Origin: Bradyrhizobium sp. CB3481
Lineage (GTDB): Bacteria; Pseudomonadota; Alphaproteobacteria; Rhizobiales; Xanthobacteraceae
Direction of reading: 5' to 3'
DNA: 64,000 bases
Assembly (NCBI RefSeq): GCF_029714305.1
Contig: NZ_CP121647.1
Span: 5,972,501-6,036,500 of the forward strand
Positions within the stretch are counted from its first letter, which is position 1. Each line of letters opens with the position of its first letter. The translations under genes and the position numbers were made by a program. The notes below the pieces were generated by a model that made no database searches, was not told where the DNA came from, and saw only the letters and a program-made list of their open reading frames with translations. Positions 1-64,000 of this stretch are shown piece after piece.

Positions 1-548
1 GCGATCAGCGCGCCGCCGACGAACGGACCGGCCGTTAGCGCAAGGCTGGCGCCCGCGGCCCAGATGCCGACGGCGCGCCCGCGCGCCTTTTCTTCCCCAT
101 AGGCATGGCTGAGCAGCGCCAGTGAATTCGGCACCAGAATGGCCGCGGCCAATCCCTGAACGCAGCGCGCCAGGATCAGCACCGTGGCATTGGGCGCCAG
201 CGCGCAGGCCACCGAGGCCGCCGTGAACATGGCAAAGCCCGCCATGAACACCCGCTTGGCGCCGATCCGATCGCCGAGCGCGCCGGCCGTCAATATGAAA
301 GCCGCAAAGGCGATGGTGTAGGCGCTCACCACCCATTGCAGTTCGGTAACGCCCCCGCCGAGCGAAATGCCGATGGCATTGAGGGCGGTATTGACGATGG
401 TGACGTCGAGCTGAACGACGCCATAGCCGAGACTCATCGCGGCGAGCGTCAGCGACGCTGCGAACCTGCTCGCCATCGGCGCGGCCTCGGAACGGGTCGA
501 CGCTCCGCCCGCCGGAACCGGTCTCAATCCGGAAGATAGGTTTGTCAT
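1..548 (-). CDS. MFS efflux transporter, DHA2 (EmrB/QacA) type, partial
   Basis: The first 182 codons are visible; the gene runs off the left edge. From ATG at 548, a short Pro/Ser-rich cytosolic leader of about 25 residues precedes the first membrane helix, which carries the DHA2 signature LDVTIVNTAL. The loop after helix 2 has the MFS motif A (GALGDRIGAKR), and ARCVQGLAAAILVPNSLALL follows in helix 4. These motifs are typical of 14-helix proton-driven drug or solvent exporters of the inner membrane. The substrate cannot be read from the sequence. A short inverted repeat upstream (601-624) may be an operator. The family is secure; the full length and any partner genes are unknown. Confidence 0.85.
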   Translation of the reverse strand, partial: MTNLSSGLRPVPAGGASTRSEAAPMASRFAASLTLAAMSLGYGVVQLDVTIVNTALNAIGISLGGGVTELQWVVSAYTIAFAAFILTAGALGDRIGAKRVFMAGFAMFTAASVACALAPNATVLILARCVQGLAAAILVPNSLALLSHAYGEEKARGRAVGIWAAGASLALTAGPFVGGALI

Positions 549-600
549 GGCTTCACCCTTCAGGGGGCAACGCCGTTAATTTGGTGTCCGTTTCAACAAA

Positions 601-624
601 ACACTTCGTCAAAGCTCGAAGTGT
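601..624. repeat. 8-bp inverted repeat, possible operator
   Basis: ACACTTCG at 601-608 and CGAAGTGT at 617-624 are perfect inverted copies around an 8-bp spacer. They lie 53 bp upstream of the MFS start, in its leader region. The geometry suits a dimeric regulator, but no regulator gene is visible beside it. Confidence 0.35.
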
Positions 625-647
625 GGGTGCAGCCGGCCGCTGGCGCG

Positions 648-686
648 AAAAAGCCGCGCAGGGAAGAGGCCCTCGCGCGGCTTTTT
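648..686 (-). terminator. Rho-independent terminator after the DUF892 gene
   Basis: AAAAAGCCGCGC (648-659) and GCGCGGCTTTTT (675-686) form a perfect 12-bp stem with a 15-base loop and flanking A/T runs. It sits 20 bp beyond the stop codon of the DUF892 gene. The T-run on each strand could also let it act in both directions. Confidence 0.8.
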
Positions 687-706
687 GTCTCAACGCGGGC
701 GAGCGA

Positions 707-1213
707 TCAGCTTGCGGCGCGCAGGTTGACCTTGCCCTCGGCCAGCGAGGTCAGCTTCTTGTCGACCGTCTTTTCCTCATCGAGCGTCTGCTGCAGGATG
801 GCGGCGCAGTCGTTGCGCCCGAGCTGCCGCGCCCATGCGATCAGGCTGCCGTAGCGGGTGATTTCATAGTGCTCGGCGGCTTGCGCTGCATTGATCAACG
901 CAGCATCCAGCACATCCTTGTCCGCGATCTCGCCGGCCACATCGTCGGCTTCCTCGATGATGCCGTCGATCGCCGGGCAATCGACCGCCTTCGCCTGGGC
1001 GCCGTGCATGCGAAAGATTTCTTCGAGACGCTGCACATGCGTCTTGGTTTCATCGAGATGGCTCAAAAAGCCCTGCTTCAGCTGCTTGTCGGTAGCCTTT
1101 TCCGCCATTTTCGGCAGCGCTTTCACAAGTTGTTTCTCGGCGTAATAGATGTCCTGCAACTGATGGACGAACAGGTCGTTCATCGTCTTGATGTCTTTGG
1201 TGAAGAGTCCCAT
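707..1213 (-). CDS. DUF892 (YciE/YciF-like) ferritin-like stress protein
   Basis: A 168-residue, all-helical soluble protein. It starts MGLFTKDIKTMNDLF and carries the DUF892 hallmarks: LQDIYYAEKQLVKALPKM in helix 1, HLDETKTHVQRLEEIF in helix 2, AAEHYEITRYGSL in the third helix and LDEEKTVDKKLTSLA at the end. Paired Glu/His residues resemble the metal-binding four-helix ferritin fold, but the biochemical role of the family is unproven; members are generally stress-induced. The start at 1213 is preferred over the in-frame ATG at 1219 because AAGGA lies 8 bases before it but only 2 before the other. An EcfG-like promoter (1301-1325) and a strong terminator (648-686) make it a single-gene unit. 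Confidence 0.85.
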   Translation of the reverse strand: MGLFTKDIKTMNDLFVHQLQDIYYAEKQLVKALPKMAEKATDKQLKQGFLSHLDETKTHVQRLEEIFRMHGAQAKAVDCPAIDGIIEEADDVAGEIADKDVLDAALINAAQAAEHYEITRYGSLIAWARQLGRNDCAAILQQTLDEEKTVDKKLTSLAEGKVNLRAAS

Positions 1214-1597
1214 TGCCATGATCCTTTGTTGGGGGAACACGCAAGGCGCAGCTGTCCTGCCCGGCACGGCGCGCTCGCTGTTCGATGCTGATCAGAAACT
1301 AACCGGCCCCCGAAAAGGATGTTCCTAAGGCCTCGAAAACGCCGCGATGGAACGAGCGGGAAACTGCGGCAAAAACGGCCCGCGGAACGGACCTCCTTGC
1401 GACTCAAAATCGTTAACGTGGCGACATATGTGGGGCGTATGACAAAGGCGTCGAACGAAGCCAAAAGCCATGTTTGTCAAGGGCTGCACAAGGGCCCGAT
1501 TTTGGCTTATGGATTTCGCGCACGGTGCCTCTGACCGTCGACTGTCGCTTGCGTGACAGGCCCATCTCTATGTTTTGCCGCCCCGCCGGGAGGATGA
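1214..1597. other. Divergent intergenic region, DUF892 / YbhN-like gene
   Basis: This 384-bp spacer holds the leader and the putative EcfG promoter of the minus-strand gene (1301-1325). For the plus-strand gene, a purine-rich GGGAGG lies close to its ATG at 1598. I see no RNA gene and no other clear motif in the rest. Confidence 0.5.
1301..1325 (-). promoter_or_regulatory. EcfG (general stress sigma factor) type promoter
   Basis: Read on the minus strand, GGAAC (1325-1321) is followed after exactly 16 bases by GGTT (1304-1301). The alphaproteobacterial EcfG consensus is GGAAC-N16/17-CGTT, so the -35 element is perfect and the -10 element differs at one base. It lies about 90 bp upstream of the DUF892 start, a sensible distance, and DUF892 genes are typical stress-regulon members. 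Confidence 0.6.
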
Positions 1598-2653
1598 ATG
1601 CATCGGCTGCTGACCGCGCTCCGGCGTGGCTTCAAGGAGAAGATTGGCTGGAAACGGCTGGGAATCGCCGCGAGTCTTCTCATCATAGCGCTTGCGATCA
1701 CCCATCTGGTGCGCACCCTCAAGGGGGTCGACACCGGGGTTATTCTCACGGCCCTGACCGACATCGCCCCGCATCGCATCGCGCTGGCGGCGCTGTGCGT
1801 GGTCGGCGCATTTTGCACACTGACCCTTTATGATTTCTTCGCGCTGCGAACCATTGGCAAGAACCACGTTCCCTATCGCATCGCGGCGATGTCGAGCTTC
1901 ACCAGCTACACCATCGGTCACAACATCGGTGCCACCGTCTTTACCGGCGGCGCGATCCGGTTCCGGATCTATTCGGACTACGGCCTGACCGCGATCGACG
2001 TCGCCAAAATCTGCTTTCTGTCGGGGCTGACCTTCTGGCTCGGCAATCTGTTCGTGCTCGGTATCGGCATGGCCTGGCACCCCGAGGCTGCATCGGCGAT
2101 GGACTTGCTGCCGTCAGCCATGAACCGCTTGATTGCCCTTGGCTGCCTCGCCGGCATCGGCGCCTATTTCGTTTGGCTGCTCACGGGCGAAGGGCGGCGC
2201 GAGCTCGGGCAGAACGGCTGGAAGGTCGTGCTGCCCTCCGCCCGATTGACGCTGCTGCAGGTCCTGATCGGCGTGGTCGATCTCGGCTTCTGCGCCCTCG
2301 CCATGTATCTGTTGATGCCGATGACGCCGTATATCGACTTCGTGTCGCTGGCGGTGGTCTTCATCCTCGCAACCCTGCTCGGCTTTGCCAGCCACGCGCC
2401 CGGCAGCATCGGCGTATTCGACGCCGCGATGCTGGTGGCGCTGCCGCAGTTCGGCAGGGAAGAGTTGCTGGCGACACTGGTCGTATTCCGGATCCTGTAC
2501 TTCCTGATCCCGTTCGGCATCTCGATTTCGATCATGGGAGCGCGCGAAGTCTGGCTCAGTCTGATACAACCCTGGCAGGAACGCCGCCGGCTCGCCCAGG
2601 CCTGTACCGCCAAGGCTCGGGTGCGGCAGATGATCAAAGGCCGGCAGCCGTGA
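1598..2653 (+). CDS. YbhN/UPF0104-type integral membrane protein
   Basis: A 351-residue inner-membrane protein with about eight hydrophobic helices. It matches the lysylphosphatidylglycerol synthase transmembrane (UPF0104/YbhN) family: SSFTSYTIGHNIGATVFTGG with FRIYSDYGL is characteristic of the flippase-like core, as is GFASHAPGSIGVFDAAML near residue 260. It lacks the cytosolic aminoacyl-transferase domain of MprF, so it is a stand-alone membrane domain, probably moving or sensing a lipid or hopanoid-like substrate; the actual substrate is unknown. The short basic N-terminus (RRGFKEKIGWKR) fits the positive-inside rule. It is followed on the same strand by the SGNH hydrolase gene after 39 bp, so the two may be co-transcribed. 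Confidence 0.75.
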   Translation: MHRLLTALRRGFKEKIGWKRLGIAASLLIIALAITHLVRTLKGVDTGVILTALTDIAPHRIALAALCVVGAFCTLTLYDFFALRTIGKNHVPYRIAAMSSFTSYTIGHNIGATVFTGGAIRFRIYSDYGLTAIDVAKICFLSGLTFWLGNLFVLGIGMAWHPEAASAMDLLPSAMNRLIALGCLAGIGAYFVWLLTGEGRRELGQNGWKVVLPSARLTLLQVLIGVVDLGFCALAMYLLMPMTPYIDFVSLAVVFILATLLGFASHAPGSIGVFDAAMLVALPQFGREELLATLVVFRILYFLIPFGISISIMGAREVWLSLIQPWQERRRLAQACTAKARVRQMIKGRQP

Positions 2654-2692
2654 GCCGGTAACGGCGTCGTTATCTGCGGCGGCTGGTCTTTT

Positions 2693-4741
2693 GTGGCGAA
2701 GCTGCCTCATTCTCTTATTTCTGCCTTACCGCTAACGTCAAACGGCGCCATGGCTGGAATTTTCTCTACTTTGATGCTGTCGGCTGCGCTGATTGCCGGC
2801 GCGCTATCAGGCGCGTTCACGTCCGCGGCGCAAGCCCAGACCGCCGGCGGCTACGGGCCGCTGCAGATTTCCTGGGAAGTGCGCAACCGCTTCCGCCTGT
2901 TCCGCGAGGAGCGGGATTTCCTGCTGCACGCCGAGACCGGGCGCGGCCGCAGCGTGCTGGCTTCCGAGCAGGCATTGGCGATTCAGAGCGACGGCCGCGG
3001 CTGGGCGCGCAACACCGTGAACCGCCTCTGCATCGATCTCGCCGGCCGCGTCAGCGAGCCCTGCACGCGCGACAACGTCAAGGAAAGCTACCTGACACCG
3101 ATCGATCATCCTGTCGTGATCCGCCTGACCGGACCCGTGCCGGTCGGCGCGACCTGCGCGTGGACGGTCGATGATGGCGACGGCCCGCAGACGTCCGCCT
3201 TCGACTGCGCCGAGCCGGTCAACCTCCGCGTCCGTTACGGCCGCACCACGGTGGTGACCGCCGACGTATCGAGCTCGGAAGGCAGCCAGCGCGTCTTCAC
3301 CGAGATCGCGGTGCGCGACATCTTCATTGCCGGCCTCGGCGACAGCATCGCTTCCGGCGAAGGCAATCCGGACCGGCCGGTGGCGCTCGCCGATGAAGGC
3401 TTTTGCTTCCGCTCCTATCTCGGAACGGCGGCTGCGCAATATTATCGGCCGAGCCGCGCGGGCTATAAGGGCGGACGCGCCTGCGAGGCGCCCGATTCGC
3501 TCGCAGTCTGGCAACGGCAAAGCGCGCTCTGGTTCAACCCGGCCTGTCACCGCTCGCTCTACAGCTACCAGACGCGCACGGCGCTGGCGCTCGCCATCCG
3601 ATATCCGCACATCGCCGTGACCTATCTGCCGCTGGCCTGCACCGGCGCCACCATCGCCGATGGCCTGTTCGGCTCGCAGCGCGCCCGCGACTGCCTGCCG
3701 TCGAAATCCGGCAGCGGCGCGTGCCAGGGCACGGTCAACGGGCAACTCGCCGAGCTGCGTGAAGCCGTTGGCGCCGCAAAACGCCGGCAAGCGGATCGCC
3801 AGCTCGATCTGGTGCTGCTGTCGATCGGCGCCAACGACATCTATTTTTCAGGCCTCGTCGCCGACGTCATCGTGGATACCGCGACCGAGCGCACGCTGTT
3901 CCGGCGCAGCGGCGTGATGGCCTCTGTGGACGATGCACGCAGTGCGATGGCGCGGGACCTGCCGCAGGGCTTTGCCAAGCTTCGCGAGGCGCTCAAGCCC
4001 CTTGTCGGCGGCGACCTGTCACGGGTCGTCTACACTGCCTACGCCAATCCGACGCTGGCCAATGGCGGCGCGCCCTGCCCGGGCGGACGCGCCGGCTTCG
4101 ACATTCATCCCTCCTTCAACGCGCAGCCGCAGCGCCTCGCCGCCGTCTCCAGTTTCGTCGAAAACGAATTCCTGCCGCAGCTGCGGGCGTTGGCGCTTTG
4201 CGAGGGCGGCATCCTGTGCCGCAATCCGCGCGCCGACCGCATGACCTTCGTCGACGGCCACCAGATGGCCTTTGCCAACCACGGCTTCTGCGCGCGCGCC
4301 GAAAACGATCCCGAATTCGACCGGCAGTGCTTCTCGGCGAGGGGCGACAGTTTCGATTCCGATATCGTCACGGCCGCGAGCCAGCCGATGCTGTGCGGCC
4401 GCAGCGCCGGCGAGTATCGCGCCTATCTGCCGCGCGCCCGCTGGATCCGCGATGCCAATGACAGCTACTTCGCCGCGATGACCTATCCGCAGGGCCTGCC
4501 GACGTCGCAGCAGCCGTCCGATATCCATGACGCGACCTGGGGCGTGCTGTCGGCAGTCTATGGCGGCGCGGTGCATCCGAGCGCCGAGGGCCACGCCGCG
4601 ATGGCTGACGCCGCGGTGCCGGCCGCCGCCGCCGTGCTGCAGCTCGATGCGGCCGTGCCTGAAGTCACCTCGCAGCCGGCTGCGCCGATCCCGGTGGCGC
4701 CGGACGTGCCGCGGCCACCCGGCAGAACCGGACTCAATTAG
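2693..4741 (+). CDS. Secreted SGNH/GDSL-family hydrolase, large
   Basis: 682 residues if started at GTG 2693, or 663 from the in-frame ATG at 2750; both keep a signal peptide ending in SAAQAQ. The SGNH blocks are present: [13 protein letters not shown] with nucleophile Ser218, the Gly block in the middle, [12 protein letters not shown] (block III Asn) and [12 protein letters not shown] near residue 630 (block V His). The roughly 200-residue N-terminal part has paired Cys and no enzyme motif I recognise, and the C-terminus is a Pro/Val-rich tail. It is presumably a periplasmic or secreted esterase acting on a lipid or acetylated glycan; the substrate is unknown. The stop codon overlaps the stop of the convergent DUF2147 gene. 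Confidence 0.75.
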
Positions 4742-5352
4742 CGCGCGGGCGCCGGCGCAGCAGGTGCTGGCGCCGGGGTGACAGCCTTCTTGACCGCAGG
4801 CGTCTTCGCCGGAACCGTGGGCGGCTTCATCGCCGCGGCATGCGCCGGCAGATATTTTGCGATGATCGCGGGATCGACCTGGGCTAGCTCCGTGTCCGGC
4901 AATCGCGTCCAGACCTCATCCCTGCCGAGCAGCGAGATGCCGAGATAGCCGCGCATCGTCAACGTCTGTCCATCGGCACTGAGCGTCATCTTGGCCTTGT
5001 AGATCTTGCCATCGCGCGGATCGAGCACGTTGCCGTTCTCGTATTTCAATCCGTCGCGCTTCATGTCGCGGATGAAGGACATCCCGAGCCAGGACGCATC
5101 CTTCCGATCGTCGGTGCATTTCGCGCAGGTCGGATTCGGCGGATCGCCGGGCTCGAGAAACAGCTTGGCAAACACGCCCTCATAGGCGCCGTTGCGATCG
5201 ACCACCAGGAACCAGCCGACCGGCTTGCCCTTCTCGACCTTCTGCCACAACCCGGCCGCGGAAGGTTCCACGGGCTGCGCGGCCAGTTCGCTGGCAAACG
5301 CGAGCCCAAACACGATCGGAAGTATCAGTTGAAATCCGGCCAGCTTGCGCAT
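4738..5352 (-). CDS. Exported DUF2147 protein
   Basis: A 204-residue protein with a signal peptide ([25 protein letters not shown]). The mature part matches DUF2147: [17 protein letters not shown] near the start, [16 protein letters not shown] (a CxxC pair), then a beta-rich stretch [19 protein letters not shown] and [16 protein letters not shown]. The last 40 residues are a low-complexity Ala/Pro/Lys tail. DUF2147 proteins are secreted lipocalin-like domains of unknown function. ATG at 5352 is chosen because CAGGTG lies 6 bases upstream; ATG at 5358 is the alternative. Its stop (4738-4740) overlaps the stop of the SGNH hydrolase gene, so there is no room for a terminator between the two convergent genes. 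Confidence 0.75.
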
Positions 5353-5428
5353 CGTCATCACCTGATCAAACCCTCTAAATGAATGGGCGCAGACTAAGGC
5401 CATTTCGCGGACGGTTCCAGCGACGATT

Positions 5429-5444
5429 GCCGGGTGTTCCCGGC
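5429..5444. repeat. Small perfect hairpin between the DUF2147 and reductase genes
   Basis: GCCGGG-TGTT-CCCGGC lies 15 bp before the reductase stop on the plus-strand map, hence just after that gene on the minus strand. It has no T-run, so a terminator role is possible but weak. Confidence 0.35.
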
Positions 5445-5479
5445 GCGCGCCCGCGAGGCGAACTGTCTTGTTTTGGGAT

Positions 5480-7177
<1,698 letters not shown>

Positions 7178-7498
7178 TTAGGCCTGCCGTTCAGGCGTCG
7201 AGACCACGAGGCCGTCGAGGTCGTCGCTCACCTTGATCTGGCAGGACAGGCGGGAGTTCGGCCGCACGTCGAAACCGAAATCCAGCATGTCTTCTTCCAT
7301 CGGCGTCGGCGAGCCGACCTTCTCGCGCCAGGCTTCCTCGACATAGACGTGGCAGGTCGCGCAGGCGCAGGCGCCACCGCATTCGGCTTCGATGCCGGGA
7401 ATGGCGTTGCGGATCGCGGCTTCCATCACGGTCGCGCCGTTCTCGACTTCAATGGTTCGTTTTTCGCCCGTGTGGTCGACAAAGTGGATTTTGGCCAT
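7178..7498 (-). CDS. [2Fe-2S] ferredoxin, adrenodoxin type
   Basis: A 106-residue soluble electron carrier. The cluster ligands are the first three Cys in [13 protein letters not shown] (C-x5-C-x2-C, residues about 39-48) and Cys about 85 in LSCQIKV. The start [21 protein letters not shown] and acidic helix ([19 protein letters not shown]) match the adrenodoxin/putidaredoxin group that feeds P450s and Rieske oxygenases and also works in Fe-S assembly. No P450 or hsc genes are in the window, so the partner is unknown; the ferredoxin reductase at 5480-6508 is one candidate. Confidence 0.9.
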
Positions 7499-7636
7499 GA
7501 TCGCTCGTGCTGCCGAATACGTGAGAGAGGTCCCGGCAGTCGTATAACGGGTCGGTCCACCCAGCGCCAGCGGTCGGGACGAAAAGGTGGGGCGGCATTT
7601 TACCGGGATTTTGGCCGATCCGGGGCGGCTGCCTGC

Positions 7637-8014
7637 TCAGGAACGGCGCAGAAACCCTTCGATCACGGCCCGTGCTTCCGCGACCGCCTCGCCAAGCCCT
7701 GCGAGCGCGGCCGATGGATCGGTGCCGCCGGCGATCGCCGCCTCCAGCCGCTCCGCGGCATCGGCAACGGCAAAAGCGCCGATCGCGCGGGCCGATCCCT
7801 TGAGCGTGTGCGCCAGCGCGCCTGCATCCGAGGGATGGACCATGAGCGCCTGGACCAGTCTTGCTGATTGGGCCGAGAACATCGTCAACACTTCCTGCTC
7901 GATCCCGGCATCGCCGAGCGTCATGCGTTGAAGGTGTTCGAAATCGATCGGCCCGCCGCCGGGCGCCAGCGGTGGCGATGGCATCCATTCTACCCGTTCG
8001 AGATGAAGCGGCAT
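7637..8014 (-). CDS. Orphan histidine phosphotransfer (HPt) protein
   Basis: A 125-residue helical protein with one HPt domain over about residues 25-122. The phospho-acceptor is His69 in the motif ALAHTLKGSARAIGA, and the usual VLTMFSAQSARLVQAL helix lies before it. There is no kinase, receiver or output domain, so it should shuttle phosphate between a hybrid kinase and a response regulator encoded elsewhere. The start is uncertain: ATG at 8014 or ATG at 7984. It is transcribed divergently from the giant pole-type protein across a 411-bp region containing a CtrA box and GANTC sites, so cell-cycle control is possible. It does not look like ChpT, which is a longer dimeric pseudokinase. Confidence 0.8.
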   Translation of the reverse strand: MPLHLERVEWMPSPPLAPGGGPIDFEHLQRMTLGDAGIEQEVLTMFSAQSARLVQALMVHPSDAGALAHTLKGSARAIGAFAVADAAERLEAAIAGGTDPSAALAGLGEAVAEARAVIEGFLRRS

Positions 8015-8226
8015 GGCAAGGGTCCGGCTCGCCCCTCCGCACTGATTCTTCGAGAGGCATAATCATCCACAAGCAACCATGCGGGGGTTAACGGAACGTT
8101 CTCAGAATCCGGCGCAATTTTGCCGCATTTTAGCCCGTAATCAGACGGGTTTTCCGTATCAGTTCCAAAAATCTGTGCATTTAGAAGAACTTATGGGACA
8201 GCGCTGAAGAGCGCTGTTAACGATGA

Positions 8227-8241
8227 TTAAGAATGTATTAA
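8227..8241. promoter_or_regulatory. CtrA-binding box, TTAA-N7-TTAA
   Basis: TTAA at 8227-8230 and 8238-8241 with exactly seven bases between matches the full CtrA consensus of alphaproteobacteria. An extra TTAA six bases before it (8217-8220) extends the site. It lies 185 bp upstream of the giant gene start, near the middle of the divergent region. Confidence 0.65.
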
Positions 8242-8383
8242 TCGCGGCCATTTCATTCGTATCGGTCAACCAATAGGATGTTGGCGGATGTGTGCGGACA
8301 AGCTGCGCCGATGGGTACGCTTGCATCGCAGGGGGTATGAATCCGGCTTCGAGCTTGCAGGGGGCTTCTTGCAAGAACGGCTG

Positions 8384-8409
8384 GACGCGTAGTTAAGACG
8401 CGTAGTTAA
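8384..8409. repeat. 13-bp perfect tandem duplication in the 5' leader
   Basis: GACGCGTAGTTAA occurs twice in a row (8384-8396, 8397-8409), 16 bases before the giant gene start codon. It places two TTAA half-sites 9 bases apart. It could be a recent slippage event or a second, imperfect CtrA site. Confidence 0.7.
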
Positions 8410-8425
8410 GAGGGCTCGGACTGAC

Positions 8426-11400
8426 ATGGCGAACAATCCGAAGAAGGTCAAAGATCCCACTGAAGTTGCGCTGTCTGCCATTCAGGAAGCGCTCAACATC
8501 AGCGACACCGCCGTTGACCCCAGCCGAAATTCGATCGGCGGCGAAATCGTCCCGCCAAGCATGCCCTCCGGCGCGCCCGCCTTTCCCGAAACCCCGTTCG
8601 ATGCGCGCCCGAACGCGGACCGTCCGGTGTTCGATTCGATCGAGGAGCCGCGCAGCCCCCGTCGCGCCGCCAATGACGATCGCGAAACCATCGGACAGAT
8701 TCTGCAGGCCATCCAGAAGAACCGCCCTGCCCGCAGCGTCTACACGCTCGCCAGCATCTTCGGCGGCGTCTGGATCGTCGGCTGCGCGCTGTTGACCGCG
8801 GCGTTCCTGCCCTCGTTGCAGGCGGCGATCGGACAAAGCGGCGGCGTGCTGGTCTTGGCCGGCCTTGCGTCGTTGTTCTTCGCGCCGGTGCTGCTGTTCT
8901 ACTTCCTCGCCAGCCTCGCCTGGCGCGGCCAGGAAATGCGGATGATCGCGCAGTCGATGGCGCAGGTCGCCATCCGCTTCTCCGAGCCGGAAGGCGCAGC
9001 CGCCGATTCCATGGTGACCGTCGGCCAGGCGATCCGCCGCGAAGTCGCCGCGATGGGCGACGGCGTCGAGCGCGCCATCGCGCGCGCCGGCGAGCTGGAA
9101 ACGCTGGTCGCGAATGAAGTCGCCGCGCTCGAGCGCGCCTATACTGATAACGAGGTGCGCATTCGCGCGCTGCTGCAGGACATCGCCCATCAGCGCGACA
9201 ACCTAGTCGGCCAGGCCGAGCAGGTGCGCAGCGCCATTTCCGGGGTTCAGATCGACCTGCGCCACGACATCGCGCTGATCTCGGACGCGATCGCCTCGCG
9301 CGTCGACGAGGTCGCAAAAAGCATCACCGGCGCGCTGGAAGAGCGCGGCCAGCACATCACGAGCGCGCTCAGCCATGCCGGCGACAACATGATCCTCGCG
9401 CTCGGCGAGCGAGGCGGCGATCTGCTCGATCGCCTCGAGGAAGCCAGCGCCGAGACCACGCGCGCGGTGCTCGACGCTTCCGAGCGGCTGACCACCAGCC
9501 TCAACTTCAAAACCGGACACGTCCACGACGAGTTCGTCGATCTCGCCGATCGCGTCCACGAAATGCTGAACGAGCGCATCGACCGCATCACGAGCGAATT
9601 CGAGCAGCGCTCCTCGACCATCGTCGACGGCATCTCCGACCGCACCGAGCAGGTCCACGACTCCTTGAAGAACTCTTCGGACTCGCTCCTGCTCGAACTC
9701 GAGCTGCGCTCCGGCGATCTCGTCAACAAGATCGACGAGGCCGGCAACCGCCTCGCCAGCCGCATCCTCACCTCCGGCGACAAGGCGAGCGACGCGCTCG
9801 ACGTGACCGTGAACACGCTGGTCGCCAAGGTGATCAGCCAGACCGAAAACGCGCATGACGGCCTCGCGCTGCAGATGAGCGCGTTCGACGAGTTGGTGAA
9901 GAACCAGGGCTCGGAGCTTGCGGAAAAATTCGCCCGCGACAGCGGCACGCTCGGCGCGCTGATCACGCGCCACATTTCGGAGTTCGACCGCACCGTCAAG
10001 ACGTTCGGCGGCGAGATCGTCGAGCGCATGGGCGCGCGGACCCAGGAAATTGCCGACAGCCTGAAGAACTACGTCGACACGTTCGATACCCGCCTGACCT
10101 CGAACAGCGGCGAGATCACCGCTTCGCTCGATCAGCGGCTGCTGCAGTTCGAAACCACGCTCGGCAACCGGGTCGACCATCTCGACGCCTCGCTCGACAC
10201 CAAGATCAGGCTGTTCGACGAAACCGTCGACGGCCGCCTGAAATCGCTGGAAACGACTTTCGACACCCGCGCCAAATCCGTCACCGAGACCATCGACGGC
10301 CGCATCAGCACGCTGACCGGCTCGCTGACCGACGGTGCCGCGCAGGCGATCCAGTCGATCGACCAGCGGCTCACCCTCCTCACCTCCTCGCTCACCGAGG
10401 GCACCGCGCAGGCGATTGCAGCGGTCGACCATCGCATTGCCAACGTCACCGAAACGCTCGACGGCCGCAGCGCTTATCTGACCGACACCATCCAGGCACG
10501 GTTCCAGGAAATCCATCAGGGCATCGAGACGCGCGTCGGCGACATCGCCAGCAGCATCGAGACTAAGGTCGGCGCTTTCGCCAGCGGTCTCGAAGGCCGC
10601 GTCGGCGACATTGCCAGCGGCCTCGAGACCCGGGTCGGCGGCATCGCCACCGATATCGATGCCCGCGTGGCGCAGTTCGAGGATCTGCTCGGTTCGCGCA
10701 TCGAGGCGGTGGCGGGCCGCATCGAAAGCAGCGGCCGGCAGGCCAGCGAAGACATGATGTCGCGCGCCGAAATACTGTCGTCCACGATCAAGTCGCATGT
10801 CGAGGACGCCGAGCGTTCGCTGACCAACCTCGTGGTCAATACCAGCGAGACCATCCAGACCGGCGCGCGCACCGCGCAGCAGGCGCTGCTGACGGTCTCC
10901 TCCGATGTCGGCGCGCAGCTGAAACTGACGTCGGCCGAAGTCGAGGCCGCGCTCGTCGCGGTCGGGACGACTGCGGCGAGCTCGATCCTGACCAGCAGCC
11001 GCGACGCCCAGACCACGCTGGTGTCGGCCTCATCAGAGGCGGCCGCGCAGGTCAAGTCGCTGGCCGCCGACGTCGAACGCACCCTCTCCGCGGCCGGCGA
11101 TGCCACAGCTGCGTCGGTTCTCGCCGGTGCGCGCGAAGCGCAGACCACGCTGGTGACGGCGTCCGCCGATGCGGCAAACCACGTCAAGTCGCTCGCCTCC
11201 GATGTCGAGCGTTCGCTGTCGATCGCCGGCACCGCGACCGCCGAAGCCGTCACGGCAGGCGCCCGCGCCGCACAGAGCACGCTGGTCGCCGCCTCCACGG
11301 AAGCCGCCGATCAGGTCAAGTCGCTCGCAGCCGACGTGCAGCGGTCGCTGTCGATGGCCGGCAATGCCACCGCCGAGGCGATCACGGCGAGCGCCCGCGA

Positions 11401-13753
11401 GGCCCAAAGCACCCTGATGAGCGTGTCGGCCGAGGCGTCGAACCAGGTCAAGTCGCTTACCGCCGACGTCGAGCGGTCGCTGTCGATGGCCGGCAATGCC
11501 ACCGCCGAGTCGATCACGACGGGGGCGCGCGAGGCGCAGAACACGCTGATCACGGCCTCGTCCGAAGCCGCCAACCACGTCAAGTCGCTGGCGATCGACG
11601 TCGAGCGCACGCTGACCGCCGTCGGCTCCGAAACCGCCGCCACCCTCCTCACCACCGCGCGCGAAGCGCACAGCTCGCTCGCCACGACCTCGGCCGACGC
11701 CGCCAGCCAGATCAAGGCGATCGCCGCCGATATGGAGCGCTCGCTCGGCGTCGTCACCGCGACCACGACCGACACGATTCAGACCACCGCGCAGAACGCG
11801 CAGGGCGCGCTGGTCGCCGTGACCAACGAGGTCACATCCAAGGTCAAGTCGACCACGGCCGATATCGAACGTTCGGTGCTCGCCGCCACCAGCAATTTCG
11901 GCTCGACGATGACCGGCAAGACCGACGAGATCGTCACCTATGTTCAGCAGCAGACCGACCGCTTGGCGCAGATCGTGGACAGCCGCCGCGGCTCGCTGGT
12001 CGAGGCGCTCGGCAGCAAGACCACCCAGCTGACGACCGATATCGACCGTGTCACCGCCGACGCCCTGAAGTCGATCGAGACCCGCGGCCAGGCGTTCTCG
12101 CAATCGATGGCGACGCACGGCTCAGAAGTCGCGCGCACGATCACTTCTGCGGGCGACCTCGCCACCGGCGCGGTAGCCAAATCGCTGAAGGACCTCGAGC
12201 AGGCCTCGCGCTCGGCCATCGACCAGTCGCGCCAGGTATCGATCGCCGCCGTCACCGAGATGCAGGAGACCAGCAAGATTCTGCGCACGGACACGGTGGC
12301 CCTGTTCGAGCGGCTCCGTGAAGGCAACATCCTGCTGCAGGAAGTGCTGACCGGCGCGCACGACAACCTCAACTCGCTGGAGCGCGCGCTGGTGACCCGC
12401 GTCGCCGACTTCGTCTCCGCCATGAACGACGTCACTGCCCGCAACGGCGTTGCCACGCAGACGCTGGAAGACCAGCTCAGCGTCTTCAACAACAAGACCT
12501 CGAAGGCGCTGGAAAATCTCGGCTCGCTGTCGAGCGAGTTCGAGAAGCACGGCAAGGCGCTGATCGACGCGGCCGGCGTGGTCGAACAGGCCAACCGCTC
12601 CACCACGGCTTCGGTCGCCGATCGCAAGTCGCAGCTCGAATCGCTCGTGACCACCATCGACCTGCGTACCACCGACCTCGACCAGCGCCTGTCGCGCTTC
12701 ACCGGCCTGCTCGACGAATCGCTCGCCGCGGCCGAAGAGCGCGCCCGCGACATCGCACGCGTGGTCGCGGAAACCGCCGGTGCCGGATCGGCTGCGATCA
12801 GCCGCCAGTTCGAGGCGGTGCGCACCGCGGCCGAGAACGAGCGGCAGCAGACCCTCGATGCGATGAACGACCTGTACCAGCAGAGCACCCAGGAAACGGA
12901 TGCGATGTTCAAGCAGTCGACCGAGAAGTTCGGCGAGATGGTGCAGGCCATGAAGCAGATGGCGGCCGAGATGCACAACGAGCTCGAGGCGACGCGCAAC
13001 GAGCTGCGCCGTGGCGTGCTCGAAATGCCGCAGGAGGCCGCCGACAACACCGCGCAGATGCGCAAGGTGATCGTCGACCAGATAGAGGCACTTGCCGAGC
13101 TCAACCGGATCGTCGCCCATCACGGCCGCGGCCTCGACGTCGTGACCTCGGGCCGCGGCGCCGCGCAGCGTCAGGACGAGCCCGTGATGGCGGCCGCCAA
13201 CGCCCGCAACGAGGTGCGCATGCGCGATGTCGGCAGTGCATCGACCCTGCCGCCGCCGGATCTCGGCATGCCGGCGCCGCGCCGCGCCGAAGCGCCGCCC
13301 GTCAGCCCGGTGAGCCAGGATTCCGGACGCGACGGATGGCTATCCGACCTGCTCCATCGCACCGATGCCGGCGCCGGGCAGCCTCCTCCGCGCGGCCGCG
13401 CACCGCAGCCCGCGGCCAATCCGCTGGAGTCGCTGTCGCTCGACATCGGCCGGCTGATGGACCGCAACCTCGCCGCCGAGATGTGGGATCGCTACCAGCG
13501 CGGCGAGAGCAAAGCGTTCACCAAGCGCCTCTACACGCCGGCGGGCCAGAAGGCGTTCGACGAAGTCTCGCGCAAGTACCGCGCCGATCGCAGCTTCAAG
13601 CAGACGGTCGACCGCTACATCGCGGAGTTCGAACGGCTGCTCGACGAAGTCGCGCGCGAGGACCGTGGACCGCAGGCGCTACGCGGCCACCTCACCTCCG
13701 AGACCGGCCTCGTCTACACCCTGCTCGCCCATGCGGCAGGCCGCCTGGGGTAA
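8426..13753 (+). CDS. Giant membrane-anchored helical-repeat protein, growth pole ring (GPR/RgsE)-like
   Basis: A 1775-residue protein. Residues 1-100 are Pro-rich and probably disordered. Two membrane helices follow (about 104-129 and 139-166), then some 1450 residues of Ala/Ser/Thr/Glu/Asp-rich amphipathic helix with apolipoprotein-like 11-residue periodicity, including nine 44-residue repeats encoded at 10805-11992. After a Pro-rich linker (about 1590-1660) comes a compact C-terminal domain with MWDRYQRGESKAFTKRLYT and RSFKQTVDRYIAEFERLL. Size, the N-terminal hairpin and the apolipoprotein-like rod match the Agrobacterium growth pole ring protein (RgsE in Sinorhizobium), which organises polar growth, and resemble the smaller Caulobacter TipN. 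The assignment rests on architecture, not an alignment. The upstream CtrA and GANTC motifs fit cell-cycle expression. Monocistronic, with a terminator at 13779-13806. Confidence 0.75.
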   Translation: MANNPKKVKDPTEVALSAIQEALNISDTAVDPSRNSIGGEIVPPSMPSGAPAFPETPFDARPNADRPVFDSIEEPRSPRRAANDDRETIGQILQAIQKNRPARSVYTLASIFGGVWIVGCALLTAAFLPSLQAAIGQSGGVLVLAGLASLFFAPVLLFYFLASLAWRGQEMRMIAQSMAQVAIRFSEPEGAAADSMVTVGQAIRREVAAMGDGVERAIARAGELETLVANEVAALERAYTDNEVRIRALLQDIAHQRDNLVGQAEQVRSAISGVQIDLRHDIALISDAIASRVDEVAKSITGALEERGQHITSALSHAGDNMILALGERGGDLLDRLEEASAETTRAVLDASERLTTSLNFKTGHVHDEFVDLADRVHEMLNERIDRITSEFEQRSSTIVDGISDRTEQVHDSLKNSSDSLLLELELRSGDLVNKIDEAGNRLASRILTSGDKASDALDVTVNTLVAKVISQTENAHDGLALQMSAFDELVKNQGSELAEKFARDSGTLGALITRHISEFDRTVKTFGGEIVERMGARTQEIADSLKNYVDTFDTRLTSNSGEITASLDQRLLQFETTLGNRVDHLDASLDTKIRLFDETVDGRLKSLETTFDTRAKSVTETIDGRISTLTGSLTDGAAQAIQSIDQRLTLLTSSLTEGTAQAIAAVDHRIANVTETLDGRSAYLTDTIQARFQEIHQGIETRVGDIASSIETKVGAFASGLEGRVGDIASGLETRVGGIATDIDARVAQFEDLLGSRIEAVAGRIESSGRQASEDMMSRAEILSSTIKSHVEDAERSLTNLVVNTSETIQTGARTAQQALLTVSSDVGAQLKLTSAEVEAALVAVGTTAASSILTSSRDAQTTLVSASSEAAAQVKSLAADVERTLSAAGDATAASVLAGAREAQTTLVTASADAANHVKSLASDVERSLSIAGTATAEAVTAGARAAQSTLVAASTEAADQVKSLAADVQRSLSMAGNATAEAITASAREAQSTLMSVSAEASNQVKSLTADVERSLSMAGNATAESITTGAREAQNTLITASSEAANHVKSLAIDVERTLTAVGSETAATLLTTAREAHSSLATTSADAASQIKAIAADMERSLGVVTATTTDTIQTTAQNAQGALVAVTNEVTSKVKSTTADIERSVLAATSNFGSTMTGKTDEIVTYVQQQTDRLAQIVDSRRGSLVEALGSKTTQLTTDIDRVTADALKSIETRGQAFSQSMATHGSEVARTITSAGDLATGAVAKSLKDLEQASRSAIDQSRQVSIAAVTEMQETSKILRTDTVALFERLREGNILLQEVLTGAHDNLNSLERALVTRVADFVSAMNDVTARNGVATQTLEDQLSVFNNKTSKALENLGSLSSEFEKHGKALIDAAGVVEQANRSTTASVADRKSQLESLVTTIDLRTTDLDQRLSRFTGLLDESLAAAEERARDIARVVAETAGAGSAAISRQFEAVRTAAENERQQTLDAMNDLYQQSTQETDAMFKQSTEKFGEMVQAMKQMAAEMHNELEATRNELRRGVLEMPQEAADNTAQMRKVIVDQIEALAELNRIVAHHGRGLDVVTSGRGAAQRQDEPVMAAANARNEVRMRDVGSASTLPPPDLGMPAPRRAEAPPVSPVSQDSGRDGWLSDLLHRTDAGAGQPPPRGRAPQPAANPLESLSLDIGRLMDRNLAAEMWDRYQRGESKAFTKRLYTPAGQKAFDEVSRKYRADRSFKQTVDRYIAEFERLLDEVAREDRGPQALRGHLTSETGLVYTLLAHAAGRLG
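10805..11992 (+). repeat. Nine in-frame 132-bp repeats (44 residues each) in the giant gene
   Basis: The landmark codons for D-V-E-R-S/T-L recur at 10805, 10937, 11069, 11201, 11333, 11465, 11597, 11729 and 11861, always exactly 132 bp apart. A typical unit reads VERSLSMAGNATAEAITASA then REAQSTLMSVSAEASNQVKS. 44 residues is four 11-residue turns. The first and last units are the most diverged, the middle ones (11201-11600) the most alike. Confidence 0.9.
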
Positions 13754-13778
13754 CGCCCCGGATCGATTGCGGAAATGG

Positions 13779-13806
13779 AAAACGGAGGCAGCGATGCCTC
13801 CGTTTT
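13779..13806 (+). terminator. Rho-independent terminator after the giant gene
   Basis: AAAACGGAGGCA, GCGA, TGCCTCCGTTTT: a perfect 12-bp stem with a 4-base loop followed by TCTTTT, 25 bp beyond the stop codon. Confidence 0.9.
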
Positions 13807-14017
13807 TCTTTTAAGCGCGAAAGATATTCGGTGAACCGCCCCTCCGTAGAACCACGGTATTCGCGGCATCATGCAGGCCCGAATTTGCCGGATTCCGACA
13901 TGTATCGCGCCAGGGAACACGCGTTTCGCATCCGTTAGCTTCATTGCTACCAAGAGTTTTTACGAGAGATTCTTGATTTGAGGATTAGCTTTCCGCCCCG
14001 TGACGGGACGAGATGGC

Positions 14018-16681
14018 ATGAACTTGACCAGCAGGGCGTGGGACTTGCTCGCCGTCGGCGAATGCACGACACCGCACGGCCGCGCGCTCGTGAGCGAGCA
14101 GTTCCGCATCCTCACCAACCAGATTCCGATTCTCTATGCCGTGATCCTGCTCGACGCCGTCAGCGTCGGCTTTGTCCTGCCCTCGTCTGTCGATCCTTGG
14201 CTGAGATTTGCGGTGCCCGGGGTGCTTCTGACCGTCAGCGTCATCCGGATGATCCAGTGGATCAGGATGCGCGGGGTGCAGCTCTCACCGGAAGATTCCT
14301 ATCGCTTTTTGGCGCGGATGCGGATTCTTTCCGCCGCCCTGCCCGCAGGCTTTCTGATCTGGACCTTGGCGCTGATCGAAGCCGTGGATCCCGCGCTTCG
14401 CGCGCCGATCTCGCTTCTCGTCTTCATGGGCTGCATCGGCGCCGCTTATTGTCTCGGCATCTTCCCGGCCGCGTCGCGCTTGTGTTTGTTCATTGCGGGG
14501 CTGCCGCTCGCACTGCGCCTGCTCGCGTCCGGCGAGCCGCTTCTGGTTTGCATCGGCATCAACCTCGGCCTGCTGCTGGTGCTGTTCGTCCGGATGATCA
14601 ACACGAATTTCGGCAATTTCGTCCGCCTGATCGAAACCCAGGCCAAGGTTGCCGAGGAGGCCGAGCGGGCCCGTGCTGCGCACACCTATCTGACGGAAGC
14701 GCTGGATGTCGTGCCCGAAGGCCTGGCGATCTTCGACAAGGATGACCGGCTGGTGCTGTGGAACCGGCAATATCCGAGGCTCTATGCTTCGAACGCGACC
14801 GCCATCGTTCACGGCGCGCGCTTCGAGGACATTCTTCGTGCCGGCCTCAAGCATCAGCAATATGCCGATGCGGTCGGACGGGAGGAGGAATGGCTGGGGC
14901 AGCGCATGGCGCGCCACACCATGCCGCAAAGCTCCCACGAGCAGCAATTGCCGGGCGACAAATGGGCGCGCATCGAGGAGCGCCGCACCGCCGACGGCGG
15001 CAGCATCGGAATCCGCATCGACATCACCGACCTGAAACGCAGCGAAGCCTCGTTCCGCCTGCTGTTCGAAGAAAACCCGCTGCCGATGTGGGTGGCCGAT
15101 GCGGCGACGCGGCGGCTGCTGGCGGTCAACGCCGCGATGTGCCGCCATTACGGCTATCCGCGCGAGGAGCTGCTTTCGATGTCCGAGCATGATCTCGGCG
15201 CGTACGGCCGCTCCGTGGCGCAGCCAGCCCGGTCACCGCAGGAATCCGTGATCCACAAGACGTCCCGCGGCGATCGAATCGAGGTCCTGATTGAATCGCG
15301 GCCGCTGCCGTATCAAGGCAAAGCCGGGCTTGTTTCGGTGGCGTTCGACGTCACCGAGCGCAACCGCGCCGAGCAGCAGATCCGCTACCTGGCCTCGCAC
15401 GATCTCCTGACCGATCTGCCCAACCGCGCCGCGTTCGACGCGCGTCTCTCGATGCTGATGCAGCATTCGGCCGAGGCCGGCGCCAGCTTCGCCGTGCTTT
15501 GCATCGATCTGGATCGCTTCAAGGAAGTCAACGACCTGTTCGGGCATTCCACCGGCGACGCCGTGCTGCGGGAAGCCGGCCGGCGGCTGCGCCAGGCCTG
15601 CCAGGACGCCTACCTCGCGCGCGTGGGCGGCGACGAATTCATCGCCATCACCGAGCAGGTGCCCCTGCCCGGCGCCGCCGAGCTGGTGGCCAGCCGAATG
15701 CGCGAGGCCTTGAGGCACCCGATCGAAGTCGACGGCCGCGCGCTCGATATCGACCTCAGCATCGGCGTGGCGCTCTACCCCCGCGATGGCGACAATGCCG
15801 CCTCGGTGCTGGCCAACGCGGATGCGGCGCTCTACCGCGCCAAGAAGGAAGGGCGCGGCGTGACGCGGATCTTTACCCGCGCGATGGACCGGCAGTTGCG
15901 GGATCGCCGCGCCATGGAGCACGATCTGCGTTCGGCCGTCGAGAACAACGAGCTGTATCTGGAGTTTCAGCCGCAACGTCATCGCGACGGCAAGATATGC
16001 GGGTTCGAGGCGCTGGTGCGCTGGCAGCATCCGCTGCGCGGCCTGGTGATGCCCGGCGACTTCATCCCGGTCGCCGAGGAAAGCGGCTCGATCGCGAAAA
16101 TCGACGAATGGGTTTTGATGGAAGCGTGCCGGCACGCCGCATCGTGGGACGAGACCGTGCGCATGGCGGTGAACGTCTCAGCCGCCCAGTTCCGCCGGGA
16201 AAATCTCGAGCATCAGGTTCGCAGGGCGCTACGCGAGAGCGGCCTGTCGCCGTCCCGGCTCGAACTGGAGATCACCGAAGGCGTCCTGATCGAGGACATC
16301 TCGCGCGCCAGCCAGACCCTGAAATCCCTCAAATCGCTCGGCGTCATGATCGCGCTCGACGATTTCGGCACCGGCTACTCGTCATTGTCCTATCTGCAGG
16401 CGTTCCCGCTCGACCGCATCAAGATCGACCGCTCCTTCGTCGCGGCGCTGGGCTCCAGCGCCCGCTCGCTGTCGATCGTGCGCGCCGTGATCGGGCTTGC
16501 CCACGGACTCAACGTTCCGGTTCTGGCCGAGGGCGTCGAAACCAATGAACAGCTCGCGATATTGATGCGCGAGCGATGCGACGACATGCAGGGCTATCTG
16601 ATCGGACGCCCGCACCGGGCCGAGCTGTATGCCGAGCACATGAAGACCGACGGCGGCTCGCGCCTCAAGACGGCGAGCTGA
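14018..16681 (+). CDS. Membrane PAS-GGDEF-EAL cyclic-di-GMP protein
   Basis: 887 residues. Six membrane helices (about residues 35-205) are followed by a short coiled linker and two PAS domains (about 225-335, with LDVVPEGLAIFDKDDRLVLWN, and about 345-455, with ENPLPMWVADAATRRLLAVN). Then come a GGDEF domain (intact GGDEF near residue 537, RVGGDEFIAIT) and an EAL domain (intact EAL near 664, GFEALVRWQHP, with DDFGTGYSS further on). Both catalytic signatures are complete, so it could make or break cyclic di-GMP depending on the PAS and membrane input. ATG at 14018 (MNLTSRAW) is preferred over GTG at 14000 because GGACGAG lies just upstream. It follows the pole-type gene, but a terminator separates them. 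Confidence 0.9.
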   Translation: MNLTSRAWDLLAVGECTTPHGRALVSEQFRILTNQIPILYAVILLDAVSVGFVLPSSVDPWLRFAVPGVLLTVSVIRMIQWIRMRGVQLSPEDSYRFLARMRILSAALPAGFLIWTLALIEAVDPALRAPISLLVFMGCIGAAYCLGIFPAASRLCLFIAGLPLALRLLASGEPLLVCIGINLGLLLVLFVRMINTNFGNFVRLIETQAKVAEEAERARAAHTYLTEALDVVPEGLAIFDKDDRLVLWNRQYPRLYASNATAIVHGARFEDILRAGLKHQQYADAVGREEEWLGQRMARHTMPQSSHEQQLPGDKWARIEERRTADGGSIGIRIDITDLKRSEASFRLLFEENPLPMWVADAATRRLLAVNAAMCRHYGYPREELLSMSEHDLGAYGRSVAQPARSPQESVIHKTSRGDRIEVLIESRPLPYQGKAGLVSVAFDVTERNRAEQQIRYLASHDLLTDLPNRAAFDARLSMLMQHSAEAGASFAVLCIDLDRFKEVNDLFGHSTGDAVLREAGRRLRQACQDAYLARVGGDEFIAITEQVPLPGAAELVASRMREALRHPIEVDGRALDIDLSIGVALYPRDGDNAASVLANADAALYRAKKEGRGVTRIFTRAMDRQLRDRRAMEHDLRSAVENNELYLEFQPQRHRDGKICGFEALVRWQHPLRGLVMPGDFIPVAEESGSIAKIDEWVLMEACRHAASWDETVRMAVNVSAAQFRRENLEHQVRRALRESGLSPSRLELEITEGVLIEDISRASQTLKSLKSLGVMIALDDFGTGYSSLSYLQAFPLDRIKIDRSFVAALGSSARSLSIVRAVIGLAHGLNVPVLAEGVETNEQLAILMRERCDDMQGYLIGRPHRAELYAEHMKTDGGSRLKTAS

Positions 16682-16706
16682 CCGTCCGATAGGCCGGCGC
16701 TTCCTA

Positions 16707-17609
16707 CTACTGCCGCTTCTGACCGTTCGGCGGCTTCGGCGGCGCCGATGCGTTCGCGCCCCTGGGCGGGGTCGCAGCCGTTGCCTCGACCGGTGGAGGG
16801 TTGTTGCTGCCGCCGAAGATCACGCGGCTCGGGTTGCGGTCAAAATTGTTCACGGCGCGGCTGATGTCGGACAGGGTGCGGCGGCCATCGGCCATCAGCG
16901 CGCCCGACCGTTTGTCGAAATCCTCGGCCAGGTCGCGGATCGACTTAACCATGAGATTCAATTCGCCGCCGGCGGCGCCGCCGGCGATCGTGTTCAGCCC
17001 GAGCATCAGGCTGTCGGCCTTGCCCATCACACCGTCGACCCTGAGCATCACGTTGTCGATCTTTTCGGAGTTGCGCGCCAGCGCTCCCGTGAAGGTCTCG
17101 AGATTTCGCAGCGAGTTCTTCACCGATTCCTGATTCTCGGCAACCAGCCGGTTGACGTTCTGCAGCGTGGCGCGGATGGATTCTGTCACGTCCTGCAGCG
17201 CGCTCGGGTCGGCGGTTAGCATCGGCACGCCGTCCTCGTCGAGCGGTACGGCAGCTGCGTTTTCCTCGCCGCCCTTCAGTGAGATCGCCGCAACGCCGGT
17301 CAGGCCCTGGAATTCGAGGCCGACGAGCGTGTCCTTGCGGATCGGCGCGCTGTTCTCGACCATCGCCAGCGCGACCACCCGCCGTGGGTTGTCGAGCTTG
17401 ACCGAGACAACCTCCCCTATTCTGATACCGTTAAAGTTGACGCTGCCGCCGTTGCGCAGGCCCGATGCCGGCCCTTCGAAGACGATGCGGATCGGGCTGC
17501 GCAGCTTGGTGGTATGCAGGCTCTGAAACCACAGCACAAAGCCGAACGCGGCGGCGATCACCGCCAACGTGAAGGCCCCGATCAGGACGTAATTCGCCCG
17601 CGTTTCCAT
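16707..17609 (-). CDS. MlaD-family (MCE domain) lipid transport protein
   Basis: A 300-residue periplasmic protein anchored by one N-terminal helix (YVLIGAFTLAVIAAAFGFVLWF). The MCE domain follows (about residues 38-118): VFEGPASGLRNGGSVNFNGIRIGEVVSVKL and LVGLEFQGLTGVAAISLKG. The second half is a long helix with Asn/Ser/Leu heptads (NSEKIDNVMLRVDGVMGKADSL in two parts), ending in a Pro/Ala/Lys tail. MlaD proteins form the periplasmic ring of lipid ABC transporters that maintain outer-membrane asymmetry. It is the last gene of the minus-strand set mlaE-mlaF-mlaD, but a 166-bp spacer with repeats separates it from mlaF. Confidence 0.85.
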   Translation of the reverse strand: METRANYVLIGAFTLAVIAAAFGFVLWFQSLHTTKLRSPIRIVFEGPASGLRNGGSVNFNGIRIGEVVSVKLDNPRRVVALAMVENSAPIRKDTLVGLEFQGLTGVAAISLKGGEENAAAVPLDEDGVPMLTADPSALQDVTESIRATLQNVNRLVAENQESVKNSLRNLETFTGALARNSEKIDNVMLRVDGVMGKADSLMLGLNTIAGGAAGGELNLMVKSIRDLAEDFDKRSGALMADGRRTLSDISRAVNNFDRNPSRVIFGGSNNPPPVEATAATPPRGANASAPPKPPNGQKRQ

Positions 17610-17674
17610 AACTCAAGGTACTCCGAAATCTGGGTCCAGTCCGGCATCGCCGCCGGACCCGTCATTATCTCATG

Positions 17675-17775
17675 TTTGAGCACGATCCGGTCCGAAAACC
17701 GATCACACTTTTGCGGGTCATTGATTTGAGCATGATCTCGTCGGAAAACCGGTATCCACTTTTCCGGATCATGCT
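17675..17775. repeat. Tandem pair of GAGCATGATC-type palindromic elements
   Basis: Two related copies lie side by side: 17675-17720 (TTTGAGCACGATCCGGTC...) and 17725-17775 (TTTGAGCATGATCTCGTC...). Both share GAAAACCG and CACTTTT in the middle. The second is bounded by perfect inverted ends AGCATGATC (17729-17737) and GATCATGCT (17767-17775). This element type is common in Bradyrhizobium intergenic DNA. It directly abuts the mlaF stop codon (17776). Confidence 0.8.
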
Positions 17776-18546
17776 TTAGCCCATCACCGCGCGGGCGCGC
17801 TTGCCGTGAAAATATTGCTTCAGCCAGGGGTGCTGCGAGGCCTGCATGTCCGCAATCGAACCTGCTGCAATGATCTTACCGTTCCCTAAAACCGCGATAC
17901 GGTCGCAGGCCGTATAAAGGCTGTCGAGATCATGGGTTACCATGAAAACCGTCAGGCCCAAAGTGCGCTGCAGGGTGCGCACCAGCTCGTCGAAATCCCC
18001 GGCGCCGATCGGATCCAGCCCCGAGGTCGGCTCGTCCAGAAATACCAGCTCGGGATCGAGGGCGAGCGCACGCGCCAGCGCGACGCGCTTGATCATGCCG
18101 CCCGAGAGCTCGGACGGATAGCGGTCCGCGACTTCGGGCCGCAGGCCGACCATGCCGAGCTTGGCGACCATGATCTCGTCGAGCAGCCGCTGCGAGACCT
18201 TGAGATATTCGCGCACCGGAAACTGGATGTTCTGCCGCACCGTGAGCGAGGAGAACAACGCGCCCTGCTGAAACAGGATGCCCCAGCGGCGCTCGACGCC
18301 GCGCCGTTCCGCGCTGCTTGCCGCATCGAGATCGACGCCGAACACCTCGATGCGTCCGGCGATCTTGGGCACGAGCCCGATGATGGTACGCGTCAGCACC
18401 GACTTGCCAGCGCCGGATGGACCGACAAAGCCGAGAATTTCGCCGCGCTTGACGTCAAGATTGAGCCCGTCAAGCACCCGCGTCTTGCCGAACTGCACGG
18501 TGATGTCCCTGACACGGATGATGGCGTCGGAAATCTCACCCGCCAT
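17776..18546 (-). CDS. MlaF-type ABC transporter ATP-binding protein
   Basis: A 256-residue cytosolic ATPase of the lipid transporter. Walker A is GPSGAGKS (about residues 41-48), the ABC signature is LSGGMIKRVALARAL, and Walker B is LVFLDEPTSGLDP followed by the MVTHDLDS switch His. The LSGGM signature is typical of the MlaF/Ttg2A/TGD3 group. The start is ATG at 18546 (MAGEISDAIIRVRD), only 2 bp after the mlaE stop, so the two are translated from one message. It should power extraction or insertion of phospholipid through MlaE; the direction is not decided by sequence. Confidence 0.9.
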   Translation of the reverse strand: MAGEISDAIIRVRDITVQFGKTRVLDGLNLDVKRGEILGFVGPSGAGKSVLTRTIIGLVPKIAGRIEVFGVDLDAASSAERRGVERRWGILFQQGALFSSLTVRQNIQFPVREYLKVSQRLLDEIMVAKLGMVGLRPEVADRYPSELSGGMIKRVALARALALDPELVFLDEPTSGLDPIGAGDFDELVRTLQRTLGLTVFMVTHDLDSLYTACDRIAVLGNGKIIAAGSIADMQASQHPWLKQYFHGKRARAVMG

Positions 18547-18548
18547 GG

Positions 18549-19733
18549 TCACATTCCGATCGAGGCGAAGAAGATCGCGAACACGCCGTCCATCACGATC
18601 ACGAAGAAGATTCCCTTCACGACCGAGGATGTCGTGTGCTGGCCGAGCGACTCGGCGCTGCCCTGCACGGCAAGGCCTTCGACGCAGGCGACGATGCCGA
18701 TCACCGCGGCCATCACCGGCGCCTTGACGAGGCCGACGACGAAATGATCGATCGAGATGGCATCGCGCAGCCGCAGCAGGAAGGCTTCGGGCTCGACCCC
18801 GCCATAGAGCCAGGCGACCAGCCCGCCGCCGTAAAGCGCGGCCATCGCGCCGAGGAACGCCAGGATCGGCAGCGCCAATACCAGCGCCAGCATCCGCGGC
18901 AGGATCAGCACCTCGATCGGATCGAACCCCATGGTGCGCAGCGCGTCGATCTCCTCGCGCATCTTCATCGAGCCGAGTTCGGCGGTGTAGGCCGAGCCGG
19001 AACGCCCGGCGACCATGATCGCGACCAAGAGCACGCCGATCTCGCGCAGCACCAGGACGCCCAGCATATCGACCACGAAGATGTCGGCGCCGAATTTGCG
19101 GAAGTGGAAGATACCCTGCTGCGAGATGATGCAGCCGATCAGGAAGGTGATCAGCACCACGATCGGCACCGCGCGCCAGCACACCTGCTCCAAATGATGG
19201 ATGGTCGAGGTCAGGCGGAAGCGGCGCGGACGAATGAGAATATGGCCGGTCGCTGATAGCACCGCGCCGAGCATGTCGATCAGCCCGATCAAGGTGCCGC
19301 CGATGCCGGCCACGGCGCGGCCGATCTGCTCCAGCATACCCGTGATCGTAACCCGGTCGGCTTCGACAACCGGCTCCACCTTCACGCGGCGCACCTCGTC
19401 GACCAGGCTGGAATAATTGGCCGATAAGCCGGCGATCTCCGTCTCGACGCCGCCGTGCGTCAGGCTGCGGCGCAGCCGCTCGATCAGCCAGGCGCCGAAC
19501 GTATCGAGCTTCGAGACCTGCGAGACGTCGATGAAGATGTCGGGCCTGGTGCCGCGCAGCCGCTCGGCGTCGGCCACCATGCGCTCCAGCACCGGCGCAA
19601 AGCGGGCCGTCCACGGGCCGGCCGCGCACAGCGCCAGCGCGTTGCCCCTGGCTATCCGCTCCAATGTCGGGTCGCCGTTCACAATTGCCCACCCCTCGGC
19701 GAGTATGCCAACCCGCTTGGGTTCCGCCGCCAT
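18549..19733 (-). CDS. STAS-MlaE fusion permease of the lipid ABC transporter
   Basis: 394 residues in two parts. Residues 1-120 form a STAS-like domain (DIFIDVSQVSKLDTFGAWLIERLRRS), which replaces the separate MlaB protein of E. coli. Residues 140-394 are the MlaE permease: RRFRLTSTIHHLEQVCWRAVPIVVLITFL is the coupling and first membrane helix, then QQGIFHFRKFGADIFVVDMLG, GRSGSAYTAELGSMKMREEIDALRTMG and a final helix. Such fusions are usual in alphaproteobacteria. It heads the set with mlaF 2 bp downstream and mlaD further on. No mlaC or mlaA homologue is visible here, so the periplasmic shuttle must be elsewhere. Confidence 0.88.
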   Translation of the reverse strand: MAAEPKRVGILAEGWAIVNGDPTLERIARGNALALCAAGPWTARFAPVLERMVADAERLRGTRPDIFIDVSQVSKLDTFGAWLIERLRRSLTHGGVETEIAGLSANYSSLVDEVRRVKVEPVVEADRVTITGMLEQIGRAVAGIGGTLIGLIDMLGAVLSATGHILIRPRRFRLTSTIHHLEQVCWRAVPIVVLITFLIGCIISQQGIFHFRKFGADIFVVDMLGVLVLREIGVLLVAIMVAGRSGSAYTAELGSMKMREEIDALRTMGFDPIEVLILPRMLALVLALPILAFLGAMAALYGGGLVAWLYGGVEPEAFLLRLRDAISIDHFVVGLVKAPVMAAVIGIVACVEGLAVQGSAESLGQHTTSSVVKGIFFVIVMDGVFAIFFASIGM

Positions 19734-19817
19734 ACTGCCTTGTCGAATCCGTCCCTAACCAGCCATAGTTGGTAGCTACGGGCAAGCTTAGGTTCACAAA
19801 ATTCGCCAGATTTTAAA

Positions 19818-20813
19818 ATGACTTCCAGTCCATCTCGAAAGTTGGCCGTCAGCATCGAACACTGGCCGATCGCGGGTGCCTTCACCATCAGCCGCGGCGC
19901 CAAAACCGAGGCCGTCACCGTCGTGGTTACGATCGGTCAGGACGACCTCATGGGTCACGGCGAAAGCGTGCCCTACCCGCGCTATGGCGAGACCCCGGAA
20001 GCGACGTTGGCCGCCCTCGAAGCGATGCAGGAACCGCTCGCCCGAGGCTTGGACCGCACGGCCCTGCAGGCGGCGATGCCGGCAGGCGCCGCCCGCAACG
20101 CGCTGGACTGCGCGCTTCTCGACTTCGAGGCCAAGAGTTCCGGCCGGCGCGCCTGGAGCCTGCTCGGCCGGCCCGCGCCGCGCCCCTGCACGACGGCTTT
20201 CACGATTTCGCTCGGCACGCCGAAAGCAATGGCGGCCGCCACCGCCAAGGCAGCGCACCGGCCGCTGCTGAAGATCAAGCTCGGCGGCGACGGCGATGAC
20301 GCGCGGATCGCGGCGGTGAGGAAGGCGGCCCCCGAATCCGAACTGATCGTCGATGCGAACGAGGCCTGGACGCCTGACAATCTCGAATTCAACTTGGCAG
20401 CCTGCGCCGATGCCGGGGTCACGCTAGTCGAGCAGCCGCTGCCGGCCGGGCGCGACGAAGCCCTGGCGCGCATCAGGCGGCCGATTGCGGTCTGCGCCGA
20501 CGAAAGCGTGCACGACCGCACTTCATTGCAGGGCCTTCGCCCGCGTTACGACGCCGTCAACATCAAGCTCGACAAGACCGGTGGTTTGACGGAGGCGCTC
20601 GCCATGGCGGATGCCGCGCAGGCGCTCGGCTTCGAGATCATGATCGGCTGCATGGTGGCGACCTCGCTGGCGATGGCGCCGGCCATGCTGCTGGCACCAC
20701 AGGCGCGGTTCGTCGATCTCGACGGCCCGCTGCTGCTGGCGCGCGACCGCGACGGCGGCCTGCGCTACGACGGCAGCCTGGTCTATCCGCCGGAAGCCGG
20801 CTTGTGGGGCTGA
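19818..20813 (+). CDS. Dipeptide (L-Ala-D/L-Glu type) epimerase, enolase superfamily
   Basis: A 331-residue cytosolic enzyme of the muconate-lactonising subgroup. The N-terminal lid domain (1-115) includes GHGESVPYPRYGET; the barrel carries the catalytic pair Lys152/Lys154 (KIKLGG), metal ligands Asp179 (VDANEAW), Glu205 (VEQPLP) and Asp228 (CADES), and the opposite base Lys250 (VNIKLDK). This K-x-K ... D-E-D ... K set with a CMVATSLAMAPA loop is that of Ala-Glu epimerases (YcjG/YkfB), which recycle murein peptides. Other dipeptide specificities are common in the family, so the substrate is tentative. Its last 31 bp overlap the end of the convergent MFS gene. Confidence 0.8.
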   Translation: MTSSPSRKLAVSIEHWPIAGAFTISRGAKTEAVTVVVTIGQDDLMGHGESVPYPRYGETPEATLAALEAMQEPLARGLDRTALQAAMPAGAARNALDCALLDFEAKSSGRRAWSLLGRPAPRPCTTAFTISLGTPKAMAAATAKAAHRPLLKIKLGGDGDDARIAAVRKAAPESELIVDANEAWTPDNLEFNLAACADAGVTLVEQPLPAGRDEALARIRRPIAVCADESVHDRTSLQGLRPRYDAVNIKLDKTGGLTEALAMADAAQALGFEIMIGCMVATSLAMAPAMLLAPQARFVDLDGPLLLARDRDGGLRYDGSLVYPPEAGLWG

Positions 20814-21982
20814 CGCGACAGGCGATCCCGCGCCAGAAAGATGACGAGCCCGCCGAGCGCGGCCATCGCCGCCATCACATAATAGATGCCCTGTCCCCAG
20901 CTGCCATAGATCGTACCTGAGGCCACCGATGCGAGGCCGGCGACGATGCCGCCGCAGGCCGTCAGATAGCCCTGCCCGCGCGCCATCACATGGCCGGGCA
21001 CATGGTGCAGCATCAACCCCATGATGCCGACCTGGGTCAGGCCAAAACTCAGCGCATGCGCGAGCTGGACGATCGCGAGAATGGCGAGCGGCAGGTCCTG
21101 CGCCATCAGCACCCAGCGCACGGCGGCGCTCACGGCCGCGATCACCACCAGGGTCGATGGCGGCAGGCTGAACCGCGGCGACAATGCAAACAGCACGATC
21201 TCGGCAATCACCCCCAGCGCCCACAACACCGCAATCGTCAGCCCGTCGAAGCCGGCCTGCTGCCAGGCAATCGACGCGAAAATGTAATAGGCAGCGTGAC
21301 TTCCCTGGATCAGTGCAGATCCCACGATAATGGCGAGGAAGCCGCCGTCACGCAGCAGCGCGCCGGCGTCCCCGGTGACCGGGCGAACGGCCCCGGCATC
21401 GTCCAGCGGCTGCAACGCCAGGCTGGCGAGCGCCCCGAGCGCGGCCGAGCCGGCGATGATCCAGATCAGGTTTTTTGCGGCGATGAGGTCGAATAGCATG
21501 CCGCAGACCAGCGCGCCAAGGACGAAGGCGGCGGAGCCCCAGAGCCGCAGCGGGCCGTAATTAAGACCGTAGCGCTTTACCCCGCGCAGGGCATAGGCGT
21601 CCGTGAGCGGCACCATCGGCGTCCACAGGCAGCAGGTCAGCGCGTAGATCAGGAACACCAGCAGCGGCAGATGCTGGGTGCCCAGCGCGAAAAAGCCGAG
21701 CGCCGTGGCAAACGAGGTGACGATGATGGCCCCACGCAGGGCCTGACGGCGTTCGGCAAAGCCCGTCACCAGCGGAAGCGCCGTGAACCGGGTCACCGGG
21801 GGAACGGCGGTGATCAGACCTATCCAAAACGCATCGATACCGACCGCCTTCAACCATACCGTGAAAAACGGCAGGTGGGTGCCGGTCATGCCGAACAGCG
21901 TGGCGTAAAACAGCGCCACCCCGGTCGCAAAACGCCGGGGTGCATCTTGAGAAGCTGTGGGGAATTGTGATTCGCTTGGCAT
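20783..21982 (-). CDS. MFS transporter, 3-phenylpropionate permease (HcaT)-like
   Basis: A 399-residue 12-helix inner-membrane transporter. It resembles the MFS_1-like/HcaT group: FYATLFGMTGTHLPFFTVWLK at helix 1, GLITAVPPVTRFTALPLVTG, then TPMVPLTDAYALRGVKRYGLNYGPLRLWGS, where the acidic and RLWGS residues are diagnostic. The substrate is unknown. ATG at 21982 (MPSESQFPTAS) is chosen; the frame stays open upstream but that stretch is not protein-like. Its stop lies inside the 3' end of the convergent epimerase gene (31-bp overlap). Confidence 0.78.
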   Translation of the reverse strand: MPSESQFPTASQDAPRRFATGVALFYATLFGMTGTHLPFFTVWLKAVGIDAFWIGLITAVPPVTRFTALPLVTGFAERRQALRGAIIVTSFATALGFFALGTQHLPLLVFLIYALTCCLWTPMVPLTDAYALRGVKRYGLNYGPLRLWGSAAFVLGALVCGMLFDLIAAKNLIWIIAGSAALGALASLALQPLDDAGAVRPVTGDAGALLRDGGFLAIIVGSALIQGSHAAYYIFASIAWQQAGFDGLTIAVLWALGVIAEIVLFALSPRFSLPPSTLVVIAAVSAAVRWVLMAQDLPLAILAIVQLAHALSFGLTQVGIMGLMLHHVPGHVMARGQGYLTACGGIVAGLASVASGTIYGSWGQGIYYVMAAMAALGGLVIFLARDRLSRQPHKPASGG

Positions 21983-22058
21983 CAATTCAATTGCGATTCG
22001 GGCAATATCGTGTTGTTTCGTTATCGCAAGGCGCGCTGATTTGCGCGAAGAGTTTGAC

Positions 22059-23408
22059 ATGGCCGACGAAGCATTCGCCCTTTCGCCGATCTCAGCACGC
22101 GCCACGCTGCCGAGCGAGGAGGATTATGCTGCCATCGCCGAAGCTTTCATGGAAACTTCGCGCGGCCGCTGGTTCCTGACCGAATACGCCAAACGCAACC
22201 GCAATGCCGACACACGCATGGTGCTGGATGCGGTGGCGCGGATCGAGGAAAGCCTTTCCGCCCAGCGGGAGGAAACCCTGCAGCGGGAAGCAGCTCTGCA
22301 ACGGGAAGAAGGCCTTTCGGCGCAGCAGGCGGCGGAGGCCGTCGCCGCAGCTGCAGTGGCGCAGGTGCGGCTGACCGAGGCGCTCGACGCCATCCGTGGC
22401 GCGGTCGATGCCGCCGAGGAATCGGCGGTCGAAGCGATCGACAGCCTCGCGCTGGAGCAGCGGCTGGCGCCGGTCCGCAAGGGCGCGCGCGTGCTGCGGG
22501 AAATCGCCTGGCGGCTGCGCGAAATCGGCAATGACGGGCGGATCTGCGACCTGATCGATTCGCAGGTCACGGTAATCGAGCGAGGCACCGAGCAGTTTTC
22601 CTCCGAAGAGGCGCGGATAGCGCTCCGCGCCGCCTTTGCCGCCCTTCAAGGCCGGCTGGTGGAATTCGGCGACGACACGCCGCCCGCGCTCGACCCCGAC
22701 GCGATGCCCTTCCCGGCCATGCAGGAGATGCCGGCGGAGGCCGTTGAAGCCGTCTCGGAAGCGGCCAAGGAAGCTGCCGAGGGACCCTTCGCCCCGATGG
22801 CTGCTCCCGCAGCGGAAGCGGTGCTGATGGAAGCGGAGACACCGCCCGCTCCCGAACTTTCCATTGAGCCTGCTGCAGCCGAGAAAGCCGCGGCCGTGGA
22901 AGCCGCTGCCGAACAGGCCGTGGCCCAGGCGCTTGCTGCTCAAGACATTGCCGCTCAAGACCTTGCCGCTCAAGATGCCCTTGCTGCTCAAGACGTCGAG
23001 GTGCAGGACGACGCCGTCCAGGAAAATGCTGCCCAGCGCGCCGATGCGCAGGACGAAGCGGTCCTCGACATCATCGCCATGGAAATGGGCGCGCCCGATC
23101 CGATCAACGACGTCGAGATCGCCGAAGCGGCCGCCCAGCAGGCCCGCGCGGAGGAGCCCGCGCCGACCGCGCCCAAGATCGTCGCCGAAGCGCCTGAACC
23201 GGCCGCTCCGCCGGCACCGCCACCCGTTCAACAGGTGGTTCAACCGCCGCCCCCGCCGGCCGCCGCACCGACGCCGGCCGTGGAAGTATCGCTCGGTTCG
23301 ACCCTCATCGCGACCGGTGTCGTGCGCAAGCCGATCCTCGCCGCGAACGATCCGCTGGCGCCGATTCGGCGCATGAGCCAGGCCGAGAAGCTCGCGTTCT
23401 TTTCGTAA
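22059..23408 (+). CDS. Ala/Glu/Gln-rich protein of unknown function with AAQD repeats
   Basis: 449 residues from ATG at 22059 (GAAGAG 7 bases upstream). Residues 1-80 look folded (SEEDYAAIAEAFMETSRGRWFLTEYAKRNRNADTR in two parts), and about 80-215 form coiled-coil-like helices. Residues about 215-400 are low complexity, with imperfect copies of AAQDIAAQDLAAQD. A Pro-rich stretch (PAAPPAPPPVQQ) and a conserved-looking end PLAPIRRMSQAEKLAFFS close it. There is no signal peptide or membrane helix. I recognise no family with a known function. The folded ends and disordered middle suggest a scaffold or adaptor. Confidence 0.7.
   Translation: MADEAFALSPISARATLPSEEDYAAIAEAFMETSRGRWFLTEYAKRNRNADTRMVLDAVARIEESLSAQREETLQREAALQREEGLSAQQAAEAVAAAAVAQVRLTEALDAIRGAVDAAEESAVEAIDSLALEQRLAPVRKGARVLREIAWRLREIGNDGRICDLIDSQVTVIERGTEQFSSEEARIALRAAFAALQGRLVEFGDDTPPALDPDAMPFPAMQEMPAEAVEAVSEAAKEAAEGPFAPMAAPAAEAVLMEAETPPAPELSIEPAAAEKAAAVEAAAEQAVAQALAAQDIAAQDLAAQDALAAQDVEVQDDAVQENAAQRADAQDEAVLDIIAMEMGAPDPINDVEIAEAAAQQARAEEPAPTAPKIVAEAPEPAAPPAPPPVQQVVQPPPPPAAAPTPAVEVSLGSTLIATGVVRKPILAANDPLAPIRRMSQAEKLAFFS
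22935..22994 (+). repeat. Short in-frame repeat GCTCAAGAC, four copies
   Basis: G-C-(T/C)-GCTCAAGA recurs at about 15-18 bp spacing (22935, 22950, 22965, 22983), coding AAQD units inside the Ala-rich protein. The codons are nearly identical, which points to recent slippage expansion. Confidence 0.75.
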
Positions 23409-23564
23409 GCAACGCATCGCAAGCGACGCTGGCTGCGGCTTGACCAGCGGCTTGCAGAACGCGCCTGCAGCATTTGTTGCACCTGCGAATAGTTCGCTTT
23501 CCGGTTGCTTCGCCTCTCCGGCAAGATCAAGCTGGCACGATCGTCTTCGCAAGCGGAGATCGCC

Positions 23565-24506
23565 GTGAAAACCAGGATCATCGTCAATCCGATGGCGAAC
23601 AAGGGTAACTGCGGCAAACGCTGGCCTCAGATACTGGCCGAACTGGAAAAACATCTCGGCCCGGTCAGCGGTGTGGACGTCGCCATGACCCGCGCACCCA
23701 ATCACGCAACGGCGCTGGCGCGGGAGGCCGTCGGCGACGGTTACCAGCGCCTGATCTCCGTTGGCGGCGACGGCACGTTCAGCGAGATGATGAACGGCGT
23801 GATCGTGGACGACCGCCCGATCGCACCCGATCTCGTGCTGGCGCAAGTGCCGGGCGGCACGTCGAATGAACTCTGCCGCTCGTTCGGACAGCTCTCGCTC
23901 GGCGAGGCCTGCAAGGCGATCGCCATGGGCCACACGCGGAACGTCGACGTGTTCCGCGCCGATGCCAGGGGTTATGGCGGCGGCCAGGTGACGCGTTATG
24001 GCTTCGTGCTTGCGATTGTCGGCGCCGCCGCCACGATTTCCTGGCGCGCGCAACGCGTGCCGCTGTTGAAGCGGCTCGGTCCGCTCAGCTACGTCCTGAT
24101 GACGGCGTTCACCTCGCTGACCTACAACCCGCGCGCCTACCGCATCAGGATTGACGACGAGGCGGAGCAGCACCTGCAGATGTGGTCGCTGATGCTGTGC
24201 AGCTTCGACGGCGCAGGCGAAGGCCTGATGCTCGCGCCGGGCGCAGATTCCGCCGACCGCAAGCTCGACCTGATCATGGTCGGCGATCTCGGGCACTGGG
24301 AGGCCCTGACCCAGATCGTCCCCAGACTCGGCGACGGCAGCTATCTGGCGCATCCCAAGGTGTCCCGGCGCCACGCTAGCCGGATCAGCATCGACAGCGA
24401 CACCATGGTGCGCGCCGACGTCGACGGCGAAAGCATCGGGCGACTGCCGATGTCGGTGACGATGCTGCCGTTCCACCTCAAGGTGGCGGCGGTCAATCGA
24501 GTGTAG
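23565..24506 (+). CDS. Diacylglycerol/lipid kinase-family protein (DagK catalytic domain, YegS-like)
   Basis: 313 residues from GTG at 23565, with GGAG 6 bases upstream. It starts KTRIIVNPMANKGNCGKRW, the nucleotide-binding start of the DAGK_cat fold, and carries the glycine motif GGDGT at residues 67-71 and PGGTSNELCRSFG near 100. The C-terminal half is the usual beta-sandwich lid (KLDLIMVGDLGHWEAL). Such enzymes phosphorylate diacylglycerol, ceramide or similar lipids at the membrane face. Which lipid is used cannot be told. It stands alone on the plus strand. Confidence 0.82.
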   Translation: MKTRIIVNPMANKGNCGKRWPQILAELEKHLGPVSGVDVAMTRAPNHATALAREAVGDGYQRLISVGGDGTFSEMMNGVIVDDRPIAPDLVLAQVPGGTSNELCRSFGQLSLGEACKAIAMGHTRNVDVFRADARGYGGGQVTRYGFVLAIVGAAATISWRAQRVPLLKRLGPLSYVLMTAFTSLTYNPRAYRIRIDDEAEQHLQMWSLMLCSFDGAGEGLMLAPGADSADRKLDLIMVGDLGHWEALTQIVPRLGDGSYLAHPKVSRRHASRISIDSDTMVRADVDGESIGRLPMSVTMLPFHLKVAAVNRV

Positions 24507-24530
24507 GGCGGCGTTTTAGTCGCACCTCAC

Positions 24531-24992
24531 TTATGTCTGCGGATGTACCACCAGTACCGGCACGCTCCCGTCCACCAGGACCTCCGATGTTTGACTCCCC
24601 AGTATCAGCTTCCTGAGGCCGCGACGCCCGTGCGAGGCCATGACAATCAGGTCGCAGCCTCTGGACTTTGCTGTTTCGATAATCGCAGTGGCCGGGTGCG
24701 CGTTTGGTACATGCAAGAATTCCGCGGATATCCCAATCTCCTCCGCCATCGCCCGAGCTTCATCGAGCAGTTTGCCCGCCTGTTCCTTACAGGCTGCATC
24801 AAAGCGATCAAACTCTTCCTGGGAGGGCATCCATCCCGAAGCATGTCCGCTGCCATAGTAGATCGGCAGCGGTTCCGTTACGGTGATAACGGTCGCGTTC
24901 GCATTCAAGGCCTTTGCCAGCGCCATCCCATGCTTGACGCCTTGTCTCGCGACATCCGACCCATCCGTGCTCAAGAGAATGCTGGCGTACAT
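24531..24992 (-). CDS. Universal stress protein, UspA family
   Basis: A 153-residue single Usp domain starting MYASILLSTDGSDVARQG at ATG 24992, with GGAG 8 bases upstream. The ATP-binding end motif is GSQTSEVLVDGSVPVLVVHP, and IVMASHGRRGLRKLILGS carries the G-2x-G-9x-G-(S/T) signature, so it is probably the ATP-binding type. It sits 44 bp after a second usp gene on the same strand and is the last gene of the series running from glsA. UspA proteins support survival under starvation and other stress; no specific partner is known here. Confidence 0.88.
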   Translation of the reverse strand: MYASILLSTDGSDVARQGVKHGMALAKALNANATVITVTEPLPIYYGSGHASGWMPSQEEFDRFDAACKEQAGKLLDEARAMAEEIGISAEFLHVPNAHPATAIIETAKSRGCDLIVMASHGRRGLRKLILGSQTSEVLVDGSVPVLVVHPQT

Positions 24993-25036
24993 TTTGAGGG
25001 CTCCCGTGTTCGTCGAACATTTCCCGCCCTGCCCAT

Positions 25037-25465
25037 TCACTGACAAACCAACACCGGAGTTTTCGCCTGCGTCAGTACCTTGTTTGTCACACTGCCGATC
25101 AGCAACATGGAAAGTCCGCTGCGGCCATGCGATGACATGACGATGAGATCGCAGCCCTTGTCCGCGGCTGCCGCGATGATGGCTTGATAGGGTTGCTCGC
25201 TCTCCGCCTGAATCGTCTCGCAGGGAACACCGGCGTTCCTGGCCGCATTTGCCGCGTGGTCCAAAACGCTTGCGGCCTGCTCCTTGCGCAGCTCGGCATA
25301 GGTTGCGACGGCCTCAAGCATTCGTCCTGTCAGTTCTGAAAACGGCTCCACAACGAAGATGACAGAAACCTTGGCGCCAAGCGATTTCGCCAGCGCCAAC
25401 CCGTGCGTCACCCCACGCTCCGACAGCTCGGACCCATCTGTCGGAATGAGAATATGCCGGTACAT
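25037..25465 (-). CDS. Universal stress protein, UspA family (second copy)
   Basis: A 142-residue Usp domain, MYRHILIPTDGSELSERG at the start and IVMSSHGRSGLSMLLIGSVTNKVLTQAKTPVLV at the end, with the full ATP-binding motif. GGGAG lies 7 bases before ATG 25465. It is similar to its downstream neighbour, so the pair probably arose by tandem duplication followed by divergence. It lies 29 bp after the amidohydrolase gene. Confidence 0.88.
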   Translation of the reverse strand: MYRHILIPTDGSELSERGVTHGLALAKSLGAKVSVIFVVEPFSELTGRMLEAVATYAELRKEQAASVLDHAANAARNAGVPCETIQAESEQPYQAIIAAAADKGCDLIVMSSHGRSGLSMLLIGSVTNKVLTQAKTPVLVCQ

Positions 25466-25494
25466 GCTTCAGCTCCCGTCATGAATCCGCGCCC

Positions 25495-26871
25495 CTAGTT
25501 CGGCTTGCTGCCTGCAACCAGATTCTTATGAATCTTCCCGTCCTTCATGATGACGAGAAAATTCTTCGCCGGGTCCTCGATCAGCCTGATGTTCTCGATC
25601 GGATTGCCGTCGACCAGCAAGAGGTCGGCCAGCGCGCCCTCTTCCACCACGCCGAGCTTGCCCGGATAGGGATTGCGCTTGCCGGACAGCGCCAGCAATT
25701 CGGCGTTCGTCCCGGTCGCCATGGCGAGTGCTTCGGCGGGCGTGTACCAGCGGACCAGCGAGGCCAGAATGGCCCCCTGACGCCGGGCCAGCGCAGCGGA
25801 GAACAGAACGTCGGTGCCCCACGCCGTCTTGAGCTTGTACTTCTTCGCAAATTCGTAGGTCCTGCCGATGCCGGGCCAGACCTCATCCGCCTTGGCGCGC
25901 TGAACCGAACCCTCGGGAAGGCCCGTCCTCATCTCCTCGGGGAGCGGCTGCAAGCTCAGCCAAACGCCCTTCTCGGCGATCAGCTTCGCGGTTGCCTCGT
26001 CCATCAGGAATCCATGCTCGATGCACTTCACGCCCGCGGCAATCGCCAGCTGGATCGCGGCCGGCGTAAAGGCATGCGCGACGACATAGGTGCCCCAATT
26101 CTCAGCCGCTTCGACCGCGGCTCGCATTTCGGGCCCGGTGAAGGTGACGGCGTCGATCGGGCTGAAGGGCGATGACACGCCGCCGCCCGCCGTCAACTTG
26201 ACCTGCGACGCGCCCTGCATCAGCTGCTCGCGCACGCGCACGCGCACCTCATCAGGACTGTCGGCAACCATGGCACCGCCGACCTGCTCCATGCGCGTGA
26301 GCATGCCGCCGATCGTCCGCGGCAGATCGGAAAGCTGCCGGAAGTCGCCATGGCCGCTGGTGACCGTGATCATGGCGCCCGACGGGTAGATGCGCGGGCC
26401 GGCGACGACGCCCTCGTCAATGGCTTGCTTGAGTCCAAAGGCCGGCCCACCGACGTCACGAACGGTGGTGAAGCCCCGCATCAGGGTATCCGTCGCTTCC
26501 GCGGCCGCGAGAAGATTGTTGTAACCGATGTCGCCCGCAATCGCGACCGCGGGCGTCGGGCGGATCAGCATCGCATGCCAGTGCACGTCGATCAGGCCGG
26601 GCATCAGCACGCGTCCGCTGCCGTCGACCACGACCGTTTGCCCGGTATCGCTTGTCGTCGTCGCAGGAGAGATCTTCTCGATCTTGTTGCCTTTGACGAG
26701 GACATTGGATGGCGCGGAAAGCGCAGCGCTCTTTCCATCGAAGATGCGGACGTTCTGAAACAACACGGCCGCACCTTGCTGCGCTTGCGCCGAGAACGGC
26801 GCCGCCATCAGGCCCAACGCGATTGCCACCGCCGCGATAGTGGCGGCTCTACGACATTTTCGGTGGGGCAC
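25495..26871 (-). CDS. Exported amidohydrolase-family metallo-enzyme
   Basis: 458 residues from GTG 26871, chosen because a perfect GGAGG lies 7 bases upstream; ATG at 26901 is in frame but poorer. The signal peptide ends near APFSAQA. The composite barrel has the amidohydrolase metal set: DVHWH (HxH) after strand 1, the Lys in QVKLTAGGG, His in VVAHAFTP, His in IEHGFL and Asp in WGTDV. The flanking sandwich (VKGNKIEKISP, ADLLLVDGNP) completes the fold. Close families include Xaa-Pro dipeptidase/imidazolonepropionase-like periplasmic hydrolases; the substrate is unknown. It lies within the glsA-to-usp series. Confidence 0.82.
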   Translation of the reverse strand: MPHRKCRRAATIAAVAIALGLMAAPFSAQAQQGAAVLFQNVRIFDGKSAALSAPSNVLVKGNKIEKISPATTTSDTGQTVVVDGSGRVLMPGLIDVHWHAMLIRPTPAVAIAGDIGYNNLLAAAEATDTLMRGFTTVRDVGGPAFGLKQAIDEGVVAGPRIYPSGAMITVTSGHGDFRQLSDLPRTIGGMLTRMEQVGGAMVADSPDEVRVRVREQLMQGASQVKLTAGGGVSSPFSPIDAVTFTGPEMRAAVEAAENWGTYVVAHAFTPAAIQLAIAAGVKCIEHGFLMDEATAKLIAEKGVWLSLQPLPEEMRTGLPEGSVQRAKADEVWPGIGRTYEFAKKYKLKTAWGTDVLFSAALARRQGAILASLVRWYTPAEALAMATGTNAELLALSGKRNPYPGKLGVVEEGALADLLLVDGNPIENIRLIEDPAKNFLVIMKDGKIHKNLVAGSKPN

Positions 26872-26930
26872 CGACCTACCTCCGCGTAAGACGCCACACA
26901 TCGCATCGGACCGGCTGGTACGAACGTCCG

Positions 26931-27500
26931 TTATGTGCTGCTGACCGCCACCGCCGGTTTCCATGCGTAAGCCAGCCATCCGAGCCCGTGCGATATCAGG
27001 TCGACGCCGAGCAGGAATCCAATGACCCACAGGCCGGTCGCCGGAAATCCCGTCAGGATGACGAAGCCGGCCAGCACGCCGAACACGCCTGACAGCAGCA
27101 TGATCCAGCCCGCCTCCCGCCAATGGGTGACGCCGAGCAGAATGCGAACGAAGCCGGAAACCGCGAGCACCAGGCCGAGGACGTAGGTGAGGATCAGCGC
27201 GCTGACGACCGGCTGGCTGACCAGCACGACGCCGAACGCGATGTAGAGGATGCCGAGCAGCACCTGCCACAGGAACCCTCCCCATCCCTTGGTCCAGAAC
27301 GCGTGGACGATCTCGAACGCGCCGGCGATGATCGACATCCAGCCGATGAAGATGGTGCTGATAAGCGTGACCAGCATGATGTCGCCGAGAACCAGGATTC
27401 CCGCCGCAATCATCACCAGCCCGAGCAGAATACAGACCCAGAACGGCGGCGGCGGCAGACTGCCGACGCCTGTTCGCGAACTGCTGTCATATGTCGTCAT
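26931..27500 (-). CDS. HdeD-family (DUF308) acid-resistance membrane protein
   Basis: A 189-residue inner-membrane protein with six helices in three hairpins, as in HdeD. The start is MTTYDSSSRTGVGSLPPPPFW, with the first helix VCILLGLVMIAAGILVLGD; repeated A-G-x-x-x-I-x-x-A-F hairpins follow (GWMSIIAGAFEIVHAF, GLVLAVSGFVRILLG). AGGAGAATGAC precedes ATG 27500. HdeD protects E. coli at low pH and high density by an unknown mechanism. The neighbouring glutaminase and Usp genes support an acid or general stress role. Confidence 0.85.
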   Translation of the reverse strand: MTTYDSSSRTGVGSLPPPPFWVCILLGLVMIAAGILVLGDIMLVTLISTIFIGWMSIIAGAFEIVHAFWTKGWGGFLWQVLLGILYIAFGVVLVSQPVVSALILTYVLGLVLAVSGFVRILLGVTHWREAGWIMLLSGVFGVLAGFVILTGFPATGLWVIGFLLGVDLISHGLGWLAYAWKPAVAVSST

Positions 27501-27541
27501 GTCATTCTCCTGATGTCAGGCCTCAGCGACCTTGAGCTCGA

Positions 27542-27877
27542 TTACATCCAGCGCCAGCCGCACCGGCGGCGGCCGCGATGCCACCAGCAGTGCCAGCGGC
27601 GGCGCCGACGAGGAGGACGCCAGTGATGCGGGGGTCGATGTGGGGGACGTCCGGGAGGCCTTCCAGGAGGACGTCCAGGAGGCCGCCCCGGCGGCCGCCT
27701 GCGATCGATGTCGGCTTGCGCTTCCTGCGTGAAATCTCCCGGCCTCTTTCCGAGATCTTTCTGCATCGCCAGCGGCATCGCCTCCGCTACGTCAGGTATC
27801 AGGCTCGCACCCACGCCGGCGGCAACGACACCGCCCATCAGGGTCCGGAGCGCAGTGCGACGGTCGATTGCATCCAT
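27542..27877 (-). CDS. Small Tat-exported protein with PPGR repeats and a Trp/His/Cys/Arg tail
   Basis: 111 residues from ATG 27877, with AAGGAG 7 bases upstream. The leader DRRTALRTLMGGVVAAGVGA has the twin-arginine motif and ends near DVAEA. A short segment (MPLAMQKDLGKRPGDFTQEA) leads to four PPGR repeats and PPHRPPHHW, then a run of Arg and the end WHCWWHRGRRRCGWRWM. I recognise no named family. Tat export, which normally carries folded or cofactor-loaded proteins, plus two Cys, several His and many Trp in 20 residues suggests metal or haem binding, membrane binding, or a post-translationally modified peptide. No radical-SAM or other maturase gene is nearby. It sits between the MFS and hdeD genes in the same direction. 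Confidence 0.72.
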   Translation of the reverse strand: MDAIDRRTALRTLMGGVVAAGVGASLIPDVAEAMPLAMQKDLGKRPGDFTQEAQADIDRRRPPGRPPGRPPGRPPGRPPHRPPHHWRPPRRRRRWHCWWHRGRRRCGWRWM

Positions 27878-27936
27878 TGTTGTTCTCCTTCTGGGGATGC
27901 CCCTTTTTGCCGCGTTTCTCGCGCGGTCGTGTTCGA

Positions 27937-29586
27937 TCAGCCTGATCGCAACCGGCTGCCAGGCGTATCGTTCGGGATCTCGCCGGGCAGATAGTTCGGC
28001 AGGCGTCCCGCCGGGAAGATCGCCAGCAGCGCCAGCCCTGACATGATCAGGAGTCCGATTTTCAGCGCGCGCAGCCGCGCCTCGGTATTCACGCGCACGG
28101 CTTCCTCGACCTGCTGCGGCGTGGCCGTCGTGCCTTCCATCACGCTGCGCAGGCGGTCGTTGCTGACGAAATTGATGCTGTCGAGATCGACCTGGCTCTG
28201 GATCTCCTTCGGCAACACGGGATTGGCGGCGATCTGGCCCAGCACGATCGTGCTGAGCAGGCCGACCAACAGCGCGCCGGCCAGCGCCGTTCCGACCGCG
28301 CTGGCCAGATTTTGCGTGGTGCCCCGGAGCGAACCGACGTCGCCCGCCAGTTCCTTCGGCGAAGCCGTGACCAGCACGTTGAACAGCAGCGTCACCAGCG
28401 CACCCTGCCCGATGCCGAACAGGATGAGGCCCAGCAGCACCGGCACCTCGCTCCAGTCGTTGCGCACGACGAAGGCGAGCCACACCAGGCCGGCGGTGCA
28501 GAGCATGAAGCCGTAGCGGCCGATCTGCCGCGGCGTCATCCGGTCGTAGAGATTGACCACCAGCATTGCGGTGAAAAATACCGTCAGGTTGAACGGCATC
28601 ATGGCAATGGCGGTCGCCAGCGGCGTGCGGCCCTGGACGATCTGGATATAAAGCGGCACCGAGAAATTCAGCGCGGCTTCCAGCGCGACCACCGCAAACA
28701 ACGCGTACACCGCACTGCGCTCCTCCGCCGAGTCGATCACCTCGAGCGCCAATAGCGGCGTTTTTCCCACCGCCTGGCGGCGGTGCGTCCACATCAGGAA
28801 GGCCTGCCCGAGCACGACGCCGAGCACGATGAGCACAGGCGCTGGCGAAAGGCCGAGAAGATTGAACGGCGCGTTGGGAGTAGCCAGCGCAAGACCCCAG
28901 CTATTCAGATTGTTGAAGCCGAAACTGATCAGAACGATCGCCGCCGCGGCCAGCACGACGCCGACGATATCGATCTCTACGTCCGGACGGCCATAATCGC
29001 GCTTGAGGCGGAAGCTCAGCAGGAAGACGATGGCGGAAACCGCGATCAGGATTCCGAACGCCGGCCGCCAGCCGATATAGGTGCCGAGGACGCCGCCGAT
29101 GATGAACGCCAGCACGCCGGCGCCGGCCCGCGCCGAGCCGAGCGCGCCGACTGCCGTCGCCTGCTGCCGTCCGGTGTAGTTCTCGGCGATCAGCGCCACC
29201 AGCGACGGCACGATGACCGCTCCCGCCGCGCCGCAAAGCGCCTGCGCCGTGATCATCAGCGTGGCCGTGGGACTGAACGTCATCAGGATCTGCGAGGCGC
29301 AGAACAGGACGACGGCCAAGCGGAACACCTGCAGCGCGCCGAAGCGCTGCGCAAGCTTGGCGCCGAGCATGACGAAGCCGGCGACCAGCATCGAATAGGC
29401 CACGATTCCGGTGGCGACCGTGGTCGGCGGGACGCCAAAACTCTTGACCATGCCGCCGAGCGCAACCGGCAGCGAGGCGACGTTGAAGGACATGATCATC
29501 TGGCCGAGCGCGATCGCGATCATCGGCACCCATGACTCCCGCGCTCCTTCCCGGATTGCTCCGATCGATATCGAGTGAGTTGCCAT
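27937..29586 (-). CDS. MFS transporter, 14-helix DHA2-like
   Basis: 549 residues from ATG 29586 (GGGAGG upstream). The start MATHSISIGAIREGARESWVPMI leads into helix 1; SLPVALGGMVKSFG, AQRFGALQVFRL and AQALCGAAGAVIVPSLVALI are the DHA2-type motifs A and C region. A long soluble loop near residues 455-510 (SQVDLDSINFVSNDRLRSVM) lies before the last helix, as in other DHA2 proteins. It is an exporter or exchanger of unknown substrate. It is downstream of glsA by 62 bp; in E. coli acid resistance the glutaminase partners an amino-acid antiporter of the APC family, not an MFS protein, so that role should not be assumed. Confidence 0.82.
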   Translation of the reverse strand: MATHSISIGAIREGARESWVPMIAIALGQMIMSFNVASLPVALGGMVKSFGVPPTTVATGIVAYSMLVAGFVMLGAKLAQRFGALQVFRLAVVLFCASQILMTFSPTATLMITAQALCGAAGAVIVPSLVALIAENYTGRQQATAVGALGSARAGAGVLAFIIGGVLGTYIGWRPAFGILIAVSAIVFLLSFRLKRDYGRPDVEIDIVGVVLAAAAIVLISFGFNNLNSWGLALATPNAPFNLLGLSPAPVLIVLGVVLGQAFLMWTHRRQAVGKTPLLALEVIDSAEERSAVYALFAVVALEAALNFSVPLYIQIVQGRTPLATAIAMMPFNLTVFFTAMLVVNLYDRMTPRQIGRYGFMLCTAGLVWLAFVVRNDWSEVPVLLGLILFGIGQGALVTLLFNVLVTASPKELAGDVGSLRGTTQNLASAVGTALAGALLVGLLSTIVLGQIAANPVLPKEIQSQVDLDSINFVSNDRLRSVMEGTTATPQQVEEAVRVNTEARLRALKIGLLIMSGLALLAIFPAGRLPNYLPGEIPNDTPGSRLRSG

Positions 29587-29648
29587 GGAGTCCTCCCGAA
29601 CTGCTCGGTTTTTTTGGATGCCCTCCGGCCGAGGCCCGGGCAATCTGC

Positions 29649-30659
29649 CTAGTGCATCTGATTGTCTTCCGGTTGCGAAACGAACAGGTCCATTCCCAGC
29701 CGCTGCGACAGGAACTTTGCCGCGAGCTGTCCCTTCACGCTGTTGCCCGCGGCGTCGAGCGGCGGCGCAAAGGTGCCGAAACCGCCTTTGCCCGGCGATA
29801 CCGCGACGATGCCGCCGCCGATGCCGCTCTTGCCGGGCAGGCCGATGTCGTAGAGCCAGTCGCCCGACGTCTCATAAAGTCCCGCCGTTATCATCACCGT
29901 CAGCGCATAGTGGCAGACCGCCGCATCGACGACGCGCTGCCTGGTCACCGGATTGACGCCGCCATCCGCCAGCGTCGCGCCCATCACCGCCAGATCCCTC
30001 GCGCTGACATTGAGCGAGCATTGCCGGGTGTAGAGGTCGGTCGCCTGCTTGGGGTCGCAGTAGATGCGGTCATAGCTCTGCAGCAGGCGCGCGATGCTGC
30101 GGTTGCGATAATTGGTCTGCGATGCCGACGCATAGACCTCTTCGTTGAGCGCAAGCTTGCGGCCCGCAAAGCGCGACAGCCCGTCGTGAATGAATTGCCA
30201 TTGGCCTTCTACCGTCAATCCCGGCACGAGGCTCGTGGTCGCGATCGCTCCCGCGTTCACCATCGGATTGGTACGGCCACCGCCATGCTCGATGGCGGCG
30301 AGCGAGTTGAACGGCAAGCCGGTGGCGTTCGCCCCCAGTCGCGCGCGCGCCGCTTCCGGGCCGATCGTTTCGCAGACCAGCGCAAATACGAACGGCTTCG
30401 ATACGCTCATGATCGAGAATTTGTATTCGGTTTCGCCGGCCTCGTAGACGCGCCCGCTGGTGCCGACCACGCAGACGCCGAACAGTTCTCTGGGAACCCT
30501 GGCGAGCGCGGGATAAACCTGCGAATTGTGGCCCTCGCCGTTCGACTTGAAACGCTGATGCGCATCAGACACCAGCCGCTGCACCATGTCGGGCTCAGGC
30601 AGGTGTCCTGTCGAGATGTATGGCCGCTCTGCTTGTTCCGCGATCGAAGGAAAGTCCAT
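29649..30659 (-). CDS. glsA: Glutaminase A
   Basis: A 336-residue cytosolic beta-lactamase-fold enzyme hydrolysing glutamine to glutamate and ammonia. The Ser-x-x-Lys motif is SVSK (Ser85-Lys88 in FSIMSVSKPF), and GRTNPMVNAGAIATTSLV is the substrate-binding block. SGDWLYDIGLPGKSGIGGGI and a C-terminal GNSVKGQLAAKFLSQRLGM complete the family pattern. The length is slightly above the E. coli enzymes (about 310). ATG 30659 (MDFPSIAEQ) follows GGAGAAG. It is the first gene of the minus-strand stress-like series; ammonia release can buffer acid. Confidence 0.92.
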   Translation of the reverse strand: MDFPSIAEQAERPYISTGHLPEPDMVQRLVSDAHQRFKSNGEGHNSQVYPALARVPRELFGVCVVGTSGRVYEAGETEYKFSIMSVSKPFVFALVCETIGPEAARARLGANATGLPFNSLAAIEHGGGRTNPMVNAGAIATTSLVPGLTVEGQWQFIHDGLSRFAGRKLALNEEVYASASQTNYRNRSIARLLQSYDRIYCDPKQATDLYTRQCSLNVSARDLAVMGATLADGGVNPVTRQRVVDAAVCHYALTVMITAGLYETSGDWLYDIGLPGKSGIGGGIVAVSPGKGGFGTFAPPLDAAGNSVKGQLAAKFLSQRLGMDLFVSQPEDNQMH

Positions 30660-31107
30660 CGGACTTCTCCATCCGGCTTGGACCATCCCGTTCGAGGACG
30701 ATCGAGCCGTTCGGGCAACATGAGGTCACGTGCTGACAAGCGATTTCTGTCGATCGCTCAGCCTCCTTCTGACCTGCGGCGGAACGTAACGCCCGAAAGT
30801 GTATGGAGTCAACAACACAACCTTAAAGTCGGTTTGCGTAGGGTATGTCCGCCTACAACACTTTGTGACAAATGGCGGTAGCGCGCGGAGGATGCTTCGA
30901 CAAAGCGTCGCGAATTCGAATCCAACTCGATCGAGCACCGTCACGCTTTGCTGAGCGCGATCAGCGAAGCGTGATCTGATCGCTCTCAGGTTGTGATAGC
31001 GTGAGGCCTAGCCGCACGGCCATCGAGCGATGCGGCAGCGATGCTGACGTGTCAAAAGCGCTCCGGTGCGGCCGAGTTTCAATCATATCAAGCAGGAGGA
31101 TACGGAG
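30660..31107. other. Divergent intergenic region, glsA / DUF1269 gene
   Basis: 448 bp. Besides the two ribosome sites it contains an inverted repeat at 30941-30974. A GGAAC at about 30781 is not followed by a correctly spaced CGTT, so I do not call an EcfG promoter. Short open frames here have no family features and no good start sites. Confidence 0.5.
30941..30974. repeat. 14-bp near-perfect inverted repeat
   Basis: TCACGCTTTGCTGA (30941-30954), GCGCGA, TCAGCGAAGCGTGA (30961-30974): one mismatch in 14 pairs, which would be a G-U pair in RNA. It lies 134 bp upstream of the DUF1269 gene. There is no T-run, so an operator or mRNA stem is likelier than a terminator. Confidence 0.5.
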
Positions 31108-31629
31108 ATGTCAGATCTAATCGCGATCATCTATCCATCCGAAGCAAAGGCCGAAGAGGTGCGGCAGCGTCTGTTCAAGCTGCAGAAGGAATATCTGATC
31201 ACGCTCAGCGATGCTGTGATTGCGGTGAAGACCGACGCTGGTCCCGTCAAGCTGAACCAGCTTGTCAACACGACGGCGGTCGGCGCCGTGTCAGGCAGCT
31301 TCTGGGGCCTTTTGATCGGCGTGATCTTCCTCAACCCCCTGCTCGGCGTTGCGCTGGGCGCGGCGTCCGGGGCGCTCGGCGGCGCGCTGTCGGACTACGG
31401 CATCGATGACGCCTTCATGAAGAAACTTTCGGATACGCTTCAGCCCGGCAATGCCGCGCTGTTCGTCCTCATCAAGAACATGACACCGGACAAGGTGCTG
31501 CGGGAGATTCAGGACGCCGGCGGCACCGTGCTCAAGACCTCGCTGGACGACAGCAAGGAGCAGAAGCTGCGCGACGCGCTGGCGAAGGCGGGCGCTGATC
31601 AGGCCCCACCGCAGACCAATGCCGCCTAG
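31108..31629 (+). CDS. DUF1269 membrane-associated protein
   Basis: A 173-residue protein, start MSDLIAIIYPSEAKAEEVRQRL, with AGGAGG 9 bases before ATG 31108. The middle is Gly/Ala-rich and hydrophobic (GSFWGLLIGVIFLNPLLGVALGAASGALGG), which can form one or two membrane helices, flanked by soluble alpha/beta parts (FVLIKNMTPDKVLREIQDAGG). This is the DUF1269 pattern; members have no established activity but are often found beside stress genes. It is divergent from glsA. Confidence 0.8.
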   Translation: MSDLIAIIYPSEAKAEEVRQRLFKLQKEYLITLSDAVIAVKTDAGPVKLNQLVNTTAVGAVSGSFWGLLIGVIFLNPLLGVALGAASGALGGALSDYGIDDAFMKKLSDTLQPGNAALFVLIKNMTPDKVLREIQDAGGTVLKTSLDDSKEQKLRDALAKAGADQAPPQTNAA

Positions 31630-31643
31630 GCCGTGGTAACTTC

Positions 31644-31675
31644 ATCCGGTTGCGGCCATCGCGCTGCAGCCGGAT
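31644..31675. repeat. Weak hairpin after the DUF1269 gene
   Basis: ATCCGGTTGC (31644-31653) and GCAGCCGGAT (31666-31675) pair with one mismatch around a 12-base loop, 15 bp past the DUF1269 stop. There is no T-run. It may attenuate read-through into the AbgT gene. Confidence 0.35.
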
Positions 31676-31711
31676 AGTTCGCTGAAAGCACGCTCAACAG
31701 GGACGGCCGAC

Positions 31712-33274
31712 ATGCGCGCCGCGAGCGAAGCCGATACCGAGCCGGTAAGGGCCCCTGCACGGACATTGCTCGACGCGATCGAGCGGATCGGAAACAGCAT
31801 CCCCCACCCGATCGTGATCTTCCTGATACTGATCGCGATCACCATGGCCGTCTCGCACTTGCTGTACCTGCTCGACGTGTCGGTCTCATTCCAGGTCATC
31901 AATCTGAAAACGCACGGCACCGACACCGTGACAGCCCGCGCCAACAGCTTGCTGACGGCCGAGGGGGTCAGGCACATCTATACGCGGCTGGTGCCCAACT
32001 TCATGGGTTTCAGCGCGGCCGGGTTGTTGATCGTCGCGATGATCGGCGTCGGCGTGGCCGAAGAAGCAGGTCTCGTCGACGCATCGATCCGCAAGCTCGT
32101 GGCGATCTCGCCACCCTGGGCGCTGACCTACATCCTCGCCTTTGTCGGCATCCTGTCGAGCGTCGCCGCGGACGCGGGTTATCTCGTGCTGATTCCGCTG
32201 GCCGGCAGCGCGTTCCTGAGCGTCGGCCGGCATCCGCTGGCCGGGCTCGCGCTGGGGATGGCGGGCGTCGCCGGCGCTTTCAGCGTCAATATGCTGGTCA
32301 AGCCGCTCGATGCCGTCCTCACCGAGCTGACCAACGACGCCATTCATATCGTGAATCCCTCGCTGTCGATCGCAGTGACCGCCAATTTGTGGTTTTCAAT
32401 CGTGTCGGTCATCGTTCTGACGGTCGTGATTGCCGTGGTGACCACGCGAACCCTGGAGCCGCGCCTCGGCGCCTATCGCGAGGATCATGCCAGTGAAAGC
32501 TTGCCGCCGCATCGCGGCGGACAATTGTCCGCCGACGAGGCGCGCGGTTTGCGATACGCCGCCGCAGTATTGCTGGCTCTCGCGCTGGCCTTCTGCCTGC
32601 TGACGCTGCCGCCCGGCGCGCCTTTGCGCAATCCGGCAACCGGCGCATTGGTCGGCGATTCCCCGTTCATGAGCGGAATGATCGGCCTCATCATGCTGCT
32701 GTTCCTGGCGACCGGCATTGCCTATGGCATCGGCGCAGGAACAATCAGGCGCACGACGGATGTGGTCGACGCCATGACCAAGGCGGTATCCGGATTGGGC
32801 GGAACGATCCTGCTGTTCGTGGTCATCAGTCAGTTCGTCGACTACTTCACCTACAGCAACATGCCGACGCTGCTGGCGGTCAAGACCGCCGACGTCTTGA
32901 AGAATGCAAATATCGGCCCGCTCTGGCTGCTGCTGGGACTTATCCTGATTGTCGCCGTCCTCGATCTCGTCTTCACGCCGGCCATCGCGACCTGGGCCAT
33001 CTTTGCACCCGTGTTCGTCCCGCTGTTCGTGCAGCTATCCGTCGATCCGGCGGCGGTGCTGGCCGCCTACCGGGTCGGAGATGGCCCCATCAACTCAATC
33101 ACGCCACTCAACCCCTATTTTGCGCTGATCGTCGGGCTTGCGAGGAAATACGAGCGGAATGCCGGCGTCGGCACTGTGGTCGCGCTGGTGCTGCCCTATG
33201 TGGTCTGGATGCTTGCGGTCTGGATCCTGCTTTTCGCCGCATGGTACCTATCGGGCCTGCCCTGGGGTGTATAG
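31712..33274 (+). CDS. AbgT-family transporter (p-aminobenzoyl-glutamate type)
   Basis: A 520-residue inner-membrane protein with about 11-13 helices and two re-entrant hairpins. Family blocks: ERIGNSIPHPIVIFLILI at helix 1, LSSVAADAGYLVLIPLAGSAF and NMLVKPLDAVLTELTNDA in the first half, then SQFVDYFTYSNMPTLLAV and FAPVFVPLFVQLSVDPA in the second. AbgT members import p-aminobenzoyl-glutamate or act as proton-driven sulfonamide exporters (MtrF/YdaH). No abgA/abgB hydrolase genes adjoin it, so the export role is as likely as folate-precursor salvage. Confidence 0.88.
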   Translation: MRAASEADTEPVRAPARTLLDAIERIGNSIPHPIVIFLILIAITMAVSHLLYLLDVSVSFQVINLKTHGTDTVTARANSLLTAEGVRHIYTRLVPNFMGFSAAGLLIVAMIGVGVAEEAGLVDASIRKLVAISPPWALTYILAFVGILSSVAADAGYLVLIPLAGSAFLSVGRHPLAGLALGMAGVAGAFSVNMLVKPLDAVLTELTNDAIHIVNPSLSIAVTANLWFSIVSVIVLTVVIAVVTTRTLEPRLGAYREDHASESLPPHRGGQLSADEARGLRYAAAVLLALALAFCLLTLPPGAPLRNPATGALVGDSPFMSGMIGLIMLLFLATGIAYGIGAGTIRRTTDVVDAMTKAVSGLGGTILLFVVISQFVDYFTYSNMPTLLAVKTADVLKNANIGPLWLLLGLILIVAVLDLVFTPAIATWAIFAPVFVPLFVQLSVDPAAVLAAYRVGDGPINSITPLNPYFALIVGLARKYERNAGVGTVVALVLPYVVWMLAVWILLFAAWYLSGLPWGV

Positions 33275-33347
33275 CGCGAAGATGCGATGCGGAGTTCAGC
33301 ATGATGGGGCCGACCGGGAACGCGATGCCGTCAGCGTGGAGGACCGC

Positions 33348-35093
33348 ATGCTGATCGATCCGCGCCATGGCGATATCGAGGACGATGCCGCCAGTCCCGG
33401 GCAGCGATCCCTGCTTGCCATCACGGGCAGCCTGCTGGTCGAAATCAGTTTGCCCAAACTGCTGTTTGCCTGGACGGTGCTGCTGTTGTTGCCGGCGGTG
33501 CTGCTGGGCCTGGCGCCGTTGCTGGTCTCCGCCTGGTTTTCAACCCTGTCGGAAAAGCTTGCCACGCTGACCGGGATCGGCACCGCCCTCGCCTTGCTCG
33601 CGATAACAGCGGTCGGGTGGATCGGATGGCGGCCGCTGTTCCGGATCGCCGAGAATAATTTCTGGTCGCTCAATGCCCTCGCCGTGCAGCCGGGCTACGC
33701 GTTCACCCGCGAGGCGCTTCGTCACCTGACCGAACGGATGTGGGGCAGGACGCTGACCGCGCCGGGTCGGGCGAGGTTGCGCACCGCCAATTCGGTCGGC
33801 GCCGGCATCGTGCTGTCCGCCTGCGCGGTGTTGATTGCGATACTGGCCTGGCCAGCCACGCGTTGGACCGGGGGCTGGAACGACCTGGTCCTGCTACACC
33901 GCCTCGCCGTGCCGACGCTGGCAAATGCCGTTCTGCTGGTGTCGGGATATCTGGCGGCCGCATCGCTGGTGTGGGGATTTGCGGATGCCAGCATGTCTCA
34001 ACCGGTCGACCTCACCGCTTTCGATACCGCCGCGCCGAGCGCACGACGCTGGCGCATCGCGCATCTGTCCGACCTTCACGTGATCGCCGAACAATATGGC
34101 TTCCGCATCGAAAGCGGACGGGCGGGCCCGCGCGGCAATGGCCAGCTCGCGCGCATCCTCGCACACCTCGCCGCCATCCACGCCACCGAGCCGCTCGACC
34201 ACATCGTCGTCAGCGGCGATATGACCGATGCCGGCCGTGCCAGCGAGTGGGCCGTCTTTCTCGACGCGATGGCGCGTCATCCGGAACTGGTCGCCCGCAC
34301 GGTCATGTTGCCCGGCAATCACGACGTCAACATCGTCGATCGCGCCAATCCGGCCCGGCTCGACCTGCCGTTCAGCCCGACCATACGGTTACGGCAAATC
34401 CGCACCCTATCCGCCATAGCGGCCGTGCAAGGCGACCGCGTGCGCGTCGTCGATGCCAATGGAAAGCCGGCCGCTACGCTGAACGAAGCGCTGGCGCCGC
34501 ACCGCGATGCGATCATGGCCCTTGCCGGATACGGCGGTCTGCGCCGTGCCGCAGCGCTGCGCGACCTGTTCGACAGCCTGTTTCCGATGGTCGTCCTGCC
34601 AGAGGCGGCAGACGGGCTCGGAATAGCGATCCTGAACTCCAATGCGGAGACGCACTTTTCCTTCACCAACGCGCTCGGGCTGGTGTCGGTCGAACAGACG
34701 CACCGCTTCGAAGCAGCGATCCGCCACTATCCGGAAGCACGCTGGATCGTCGCACTGCATCACCATGTGGTGGAATACCCCATGCCGGTAAAAGCCTTCT
34801 CGGAACGCATCGGGACGGCATTGATCAACGGCAGCTGGTTCGTGCGCCGGTTGGAAGCGTTGGCCGGCCGCGCGGTGGTGATGCATGGCCACCGTCATAT
34901 CGACTGGATCGGAGCCTGCGGTTCGCTAAAGATCATCTCCGCGCCCTCGCCGGTGATGAATGCGATCGACGATGCGGCGACGCACTTCTATATTCACACG
35001 CTGGCGGCTGGGCCAGATGGGCAGCTTGATCTGCTGCCACCGGAGCGCGTGGAGATTGCCGGCGAAGAAGAGCCCGAGGGCGTGCACTCATGA
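33348..35093 (+). CDS. Membrane-anchored metallophosphoesterase
   Basis: 581 residues from ATG 33348, with GGAGG 5 bases upstream. Three or four membrane helices occupy residues 1-230 (KLLFAWTVLLLLPAVLLGLA; VLSACAVLIAILAWPA; LANAVLLVSGYLAAASLVWG). The phosphoesterase domain follows, with all metal motifs: LSDLHV, VSGDMTDAG, LPGNHDVN, a HHHVVEYP His and GHRHIDW. It is probably a di-metal hydrolase acting on a phospho-lipid or cyclic nucleotide at the membrane; no close known homologue is recognised. It follows the AbgT gene by 73 bp on the same strand. Confidence 0.8.
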   Translation: MLIDPRHGDIEDDAASPGQRSLLAITGSLLVEISLPKLLFAWTVLLLLPAVLLGLAPLLVSAWFSTLSEKLATLTGIGTALALLAITAVGWIGWRPLFRIAENNFWSLNALAVQPGYAFTREALRHLTERMWGRTLTAPGRARLRTANSVGAGIVLSACAVLIAILAWPATRWTGGWNDLVLLHRLAVPTLANAVLLVSGYLAAASLVWGFADASMSQPVDLTAFDTAAPSARRWRIAHLSDLHVIAEQYGFRIESGRAGPRGNGQLARILAHLAAIHATEPLDHIVVSGDMTDAGRASEWAVFLDAMARHPELVARTVMLPGNHDVNIVDRANPARLDLPFSPTIRLRQIRTLSAIAAVQGDRVRVVDANGKPAATLNEALAPHRDAIMALAGYGGLRRAAALRDLFDSLFPMVVLPEAADGLGIAILNSNAETHFSFTNALGLVSVEQTHRFEAAIRHYPEARWIVALHHHVVEYPMPVKAFSERIGTALINGSWFVRRLEALAGRAVVMHGHRHIDWIGACGSLKIISAPSPVMNAIDDAATHFYIHTLAAGPDGQLDLLPPERVEIAGEEEPEGVHS

Positions 35094-35249
35094 ATTCGGG
35101 GCTGATGCGTCGGTCCCTGCCGCCGGCTTTGCCTTCGAACACGGACATCAATCTTCGGCGTTGGCTCGCCTGCTTTGGCAAAACCCGAAATGGAATGGCC
35201 TTCCATACTCCCAAGGCGATTGACCTTAGCTCCCATACCAAGCGACAGT

Positions 35250-36419
35250 ATGGACATGGAGATGCAGGATCCGAACTGGAAAAGTCATTCTTGGCTCCCC
35301 TATTGTTGGGCCATCTTGATATTTTCCTGCTCGCGGGTGGTGGTCGCGCTCGGACTGGTATTCTCCCAAAAATATCTAACCGTCGGGAGGGCCGATGTCT
35401 GGTCTGCCGGACCAGCCTGGTACCACCAATTGCTGCAATGGGATTCGCAATGGTATTTCGAGATCGTCACTCAAGGTTATCGCTACAACGGCGATCCCAC
35501 CATTCAACAGAATATCGTGTTTTACCCGCTGTATCCCATGCTCGTACGGGGCTTGGCAACGATCAGCGGTCTCGCGCCTGCGGATGCATTGCTGTTGGTA
35601 TCGAACGTCGCGGGGTTGCTCGCGATTGTCATCCTTTTCAAGCTGGTTCGTGAGGAGTTTGGTGATCAACTGGCTCTCGCCACAATCGCGCTGCTCAGCT
35701 TCTTTCCCGCTTCGGTCCTGCTGTCGGCCGGGTATACCGAGCCCTTGGCACTGCTGCTGATCGTCTCGTTTTTCCTTGTGTTGAAACGGAAAAACTACTT
35801 GTCGGCAGCGCTGCTAGCAGGCTTGGCAGCCTCTACCCGATCGACGGGCGTTGTCCTGTTGCCTGTCCTTCTTTGGGAGATGTGGTCCAATCGCGACAAG
35901 ACGAAGTTTCTTCTTGTCCTCGTGCCAAGCGTCCTTCTTGCGACGTCGGGGATCTGGCTATTCATGATCTACCTCTGGAGCGCTTTCGGAACTCCGTTTG
36001 CTTTTGCGGATGGGCAGGCGGCATTCCATCAGGGAACGACGCTAGCGACAAGATTGATTGCGGCACTGAAGCTTGAGCCGTTCACGCGAATGATGCTCAA
36101 TGATTGGAATCCATGGGGACAAGCTAGCTGGTTTACATTATTGTTCATTGCCTTGATTGTTTTGGGCTGGTCCCGGTTGCGCGCAAGCTGGACACTGTTC
36201 GCCATGGCAGTCCTGTTGCTGCCATATCTAACGCTCAGCGGTGGGCCAGCAGGCTTCGTCTCAATGAGCCGATTTAATCTCGTTTCATTTCCCCTGTTTG
36301 TGACGCTGGCAGGTTTAGGATTGCGAGCGAAGTGGCTGTTGGCAGGAGTGATAGGACTCCTCGGCGCGTCCCTGTTCATGAACACCGCCCTGTTTGCTCG
36401 TAGAATTTGGATCGGTTGA
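35250..36419 (+). CDS. PIG-V-like membrane glycosyltransferase (mannosyltransferase type)
   Basis: 389 residues from ATG 35250, though ATGs at 35256 and 35262 are in frame and no start has a convincing ribosome site. There are about nine membrane helices. The first periplasmic loop has LQWDSQWYFEIVTQGYRY, matching the W-D-(S/G)-x-W-Y-x-x-I-x-x-x-G-Y block of PIG-V (GT76) and related polyprenyl-phosphate-sugar transferases, with a likely catalytic Asp. ASTRSTGVVLLPVLLWEM is another shared block. The acceptor is unknown. By eye its GC content is lower than its neighbours, hinting at a different origin. It is followed by the aminopropyltransferase-like gene on the same strand. Confidence 0.75.
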   Translation: MDMEMQDPNWKSHSWLPYCWAILIFSCSRVVVALGLVFSQKYLTVGRADVWSAGPAWYHQLLQWDSQWYFEIVTQGYRYNGDPTIQQNIVFYPLYPMLVRGLATISGLAPADALLLVSNVAGLLAIVILFKLVREEFGDQLALATIALLSFFPASVLLSAGYTEPLALLLIVSFFLVLKRKNYLSAALLAGLAASTRSTGVVLLPVLLWEMWSNRDKTKFLLVLVPSVLLATSGIWLFMIYLWSAFGTPFAFADGQAAFHQGTTLATRLIAALKLEPFTRMMLNDWNPWGQASWFTLLFIALIVLGWSRLRASWTLFAMAVLLLPYLTLSGGPAGFVSMSRFNLVSFPLFVTLAGLGLRAKWLLAGVIGLLGASLFMNTALFARRIWIG

Positions 36420-36513
36420 TCGCTACAATACCCGCGATGACATGCTGCTCGAGTAGGAAGTTATCCGGCGATCGCGTGTAACACCTAATAGCCCCCACCG
36501 AGAGGGCCGCGTC

Positions 36514-38949
36514 TTGCAATCCGTATCCAAGTTTCCCGGTCGCTATTATCTGGCAATCTTTGTGCTGGCATTCGCGACGCTTTCCTACCAGATCCTGATA
36601 ACGCGCTTCTTCAGCGTTATGCTGCATTATCATTTCGCATTCGCGGCCATTTCACTTGCCATGCTGGGGCTCACCCGGGGCGCGATGAAGGTCTACGGCA
36701 AGCCCGCCCGTTATGCCGCCGAGCGGGTCGGAATAGAATTCGCGCGCCACGCGTCATGGTTCGCGCTCAGCAGCGTTGGCGCAATGATCGTCTTCCTGTG
36801 CGCGCCGCTCCTCGTACCTGCAGACAATGTTCCCCTCGCTCTGGCCCTGGCGATTATCGCCTTCGTGGCTCCGTTCACGGAAGCCGGGGTTTGCATCACG
36901 CTGTTGCTCACGCGCTTGCCCTATCGCGGCGGGCGGCTCTATGCAGCCGATCTGCTGGGTGCCGCCGCTGGATGCGTCGGCGTGATCTTCATACTGCTGG
37001 TGATTGACCCCGTAAGCGCCACGTTGTGGCTCGGAGTCTGTGCTGCCGGCGTAGGCTGGATCACTGTCCGAACCAGCGATGACGTCCGTAGTGTCCGTTT
37101 GAGCGGGGCTGTCGCGCTGGCGCTGGCGGTCGCGGCCACCCTGCATTCCGGCCTTGACCTGACCGGTCGAAGCCATCTCGGTGTGTTCTGGGCCAAGGGC
37201 GCTGAGCAGACCGGCACGCTGTTCGAACGCTGGAATACCTATTCGCGGGTGAGGGTACGCGAAATGGCCGAGAAGGTCCCGTTTGGCTGGGGTCTGGCCC
37301 GCACTCCTGATGCCCGGGTCGACCAACACTACCTCGACATCGATGCCGATGCAGGCACGATCATCACCAAATATGATGGCGACATCGGAAAGCTCGCCTA
37401 CCTGAAGGATGACGTCATCAATGCAGCCTACCTCGTGCAGCCGGCGGCCGATGTCGCTGTCGTTGGCGTCGGCGGCGGTCGTGACATCCTTTCCGGTCTG
37501 CTGTTCGGTGCCAGCCGGATTCGCGCAATTGAGATCAACCCGGCGATCTTCGAAGTGCTCACCGAAAAATTCGCCGATTTCTCCGGCCATCTCGATCGCC
37601 AGCCCGGCGTATCCCTGGTCAACGCCGAAGCGCGAAGCTACATCAACCACTCGTCCGAGCGGTACGATCTTGTGCAGATTTCACTCATCGATACCTGGGC
37701 GGCGACGGTTGCCGGTGGCCTGACGCTCACCGAAAATCGTCTCTATACCGTTGAGGCGTGGGATGATTTTTACCGGGCGCTCAAGCCTGGCGGGCTGTTG
37801 TCGGTATCACGCTGGTACGGTGCCGAGCGTCGTGGCGAGCTATACCGGCTGATCGCGATCGCCGCGAGCGCGCTACAGCGCAAGGGAGTCCCAGCCGGGG
37901 AACTGCGGCATCACGTCGTCGCAGTCAACGTCGGCGGCATCGTGACGGTGATCACCCGGCCTGACGCGTTCAGCGACGCAGAATGGCAAGGCGCGCGCGA
38001 GAGACTTCAGGCGCAAGGCTTCGAGATATTTTTGGGGCCGGACGTCACCTTCGATACCGTCACCTCGACGTTGCTGTCCGACAAGGCAGACCAGGCCTTC
38101 TTCGATTCGCTGCCGGAAAACATCGCTGCTTCGACGGACGACAATCCGTTCTTCTTCTATACGTCGCGCTTCAGCGATTTCGTGAGCATCCGCAGTTGGG
38201 ACATCATGAGCAACAATGTCGCGATCGGCGTCACCGGCCTGCTCATCATCGTAGCGCTCTGCGCTTGCGGATATTACATCGTGCTGCCCTTCCTCCGTCT
38301 TGCGACGCGGATGCCAATGGTGACACTGACGCCGCCCGTGGCCTATTTCAGCGCGATCGGGATGGGCTTCATGCTGATCGAGATATCGCAGATGCAGCGC
38401 CTGATGGTCTTTCTCGGACATCCCGTTTACGGGCTGAGCGTCGTGCTATTCACAATTCTTCTCTTTAGCGGAATTGGCAGCGCCACGGTCGGTGCGAATA
38501 CCTCCTCCCGATCACGATTCACCGTCTTCAGGATTGCCGCCCTCCTCACCACGCTCGTGGTGGCAGGGCTGCTGACGCCGCTGGTCACCACATGGGGGCG
38601 GGCGTTGTCGACCGACATGCGTATTCTGGTGTCTGTCCTGCTGCTGGCTCCTCCTGCATTCTGCATGGGGATGATGTTTCCGCTCGGCCTCGGTGTCTGG
38701 CGCCGTCATCATGAACTACTGCCGTTCTTCTGGAGCACCAACGGAATTACGTCGATGTTCGCCTCGGTGCTGGGTGTGGCGTTGTCGATCCAGTTCGGCA
38801 TCGCCAAGACCTATGCGTTGGGGGTGTTCTCTTATATGGTCTGCGCCATCGTGATCATTGCAAGCCGCCGGGTGCAGTCGATCGACATGTCCGCCGAGAA
38901 GGGTCCCGTCAGCTCCGAGGCTGGTACCGCAGGAAAGGAAGGCGCCTAG
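36514..38949 (+). CDS. Membrane protein with a spermidine-synthase-like (SAM-binding) domain
   Basis: 811 residues from TTG 36514 (AGAGGG about 8 bases upstream); the next ATG would remove the first helix. Residues 1-215 carry six or seven membrane helices starting YYLAIFVLAFATLSYQILITRFFS. Residues about 230-560 resemble polyamine synthases: SAM loop VVGVGGGRDI near residue 315, acidic IEINPAIFEV, then YDLVQISLIDTWAA and NRLYTVEAWDDFYRALKPGG. A second set of helices fills 570-790. The gatekeeper Asp pair of true spermidine synthases is not evident, so the substrate is open. Such multi-span synthase-like proteins are widespread but uncharacterised. It may work with the upstream glycosyltransferase. 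Confidence 0.78.
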   Translation: MQSVSKFPGRYYLAIFVLAFATLSYQILITRFFSVMLHYHFAFAAISLAMLGLTRGAMKVYGKPARYAAERVGIEFARHASWFALSSVGAMIVFLCAPLLVPADNVPLALALAIIAFVAPFTEAGVCITLLLTRLPYRGGRLYAADLLGAAAGCVGVIFILLVIDPVSATLWLGVCAAGVGWITVRTSDDVRSVRLSGAVALALAVAATLHSGLDLTGRSHLGVFWAKGAEQTGTLFERWNTYSRVRVREMAEKVPFGWGLARTPDARVDQHYLDIDADAGTIITKYDGDIGKLAYLKDDVINAAYLVQPAADVAVVGVGGGRDILSGLLFGASRIRAIEINPAIFEVLTEKFADFSGHLDRQPGVSLVNAEARSYINHSSERYDLVQISLIDTWAATVAGGLTLTENRLYTVEAWDDFYRALKPGGLLSVSRWYGAERRGELYRLIAIAASALQRKGVPAGELRHHVVAVNVGGIVTVITRPDAFSDAEWQGARERLQAQGFEIFLGPDVTFDTVTSTLLSDKADQAFFDSLPENIAASTDDNPFFFYTSRFSDFVSIRSWDIMSNNVAIGVTGLLIIVALCACGYYIVLPFLRLATRMPMVTLTPPVAYFSAIGMGFMLIEISQMQRLMVFLGHPVYGLSVVLFTILLFSGIGSATVGANTSSRSRFTVFRIAALLTTLVVAGLLTPLVTTWGRALSTDMRILVSVLLLAPPAFCMGMMFPLGLGVWRRHHELLPFFWSTNGITSMFASVLGVALSIQFGIAKTYALGVFSYMVCAIVIIASRRVQSIDMSAEKGPVSSEAGTAGKEGA

Positions 38950-40082
38950 AGCTCGCTTGGTTTGACCTGATCAGATCCGCCGAGCAGCTCGGCGATCCAG
39001 CGGCTCGATGGGTGCGCGGCGCAGAAGGTGAGTATGGCAAGCGTGATCGGCACGCCGATGAAGGTCCCGAACAGGCCCCATAGGAAGGTCCAGAAGAAGA
39101 TCGCGAACAGCACGACCACCGGGGAGATCGACAGCATCGTGCCGGCGACCCGCGGCTCGACATAGCTGCCGACCGCGAACTGGATGATGTTCAGGCAAAC
39201 GAAGAGACCGAACACCGCAGGCCAGCTCTCGAACTGGGTCATCGCCAGCAGGGTCGGAAACAGCGTCGCGATGAACGGTCCAATGAACGGGATATAATTG
39301 AGCACGAAGGCGATCACGCCCCATTCCAGCGCGAACGGAAGTCCGGTGATCCAGGCGAACGCGCCGACCAACAAGCCGGTGACGGCACTCATCAGCGTCC
39401 GTACCATAAGGAACCATCGAAGCTTTGCTGCGGTTGCAGCGCCGCCCTCGAGCAGCACGGCCGCCGCGGCGCGGTTCTCCAGACGCTTGATCCTCCGCCA
39501 GATATCATCGACCTCGAGAAGGCCGAGCATGACGTAGACCAACGCAATCACCCAGAAGGTCAGCGTGGTATTGAGGCGGCCGGTGACATATTGCGTCGCG
39601 CGCAGGAGCCAGCCAACGTTGAAGTGCTCCGCCCATAATGCCGCAACGGAGACGCCGTGGCCATCCAGCCACGTGACAGTTGCCTCGTAGAACGCCTGAT
39701 ACCGCGCGAGGTCGGCGAGCAGCGAATGCCCGACGCGGCCAAATCCCCACGCCGCAAGCGAGGCAAGCGCGAAGCAGACCGTCACGGTGATGATGATGGT
39801 GATGGCCAGCGCCACAAGCTTCGGCATCCACCATTGCAGCCGCCGTTGAATCGGCCACACCACGGCAATGATGAAAATGGCCGCCGCCAGCGGCGCGAAC
39901 ACCTGGCTCGCCTGGGCCAGCGCCGCAGCGGCGAGCACCGCCGCGATGATCGCGATCGCAGCCTTTAGTCCGAAGCTTACCCCATGCCGGGCTCCTTGAG
40001 GCGGTCGGCAACCCGAGATTGTCAGCTGCGCCTGATTGCCGCAAGTGCGGCGGCGCGCGGGCAATAGCGTGACCGGCGTCAC
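38946..40082 (-). CDS. AI-2E family transporter (PerM-like permease)
   Basis: 378 residues if started at GTG 40082; TTG 40064 is another option. The membrane part begins at about residue 38 (LKAAIAIIAAVLAAAALAQASQVFAPLAAAIF) and the family core is at the end: VLNYIPFIGPFIATLFPTLLA and IIQFAVGSYVEPRVAGTMLSISPVVVLFAIFFW (in two parts). Family members include TqsA (autoinducer-2 export) and Na+/H+ antiporters, so the substrate is open. The start is odd: the good ribosome site AAGGAG and ATG at 39985 lead into an immediate out-of-frame TAA. Its 3' end overlaps the preceding convergent gene by 4 bp. Confidence 0.78.
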   Translation of the reverse strand: MTPVTLLPARRRTCGNQAQLTISGCRPPQGARHGVSFGLKAAIAIIAAVLAAAALAQASQVFAPLAAAIFIIAVVWPIQRRLQWWMPKLVALAITIIITVTVCFALASLAAWGFGRVGHSLLADLARYQAFYEATVTWLDGHGVSVAALWAEHFNVGWLLRATQYVTGRLNTTLTFWVIALVYVMLGLLEVDDIWRRIKRLENRAAAAVLLEGGAATAAKLRWFLMVRTLMSAVTGLLVGAFAWITGLPFALEWGVIAFVLNYIPFIGPFIATLFPTLLAMTQFESWPAVFGLFVCLNIIQFAVGSYVEPRVAGTMLSISPVVVLFAIFFWTFLWGLFGTFIGVPITLAILTFCAAHPSSRWIAELLGGSDQVKPSEL

Positions 40083-40156
40083 GTACCAGGGCGTCGAGTC
40101 GGCCTAGCGTTCCCGCGGCAAGTCGCTGCCGCGCGAATCCGTTTCAGGAGGCTGTC

Positions 40157-41749
40157 ATGTCCCGTTTCAAGTCATCGCTGTTACGCACCGGCCTGCTTGC
40201 GGGCCTGCTGGGCTTCGCTGCCACGGGCCTGGCCTTCGCCGAAGCCCCGAATGCGGATATCCGCACCGGCATGCAGGCGCCGCCGCCGGAAGAGCGCGTC
40301 GCGCTGGTCATCGGCAATTCGAATTACCAGACCGCGCCAAAGCTCGCCAATCCCGGCAACGACGCGCAATCCGTCGCACAGCTGTTGAATTCGGCGGGCT
40401 TCGAGGTGACCCAGGCGACGGACCTGACGCGCGGCGAGATGATCAAGGTGGTTCAGGACTTCTCCTCCAAGGTCGGCGAGCGCGGTCCGCGCACCGTGGC
40501 GATGGTCTACTATGCCGGCCATGGCGTGCAGGTGGCCGGCGAAAATTACCTGCTTCCGGTCGATGCGAAGATTTCCTCGCCGTCCGACCTCGACGGCAAT
40601 TCGATGCGGCTGGTCGACGTGATGGGCACGCTGGAATCGATACCGAGCCGGATGCGCATCGTCGTGCTCGATGCCTGCCGTAACAATCCGTTCCCTGAAG
40701 CGAGCGACAACGGACGCGGACTTGCCATCGTCGATGCGCCGAACGGCTCGATCGTCGGCTACTCGACGGCCCCGGGAATGGAGGCACAGGATGGTGACGG
40801 CAACCACAGCCCGTACACGTCCGCGTTCCTGAACATCGCGCGCGTGCCGAACCTGCCGATCGAGCAATTGTTCAAACGCGTCCGCCTCGAGGTGAACAAC
40901 GCGACCAACGGCCGCCAGACGCCGTGGGAAAGCTCGTCGCTCACGTCTGATTTCTATTTCTTCGGCGATACCATCATGGCGGCGGGCCGCGCGCCGGATC
41001 GTACCCCGATCATGCAGATGGCGTCGAACCTGCCCTCGCGCTCGGTGCGCCAGGCCTACGATTATGTGCTGTCCGAGGGCTCGCCCGAATATTATGAGGA
41101 GTTCATCCGTCTGTATCCGCATGACCCGTTGTGCGACCACATCCGCGTGCTGCTGGGCAACATCCAGGTGGCAAAGGCTTGGCATAAGGCCGTGCTGGCG
41201 AACTCGCCGTTCGCCTACAAGACGTTCCACGACAGTTTTTCCAATACCCCCTACGCCAAGTCCGCGTTGCACCTGCACGCCGCGCCGAAGGCCGTGCCGC
41301 TGATGCAGTTCACGCATCTGGCGAAGCAGTCGCCGAACTTCAAGCCGGGCAATTTCGGTTCCCATGCGCACATGCCGATGTCGTCGAAGATCGTCACGCT
41401 ACCCGCCAAGGGCATGAACGCGAACAACCCGATCCACGGCGGCTTCAACAAGGGTAATGCAGATAAGGTCATGGGTCTGCCTGGCAAGGGCCACTCCATG
41501 CCCGGCAATTTCGGCAGGAACGGCGGCAAGTTCGGCAAGGTCACGTCCCTGCATCCGAGAATGGACAACCATCCGATGCGGATGAACCGACCGATGATGA
41601 TGCGAAGGCCGATGATGGGTAGCGGGCCGCGTCATTTCGGCAGCCGTATGGGTGGCGGAGGCTTCAGCCGCTTCGCCGGCCCGTCCCGCGGTTCATTCGG
41701 CGGCGGTGGGTTCGGCAGAGGGTTCGGTGGAGGTTTTGGACGGCGCTGA
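40157..41749 (+). CDS. Secreted caspase-like (C14) protease with a Gly/Phe/Arg-rich tail
   Basis: 530 residues with a signal peptide (MSRFKSSLLRTGLLAGLLGF ... AFA). The caspase p20 domain (about 45-270) has VALVIGNSNY at the start, catalytic His122 in YYAGHGV and Cys174 in DACRNNPF; SPYTSAFLN and SSLTSDFYF complete the fold. Residues 270-400 are helical. The last 130 residues are His/Met/Asn-rich, then RFAGPSRGSFGGGGFGRG and similar Gly-Phe-Arg units. It is a bacterial orthocaspase-type enzyme, predicted to cut after a basic residue, exported to the periplasm or beyond. AGGAGG precedes ATG 40157. Confidence 0.85.
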   Translation: MSRFKSSLLRTGLLAGLLGFAATGLAFAEAPNADIRTGMQAPPPEERVALVIGNSNYQTAPKLANPGNDAQSVAQLLNSAGFEVTQATDLTRGEMIKVVQDFSSKVGERGPRTVAMVYYAGHGVQVAGENYLLPVDAKISSPSDLDGNSMRLVDVMGTLESIPSRMRIVVLDACRNNPFPEASDNGRGLAIVDAPNGSIVGYSTAPGMEAQDGDGNHSPYTSAFLNIARVPNLPIEQLFKRVRLEVNNATNGRQTPWESSSLTSDFYFFGDTIMAAGRAPDRTPIMQMASNLPSRSVRQAYDYVLSEGSPEYYEEFIRLYPHDPLCDHIRVLLGNIQVAKAWHKAVLANSPFAYKTFHDSFSNTPYAKSALHLHAAPKAVPLMQFTHLAKQSPNFKPGNFGSHAHMPMSSKIVTLPAKGMNANNPIHGGFNKGNADKVMGLPGKGHSMPGNFGRNGGKFGKVTSLHPRMDNHPMRMNRPMMMRRPMMGSGPRHFGSRMGGGGFSRFAGPSRGSFGGGGFGRGFGGGFGRR

Positions 41750-41769
41750 TCTCAGCTTCGGACAAAGCA

Positions 41770-41801
41770 AAAGCGGGCAGAGCACATGCTCTGCCCGCTT
41801 T
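41770..41801. terminator. Bidirectional terminator between caspase and dehydratase genes
   Basis: Perfect 15-bp arms AAAGCGGGCAGAGCA (41770-41784) and TGCTCTGCCCGCTTT (41787-41801), 2-base loop. It lies 20 bp past the caspase stop and 17 bp past the convergent dehydratase stop, so it can serve both. Confidence 0.85.
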
Positions 41802-41817
41802 CCGTTTGAAATGGTGA

Positions 41818-42807
41818 TCAGGCGACCAATCGAGCGAACAGGTCCGCGTCGACATTGCCGCCGGAGAGCACAATGACGACGTTCTTGCCCTTGGCGTCGA
41901 TCCGGCCGGCCAGCAGCGCGGCGAGACCGACGGCGCCGCCCGGTTCGACCACCAGCTTCAATTCGCGATAGGCATAGGCGACGGCAGCACCGACCTCCTC
42001 GTCGGAAGCGGTGACACCATTGGCCAGCAGCTTGCTGTTGATCGAGAAGGTGAGCTCGCCCGGCATCGCCGCCATCAGCGCATCGCAGATGGTGCGGCCG
42101 GCGGCGTGATGGGCCTCGCGATGGCCGGCGCGTAGCGACAGGCCGTGGTCGTCATAGTCCTTCGGCTCGGCGACGATCACCTGCGCCTGCGGGAATTTCG
42201 ACTTCACCGCCGTTGCCACACCAGCGATCAGCCCGCCGCCCGAGGCCGGCGCGACCACGATATCAGGGCTGAGCCCCAGCGCTGTCATGTCCTCGGCGAT
42301 CTCGCGGCCGGCGGTGCCCTGCCCTGCGATCACGAAGGGATCGTCATAGGGGCGCACCAGCGTCGCGCCTCGCTTGGCCGCAATGCCGTTGGCGATGGCC
42401 TCGCGGTCTTCCTTGTCGCGGTCATAGAGCACGACCTCGGCGCCGTAGCCCTTGGTGCGCTCGCGCTTGGTGACGGGCGAATCCGCAGGCATCACGATGG
42501 TGGCCTGCATGCTGAGGATCTGCGCCGCCGCCGCCACGCCCTGGGCGTGGTTGCCGGAGGAGAACGCCACGACCCCGCCGCCGCGCCGATCCTGCGGGAT
42601 CGAGGCCAGCTTATTGAAGGCGCCGCGGAATTTGAACGATCCGGTCCGCTGCAGCATTTCGGGCTTCAGGAAGACCTTGGTTCCGACGCGCTCGTTGAGC
42701 ACCGGGAACGTCAAGAGCGGCGTACGCACCGCAAAGGGCGCGACGATCTTGGCGGCGGCCTCGATATCGGCCGCGCCAATGGGAGGATGCTGGACAGGTT
42801 CTGGCAT
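41818..42807 (-). CDS. Threonine/serine dehydratase, PLP fold type II
   Basis: A 329-residue cytosolic enzyme deaminating threonine or serine to 2-oxo acids. The PLP Lys lies in TGSFKFRGA (about residue 56), the phosphate loop is ASGGGLIAGVA, and SSGNHAQGVA is the substrate loop. It has no C-terminal ACT regulatory domain, so it is the short, catabolic (TdcB/serine racemase-like) type and should not be isoleucine-inhibited; serine racemase activity is possible. ATG 42807 (MPEPVQHPP) is chosen; no strong ribosome site is seen. Confidence 0.87.
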   Translation of the reverse strand: MPEPVQHPPIGAADIEAAAKIVAPFAVRTPLLTFPVLNERVGTKVFLKPEMLQRTGSFKFRGAFNKLASIPQDRRGGGVVAFSSGNHAQGVAAAAQILSMQATIVMPADSPVTKRERTKGYGAEVVLYDRDKEDREAIANGIAAKRGATLVRPYDDPFVIAGQGTAGREIAEDMTALGLSPDIVVAPASGGGLIAGVATAVKSKFPQAQVIVAEPKDYDDHGLSLRAGHREAHHAAGRTICDALMAAMPGELTFSINSKLLANGVTASDEEVGAAVAYAYRELKLVVEPGGAVGLAALLAGRIDAKGKNVVIVLSGGNVDADLFARLVA

Positions 42808-42910
42808 CCGCAATTTGTAACGCGGCGACGGACAAGCGGGCAAGACGATTTGGCGTGATCTCAGGGGACGAAAACCGGGTCTTTCGCTGCGATTCGGCCC
42901 CTTTGCCCCG

Positions 42911-43723
42911 TCACGCTGCGCGCGCGGCGGCGCGGGGAACCGGCGCCACCCGCCGCTCCGGATCGGCCCAGGTGATGATCTCGAACCGGCCGTCCTCGTG
43001 CTCGACGAGGGCGGTGCAGCTCTCCACCCAGTCGCCGCAATTCATGTAGCGGATGCCGTGCTCATCGCGGATGGTGGCGTAGTGAATGTGCCCGCAGATC
43101 ACGCCGTCGGCGCCGTGCCGCCGCGCCTCGCCGGCCAAAGTCTTCTCGAACGCGCCAATATAATTGACGGCGTTCTTGACCTTCAGCTTGGCCCATTGCG
43201 ACAGCGACCAATAGGGCACGCCGAACATGCGCCGGAAGAAATTGACGAGACGGTTCATCTGGATGGCGAAGTCATAGGCCTTGTCGCCGAGATGGGCGAG
43301 CCAGCGTGCGTTCTGCACCACCAGGTCGAAGATGTCACCGTGGATGACAAGGTAGCGCTTGCCGTCGACACCTTCGTGAACGGCGTTTTCCACCACGTCG
43401 ATGCCGCCGAAATGCGTGCCGTAATAGTTGCGCAGGAACTCGTCGTGATTGCCCGGCACGTAGACGACCTTGGCACCTTTGCGCGCCTTGCGCAGCATCT
43501 TCTGCACGAAATCGTTGTGCGATTGCGGCCAATACCAGCTCGACTTCAGCGCCCAGCCGTCGACGATATCGCCGACGAGATAGATCGTGTCGGCGTCGTG
43601 AACCCTGAGAAAGTCCAGCAAGCGGTCGGCTTGCGAGCCGCGGGCTCCGAGATGGACATCGGATATAAACAAGGTACGAAAGCGCCGTTCCGGGCTCTCT
43701 TCACTCAAGGCGTCACTACCCAT
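42911..43723 (-). CDS. LpxH-like UDP-2,3-diacylglucosamine diphosphatase / metallophosphoesterase
   Basis: 270 residues. The di-metal motifs are complete: FISDVHLGARGSQADRLL, LVGDIVDGW, VPGNHDEFLR, VIHGDIFD and VICGHIHYA. The tryptophan-rich insert (WALKSSWYWPQSHNDF) and the SLSQWAKLKVKNAVNYI helix match the rhizobial LpxH-related group, which cleaves a pyrophosphate in lipid A synthesis or a similar lipid. True lpxH is usually shorter (about 240), so the exact substrate is tentative. AGGGGA precedes ATG 43723. It is adjacent to no other lipid A gene. Confidence 0.8.
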   Translation of the reverse strand: MGSDALSEESPERRFRTLFISDVHLGARGSQADRLLDFLRVHDADTIYLVGDIVDGWALKSSWYWPQSHNDFVQKMLRKARKGAKVVYVPGNHDEFLRNYYGTHFGGIDVVENAVHEGVDGKRYLVIHGDIFDLVVQNARWLAHLGDKAYDFAIQMNRLVNFFRRMFGVPYWSLSQWAKLKVKNAVNYIGAFEKTLAGEARRHGADGVICGHIHYATIRDEHGIRYMNCGDWVESCTALVEHEDGRFEIITWADPERRVAPVPRAAARAA

Positions 43724-43907
43724 ACCCGTCCCCTGACAGATTTCTGTGACAGGGCGATGACTGATTCACGCGGCCCATAGCCCCACGAGAATCAATGCCG
43801 CACCCTTGTCTCTGCGGATAGCAGCGCGATGCGACAAGGGAGCGACATGGCAGTGTTCTTGCGGAGGCTAGCCGTGGTTAGCGGTCGCTCCGAAGGCGAT
43901 CGTGACG

Positions 43908-45452
43908 TTAGATCTTTCGCCCCGCCCGCTCCCAATAGGGATCGCGCAGGCGGCGCTTGAAGATCTTGCCGGAATCTTCGCGCGGCAGGTTGGACTGGAT
44001 TTCGATGTGCTTTGGCACCTTGTAGTCCGCCAGCGAGACCTTGAGCTGGCTGCGGATGGAAGCAATATCGAGCGTCACCGCCGGCTGCGGCTCCACCACA
44101 GCCATCAGCGCCTCGCCGAATTCGGCATCGGGGATGCCGAACACCGCGCAATCATGCACACCGGGAATCGCATGCAGCGCCGCCTCGATCTCGGCCGGAT
44201 AGATGTTGACGCCGCCCGAAATCACCATGTCGCGCTTGCGGTCGCAGATGAAGACGTAGCCGTCGGCATCGATGTAGCCGACATCGCCCGAGGTGATGAA
44301 CCCTTCCCGATCGATCTCGGCGCGCTTTTCCGGCTTGTTGTGGTAGGTGAAATCCGGATTGCCTGCGATGCGCGAATAGATTTCGCCGATCTCGCCCTGC
44401 GGCAGCTCCCTGCCGTCATCGCCGATGAAGCGCAGCTCCGCGCCGGGCGAAATCTTGCCGACGGTGCCGGGTTTCTTCAGCGCGTCCCCGGAGGTGGCAA
44501 AGGTGACGGCGCCCGATTCGGTCGAGCCGTAGAATTCGTAGATGATCGGTCCCCACCACTCGATCATCGCGCGCTTGACGTCGGCGGGACACGGCGCGGC
44601 GGCGTGGATGATGTGGCGCAGCGACGACATGTCGTACTTCTTGCGCACCTCCTCGGGCAGCTTCATCAGGCGGATGAACATGGTCGGCACCATGAAGACG
44701 GTGTCGACCTTCTCGGTCTCGATCACGCGCAAGAACTCCTCGGCATCGAAGCGCGGCATGATCACCAGCGCACCGCCGAGGCGGCCGGCGCGCAGCCCGA
44801 ACGAGTTCGGTGCGGAATGATAAAGCGGCCCCGGCAATAGCGCGCGGGCGCCGGGCTTCAGGCCATAGATCATCGCGCGCATGCGCTCGGCATTGGCGGT
44901 CTGCTCCGGCGTCGGCGCAAAACGGCGCACGCCCTTGGGATGGCCTGTGGTGCCGGAGGTGTAGATCATGTTCTGCGGCTGCGGCACCGCCGGCCCGTCA
45001 TAGCGCTGGTGCTGCTTGAGCCAGGATTCGAAATCGATCGCAAAGTCCGGCGTCGCCAGGTGATCCGGATCGATCTTGTAGTTCGCCAGGATCTCCGGCG
45101 GCGTCGGCACGCTGAGCGCGGTCACGCCTTGCGGGATCGCCTCACGCAACTGATGCAGCATGTCGGCATGCGCGATCAACACCGAGGTGCCGGAGTCCTT
45201 CAGCACATAATTGATCTCTTCCGGCTTGAAGTGCCAGTTGACCGGCACGCCATAGGCGCCGAGCCGCATCGCCGCATAGGCCGCCTCGATGAAAGCGATG
45301 TCGTTGCGCATCAGCATCGCGACGCTGTCGCCTTGCTTGACCCCGAGCTTCTGCAGTCCGCTGGCGATCCGCTCGGCGCGATCGGCGATTTCGCCATGGC
45401 TGCGCCGCCGCTCGCCGCTGATGATGCCGAGGAAGAGTTGGGAGGAGGACAT
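43908..45452 (-). CDS. AMP-binding acyl-CoA synthetase
   Basis: A 514-residue ANL-superfamily ligase activating a carboxylate as adenylate and then CoA ester. The ATP loop is YTSGTTGHPKGVRRF, the A5 motif is YEFYGSTESG, A7/A8 are SGDVGYIDADGY and DRKRDMVISGGVNIYPAE, and the catalytic Lys is in EDSGKIFKRRL near the end. It begins MSSSQLFLGIISGERRRSH at ATG 45452, with GGAAAGAG upstream. Acyl chain and ring preference are not clear. It shares strand and probably function with the crotonase 122 bp upstream. Confidence 0.87.
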   Translation of the reverse strand: MSSSQLFLGIISGERRRSHGEIADRAERIASGLQKLGVKQGDSVAMLMRNDIAFIEAAYAAMRLGAYGVPVNWHFKPEEINYVLKDSGTSVLIAHADMLHQLREAIPQGVTALSVPTPPEILANYKIDPDHLATPDFAIDFESWLKQHQRYDGPAVPQPQNMIYTSGTTGHPKGVRRFAPTPEQTANAERMRAMIYGLKPGARALLPGPLYHSAPNSFGLRAGRLGGALVIMPRFDAEEFLRVIETEKVDTVFMVPTMFIRLMKLPEEVRKKYDMSSLRHIIHAAAPCPADVKRAMIEWWGPIIYEFYGSTESGAVTFATSGDALKKPGTVGKISPGAELRFIGDDGRELPQGEIGEIYSRIAGNPDFTYHNKPEKRAEIDREGFITSGDVGYIDADGYVFICDRKRDMVISGGVNIYPAEIEAALHAIPGVHDCAVFGIPDAEFGEALMAVVEPQPAVTLDIASIRSQLKVSLADYKVPKHIEIQSNLPREDSGKIFKRRLRDPYWERAGRKI

Positions 45453-45487
45453 TGTCTCTTTCCGATCTGTGGTCGGGTTGTGTACGT

Positions 45488-45567
45488 CGTCATTCCGGGG
45501 CGATGCGCAGCATCGAACCCGGAATCTCGAGGTTCCGGGTTCTCGCTTCGCGAGCCCCGGAACGACG
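45488..45567. repeat. Palindromic intergenic element, CGTCATTCCGGGGC type
   Basis: Outer arms CGTCATTCCGGGGC (45488-45501) and GCCCCGGAACGACG (45554-45567) pair with one mismatch; inside is a smaller stem, CGGAATCTCGAGGTTCCG. It fills the gap between the crotonase and ligase genes. Confidence 0.8.
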
Positions 45568-45574
45568 GTGGCGG

Positions 45575-46390
45575 CTACCCCGCCTCCGCAAACCTTGGCG
45601 CGCGCTTCTCCATATTGGCGCGCACGGCCTCGGTCTGGTTGGGGCTGCCGATCAGCTTCTGCTGTTCGACGGATTCGGCGAGCAGCGCCGGCGCCGGATC
45701 GACCGACAGCTTGCCCAGCATGCGCTTGGCGGCGCGGATCGCATCCGGGCTCCTGCCGGCGATGTCGCGCGCCACCTCGAACGCCGCCGCAAGCGGGTCG
45801 TCGCAGATCCGCGTCGCGAGGCCATAGCTCATGGCTTCCTGCGCGGAGAAGATGCGGCCCGTATAAGTCAGCTCGCGCAAGATATCGTTGCGCACGAGGC
45901 TTGCCAGGATCGGCGTGCCCGCCATGTCGGGCACCAGGCCCCATTTGATTTCCATGATCGACATCCGCGCATCCGGCGTGAGGAAGCGCATGTCGGCGCC
46001 GAGCGCGAGCTGGAAGCCGCCGCCGAACGCGACGCCCTGGATCGCGGCAATGACAGGCACCGGAAGCTGGCGCCAGCCCCACACCGCCTGCTGCGGAAAA
46101 TTCGCGATGCCATGGGTGCGTACCGTCAGGTCGCGCTTCTCGCCGCCGGCGATCCCATTGCCGCCATTTTCTTTCATCGCCTGGAAGCGGCCCATGTCGA
46201 GGCCGGCGCAGAACGCCCGGCCCTCCCCGGACAATACTACCACCCTGACGCCCTTTTCCTGGGCCAGCCGCTCGGTCGCCGCCACCAGCGCTTCGAACAT
46301 CGCGGCATCGAGCGCATTCATCTTGTCAGCACGCACCAGGCGGACATCGGCAATGCCGTCCGAAATCGAGATCGAGACGCGTTGCTCCAT
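45575..46390 (-). CDS. Crotonase-family enoyl-CoA hydratase/isomerase
   Basis: 271 residues from ATG 46390 (GGAGG 9 bases upstream). The oxyanion-hole blocks are GRAFCAGLDMG and QGVAFGGGFQLALGADMR. The first acid position holds Glu (SIMEIKWGLVPDM), the second has Asp (PDMAGT), a set found in isomerases as well as hydratases. It acts in fatty or aromatic acyl-CoA beta-oxidation. It is divergent from the dienoyl-CoA-reductase-like SDR, which suggests joint control. Confidence 0.85.
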   Translation of the reverse strand: MEQRVSISISDGIADVRLVRADKMNALDAAMFEALVAATERLAQEKGVRVVVLSGEGRAFCAGLDMGRFQAMKENGGNGIAGGEKRDLTVRTHGIANFPQQAVWGWRQLPVPVIAAIQGVAFGGGFQLALGADMRFLTPDARMSIMEIKWGLVPDMAGTPILASLVRNDILRELTYTGRIFSAQEAMSYGLATRICDDPLAAAFEVARDIAGRSPDAIRAAKRMLGKLSVDPAPALLAESVEQQKLIGSPNQTEAVRANMEKRAPRFAEAG

Positions 46391-46450
46391 GATTAAAATC
46401 CTCCACACTTCGTTCTTGGCGCTTTACACAAAGGCCGTTGTCCGGTTTTA

Positions 46451-46464
46451 GTCAATCGGTCAAT
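46451..46464. promoter_or_regulatory. Direct repeat GTCAAT in the crotonase/SDR divergent promoter
   Basis: GTCAAT occurs at 46451-46456 and 46459-46464, eight bases apart, i.e. TTGAC elements on the minus strand. It may be a regulator site or the crotonase -35 region. Confidence 0.3.
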
Positions 46465-46491
46465 TAACAGACAATCCGCGGGGTGGAAACG

Positions 46492-47364
46492 ATGTTCAAC
46501 GATCAGCTTCTCGCCGGGCGGCGGATCCTCGTGACCGGAGGCGGTACCGGCCTCGGCAAGTCGATGGCGGCGCGGTTTCTGCAACTGGGAGCCGAAGTTC
46601 ACATCTGCGGCCGCCGCAAAATTGTATGCGACGAGACCGCGACCGAGTTGATGGACGAGTATGGCGGCCGCGTCGTCAGCCATGGCGTCGACATCCGCAA
46701 TGCGCTTGCGGTCGATGAGATGATCGGACAGATCTGGGCTTCGGGTCCCCTCACCGACCTCATCAACAACGCCGCCGGCAATTTCATCTCGCGCTCGGAA
46801 GACCTGTCGCCGCGCGGCTTCGACGCCGTCGCCAACATCGTGATGCACGGCACCTTCTATGTGACCCATGCGGTGGGCCGGCGCTGGATCGCAGACAGGC
46901 AGCGCGGCAACGTGGTGTCGATCACCGTGACCTGGGTGCGCAACGGCTCGCCCTACGTGGTGCCATCGGCGATGAGCAAATCGGCGATCCACGCCATGAC
47001 GATGTCGCTTGCGGTCGAATGGGGCAGACACGGCATCCGCCTCAACACCATCGCGCCGGGCGAAATCCCGACCGAGGGCATGAGCAAGCGCATCAAGCCC
47101 GGCGACGAGGCCGGCGCACGTACCCGGGCTCAGAACCCGATGGGCCGGGTCGGCACCATGGAGGAATTGCAGAATCTGGCCGTGTTCCTGATCTCCGGCG
47201 GCTGCGACTGGATCAATGGCGAGACCATCGCGATGGATGGCGGCCAAGCGCTCGCAATGGGCGGCAACTTCTACCAGCTGCGCGACTGGAGCGACGACGA
47301 CTGGAACAAGGCCCGCGAGTCGATCAAGGCACAGAACGAGAAGGACCGGGCCTCGCGCGGGTGA
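46492..47364 (+). CDS. SDR-family 2,4-dienoyl-CoA reductase-like enzyme
   Basis: 290 residues, ATG 46492 (GGGGTGG upstream; GTG 46483 is possible). The NAD(P) motif is VTGGGTGLGKSMA, and NNAAGNFI is the usual Asn block. The classic Tyr-x-x-x-Lys is replaced: the block reads PYVVPSAMSKSAIHAM, with Ser four residues before Lys. This Ser-x-x-x-Lys, and the following SLAVEWGRHGIRLNTIAPGEI, match 2,4-dienoyl-CoA reductases (DECR group), which reduce conjugated double bonds in unsaturated fatty-acyl-CoA oxidation with NADPH. It is divergent from a crotonase and upstream of an acyl-CoA ligase, which fits. Confidence 0.8.
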   Translation: MFNDQLLAGRRILVTGGGTGLGKSMAARFLQLGAEVHICGRRKIVCDETATELMDEYGGRVVSHGVDIRNALAVDEMIGQIWASGPLTDLINNAAGNFISRSEDLSPRGFDAVANIVMHGTFYVTHAVGRRWIADRQRGNVVSITVTWVRNGSPYVVPSAMSKSAIHAMTMSLAVEWGRHGIRLNTIAPGEIPTEGMSKRIKPGDEAGARTRAQNPMGRVGTMEELQNLAVFLISGGCDWINGETIAMDGGQALAMGGNFYQLRDWSDDDWNKARESIKAQNEKDRASRG

Positions 47365-47370
47365 ACTCTG

Positions 47371-47493
47371 CCGTCGTCCCTGCGAAAGCAGGGACCCATA
47401 ACCACAAGCGCTCGTTGTTACGAAGGCAACTAGCTCCATCGCCTTTACCGATAGGCCGCGGCGTATGGGTCCCTGCTTTCGCAGGGACGACGG
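47371..47493. repeat. 30-bp perfect inverted repeat, GTCGTCCCTGCG type
   Basis: The arms 47371-47400 (CCGTCGTCCCTGCGAAAGCA...) and 47464-47493 are exact reverse complements over 30 bp, with 63 bp between. Each arm also folds on itself (GTCCCTGC/GCAGGGAC). It lies between the SDR and ligase genes, so it may also stop transcription. Confidence 0.9.
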
Positions 47494-47566
47494 CATCCCC
47501 GTATTGTCTTCTGCGCACGTTATCGCCACACTCCGCGCAACGATAACAAAACGATACGGGAGAGAC

Positions 47567-49147
47567 ATGTCCGCGCCGGAGCAATTGACCAATCTTGCCG
47601 ACATGGTGCGCGAGCGCGCCAAAACGCGTGGCGATGCCATCGCCTATGAGTTCGAGGGACGCCAGACCACGTTCGCCGAGTTCGACGTCAAGACCAACCG
47701 CGTCGCGAACGCGCTGATTGCGATGGAGATCAAGCCGGGCGAGCGCATCGCCTATCTCGGCAAGAACAGCGACTTCTATTTCGAGCTGCTGATGGGCGCG
47801 ATGAAGGCGGGGATCGTGATGGCGCCGGTCAACTGGCGCCTCGCCGGCCCGGAGGTTGCCTTCATCGTCAGCGACTGCAAGGCGCCGGTGCTGTTCGTGG
47901 GCCCTGAGTTCATCACGCAGGTCCGCAACATCAAGCCGCAACTGCCCGATATCCGCACCATCATCACGACCGAAGGCGGCGCGCCGGAATGGCAGGATTT
48001 TGCGGCCTGGCGCGATGCGACCAGCAGCGATGATCCAAAGGTGCCAATCGGCCCGAAGGACATCGCGATCCAACTCTACACGTCGGGTACCACGGGCAAG
48101 CCCAAGGGCGCGATGCTGTCGCATGCCAACTTCTTCAACCTCGTGCACGCCGGCAGCGAGGCTGAGAAGCCCGAATGGAACAAATGGTCGGCGGACGACG
48201 TCTCGCTGGTCGCGATGCCCGTCTTCCACATCGGCGGCTCCGGCTGGGGCGTGATGGGACTCTATCACGGCGCCAAGGGCGTGATCGCGCGCGAGTTCGA
48301 TCCGACCAGGGTGCTCGATTTCTTCGAGCAGTCTGGAATCACCAAGCTTTTTATGGTGCCGGCCGCGATGCAGTTCGTGGTGCGGCAGCCGCGGGCGCGG
48401 CAGGTTGATTTTTCCCGGCTGAAATACATGCTCTACGGTGCCTCGCCGATTCCGGCGGCGCTGCTGAAGGAATGCATCGAGGTGTTCAAGTGCGGCTTCG
48501 TGCAGCTCTATGGCATGACCGAGACGACAGGCACCATCGTCGCGCTTCCGCCTGAGGACCATGTCGAGGGGCTGGAGCGCATGCGCTCAGCCGGGAAGGC
48601 GCTGCCGGGAATCGAGATCGCAATCCTCGATCCCGACGGCAACCGCTTGCCGCCCCGCCAGGTCGGCGAGATCGCCACCCGCTCCGGCTCCAACATGGCC
48701 GGCTACTGGAACCTGCCGGAGGCGACCGCGAGGACGCTCGGCAGTGACGGCTGGCTGCGCACCGGCGATGCCGGCTACATGGACGAGGACGGCTATCTCT
48801 ATATCCACGACCGTATCAAGGACATGATCATCTCCGGCGGCGAGAACATCTATCCCGCCGAGGTCGAGAGCGCGCTATGCGATCATCCCGATGTCGCCGA
48901 GGCTGCCGTGATCGGCATTCCCGACGACAAATGGGGCGAAGCGGTCAAGGCGATCGTGGTGATGAAGCCGGGCAAGCAGGCGACCGCCACCGACATCATC
49001 AATTTTACCCGCGAACGCATTGCCGGCTTCAAGACGCCGAAATCGGTCGACTTCATCGAAGCGCTGCCGCGCAACCCGTCGGGGAAAATCTTGCGGCGGA
49101 ATCTGCGCGAGCCGTATTGGGCGGGGAAAGATCGTCAGGTGAATTAG
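47567..49147 (+). CDS. Long/medium-chain acyl-CoA ligase, ANL superfamily
   Basis: A 526-residue cytosolic ligase. Motifs in order: YTSGTTGKPKGAMLSHAN, LYGMTETTG, RTGDAGYMDEDGYLYIHDR, KDMIISGGENIYPAEVE and the catalytic Lys in RNPSGKILRRNL. GGGAG lies upstream of ATG 47567. It closely resembles rhizobial fatty-acid-CoA ligases of the FadD/LvaE type. It lies downstream of the SDR and likely feeds the beta-oxidation enzymes encoded around it. Confidence 0.88.
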   Translation: MSAPEQLTNLADMVRERAKTRGDAIAYEFEGRQTTFAEFDVKTNRVANALIAMEIKPGERIAYLGKNSDFYFELLMGAMKAGIVMAPVNWRLAGPEVAFIVSDCKAPVLFVGPEFITQVRNIKPQLPDIRTIITTEGGAPEWQDFAAWRDATSSDDPKVPIGPKDIAIQLYTSGTTGKPKGAMLSHANFFNLVHAGSEAEKPEWNKWSADDVSLVAMPVFHIGGSGWGVMGLYHGAKGVIAREFDPTRVLDFFEQSGITKLFMVPAAMQFVVRQPRARQVDFSRLKYMLYGASPIPAALLKECIEVFKCGFVQLYGMTETTGTIVALPPEDHVEGLERMRSAGKALPGIEIAILDPDGNRLPPRQVGEIATRSGSNMAGYWNLPEATARTLGSDGWLRTGDAGYMDEDGYLYIHDRIKDMIISGGENIYPAEVESALCDHPDVAEAAVIGIPDDKWGEAVKAIVVMKPGKQATATDIINFTRERIAGFKTPKSVDFIEALPRNPSGKILRRNLREPYWAGKDRQVN

Positions 49148-49165
49148 GCCCCGTCATCAAACGAT

Positions 49166-49296
49166 GTCGTCCCCGCGAACGCGGGGACCCATACGCCGTG
49201 TCGTTGCTGATATGGGAAGTGTTAGTTGCCTTCTCTTGACCGCCGTGCCTCAAACTGCGTCCTGTGGTTATGGGTCCCCGCGTTCGCGGGGACGAC
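49166..49296. repeat. 28-bp perfect inverted repeat, GTCGTCCCCGCG type
   Basis: The arms 49166-49193 (GTCGTCCCCGCGAACGCGGG...) and 49269-49296 are exact reverse complements, 75 bp apart. It is the same element family as 47371-47493, with a C/G-richer inner stem. It lies between convergent ligase and GFA genes. Confidence 0.9.
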
Positions 49297-49318
49297 GCGT
49301 TGAGAGCGGAGCGGCCGC

Positions 49319-49795
49319 TCACTTCTTCCCCGCCTTCTCCCGCGCGGCGCGGTGGCGGGCCTTCATCTCATCCGACCACACCTCCGCCGGATTGTAGAAT
49401 TCGGCAAACGCCTTTGCACCCGGCGGCAGCGTAACCCAGGGCTGCTTGGTCGAGGTGAAGATGTGAACGTCCGGCGGGCACTGGCTTGGATCATCCATGG
49501 TGCCGACGCGGACGAAGCGCACCGCGGGGCCGGAGCCGGGATAATTGCTCCAGACGGCGACCTTGCAGACCGGGCAGCGCGCGATCTTCTGGCCCTTGCC
49601 GCTGGCCGACGGGGTATCGATGATCTCGGGCTCGGCCTTGAGGTGCTCGACCCTGTCAGCTTCATATAGCGCGTTGACTGCGTGCACCGTGCCGGTCTCG
49701 CGCTGGCACCAGCTGCAATGGCAGGCATGCACGATCATCGGCCGGCCGCTCAATCGGTAGCGGATATTTTGGCACGTACATCCACCTTCCATCAT
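49319..49795 (-). CDS. GFA/CENP-V-family zinc protein
   Basis: A 158-residue protein with the Zn-binding Cys pattern of the glutathione-dependent formaldehyde-activating family: GGCTCQNIRY, CHCSWCQRETG and CPVCKVAVW. Most members are not proven formaldehyde enzymes; S-(hydroxymethyl)glutathione binding is only inferred. Two adjacent ATGs (49795, 49792) are possible starts after AGGAG. It is downstream of the acyl-CoA dehydrogenase by 6 bp and so probably in its operon. Confidence 0.82.
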   Translation of the reverse strand: MMEGGCTCQNIRYRLSGRPMIVHACHCSWCQRETGTVHAVNALYEADRVEHLKAEPEIIDTPSASGKGQKIARCPVCKVAVWSNYPGSGPAVRFVRVGTMDDPSQCPPDVHIFTSTKQPWVTLPPGAKAFAEFYNPAEVWSDEMKARHRAAREKAGKK

Positions 49796-49801
49796 ACGCT
49801 C

Positions 49802-51076
49802 CTAATATTTCCCCGCCCCCATATAGCCGAACAGGAATCCCGCCACCTTGCGCTTCTGGATTTCCTCGCTGCCTTCTGTGATGCGGTAGCGGCGGTGGTG
49901 GCGGTAGATGTGCTCGAACGGCTTGTGGCGCGAATAGCCCATGCCGCCATGCACCTGCATGGCGCGGTCGGCGGCCTCGCAGCACAGTCGGTTTGCCCAA
50001 TAGTTGCACATCGAGACGCGGTCGGACAGCGTATGCTCGACCTGGGCCTGAGTGAGCTGGTCCATTTCCCATGCGGTCTTGCGGATCAATAGCCGCAGCA
50101 TCTCCGCTTGCGTCGCCAGTTCCACCAGCGGCCACTGGATCGCCTGGTTCTCCGCCAGCGCCTTGCCGAACGGCTTTCGCTCACGGGCATATTTGACGCT
50201 TTCGTTGATGCAGTAGACCGCGGCGCCGAGCGAGCTTGCCGCCTGCCTGATACGGTTTTCATGCACAAAGCACTGCGCCAGCGACAGGCCGCGGCCGACC
50301 TCGCCGAACAGCGCATCCTCGGGCACGAACACGTCCGTAAAACTGACGCGCGGATGATCGGTCGGCATGTTGAAGGTCCACATATATTCCTCGACCTTCA
50401 CACCCTCGCTTCTGGCTGGCACCAGGAAGCAGGTGATGCCGCGCGCGTCGCCGTCATTGCCCGAGGTGCGGGCAAACAGCGCACAATGGGTGGCGACGTG
50501 CATGCCGGTCGTCCACATCTTCTCGCCGTTGATGATCCAGCCCTTGACGTTGTCGCGGGTGGCCTGCACCGCCTTCGTCTCCATATGGGTCGCGTCCGAG
50601 CCGTGGTGCGGCTCCGTCAGACCAAACGTGATGCGGTATTTGCCCGTGATCGACCCGTCGATCATCGCCTTCTGCGCGTCGGTGCCGTAGCGATCGAGCA
50701 TGGTCACGAGCGGGAGGTTGCCGACGATCGAATGCTCGTTCTGTAAATCGTTGTGCAGGCCGAGCCCCTTCGCGGCAAAATGCTCGCGGATTACGGCCAT
50801 CCAGAGGTTGGAACCGTCCTTGCCGCCGTAACGCTTCGGGATCGCGAAGCGCAGATGCCCAGCCGCGTCGGCGAGGTTTTTTGCCTTGCGCAGCAGCGCT
50901 TCCCATTCGTGGCGCGGCAAGCCGCCGTTCTCGAAATCGGTGCGCGCCCATTCGCGGCGGTGGTCGAAGAAGCGGATGTTGTCGTCGGCCTCCTCCAGCG
51001 GTTTGATCTCGCGCGCGATGAAGCGGTCGAGTTCGTCGAGATAGGCAACGAGGTCGGCGGGCAGGTTGAAATCCAA
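49802..51076 (-). CDS. Acyl-CoA dehydrogenase
   Basis: A 424-residue FAD enzyme introducing an alpha-beta double bond in acyl-CoA. Blocks: FGLTEPHHGSDATHMETKA and GWIINGEKMWTTGMHVA (FAD and substrate), ENRIRQAASSLGAA, and the C-terminal VHGGMGYSRHKPFEHIYRHHRRYRITEGSEEIQ (in parts), where ITEGSEE carries the position of the catalytic Glu. The start is TTG 51076, with GGGAG 8 bases upstream; no ATG is near. It is followed by the GFA gene. The substrate chain is unknown. Confidence 0.88.
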   Translation of the reverse strand: MDFNLPADLVAYLDELDRFIAREIKPLEEADDNIRFFDHRREWARTDFENGGLPRHEWEALLRKAKNLADAAGHLRFAIPKRYGGKDGSNLWMAVIREHFAAKGLGLHNDLQNEHSIVGNLPLVTMLDRYGTDAQKAMIDGSITGKYRITFGLTEPHHGSDATHMETKAVQATRDNVKGWIINGEKMWTTGMHVATHCALFARTSGNDGDARGITCFLVPARSEGVKVEEYMWTFNMPTDHPRVSFTDVFVPEDALFGEVGRGLSLAQCFVHENRIRQAASSLGAAVYCINESVKYARERKPFGKALAENQAIQWPLVELATQAEMLRLLIRKTAWEMDQLTQAQVEHTLSDRVSMCNYWANRLCCEAADRAMQVHGGMGYSRHKPFEHIYRHHRRYRITEGSEEIQKRKVAGFLFGYMGAGKY

Positions 51077-51297
51077 GGCGGCTCTCCCGGAAATGTCGTT
51101 TATTGCTTTTGCGTTTAGGCGCTACAGAGCGCTCCTGCTCAGGTTGATTTAGCTGAGAAGACCGCGATTAAGTCAAGCAATGGAAGCGGCCTTGGCATGC
51201 GCGGGGGCCTTGCGCAATTGGATGGTTTCACACGGCCGCGTCGCGCTATGATCCCTGCCAATATTCTTCTCGGCAGAAAATTGACATGGGAGCCAAC

Positions 51298-52077
51298 ATG
51301 GACCTGAAATTCTCAAAGGTGACGCGCAAGGGACCGATCACGATCATCACGCTATCGCGGCCCGAAGTGTACAATGCGCTGCATATCGACGCGCATTTTG
51401 AACTCAACAAGGTGTTCGACGATTTCTCCGCCGACCCCGAGCAGTGGGTTGCGATCGTCACCGGCGCCGGCGACAAGGCGTTCTGCGCCGGCAACGATTT
51501 GAAATGGCAGGCCGCCGGCGGCAAGCGTGGCTGGGACAAGGGCGGCTTTGGCGGCCTCACCTCGCGCTTCGACTGCGACAAGCCGATCATCGCCGCCGTC
51601 AACGGCGTCGCGATGGGCGGCGGTTTTGAAATCGCGCTGGCCTGCGACCTCATCATCGCGTCGGAAAATGCCACCTTCGCCCTGCCCGAGCCCCGCGTCG
51701 GCCTCGCCGCACTGGCCGGCGGCGTGCACCGGCTGCCGCGGCAGATCGGGCTGAAGCGCGCCATGGGCATGATCCTCACCGCGCGCCACGTCTCCGCCAA
51801 GGAGGGGCTTGAGCTCGGTTTTGTGAATGAGGTGGTTCCTGCCGGCGAGGCACTCGCAGTGGCCGAGCGCTGGGCCGAGACCATCTGCAAGAACTCACCG
51901 ATGTCGATCCGCGCTTCCAAACAGGCGATTCAGCGCGGGCTCGAAGTATCGCTGGAACAGGCGATCGCCGAGCAGCGCGAATATCCCGCCGTGAAGGCGA
52001 TGGCGGCCTCGCAGGATTACATCGAGGGACCGAAGGCGTTTTCGGAAAAGCGGCCGCCGAAATGGCTGGGGCGGTAG
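51298..52077 (+). CDS. Crotonase-family protein, carnitinyl-CoA dehydratase-like
   Basis: 259 residues from ATG 51298 (GGGAG 5 bases upstream; ATG 51286 is also in frame). Blocks: GAGDKAFCAGNDLKWQ and NGVAMGGGFEIALACDLIIAS. The first catalytic acid is present (LPEPRVGLAALAGG), the second position is not acidic, unlike bifunctional hydratases. The end AFSEKRPPKWLGR is typical. It is divergent from the acyl-CoA dehydrogenase gene, with a 221-bp promoter region between. Confidence 0.85.
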   Translation: MDLKFSKVTRKGPITIITLSRPEVYNALHIDAHFELNKVFDDFSADPEQWVAIVTGAGDKAFCAGNDLKWQAAGGKRGWDKGGFGGLTSRFDCDKPIIAAVNGVAMGGGFEIALACDLIIASENATFALPEPRVGLAALAGGVHRLPRQIGLKRAMGMILTARHVSAKEGLELGFVNEVVPAGEALAVAERWAETICKNSPMSIRASKQAIQRGLEVSLEQAIAEQREYPAVKAMAASQDYIEGPKAFSEKRPPKWLGR

Positions 52078-52097
52078 GGCTCTCGACACCCTATCCA

Positions 52098-52182
52098 CGT
52101 CATTGCGAGCGAAGCGAAGCAATCCATGCCTCAACACGGGGATAGATGGATTGCCTCGTCGCTGCGCTCCTCGCAATGACGG
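52098..52182. repeat. Palindromic element, CGTCATTGCGAG type, copy 1
   Basis: Arms CGTCATTGCGAG (52098) and CTCGCAATGACG, plus inner AAGCAATCCAT/ATGGATTGC. The same family occurs at 59761 and 62847. Confidence 0.85.
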
Positions 52183-52197
52183 CGGAGAGTTGGCGCC

Positions 52198-52282
52198 GTA
52201 GGATGGGTAGAGCGCAGCGAAACCCATCATCGGGCGCATCGTCGATGCTCTGATGGGTTTCGCTTCGCTCTACCCATCCTAC
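52198..52282. repeat. Palindromic element, GTAGGATGGGTAGAGCG type, copy 1
   Basis: The 32-bp arms 52198-52229 and 52251-52282 pair with one mismatch. The right arm contains the TAG stop codon of the DUF6285 gene (52279-52281). A second copy lies at 61339-61424. Confidence 0.9.
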
Positions 52283-52659
52283 TTATTCCCTAACTCCCTC
52301 TTGTACGACGCGTAATTCGGCTGATCGACGGCCAGCTTGTCCATCGTGGTCTGCCAGAGATGCTCGGCGAGCCCCGGCGTCTCCAGATCGACTTCACCCG
52401 CTGCGATCTTTTCCGACAGCACGCGGTTGAGGTCGATCAACGCGCCGTCCATGCCGAGCAACTGCTTGAGCCGCGCCGCCTCCGCAGCATCGCTCTCCTG
52501 CGCCAGTGCCAATTGCCGCGTGACCAGGTCGAGCGCGTTAATACCGACGCGGAGCTTGAACGCATTATGGCCCTTGATATCAGGCGCAATCTCGTTGCGC
52601 AAAAAATCCGCGACAGCCTTGATCAGTTCGGTGGGCGTGGGTTCGTCCTGCACAATCAT
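52279..52659 (-). CDS. Small DUF6285-type protein, LvaB-like
   Basis: A 126-residue helical protein: TELIKAVADFLRNEIAP at the start, FKLRVGINALDLVTRQLAL, then DLNRVLSEKIAAGEVDLETPGLAEHLWQTTMDKLAVDQPNY (in parts). It is translated by ATGA overlap from the phosphotransferase gene, the constant partner of this family. In Pseudomonas lva operons a comparable small protein (LvaB) is needed for activity of the APH-type kinase LvaA; I infer the same here from size and gene order. Its stop codon lies in a repeat element. Confidence 0.72.
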   Translation of the reverse strand: MIVQDEPTPTELIKAVADFLRNEIAPDIKGHNAFKLRVGINALDLVTRQLALAQESDAAEAARLKQLLGMDGALIDLNRVLSEKIAAGEVDLETPGLAEHLWQTTMDKLAVDQPNYASYKRELGNK

Positions 52660-53642
52660 CCTCCTCTCGGAGCAAGCAATCTCAATAAATCGATCTCCGT
52701 CTCCGACGAACGGCGGCCGATCATGGCGCGCTCCATCGAATGGTCCGGGCCCTGGCGAAAACGCTGCATCATGCCGCAACACATGATGCCCCAACGCAGC
52801 GTGCCCATGACTTCCCAGAACATCACCCTGTCCGCATCGACTTTGCGGCCCGCCTCCTCGTAGCCGGCGAACAGCTCCTCGCGCGTGCCAAAGCCGCCGA
52901 CCGGCTTGTCGATCTCGCCGAAGCGCCAGGAGTTGACGCAGATCCATCCCAGATCCTCCATCGGGTCGCCGACATGCGCGAGCTCCCAGTCCAGCACCGC
53001 GCGCACCCCGTCAGGGCCGATGATGAGGTTGCCGTGGCGGAAATCGCCATGCACCAGCGTCACCTCCTTCGACGGCCCAGGATCGCGCTCGCCGAGCCAA
53101 CGCAGCGCCAGCTCGAACACCGGACGCGGCCAGTTGAAGCTGCGGTATTCCCGCTCGAGGTCGGCGATCTCTTTTGTTGCGCTCACCTCGCGCAGTTTCG
53201 GCAGCCTCAAAGCCGGCAAGCCGTGGATGCCGGCGATGATGCTCCCTAACTGCCGTGCCAATATCGGCCGTGCCTTGGCGAACTTCTCGTCGCGGAGAAT
53301 CTTGCGCGCGATGGTCTCACCCTCGATCCGCTGCATGATGAAACCGCGGCCGAGCTCGTCCTCGGGCCTCAGCACATGCATCACGCGCGGCGACGGCAGG
53401 CCGGCATCGTGCGCAAGCTGCATCAAGGTGGCTTCGGCATGAAGACCCGCGGCCCGCCCAGGCGAGGCGCCGTAGCCCGGCGGCGCGCGGCGCAGGATGG
53501 CGCCGACATTGCCGCTCGGGTGCACGATATCGAACGTCCAGGTTTCCTGGCTGGCGCCACCGGAAAGTTTTGCCGCGCCCGTGACGCCAGTCGCCCCCGG
53601 ATACCAGGAGGAGACGCAGCGTCCGAGTTGATCCTCGATCAT
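52656..53642 (-). CDS. APH-family acyl-CoA kinase-like phosphotransferase, LvaA/ACAD10-type
   Basis: 328 residues with a protein-kinase-like fold. The N-lobe has LSGGASQETWTF; the catalytic loop is LVHGDFRHGNLIIG and the metal loop is LDWELAHVGDPMEDLGW. This subgroup (fused to the dehydrogenase in animal ACAD10/11, free as LvaA in Pseudomonas) phosphorylates the hydroxyl of 4-hydroxyacyl-CoA; aminoglycoside resistance is unlikely. Coupled by ATGA overlaps to the crotonase upstream (53639-53642) and the small gene downstream (52656-52659). Confidence 0.8.
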   Translation of the reverse strand: MIEDQLGRCVSSWYPGATGVTGAAKLSGGASQETWTFDIVHPSGNVGAILRRAPPGYGASPGRAAGLHAEATLMQLAHDAGLPSPRVMHVLRPEDELGRGFIMQRIEGETIARKILRDEKFAKARPILARQLGSIIAGIHGLPALRLPKLREVSATKEIADLEREYRSFNWPRPVFELALRWLGERDPGPSKEVTLVHGDFRHGNLIIGPDGVRAVLDWELAHVGDPMEDLGWICVNSWRFGEIDKPVGGFGTREELFAGYEEAGRKVDADRVMFWEVMGTLRWGIMCCGMMQRFRQGPDHSMERAMIGRRSSETEIDLLRLLAPRGG

Positions 53643-54430
53643 TTGCCCCTGAACTTGGCGGGACGCTTCTCGAGGAACGCGCCAACGCCCTCCCTGAAAT
53701 CTTCCGTCGAGCCGGCGATGCGCTGCGACTCATATTCGAGGTTGAGCTGCTCCTCGAAGGAGTTTTCTGAACTGTCCCAATAGAGCTTGCGGATCAGCGA
53801 CAGCGCGACCGTCGGTCCGTTGGCCAGCTCATGCGCGAGCTTGATCGCCTCCTCCATCAAGACCGCATCGTCGTAGACGCGGTTGACGAGCCCCCATTCC
53901 AGCGCCTTCTCCGCCGGCAGCCGCTCACCCATCAGCGACAATTCGACCGAGCGTGCCTTGCCGATGATCCGCGGCAGCAGCCAGGTCGAGCCGCAATCCG
54001 GCACCAGGCCGATGCGGCGGAACGCCTGCAGGAAATAGGACGAGCGCGCGCACAGGATCATGTCGCCCATCAGCGCAAAGCTCATGCCGGCGCCCGCGGC
54101 GGGACCGTTGACCGCCGATACGATCGGACAATGCAGCCGGCGCAGCCGCCGCAGGAACGGATGGAAGCCGATCTCCAGCGATTGGCCGGCATTGCTCTTT
54201 CCCGCCTTCTGGCTATTGCGGCCTTGCAGATTGGCGCCAGTGCAGAAAGCGCGCCCTGCCCCGGTCAATACCAGGCAGCGCACCTCGTCCCGCTTGTCGT
54301 CGATCGCATCGAGCGCCTCGCCAAGACCGCCCAGCATGTCCATCGAGACCGCGTTCATGACCTCCTGATGATCGAGCTTGAGAATCGCGACCGGGCCGTC
54401 GAAATCGAGCGTGACGTGCTTGAACTGCAT
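53639..54430 (-). CDS. Crotonase-family enoyl-CoA hydratase/isomerase, PaaG-like
   Basis: 263 residues. Blocks GAGRAFCTGANLQG and NGPAAGAGMSFALMGDMIL; the acid position reads FRRIGLVPDCGSTWLLPR, with one Asp only, as in PaaG-type isomerases and some hydratases. Residue NAVSMDML opens the usual N-terminal block. GAGGAAG lies before ATG 54430. It is the first gene of a three-gene coupled set with the APH-type kinase and the DUF6285 protein, so its substrate may be a 4-hydroxyacyl-derived enoyl-CoA. Confidence 0.85.
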   Translation of the reverse strand: MQFKHVTLDFDGPVAILKLDHQEVMNAVSMDMLGGLGEALDAIDDKRDEVRCLVLTGAGRAFCTGANLQGRNSQKAGKSNAGQSLEIGFHPFLRRLRRLHCPIVSAVNGPAAGAGMSFALMGDMILCARSSYFLQAFRRIGLVPDCGSTWLLPRIIGKARSVELSLMGERLPAEKALEWGLVNRVYDDAVLMEEAIKLAHELANGPTVALSLIRKLYWDSSENSFEEQLNLEYESQRIAGSTEDFREGVGAFLEKRPAKFRGK

Positions 54431-54592
54431 TGCTTCCTCATGACTTGTGTTTACGCGCTATTTCGCTGCGCGGAAGAGACCGGATGATGTCGCGCCCATA
54501 TTTGATTTTCTTGACCGCCTTGTCCATGCTTGCGCCAGAACATCTGCCCGCCACCGGGCGCAAGTCTGTTCCAAACAAAATGGAAACATCGC

Positions 54593-55372
54593 ATGAGCAT
54601 TTTTGATCTCACCGGCCGCACGGCCGTGATTACCGGCGGCAATGGCGGCATCGGCCTTGGCATCGCACAGGCCCTGAACGCGGCCGGCTGCAACGTCTCG
54701 ATCTGGGGCCGCAACGCCGAGAAGAACAGCAAGGCCGCCGCGACCATGTCGGCAGGGCCCGGCAAGGTGCACACGCAAATCTGCGACGTCTCCGATCCGG
54801 CATCGGTGAAATCAGCGATGCAGGCGACGCTGGATACGTTCGGCCGGGTCGACGGCTGCTTTGCCAATGCCGGCATCGGCGGCGGCGGACGGCGGGCCTT
54901 CATCGACCGCACCGAGGAGGAATGGCGACGGATGTTCGCGACCAATCTCGACGGCGTCTTCCACGTGTTTCAGGCCGCCGCCCGCCACATGACCGAGCGC
55001 GCCGAGGCGGGCGACAGATTCGGCCGGCTGGTCGCAACCTCGAGCCTTGCCTCGCTGTTCGGCACCGCCCGCAACGAGCACTATGCCGGCACCAAGGCGG
55101 CGTTGAACGCGCTATGCCGCGCGCTTGCGGTGGAGCTCGCCCGCTACGGCGTCACCGCGAACGCGATCCTGCCCGGCTGGATCAAAAGCGACATGACCGC
55201 GGGCATCATGGCCAACGACAAGTTCGTCGCCAACGTGATGCCGCGCATTCCCGTGCGCCGGTTCGGCGAGCCTGCGGATTTCGGCGGCATCGCGGTGTAC
55301 ATCATGAGCAAGGCGTCGTCGTATCATACGGCGGATTGCTTCGTGATCGATGGCGGGTATACGGCGTTTTGA
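54593..55372 (+). CDS. SDR-family oxidoreductase (3-hydroxyacyl-CoA dehydrogenase-like)
   Basis: 259 residues, MSIFDLTGRTAVITGG at ATG 54593. The classical motifs are intact: TGGNGGIGLG, NAGIGGGG, catalytic Ser in VATSSLASLFG and Tyr-x-x-x-Lys in HYAGTKAAL. The end is DGGYTAF. NAD(P)-dependent; in this setting a hydroxyacyl-CoA dehydrogenase like LvaD is plausible. It is divergent from the crotonase-kinase set, sharing its promoter region (162 bp). Confidence 0.82.
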   Translation: MSIFDLTGRTAVITGGNGGIGLGIAQALNAAGCNVSIWGRNAEKNSKAAATMSAGPGKVHTQICDVSDPASVKSAMQATLDTFGRVDGCFANAGIGGGGRRAFIDRTEEEWRRMFATNLDGVFHVFQAAARHMTERAEAGDRFGRLVATSSLASLFGTARNEHYAGTKAALNALCRALAVELARYGVTANAILPGWIKSDMTAGIMANDKFVANVMPRIPVRRFGEPADFGGIAVYIMSKASSYHTADCFVIDGGYTAF

Positions 55373-55410
55373 GGTTGGTCGAGATGCCCTGATCGGCGCC
55401 GCACACTCGA

Positions 55411-55511
55411 TCGTCGTTCCCGCGCATGCGGGAATCCAGTACGCCGCGGCTTATCGGCCCTATCACTGCGATCTCTGGAATACTGGATCACCCGCTTTCG
55501 CGGGTGACGAC
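55411..55511. repeat. Palindromic element, TCGTCGTTCCCGCG type
   Basis: Two self-folding halves, TTCCCGCGCATGCGGGAA (within 55411-55440) and TCACCCGCTTTCGCGGGTGA, are flanked by inverted TCGTC/GACGA and CCAGTA/TACTGG. It is related to, but distinct from, the GTCGTCCC elements. Confidence 0.8.
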
Positions 55512-55685
55512 AGCGCGCGTTGCCGCTGCAGGGTGGGCAAAGCAGGCCCGCGGCCGCCGGCGATTGTCCCGGTTTGCGGGATGGTCCATCGCGCCGGACG
55601 ATAATTGTTACCTGCGATCCTCGAAGCCAGCTTCCTTCGAGTAACCCGGTTGAACGTTCCAGCCGGGCGAAAAAGAGGATCGTTC

Positions 55686-57092
55686 ATGACGTCAGACAGA
55701 CGCACGTTTCTGGGTACCGGCCTGATCGCCGCGGCCATGACCTCGCAGGATTGGGGCCTCGCCGCCGCCGCGGCCGAGTTGGCGTTGCGCGACGGCCTTC
55801 GCACTGAGGCGAGCACCGATTTCGGCCGTCTGCTTCGCAAGGAGCCGCGCGTAGTCGCGCAGCCTGTCTCGGGCGCGGAGATCGCCAGCCTGTTCCGCCT
55901 TGCAAAAAGCGAGAGACTGAAGGTTGCCCCGCGCGGCCGGGGCCATTCGATCTACGGCCGCGCGCTGAGCGAAGGCGGCATCGTGGTCGATATGGGCAGG
56001 CTCGGTGCAATCGGCGACATCAGGCCGGACCGCGTCGTGGTTGGCGCCGGCGCGAGCTGGCAGAGCGTGCTCGATGCCACGCTGCCGCAAGGCCTGACGC
56101 CGCCGGTGCTGACCAACTATCTCGGCCTGTCGGTCGGCGGCACGCTCGCGGTCGGCGGCATCGGCGGCTCCTCATCCCGACATGGCATGCAGACTGACAA
56201 CGTTCTCGAGCTCGATATCGTGACGGGCGACGGAAACGAATTAACCTGCTCGGCGGAAGCGAACCCCGCCGCGTTCGACGCCATCAGGGCCGGGCTCGGC
56301 CAATGCGGCATCATCACCCGCGCGACCTTGCGCCTGGTGCGCGCGCCGGAGCGCGTTCGCCGCTTTCAACTGTTCTATCCCGGCTTGAGCGAACTGATCG
56401 CCGACCAGCGGCGTGCCCTGGCGGAAGATCGTTTCGATCAGTTGCAGGGCGCCATTCTTCCCGACGGCGCCGGCGGCTGGCAGTATCAGCTCGAGGGAGC
56501 GGTGTTCTATCATGGCGACCAGCCGCCTGACGATAAAATCCTGCTCAATACGTCGGCGGACATGCGTAGCGCCGCTGTCACGACCGACCTCACCTATCGC
56601 GAAGATGCCGCCGCCTTCGCAAAATTCGAAGCTTTGCTTCGATCGAAGGGACAGTGGACGACCCCAAAACCTTGGCTGCTGACGTTCCTGCCCGGCAGCA
56701 GCGCGGAAAAGCTCGCGCGCGACGTCCTCGCCGAACTGAGCCCGGTGGATATCGGGCCATTCGGACGGATCACCTGCTATCCCATGCGAACGAACGCGTG
56801 CCGCACGCCGCTGCTCCGCCTGCCCGACGAAGACGTCGTTTTCCCATTCAATGTCATCCGCATGCCGCCGTCCGACGATCGCGCCGCGACGGAGCGAATG
56901 GTGGCGCAGAACCGTAGCCTCTATGAACGCCTCCGCAGCGCCGGCGCAATGCAGTATCCGGTCAGTGCGTTTCCGATGTCGCAGGATGATTGGAAAGATC
57001 ATTTCGGGCCGGGCTGGGCACGGTTCGCCGAAAACAAACGGCAGCTCGATCCGGCAGGCCTGCTGACCCCCGGCTACGAAACGTTCCGATGA
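55686..57092 (+). CDS. Tat-exported FAD oxidoreductase, cytokinin dehydrogenase-like
   Basis: 468 residues from ATG 55686 (AGAGG upstream). The Tat leader has DRRTFLGTG. The FAD domain shows the covalent-flavin motif GRGHS (His87), then TPPVLTNYLGLSVGGTL, SRHGMQTDNVLELDIVTG and GLGQCGIITRATLRLV, near-diagnostic for plant/bacterial cytokinin dehydrogenases (CKX). The C-terminal DPAGLLTPGYETF also fits. At the position of the maize CKX1 catalytic Asp169 (TDYL) this protein has Asn144 (TNYL), so the activity may be changed. It would act in the periplasm. It is convergent with a LysR regulator 4 bp away. Confidence 0.82.
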   Translation: MTSDRRTFLGTGLIAAAMTSQDWGLAAAAAELALRDGLRTEASTDFGRLLRKEPRVVAQPVSGAEIASLFRLAKSERLKVAPRGRGHSIYGRALSEGGIVVDMGRLGAIGDIRPDRVVVGAGASWQSVLDATLPQGLTPPVLTNYLGLSVGGTLAVGGIGGSSSRHGMQTDNVLELDIVTGDGNELTCSAEANPAAFDAIRAGLGQCGIITRATLRLVRAPERVRRFQLFYPGLSELIADQRRALAEDRFDQLQGAILPDGAGGWQYQLEGAVFYHGDQPPDDKILLNTSADMRSAAVTTDLTYREDAAAFAKFEALLRSKGQWTTPKPWLLTFLPGSSAEKLARDVLAELSPVDIGPFGRITCYPMRTNACRTPLLRLPDEDVVFPFNVIRMPPSDDRAATERMVAQNRSLYERLRSAGAMQYPVSAFPMSQDDWKDHFGPGWARFAENKRQLDPAGLLTPGYETFR

Positions 57093-57096
57093 CGCG

Positions 57097-57990
57097 CTAG
57101 AGCAGCTCGGCCTTGAGCGCGCTGGCCAGGAAATCGGTGAAACGCCGCATGCGCTCCAGCGGCGCCTTGGTCGGCGGCCAGACCAGCTGGATCGGCATGC
57201 CCTCGGTTTCAAACTCCGGCAGGACGATGGTCAGCGCCCCCTGTTCGACCAGCTCCCTGATCTGCCAGAGCGGCAGCTGTGCAAAGCCGACGCCTTCACC
57301 CGCTGCCGCGCGGATCGCGGCGGCGCTGTTCGAGTGAAAGCGGCCGGACACGCTGATCCTCTGCAGCTTGCCGCCGATGCGAAACGGCCATTTGTGCGTC
57401 GGCCCCGTTCCCGACCGCAGCACGCAGTGATGGTTTCCAAGCTCGTCCGGATGTTTTGGGACGCCATGCTGGGCGAGATAGGATGGCGCGGCACAGGTTA
57501 CGACGCGCAGCGCCTGCAGCCGGCGCGCCGTCAGCTGCTCATCGGCGGAGACGCCGATCCGCACCGCCATGTCGAGCCCTTCGGCGACGAGGTCGGCCTG
57601 GTCGTCGGACGCCTTCAGCTCGATCTCGACCTTCGGATAGAGTTTGAGGAAACGGCCGATGATCGGCGCGACATAGGATGACGCAAACAACACCGGCGCG
57701 CCGACCTTCAGCGGGCCCGATACTTCGCCACGAAGGCTGGCGGCTTCGTTGCGCGCCTCGATGATTTCGGCAACCGCCGGCTTGATGCGTTCATAGAACA
57801 GTTTTCCAGCTTCCGTCGGCTCCGAGCGTCGCGTGGTCCGCTTCACCAGCTCGACGCCGACCGAACGCTCCAGCGCGATCAGCGACCTGTTCAGCGATTG
57901 CAACGGACGGCGCAGGTGACGCGAGGCCGCCGCCTGGCTGCCCTTCTCGATCACCGCCACGAAGGCTTCGAGGTCGTCCAACCGTTCCAC
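57097..57990 (-). CDS. LysR-family transcriptional regulator
   Basis: 297 residues from GTG 57990. The N-terminal winged helix (1-60): LEAFVAVIEKGSQAAASRHLRRPLQSLNRSLIALERSVG, in parts, with TTRRSEPTEAGKLFYER. The effector domain follows with SGPLKVGAPVLFASSYVAPII. This is the CrgA/DsdC-like LysR type, probably autoregulated. It may control the convergent CKX-like gene or distant genes; no T-N11-A operator is called. Confidence 0.87.
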   Translation of the reverse strand: MERLDDLEAFVAVIEKGSQAAASRHLRRPLQSLNRSLIALERSVGVELVKRTTRRSEPTEAGKLFYERIKPAVAEIIEARNEAASLRGEVSGPLKVGAPVLFASSYVAPIIGRFLKLYPKVEIELKASDDQADLVAEGLDMAVRIGVSADEQLTARRLQALRVVTCAAPSYLAQHGVPKHPDELGNHHCVLRSGTGPTHKWPFRIGGKLQRISVSGRFHSNSAAAIRAAAGEGVGFAQLPLWQIRELVEQGALTIVLPEFETEGMPIQLVWPPTKAPLERMRRFTDFLASALKAELL

Positions 57991-58028
57991 GCGCGGGATC
58001 CCCCTTTGCGGGATAGTGTATCATTGAA

Positions 58029-58063
58029 GAAGGGCCCGCCGCGACCATCGCGACGGGCCCTTC
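58029..58063 (-). terminator. Terminator after htpX
   Basis: GAAGGGCCCGCCGCGA (58029-58044), CCA, TCGCGACGGGCCCTTC (58048-58063): 15 of 16 pairs, between the htpX stop and the LysR start. Confidence 0.75.
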
Positions 58064-58084
58064 CCTGTTTGCTGTCTTACGTGC

Positions 58085-59026
58085 CTATCCCCACGGCCCG
58101 CGCGAGGCCGAGGGCCGGCCCCACGGGCTGTGGCGCAGATAGTTGCCGCTTGTATTCGTCGAAAGCGTTCCGCCATGTGCGCCCATTTCTCCCGCCAGCT
58201 GCTGCAGGGCGGCGATCCGGTTCTCGGTCGACGGGTGCGTGGTGAACAGATTGTCCATGCCGTGGCCCGACAGCGGGTTGATGATGAACATGTGCGCGGT
58301 GGCCGGATTGCGCTCGGCTTCCGGGTTCGGGACCACATGCGCGGCACCCGCGATCTTCGCCAGCGCCGACGCGAGCCACATCGGCTGGCCGCAAATGCGT
58401 GCGCCCATATCGTCGGCGGCGTATTCGCGGGTGCGGCTGATCGCCATCTGCACCAGCATGGCACCGAGCGGCGCCAGGATCATCATGGCGATCGAGCCGA
58501 TGACGCCCGGGCCGCTGTTGTTGTCGCGATGACCGCCAAAGAACATGCCGAACTGCGCCAGCATCGAGATCGCACCGGCGATCGTCGCGGTGATGGTCAT
58601 CAGCAGCGTGTCGTGATTCTTGATGTGCGCGAGCTCATGCGCGATCACGCCGGCGAGCTCCTCGCGGCTCAGCGATTGCATCAGGCCCGTGGTCACCGCG
58701 ACCGCGGCGTTTTGCGGATTACGGCCGGTGGCGAACGCATTGGGCTGCGCCTCGTCCATCACGAACACGCGCGGCATCGGCAGGCCGGCGCGCCCCGCGA
58801 GCTCGGCCACGAGGTGGACGAGGTCGGGCGCGCTGTTACGGTCGACCTCATGGGCGCCGTACATCGACAGCACCATGCGGTCCGAATTCCAGTACGCGAA
58901 GATGTTGGTCGCGGCGGCGATCACGAGCGCGATCATGGCGCCGCTGGCGCCGCCGATCAGATAGCCGACGCCCATGAAGAGGCCGGTAAGACCGGCCAAC
59001 AGGATGGCAGTCTTGAAATAGCTCAT
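58085..59026 (-). CDS. htpX: Membrane zinc protease HtpX
   Basis: 313 residues from ATG 59026 (AAGGAG upstream). Two N-terminal helices (residues 5-45) precede the cytosolic protease; the zinc motif is HELAH (His130, Glu131, His134), and [15 protein letters not shown] [15 protein letters not shown] gives the third ligand Glu. A second hydrophobic pair surrounds [13 protein letters not shown]. The C-terminus is Gly/Pro/Arg-rich. HtpX degrades damaged inner-membrane proteins, with FtsH. A terminator closes the gene. Confidence 0.92.
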
Positions 59027-59337
59027 TGTCGTCTCCTTGCCGCCTCCGGCCGGAAGGCCGTGGCTGGCATCCCAAAGGTAGGAATTGCCCTGGCGGCGCT
59101 TCAAGATGCCGGGGTGCGTCGAGGCGCCGCGTTTGGCGGCCGAAACCGTGCCGAATTACGGAAACGTAATCTGACGGCTTGGGCACGGCCCCCCGCCAGC
59201 GCCAGTTGCTCCCGCCCGGCTTGTACAACGCGGACGCCACCGTCTACATTTGGCCAACGAGCGCCGCACGGGCTTGTTCCGCCATGCGAAAACGCAAATC
59301 GCGGTGGCTCATCGGAAACTGGGGAGGAATTGAAGCA

Positions 59338-59718
59338 ATGTTTTCGCACGTGATGATCGGCACCAACGACCTCGACAAGGCCAAGGCATTCTATGACGCC
59401 CTGCTCGGCACGCTCGGGGTGCGGCCGGCCAAGGTCGACGGCCACCGCATTTTCTACTTCACCAAGACCGGCGTGTTCTCGGTGACCAAGCCGATCAACG
59501 GCCAGCCGGCGACACCCGCAAATGGCGGCACCATCGGCTTTGCAGCCGACTCTCCCGAGCAGGCCGACGCCTGGCATGCGGCCGGTATCGCCAATGGCGG
59601 CACGACCTGCGAAAATCCGCCGGGCGTTCGCGAAGGCCCCGGCGGCAAGCTCTATCTGGCTTACTTACGCGATCTCGACGGCAACAAGATCTGCGCGATG
59701 CACCGTATGCCGGCGTGA
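59338..59718 (+). CDS. VOC (glyoxalase/dioxygenase)-family protein
   Basis: A 126-residue single beta-alpha-beta-beta-beta pair domain: MFSHVMIGTNDLDKAKAFYDALL with the first metal His, IGFAADSPEQADAWHAAG, and YLAYLRDLDGNKICAM at the end. Metal-binding positions look partly kept. The substrate is unknown; the group is often annotated as lactoylglutathione lyase-like without proof. Confidence 0.8.
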   Translation: MFSHVMIGTNDLDKAKAFYDALLGTLGVRPAKVDGHRIFYFTKTGVFSVTKPINGQPATPANGGTIGFAADSPEQADAWHAAGIANGGTTCENPPGVREGPGGKLYLAYLRDLDGNKICAMHRMPA

Positions 59719-59760
59719 CTCTCGAACCTCATCCTGAGAGTCTGTGAATGTATCCAGTTC

Positions 59761-59838
59761 CGTCATTGCGAGCGCAGCGAAGCAATCCACGTCTCGGCAC
59801 GGGGATAGATGGATTGCTTCGCTGCGCTCGCAATGACG
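59761..59838. repeat. Palindromic element, CGTCATTGCGAG type, copy 2
   Basis: The 29-bp arms 59761-59789 and 59810-59838 are exact reverse complements with a 20-base loop. It is the cleanest copy of the family. Confidence 0.9.
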
Positions 59839-59866
59839 TGGACATAGCGGAGCGCGCAACCCCTCC

Positions 59867-59967
59867 CCTCATCCTGAGGAGCGGCGAATGCCGCGTCTCG
59901 AAGGATGAGGGCAATGACCGGGCCTCATGGTTCGAGACGGCGCCAAGGGCGCCTCCTCACCATGAGG
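59867..59967. repeat. Composite REP-like element, CCTCATCC/CCTCATGG type
   Basis: Two hairpins in a row: CCTCATCC (59867) to GGATGAGG (ends 59910), then CCTCATGG (59923) to CCATGAGG (ends 59967), the second with an inner GGCGCCAAGGGCGCC stem. CTCATCCTGAG also appears at about 59728. Confidence 0.75.
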
Positions 59968-60002
59968 TTTGACATGAACGACTAGAAGAGGAGCGCCAGG
60001 CC

Positions 60003-61334
60003 ATGAATCGATTTGCCATCTCATTGGCGGCCTCCGCCGCATTGCTCTCGGCTAGCCTCGCGCCCGCGCACGCCGAGATCGATGTCACCACGCTCAAGAA
60101 GGCGATCGCGGCATCGATTGAAAGCACCTACCCCCAGCTCGACGGGCTCTACAAGGAAATCCACGCGCATCCTGAGCTTGCCTTTCAGGAAGTGAAAACC
60201 GCCGCGAGGCTCGCCGCGGAAATGCGCGCGCTCGGCTTCGACGTCACCGAGAATGTCGGCAAGACCGGGCTGGTCGCGATCTACAAGAACGGCGACGGCC
60301 CCACCATCATGGTGCGCACCGAGCTCGATGCGCTTCCGATGGAGGAAAAGACCGGCCTCGACTATGCGAGCCGGGACAAGACCAACTGGGGCGGGCGCGA
60401 GGTGTTCGTCGCCCATAGCTGCGGCCACGACATCCACATGGCGAGCTGGGTCGGAACGGCGAAGACGCTGCTTGGCCTGAAGGACCAGTGGCGCGGCACG
60501 CTGATGTTCATCGCGCAGCCGGCGGAAGAGATCGTGGCCGGCGCCCGTGCCATGATTGCGAGCGGCCTGTTCACGCGATTCCCCAAACCCGACGCCGCCT
60601 TTGCCCTGCATGCAGGCCCGTTCTCTCACGGCACGGTCTTTTATCGGACCGGGGTCGGCTCCTCTGCCGCCGATGGTCTCGAAATTACATTCCACGGCCG
60701 CGGCGGTCACGGTTCGGCGCCGCACACGACGATCGACCCCGTTACGATTGCGGCGCGGTTTATTGTCGACGTACAGAGCGTGATCAGCCGCGAAAAAGAC
60801 CCGAACGAATTCGGCGTCGTGACCGTTGGCGCCATTCACGGCGGCACTGCCGGAAATATCATTCCCGATTCCGTGCAGCTCTCCGGCACCATTCGCTCCT
60901 TCAAGCCCGAGGTTCGCGCCAAGCTGCATGCCGGGATCGAACGAACGGCAAAGGCCGTCGCCGCCATGTCGGGCGCCCCTGCACCCGACATCAGGATGGC
61001 CGAGGGGACCAAGTCTGTCATGAACGATCCCGATGTGGTGGCCGCCACCGCCGAAGCCCTGAAGGCGGCATTCGGCGACAAGTTCAGGGTTTCGCCGCCG
61101 GGGACCGCCAGCGAGGATTTCTCCGAATATGCCGGCGCCGGCGTGCCGTCGATGATGTTCAACATCGGTGTCTATGACCAGGAACGCATCGACGCCGTGC
61201 GCAACGGTGGCCCGCCGATACCATCAAATCATTCGCCGCTGTTCGCGCCGGTACCGAAGCCGACCATCGAAACCGGCGTCACCGCCATGACGCTCGCGGT
61301 GCTGAGCGCGTTCGACAAGCGCAAAGGCAAATAA
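60003..61334 (+). CDS. Exported M20-family amidohydrolase/peptidase
   Basis: 443 residues with a signal peptide (MNRFAISLAASAALLSASLAPAHA). Metal blocks: VAHSCGHDIHMASWVG (Cys and His), QPAEEIVAGARAMI (Glu pair), the His in FALHAGPFSHGT and ASEDFSEYAGAG near the end; HGRGGHGSAPHTTIDP lies in the dimerisation lid. This is the M20D aminoacylase/IAA-amino-acid hydrolase/hippuricase type, here periplasmic. Indole-acetyl or N-acyl amino acid cleavage is possible but not shown. AGAGGAGCG lies upstream of ATG. Confidence 0.87.
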   Translation: MNRFAISLAASAALLSASLAPAHAEIDVTTLKKAIAASIESTYPQLDGLYKEIHAHPELAFQEVKTAARLAAEMRALGFDVTENVGKTGLVAIYKNGDGPTIMVRTELDALPMEEKTGLDYASRDKTNWGGREVFVAHSCGHDIHMASWVGTAKTLLGLKDQWRGTLMFIAQPAEEIVAGARAMIASGLFTRFPKPDAAFALHAGPFSHGTVFYRTGVGSSAADGLEITFHGRGGHGSAPHTTIDPVTIAARFIVDVQSVISREKDPNEFGVVTVGAIHGGTAGNIIPDSVQLSGTIRSFKPEVRAKLHAGIERTAKAVAAMSGAPAPDIRMAEGTKSVMNDPDVVAATAEALKAAFGDKFRVSPPGTASEDFSEYAGAGVPSMMFNIGVYDQERIDAVRNGGPPIPSNHSPLFAPVPKPTIETGVTAMTLAVLSAFDKRKGK

Positions 61335-61338
61335 GTTC

Positions 61339-61424
61339 GTAGGATGGGTAGAGCGCAGCGAAACCCATCCTGGGCATTGACGATGCGCTCAATGATGGGT
61401 TTCGCTTCGCTCTACCCATCCTAC
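61339..61424. repeat. Palindromic element, GTAGGATGGGTAGAGCG type, copy 2
   Basis: The 31-bp arms 61339-61369 and 61394-61424 pair with one mismatch; same family as 52198-52282. It begins 5 bp after the M20 gene stop. Confidence 0.9.
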
Positions 61425-61546
61425 GCACTTGCCATGGCACGGAAAATCGTGCGCGCCTCGCCCGCGCTTGTACAAGCTATGCCCTGCCGTCTACAGTGCC
61501 GGCCAAATGCGCCCGAGAGATCTCTGCGCAAATGGGAGGAATATCC

Positions 61547-62821
61547 ATGAAGCACGCCTATATCCCGCGAACGACGACCTACAATCTCAATCCGGGCGAA
61601 GAACTCAACGATCTCAGAATGTCGGACGAGGTCCGTCCGCTCTATGAGCACGTGAAGAAATTCATCCGCGAGACGGTCGACCCGATGTCGGTCGAATTCA
61701 TGCGGCTCGGCGAGGCCAAGAAGGACCGCTGGAGCTTCACGCCGGAACAGCTCGCGGTGCTGCAGAAGGCCAAGGACAAGGCCAAGGAGGAAGGGCTGTG
61801 GAATTTCTTCCTGCCGGATGCCGAGACCGGCGAAGGCCTGAAGAACCTCGACTACGCCTATATTGCGGTCGAGCTCGCGAAGAATCCGCTGGCGTCGGAA
61901 ACCATGAACTGCTCGGCGCCGGATACCGGCAACATGGAAGTGCTGGAGCGCGTCGGCACCAAGGAGCAGAAGGAGAAGTGGCTGAAGCCGCTGCTCGCAG
62001 GTGAGATCCGCTCGGCCTATGCGATGACGGAGCCGAACGTCGCCTCCTCCGACGCCAAGAACATTTCGACCACGGCAAAGCTGGTCGGCGACGAGTGGGT
62101 GATCAATGGCGAGAAATACTACATCTCCGGCGCCGGCGATCCGCGCTGCAAGATCATGATCGTGATGGTGAAGACCAATCCCGACGCGCCGCCGAGCAAG
62201 CAGCAGTCGCAGATCCTGGTACCGATCGATACACCCGGTGTCGAGATCCTCGGGCCGATGCACGTGTTCGGCCACGACCACGCGCCGCGCGGCCACATGC
62301 ACCTGCGCTTCAACAATTGCCGCGTGCCGAAGGAGAACATCCTGCTCGGCGAAGGCCGCGGTTTTGAAATTTCGCAGGTCCGCCTCGGCCCGGGGCGCAT
62401 CCATCACTGCATGCGCACGATCGGCAAGGCGGAAAAGGCGCTCGATTTGATGGTGTCGCGCGGTCTGACCCGCGAAGCCTTCGGCAAGAAGATCGCCCAT
62501 CTCGGCGGCAACCTGCAGATCATCGCGCAGGCGCGCTGCGAGATCGAGGCGATGCGGCTGATGGTGCTGAAAGCGGCCAAGGCGATGGACGTGCTCGGCA
62601 ACAAGGAAGCGCGGATCTGGGTCAGCATGGTCAAGGCGATGGTGCCGGAGCGTACCTGCAAGATCATCGACCAGGCGATCCAGATGCACGGCGCCACCGG
62701 CATCTCGCAGTGGAGCCCGCTCGGCGAAATGTACCAGGACGTGCGGCATCTGCGCTTCGCCGACGGTCCCGATGAGGTGCACTGGATGGTGGTCGGCAGG
62801 CATGAGCTGAGCATGCCGTAG
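61547..62821 (+). CDS. Acyl-CoA dehydrogenase, ACAD10/11-like
   Basis: 424 residues from ATG 61547 (GGGAGG upstream). The signature AMTEPNVASSDAKNI, then YYISGAGDPRCKIMIV, FGHDHAPRGHMHLRF, GRGFEISQVRLGPGRIHHCM and RFADGPDEVHW match the dehydrogenase domain of animal ACAD10/11 (TEPxVASSDA, GPGRIHHCMR, LRxADGPDEVH). Those enzymes, like Pseudomonas LvaC, process 4-phosphoacyl-CoA made by an APH-type kinase; here the kinase is at 52656-53642. The flavin reductase follows on the same strand. Confidence 0.85.
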   Translation: MKHAYIPRTTTYNLNPGEELNDLRMSDEVRPLYEHVKKFIRETVDPMSVEFMRLGEAKKDRWSFTPEQLAVLQKAKDKAKEEGLWNFFLPDAETGEGLKNLDYAYIAVELAKNPLASETMNCSAPDTGNMEVLERVGTKEQKEKWLKPLLAGEIRSAYAMTEPNVASSDAKNISTTAKLVGDEWVINGEKYYISGAGDPRCKIMIVMVKTNPDAPPSKQQSQILVPIDTPGVEILGPMHVFGHDHAPRGHMHLRFNNCRVPKENILLGEGRGFEISQVRLGPGRIHHCMRTIGKAEKALDLMVSRGLTREAFGKKIAHLGGNLQIIAQARCEIEAMRLMVLKAAKAMDVLGNKEARIWVSMVKAMVPERTCKIIDQAIQMHGATGISQWSPLGEMYQDVRHLRFADGPDEVHWMVVGRHELSMP

Positions 62822-62846
62822 CGGCTTGCTCACAAAGCCAACGCAA

Positions 62847-62932
62847 CCGTCATTGCGAGGAGCAAAGCGACGAAGCAATCCATGCCTTCATATGCCGCGC
62901 TATGGATTGCTTCGCTTCGCTCGCAATGACGG
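62847..62932. repeat. Palindromic element, CGTCATTGCGAG type, copy 3
   Basis: CCGTCATTGCGAG (62847) pairs with CTCGCAATGACGG (ends 62932), with inner GAAGCAATCCAT/ATGGATTGCTTC; one side has an AGGAGCAAAG insertion relative to copies 1 and 2. Confidence 0.85.
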
Positions 62933-62960
62933 AGAAACTAGCCCCACCCGCGAGTCCCCC

Positions 62961-63581
62961 ATGCAGTACGACCCCTCCGACCTAAAACCCCGCGAGCGCT
63001 ACAAGGTGCTGACGTCGTTCGTGCTGCCGCGGCCGATCGCGTGGGTGACGTCGGTGGGACCTGCCGGCGTGGTCAACGCGGCGCCGTTCAGTTTCTTCAA
63101 CGTGTTCTGCGAGGATCCGCCGCTTTGCATGTTCGCCGCCAACCTGCGGCCCGACGGCCGGGTCAAGGATACGGTGATCAACATCCGGGCGACGAACGAA
63201 TTCGTGGTCAACATGACCGACGAGGCGCTGGCGCACGCGATGCATGAGAGCAGCGGCGATTTTCCGCCCGAGATCGGCGAGCCGGATTACCTTAAACTCA
63301 AACTGGCGCCCTCGACCAAAATCGCCGTGCCGCGGCTGGCAGATGCGCCGTTTTCGATGGAATGCAGGACCTGGAAGGAAATCGACGTCAACGGCGACCG
63401 CCTGCTGATCATGGGCGAAGGCATCCACTTCCACATCCGCGACGACTTGTGGGACCACGTCGCGATGCGCGTGCACATGGATCGCTATCACCCGATCGGC
63501 CGCATGTTCGCGGATCGCTATTGCCGGACGGATGATCGCGTGGTGTTTCCGCCGGCCGAGGGGGCGAAGACCGCCGTCTGA
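62961..63581 (+). CDS. Flavin reductase-like (DIM6/NTAB) protein
   Basis: A 206-residue split-barrel FMN protein, MQYDPSDLKPRERYKVLTSF at ATG 62961, with LPRPIAWVTSVGPAGVVNAAPFSFFN (in parts) as the flavin-binding block and a GDFPPEIGEPDY loop. It reduces or carries FMN with NAD(P)H for an unknown oxygenase; some family members are stand-alone enzymes. It may be co-transcribed with the upstream acyl-CoA dehydrogenase, though a palindromic element lies between. Confidence 0.82.
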   Translation: MQYDPSDLKPRERYKVLTSFVLPRPIAWVTSVGPAGVVNAAPFSFFNVFCEDPPLCMFAANLRPDGRVKDTVINIRATNEFVVNMTDEALAHAMHESSGDFPPEIGEPDYLKLKLAPSTKIAVPRLADAPFSMECRTWKEIDVNGDRLLIMGEGIHFHIRDDLWDHVAMRVHMDRYHPIGRMFADRYCRTDDRVVFPPAEGAKTAV

Positions 63582-63593
63582 GCCGACGCGTTT

Positions 63594-63683
63594 CGTAGGG
63601 TGGGCAAAGCGAAGCGTGCCCACCATTCCAACCACGCATGAAGATGGTGGGCACGGCGCAAGCGCGCCTTTGCCCACCCTACG
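63594..63683. repeat. Palindromic element, CGTAGGGTGGGCAAAG type
   Basis: CGTAGGGTGGGCAAAG (63594) pairs with CTTTGCCCACCCTACG (ends 63683), with inner GTGCCCACCAT/ATGGTGGGCAC. It lies between the two convergent last genes. Confidence 0.88.
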
Positions 63684-63687
63684 AATT

Positions 63688-64000
63688 TCAGGCCGGCCGG
63701 TGTGCGCGCATGAAAGACCGGATCTGGCGCACCGCGAGCGGTACCCGCTCCTTCGGCTCCTTCCACGGAAATAAACTCACTTCGGCGTTCGGCGCCAGCA
63801 TCGCGCTCTCCATCGCGACCGCATAGGGATGCGCCGGGATGTCGTCGGGCAGGATCAAGACCGGCGTCTGGCATTGCCGCACGAAATCGCGCGTGACCGT
63901 GAACACGAAATCCGGATTGGTGCGGTACATCCGCGTCAGGAATTTCTCGGCCTGCTCCATCGTGATGTCGGGCCGGCGTTTTGTCAGTTCGGGCGCCCAG
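63688..64000 (-). CDS. Alpha/beta hydrolase, C-terminal part
   Basis: The last 104 codons or so of a gene running off the right edge. The visible part has VLILPDDIPAHPYAVAMESAML, with Asp and His in the places of the alpha/beta hydrolase acid and nearby His region, and the end FPWKEPKERVPLAVRQIRSFM. The nucleophile elbow is outside the window, so the activity is unknown. Confidence 0.6.
   Translation of the reverse strand, partial: WAPELTKRRPDITMEQAEKFLTRMYRTNPDFVFTVTRDFVRQCQTPVLILPDDIPAHPYAVAMESAMLAPNAEVSLFPWKEPKERVPLAVRQIRSFMRAHRPA

Follow-up and report, generated by a model that had tools for sequence, protein, structure and literature searches.

How growth at a single pole is placed and timed in the Hyphomicrobiales that lack MreB is an open question, for which RgsE of Sinorhizobium meliloti and GPR of Agrobacterium tumefaciens are leading candidate scaffolds. 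GPR is described as forming a ring at the growth pole; near its N terminus two membrane helices are predicted, helix with PF01442 makes up about 1700 residues, and the C terminus is essential (PMC8262873). RgsE, with a published length of 2089 aa, is reported to be 42% identical to GPR, and the same account concluded that Rgs proteins and MreB are mutually exclusive (PMC7327166). TipN of Caulobacter crescentus has been called similar to GPR (PMC8546619) and, at 882 aa, analogous to it (PMC13170164).

The gene considered here lies at positions 8426..13753 (forward strand) of the window, the whole 64,000-nt stretch of Bradyrhizobium sp. CB3481 DNA that was analysed. Its reading frame is intact, with an ATG at 8426, a stop ending at 13753 and 1775 codons, and is present as a single copy in the 8.04-Mb genome, which is one contig. 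A chance reading frame is dismissed, as confirmed by the 80 named loci encoding the protein that we kept (70 with Bradyrhizobium in the record title); the closest Bradyrhizobium relative is 92% identical in its best segment and the top seven are 88 to 92% identical. We consider it highly probable, as the best explanation of the locus as a whole, that the 1775-aa protein is the Bradyrhizobium orthologue of RgsE/GPR and thus a member of a known family.

Orthology with RgsE and layout of the protein

The S. meliloti record CP090106.1 contains a gene of 6270 nt, encoding 2089 aa and annotated as 'kinesin', so the mis-annotation that the initial annotation had foreseen for this family does occur in rgsE itself. 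(The record is labelled pSymB of S. meliloti Ak57, yet it is 3.72 Mb long and carries rgsE, folP and hemF; it is probably a mislabelled chromosome.) Compared with this protein, the Bradyrhizobium sequence is 36% identical over 326 aa in the hairpin region (E 3e-57) and 37% identical in the C-terminal region (E 2e-54), each value coming from a single comparison; along the rod the similarity is just 25% and may be driven by composition. The two genomes also have a common gene order, in which a ferredoxin gene and an Hpt gene precede the divergently transcribed rgsE. Because the similarity lies at both the hairpin and the C-terminal ends and the gene order is common, we identify the protein as the orthologue of S. 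meliloti RgsE. The initial annotation had read the gene as a polar-growth organizer of the RgsE/GPR type, a reading that hung on likeness at precisely these two ends and for which it had proposed a comparison of neighborhoods with Sinorhizobium; the homology to RgsE supports it, and the polar role itself would follow by analogy.

The anatomy that had been proposed, a giant reading frame with an N-terminal hairpin, a helical rod and a small C-terminal domain, was borne out by hydropathy, Pfam, AlphaFold2 and conservation. All parts are encoded on the forward strand. The N-terminal region (residues 1-81; 8426..8668) is of low complexity and is probably disordered past about residue 24, as judged from its sequence. 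It is followed by a segment (residues 82-188; 8669..8989), delimited by hydropathy, alignments and AlphaFold2, that comprises a conserved signature starting with ANDD, the membrane hairpin and an EMR...EPE stretch. Hydropathy gives one hairpin at about residues 104-166, with helices at 104-126 and 140-166, and the AlphaFold2 model of residues 82-411 (37-row alignment; mean pLDDT 82.6, pTM 0.33) has helices at 104-126 and 140-185 and then an unbroken helix of 218 residues, 193-410, that runs to the end of the model. The helical rod, with hendecad (11/3) periodicity, spans about residues 193-1570 (9002..13135) and is defined by its indels, phase and hydrophobic period as well as by the model as far as residue 411. 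PF01442 (apolipoprotein A1/A4/E) matches six stretches of the protein with 181.6 bits against a cut-off of 90.

Toward the end of the rod, alignments and modelling define a conserved C-proximal helix module (residues 1517-1566; 12974..13123), in which proline 1535 is kept in 77 of the 77 proteins where the module was found. Beyond it lie a proline-rich linker (about residues 1571-1665; 13136..13420), placed by indels and by low model confidence, and a C-terminal helical domain (about residues 1666-1775; 13421..13750), supported by profile, model and a strongly conserved sequence. A second AlphaFold2 model (residues 1514-1775, 32 sequences; mean pLDDT 69.5, pTM 0.47) consists of a long helix, the low-confidence proline-rich linker and the helical C-terminal domain at 1666-1775, whose pLDDT is 67 to 82 per ten-residue block to about residue 1703, its first third, and mostly 85 to 93 beyond.

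We propose that the two N-terminal helices anchor the RgsE orthologue in the inner membrane, leaving the long helical rod in the cytoplasm, and that the C-terminal domain serves as a conserved docking end. Its presumed role, modelled on RgsE and GPR, would be to gather at the growing pole and to scaffold there the cell-wall and envelope machinery that drives polar elongation.

The divergent Hpt gene and the CtrA-type box

Divergent from rgsE is a gene for a stand-alone histidine phosphotransfer (Hpt) protein of 125 aa (7637..8014, reverse strand), which is recognized by Pfam Hpt (33.2 bits, cut-off 24.6) and, in alignment, keeps the phospho-accepting His; next in the conserved order, as identified by gene order comparison, is a (2Fe-2S) ferredoxin gene (7178..7498, reverse strand). 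The genome has four places where an Hpt domain was found, two of them in short frames (141 and 205 aa), one of which is this neighbor. Its closest solved relative is PDB 2ooc (E 1.6e-9; with a profile, 1.3e-17 versus 4.3e-7 for the next), which the structure table calls only 'Histidine phosphotransferase' and which we take to be Caulobacter ShpA, a regulator of stalk growth. The neighbor is like ShpA-type proteins in having a single Hpt domain with the phosphorylated His. Of 24 aligned Hpt proteins, 23 have this His, the exception being that of a Sphingomonas locus, L133; a linked Hpt outside that alignment, at L138, also lacks it. In the proteins partnered with these two His-less Hpts, the search for the C-proximal helix module gave no match.

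Within the Bradyrhizobium group, the Hpt gene is divergent and upstream of rgsE in 77 of 81 loci; the remaining four are two contigs that begin just before rgsE and two rgsE frames cut before the C-terminal domain, where the Hpt was found. Across the Hyphomicrobiales it is divergent and within 4.5 kb of rgsE in 121 of 186 genomes, with divergent cases occurring in 40 of the 50 families. Elsewhere in this set it lies upstream on the same strand (6 genomes, one family), elsewhere on the contig (1) or on another contig (16), and 42 of the 186 genomes are without an Hpt among the matches listed. Outside the Bradyrhizobium set, a ferredoxin gene of this kind was counted by hand within the retrieved stretch at 59 of 62 Hyphomicrobiales loci. 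On its other side, CB3481 rgsE is followed directly by a gene for a PAS-GGDEF-EAL protein (14000-16681, forward strand), a gene not annotated at that place in S. meliloti, and further along the window is a gene for a caspase-domain (Peptidase_C14) protein (40157-41749, forward strand; 152.6 bits).

The 411-bp intergenic region shared by rgsE and the Hpt gene (8015-8425) contains TTAA-N7-TTAA, the CtrA consensus, at 8227..8241 (no strand assigned). The window has no other exact copy. Genome-wide there are 48, and the motif is no commoner than its reversed control (48 versus 46); by arithmetic, one exact box would fall in a region of 411 bp about once in 400. The weight of the box rests on its conservation and its enrichment over shuffled sequences. 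An exact box stands in every one of the 80 Bradyrhizobium-group loci that have 420 bp of upstream sequence, CB3481's own genome included, and for the first 40 of these loci shuffles give an expectation of 0.05 exact boxes in all. Among 63 further loci (62 from Hyphomicrobiales and Sphingomonas L133), a site with at most one mismatch occurs in 42, versus 6.0 expected from dinucleotide shuffles, and an exact box in 7, versus 0.43 expected; in 20 loci of other orders the former number is 5, versus 2.2 expected. In S. meliloti the exact box is absent, and the nearest sites have one mismatch. In a comparison with control windows, such a site was counted in 43 of the 63 loci and in 14 of 754 windows, which is too easy a control because these windows are mostly coding; the shuffles are fairer.

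A site with at most one mismatch is also found in 4 of 5 loci in which the Hpt is on the same strand, and in 9 of 10 loci without a nearby Hpt (four of the ten being one family with the same site), compared with 29 of 47 with a divergent Hpt. Since the box persists where no Hpt is close by, it would seem to be a feature of rgsE rather than of the Hpt-rgsE pair, and the idea of a box serving the pair is weakened accordingly. From the conservation of the site we suggest that CtrA may bind and control the rgsE promoter and that transcription of rgsE is probably tied in this way to the cell cycle.

Whether the Hpt protein works with RgsE is a separate matter. The three genes may simply have stayed together on a stretch that is rarely rearranged, the Hpt gene being a passenger without joint function, and to this we give an even chance. 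The ferredoxin, which has no expected role in polarity, is linked too, so a joint function cannot be read from synteny by itself, and the keeping of the box in the absence of a nearby Hpt fits a passenger as well. Linkage nevertheless extends beyond the order: by comparison of coordinates by hand, at least 16 of 101 other alphaproteobacterial genomes bearing the domain have a divergent adjoining Hpt (His-less L138 among them), and the same arrangement occurs in a plasmid record named as Sphingomonas. Among the 20 loci retrieved from other orders, whose flanks are limited, a divergent Hpt is present in 7 and a ferredoxin in 2 (L139 and L153), and at L152 a hybrid kinase with an Hpt domain of its own lies directly upstream of the RgsE-like gene. 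The frame of this hybrid histidine kinase (3153-5867 of that locus, forward strand) ends about 30 bp before the RgsE-like frame on the same strand. We infer from this wider linkage that the Hpt protein may be a working partner of RgsE. With a phosphotransfer gene back to back with rgsE and a conserved CtrA-type box between them, a link from the cell cycle to polar growth is directly testable.

Register and length changes of the helical rod

Hydrophobicity along the rod repeats every 3.665 residues, and the 1257 residues of 261-1517 include no proline. In nine further rods, each at least 750 residues long, the period is 3.65 to 3.665 and there are 0 to 3 prolines; the period is 3.625 in a Hyphomicrobiales rod of 434 residues and 3.565 to 3.605 in eight short relatives of other orders. 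At 0.15 nm per residue, residues 193-1570 would extend about 207 nm if they formed one straight helix.

Comparison of 77 full-length Bradyrhizobium-group proteins (112 nearest-neighbor comparisons) shows that the rod changes length mostly in steps of 11 residues. Its 157 raw gaps, 147 of them multiples of 11, correspond to 118 distinct indels. The length is divisible by 11 in 110 of these (110 of 113 when only those of 11 residues or more are counted), matching the helical period of 11/3 residues. Outside the rod, multiples of 11 make up 1 of 114 raw gaps within residues 1-199, the N-terminal region, and 0 of 284 within the final 215 residues. Pairs more than 60% identical from six other families gave 119 multiples of 11 among 137 rod gaps of at least 11 residues, gaps that are not independent of one another; the 18 exceptions include a 40-residue gap between sequences 98% identical.

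These steps could also arise by unequal exchange between DNA repeats of 33-nt period, with no selection for helix register, and we regard this as possible but on balance doubtful. Exchange between repeats can supply multiples of 11, because 99 of the 110 such events sit where neighboring DNA copies are at least 60% alike; the rod DNA also resembles itself more when shifted by 11, 22 or 44 codons than when shifted by 10, 12, 21, 23, 43 or 45. For the same reason, selection for all of the 11-residue indels is unsupported on its own. Exchange accounts less readily for what is missing from the rod. Small indels are common elsewhere in the same genes, as the 398 raw gaps of the N- and C-terminal regions attest, yet gaps of fewer than 11 residues are rare in the rod (6 raw, 5 distinct), and three of the distinct ones fall past the C-proximal module, in the linker. 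Furthermore, the commonest registers (distance modulo 11 of 2, 6 or 9; 47 of 77) are neighbors in helical angle and not in residue count. The scarcity of small rod indels is thus a better sign of selection than are the multiples of 11.

A conserved leucine after the hairpin is separated from the proline of the C-proximal module by as few as 426 and as many as 2296 residues among 71 Hyphomicrobiales sequences, yet the phase of this distance at 11/3 residues per turn clusters over all 71 (R 0.60). With one sequence for each of 30 families, R is 0.45 (Rayleigh p 0.0019, a value made optimistic by shared ancestry); at 3.5 and 3.6 residues per turn p is 0.68 and 0.09, and when the period is scanned freely R reaches 0.41 elsewhere. 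Both R values are inflated by relatedness. These alignments offer moderate support for deep conservation of the rod register. We accordingly picture the rod as an amphipathic helix of 11-residue periodicity. Its apolar face tends to hold the same register all the way from the membrane hairpin to the C-terminal module, so that length changes mostly by whole sets of helical turns. The 11-residue rule offers a sharp test of how a protein on the 200-nm scale is built.

Spread of the family, MreB and comparison with known systems

A profile of the C-terminal domain matches 188 of 199 Hyphomicrobiales genomes, once each, and 172 of the 187 genomes for which frames were tabulated have a frame of at least 800 aa. 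A broader profile matches 105 of 289 genomes drawn from the class, 101 of them outside Hyphomicrobiales; distant RgsE homologues in other orders have already been reported (PMC7327166). In all 20 fetched loci of other orders the protein has one or more hydrophobic segments close to its N terminus, usually a pair, and one relative (L139) is an 880-aa protein with a membrane segment, the C-terminal domain and an Hpt neighbor.

MreB was not found in the CB3481 genome at E 1e-40, as expected of a polar grower. Among the 199 Hyphomicrobiales genomes, however, 22 of the 23 that bear MreB also carry the C-terminal domain (the exception is 88% complete), so the mutual exclusion concluded for Rgs proteins and MreB does not hold for the RgsE C-terminal domain in this sample, and the family is not bound to polar growth without MreB. 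Since both are present in these 22 genomes, the notion of one having taken the place of the other deserves re-examination. Three genomes of one family (G054, G096 and G131), which are not among the MreB bearers, have an Hpt; in these the C-terminal domain was not found at E 0.001 (a weak match in G096 has E 0.056), and two of the three are less than 90% complete. Frames in the MreB-bearing genomes reach at most 1498 aa, and the 20 of 22 that are at least 800 aa have a median of 1105.5 aa, compared with a median of 1812 aa in 165 other genomes (Mann-Whitney p 4.5e-6, without correction for relatedness). Because 33 of these 165 also have frames of 800 to 1250 aa, some of them perhaps cut at contig ends, the relation between length and MreB is one-way at best, and we do not retain giant length as a consequence of MreB loss.

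The observations can be drawn into one joint reading, unlikely though we think it is in its entirety. RgsE/GPR would belong to an old alphaproteobacterial polarity module made up of a hairpin-anchored helical scaffold, a back-to-back phosphotransfer protein of ShpA type and cell-cycle control by CtrA. The ancestral scaffolds would have been short, with a period near 3.6, and in the lineages of the Hyphomicrobiales that lost MreB the rod would have lengthened in steps of 11 residues, its register staying fixed, to become one helix about 100 to 350 nm long, an adjustable ruler for the polar growth zone to which the Hpt protein would bring phosphorelay signals.

The protein family is known. A tie of RgsE/GPR to an Hpt neighbor, to CtrA control or to 11-residue quanta is absent from the available portions of PMC8262873, PMC7327166, PMC9022086, PMC8546619, PMC13170164, PMC10259793, PMC10127582 and PMC7822825, as is the co-occurrence of MreB and the domain, contrary to the published exclusion; the word CtrA does not occur in the available text of PMC8262873, PMC7327166 and PMC7822825. 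The founding GPR paper (PMC6561148) stands outside this set, and the rod indel rule, the divergent Hpt gene and the CtrA-type box may be in print elsewhere.

That the protein is a giant apolipoprotein-like one of another trade, such as a lipid-droplet coat or a ZorA-like defense tail, and resembles RgsE only in helix composition, is very improbable: RgsE itself matches ZorA below threshold (69.8 bits, cut-off 190) in its helical part only, but the 1775-aa protein has no NCBIfam match at E up to 1, the ZorA model included, and its homology to RgsE sits in the hairpin and C-terminal modules and is accompanied by a common gene order. As an RgsE orthologue it can be set beside three described proteins. 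TipN of C. crescentus is likened to GPR in published descriptions. GPR (Atu1348 of A. tumefaciens) differs in its length of 2115 aa and shares the layout, a likeness drawn likewise from its published description in PMC8262873, as Agrobacterium-named records were not among the matches listed (including the best 120 of 559 and the best 120 of 395). RgsE (SMc00190 of S. meliloti) differs in having 2089 aa instead of 1775, a rod of different length and sequence, and CtrA-type sites that are at best one mismatch from the consensus. It has in common with the Bradyrhizobium protein the hairpin, a rod period near 11/3, the C-terminal domain, the divergent Hpt gene and a ferredoxin gene nearby.
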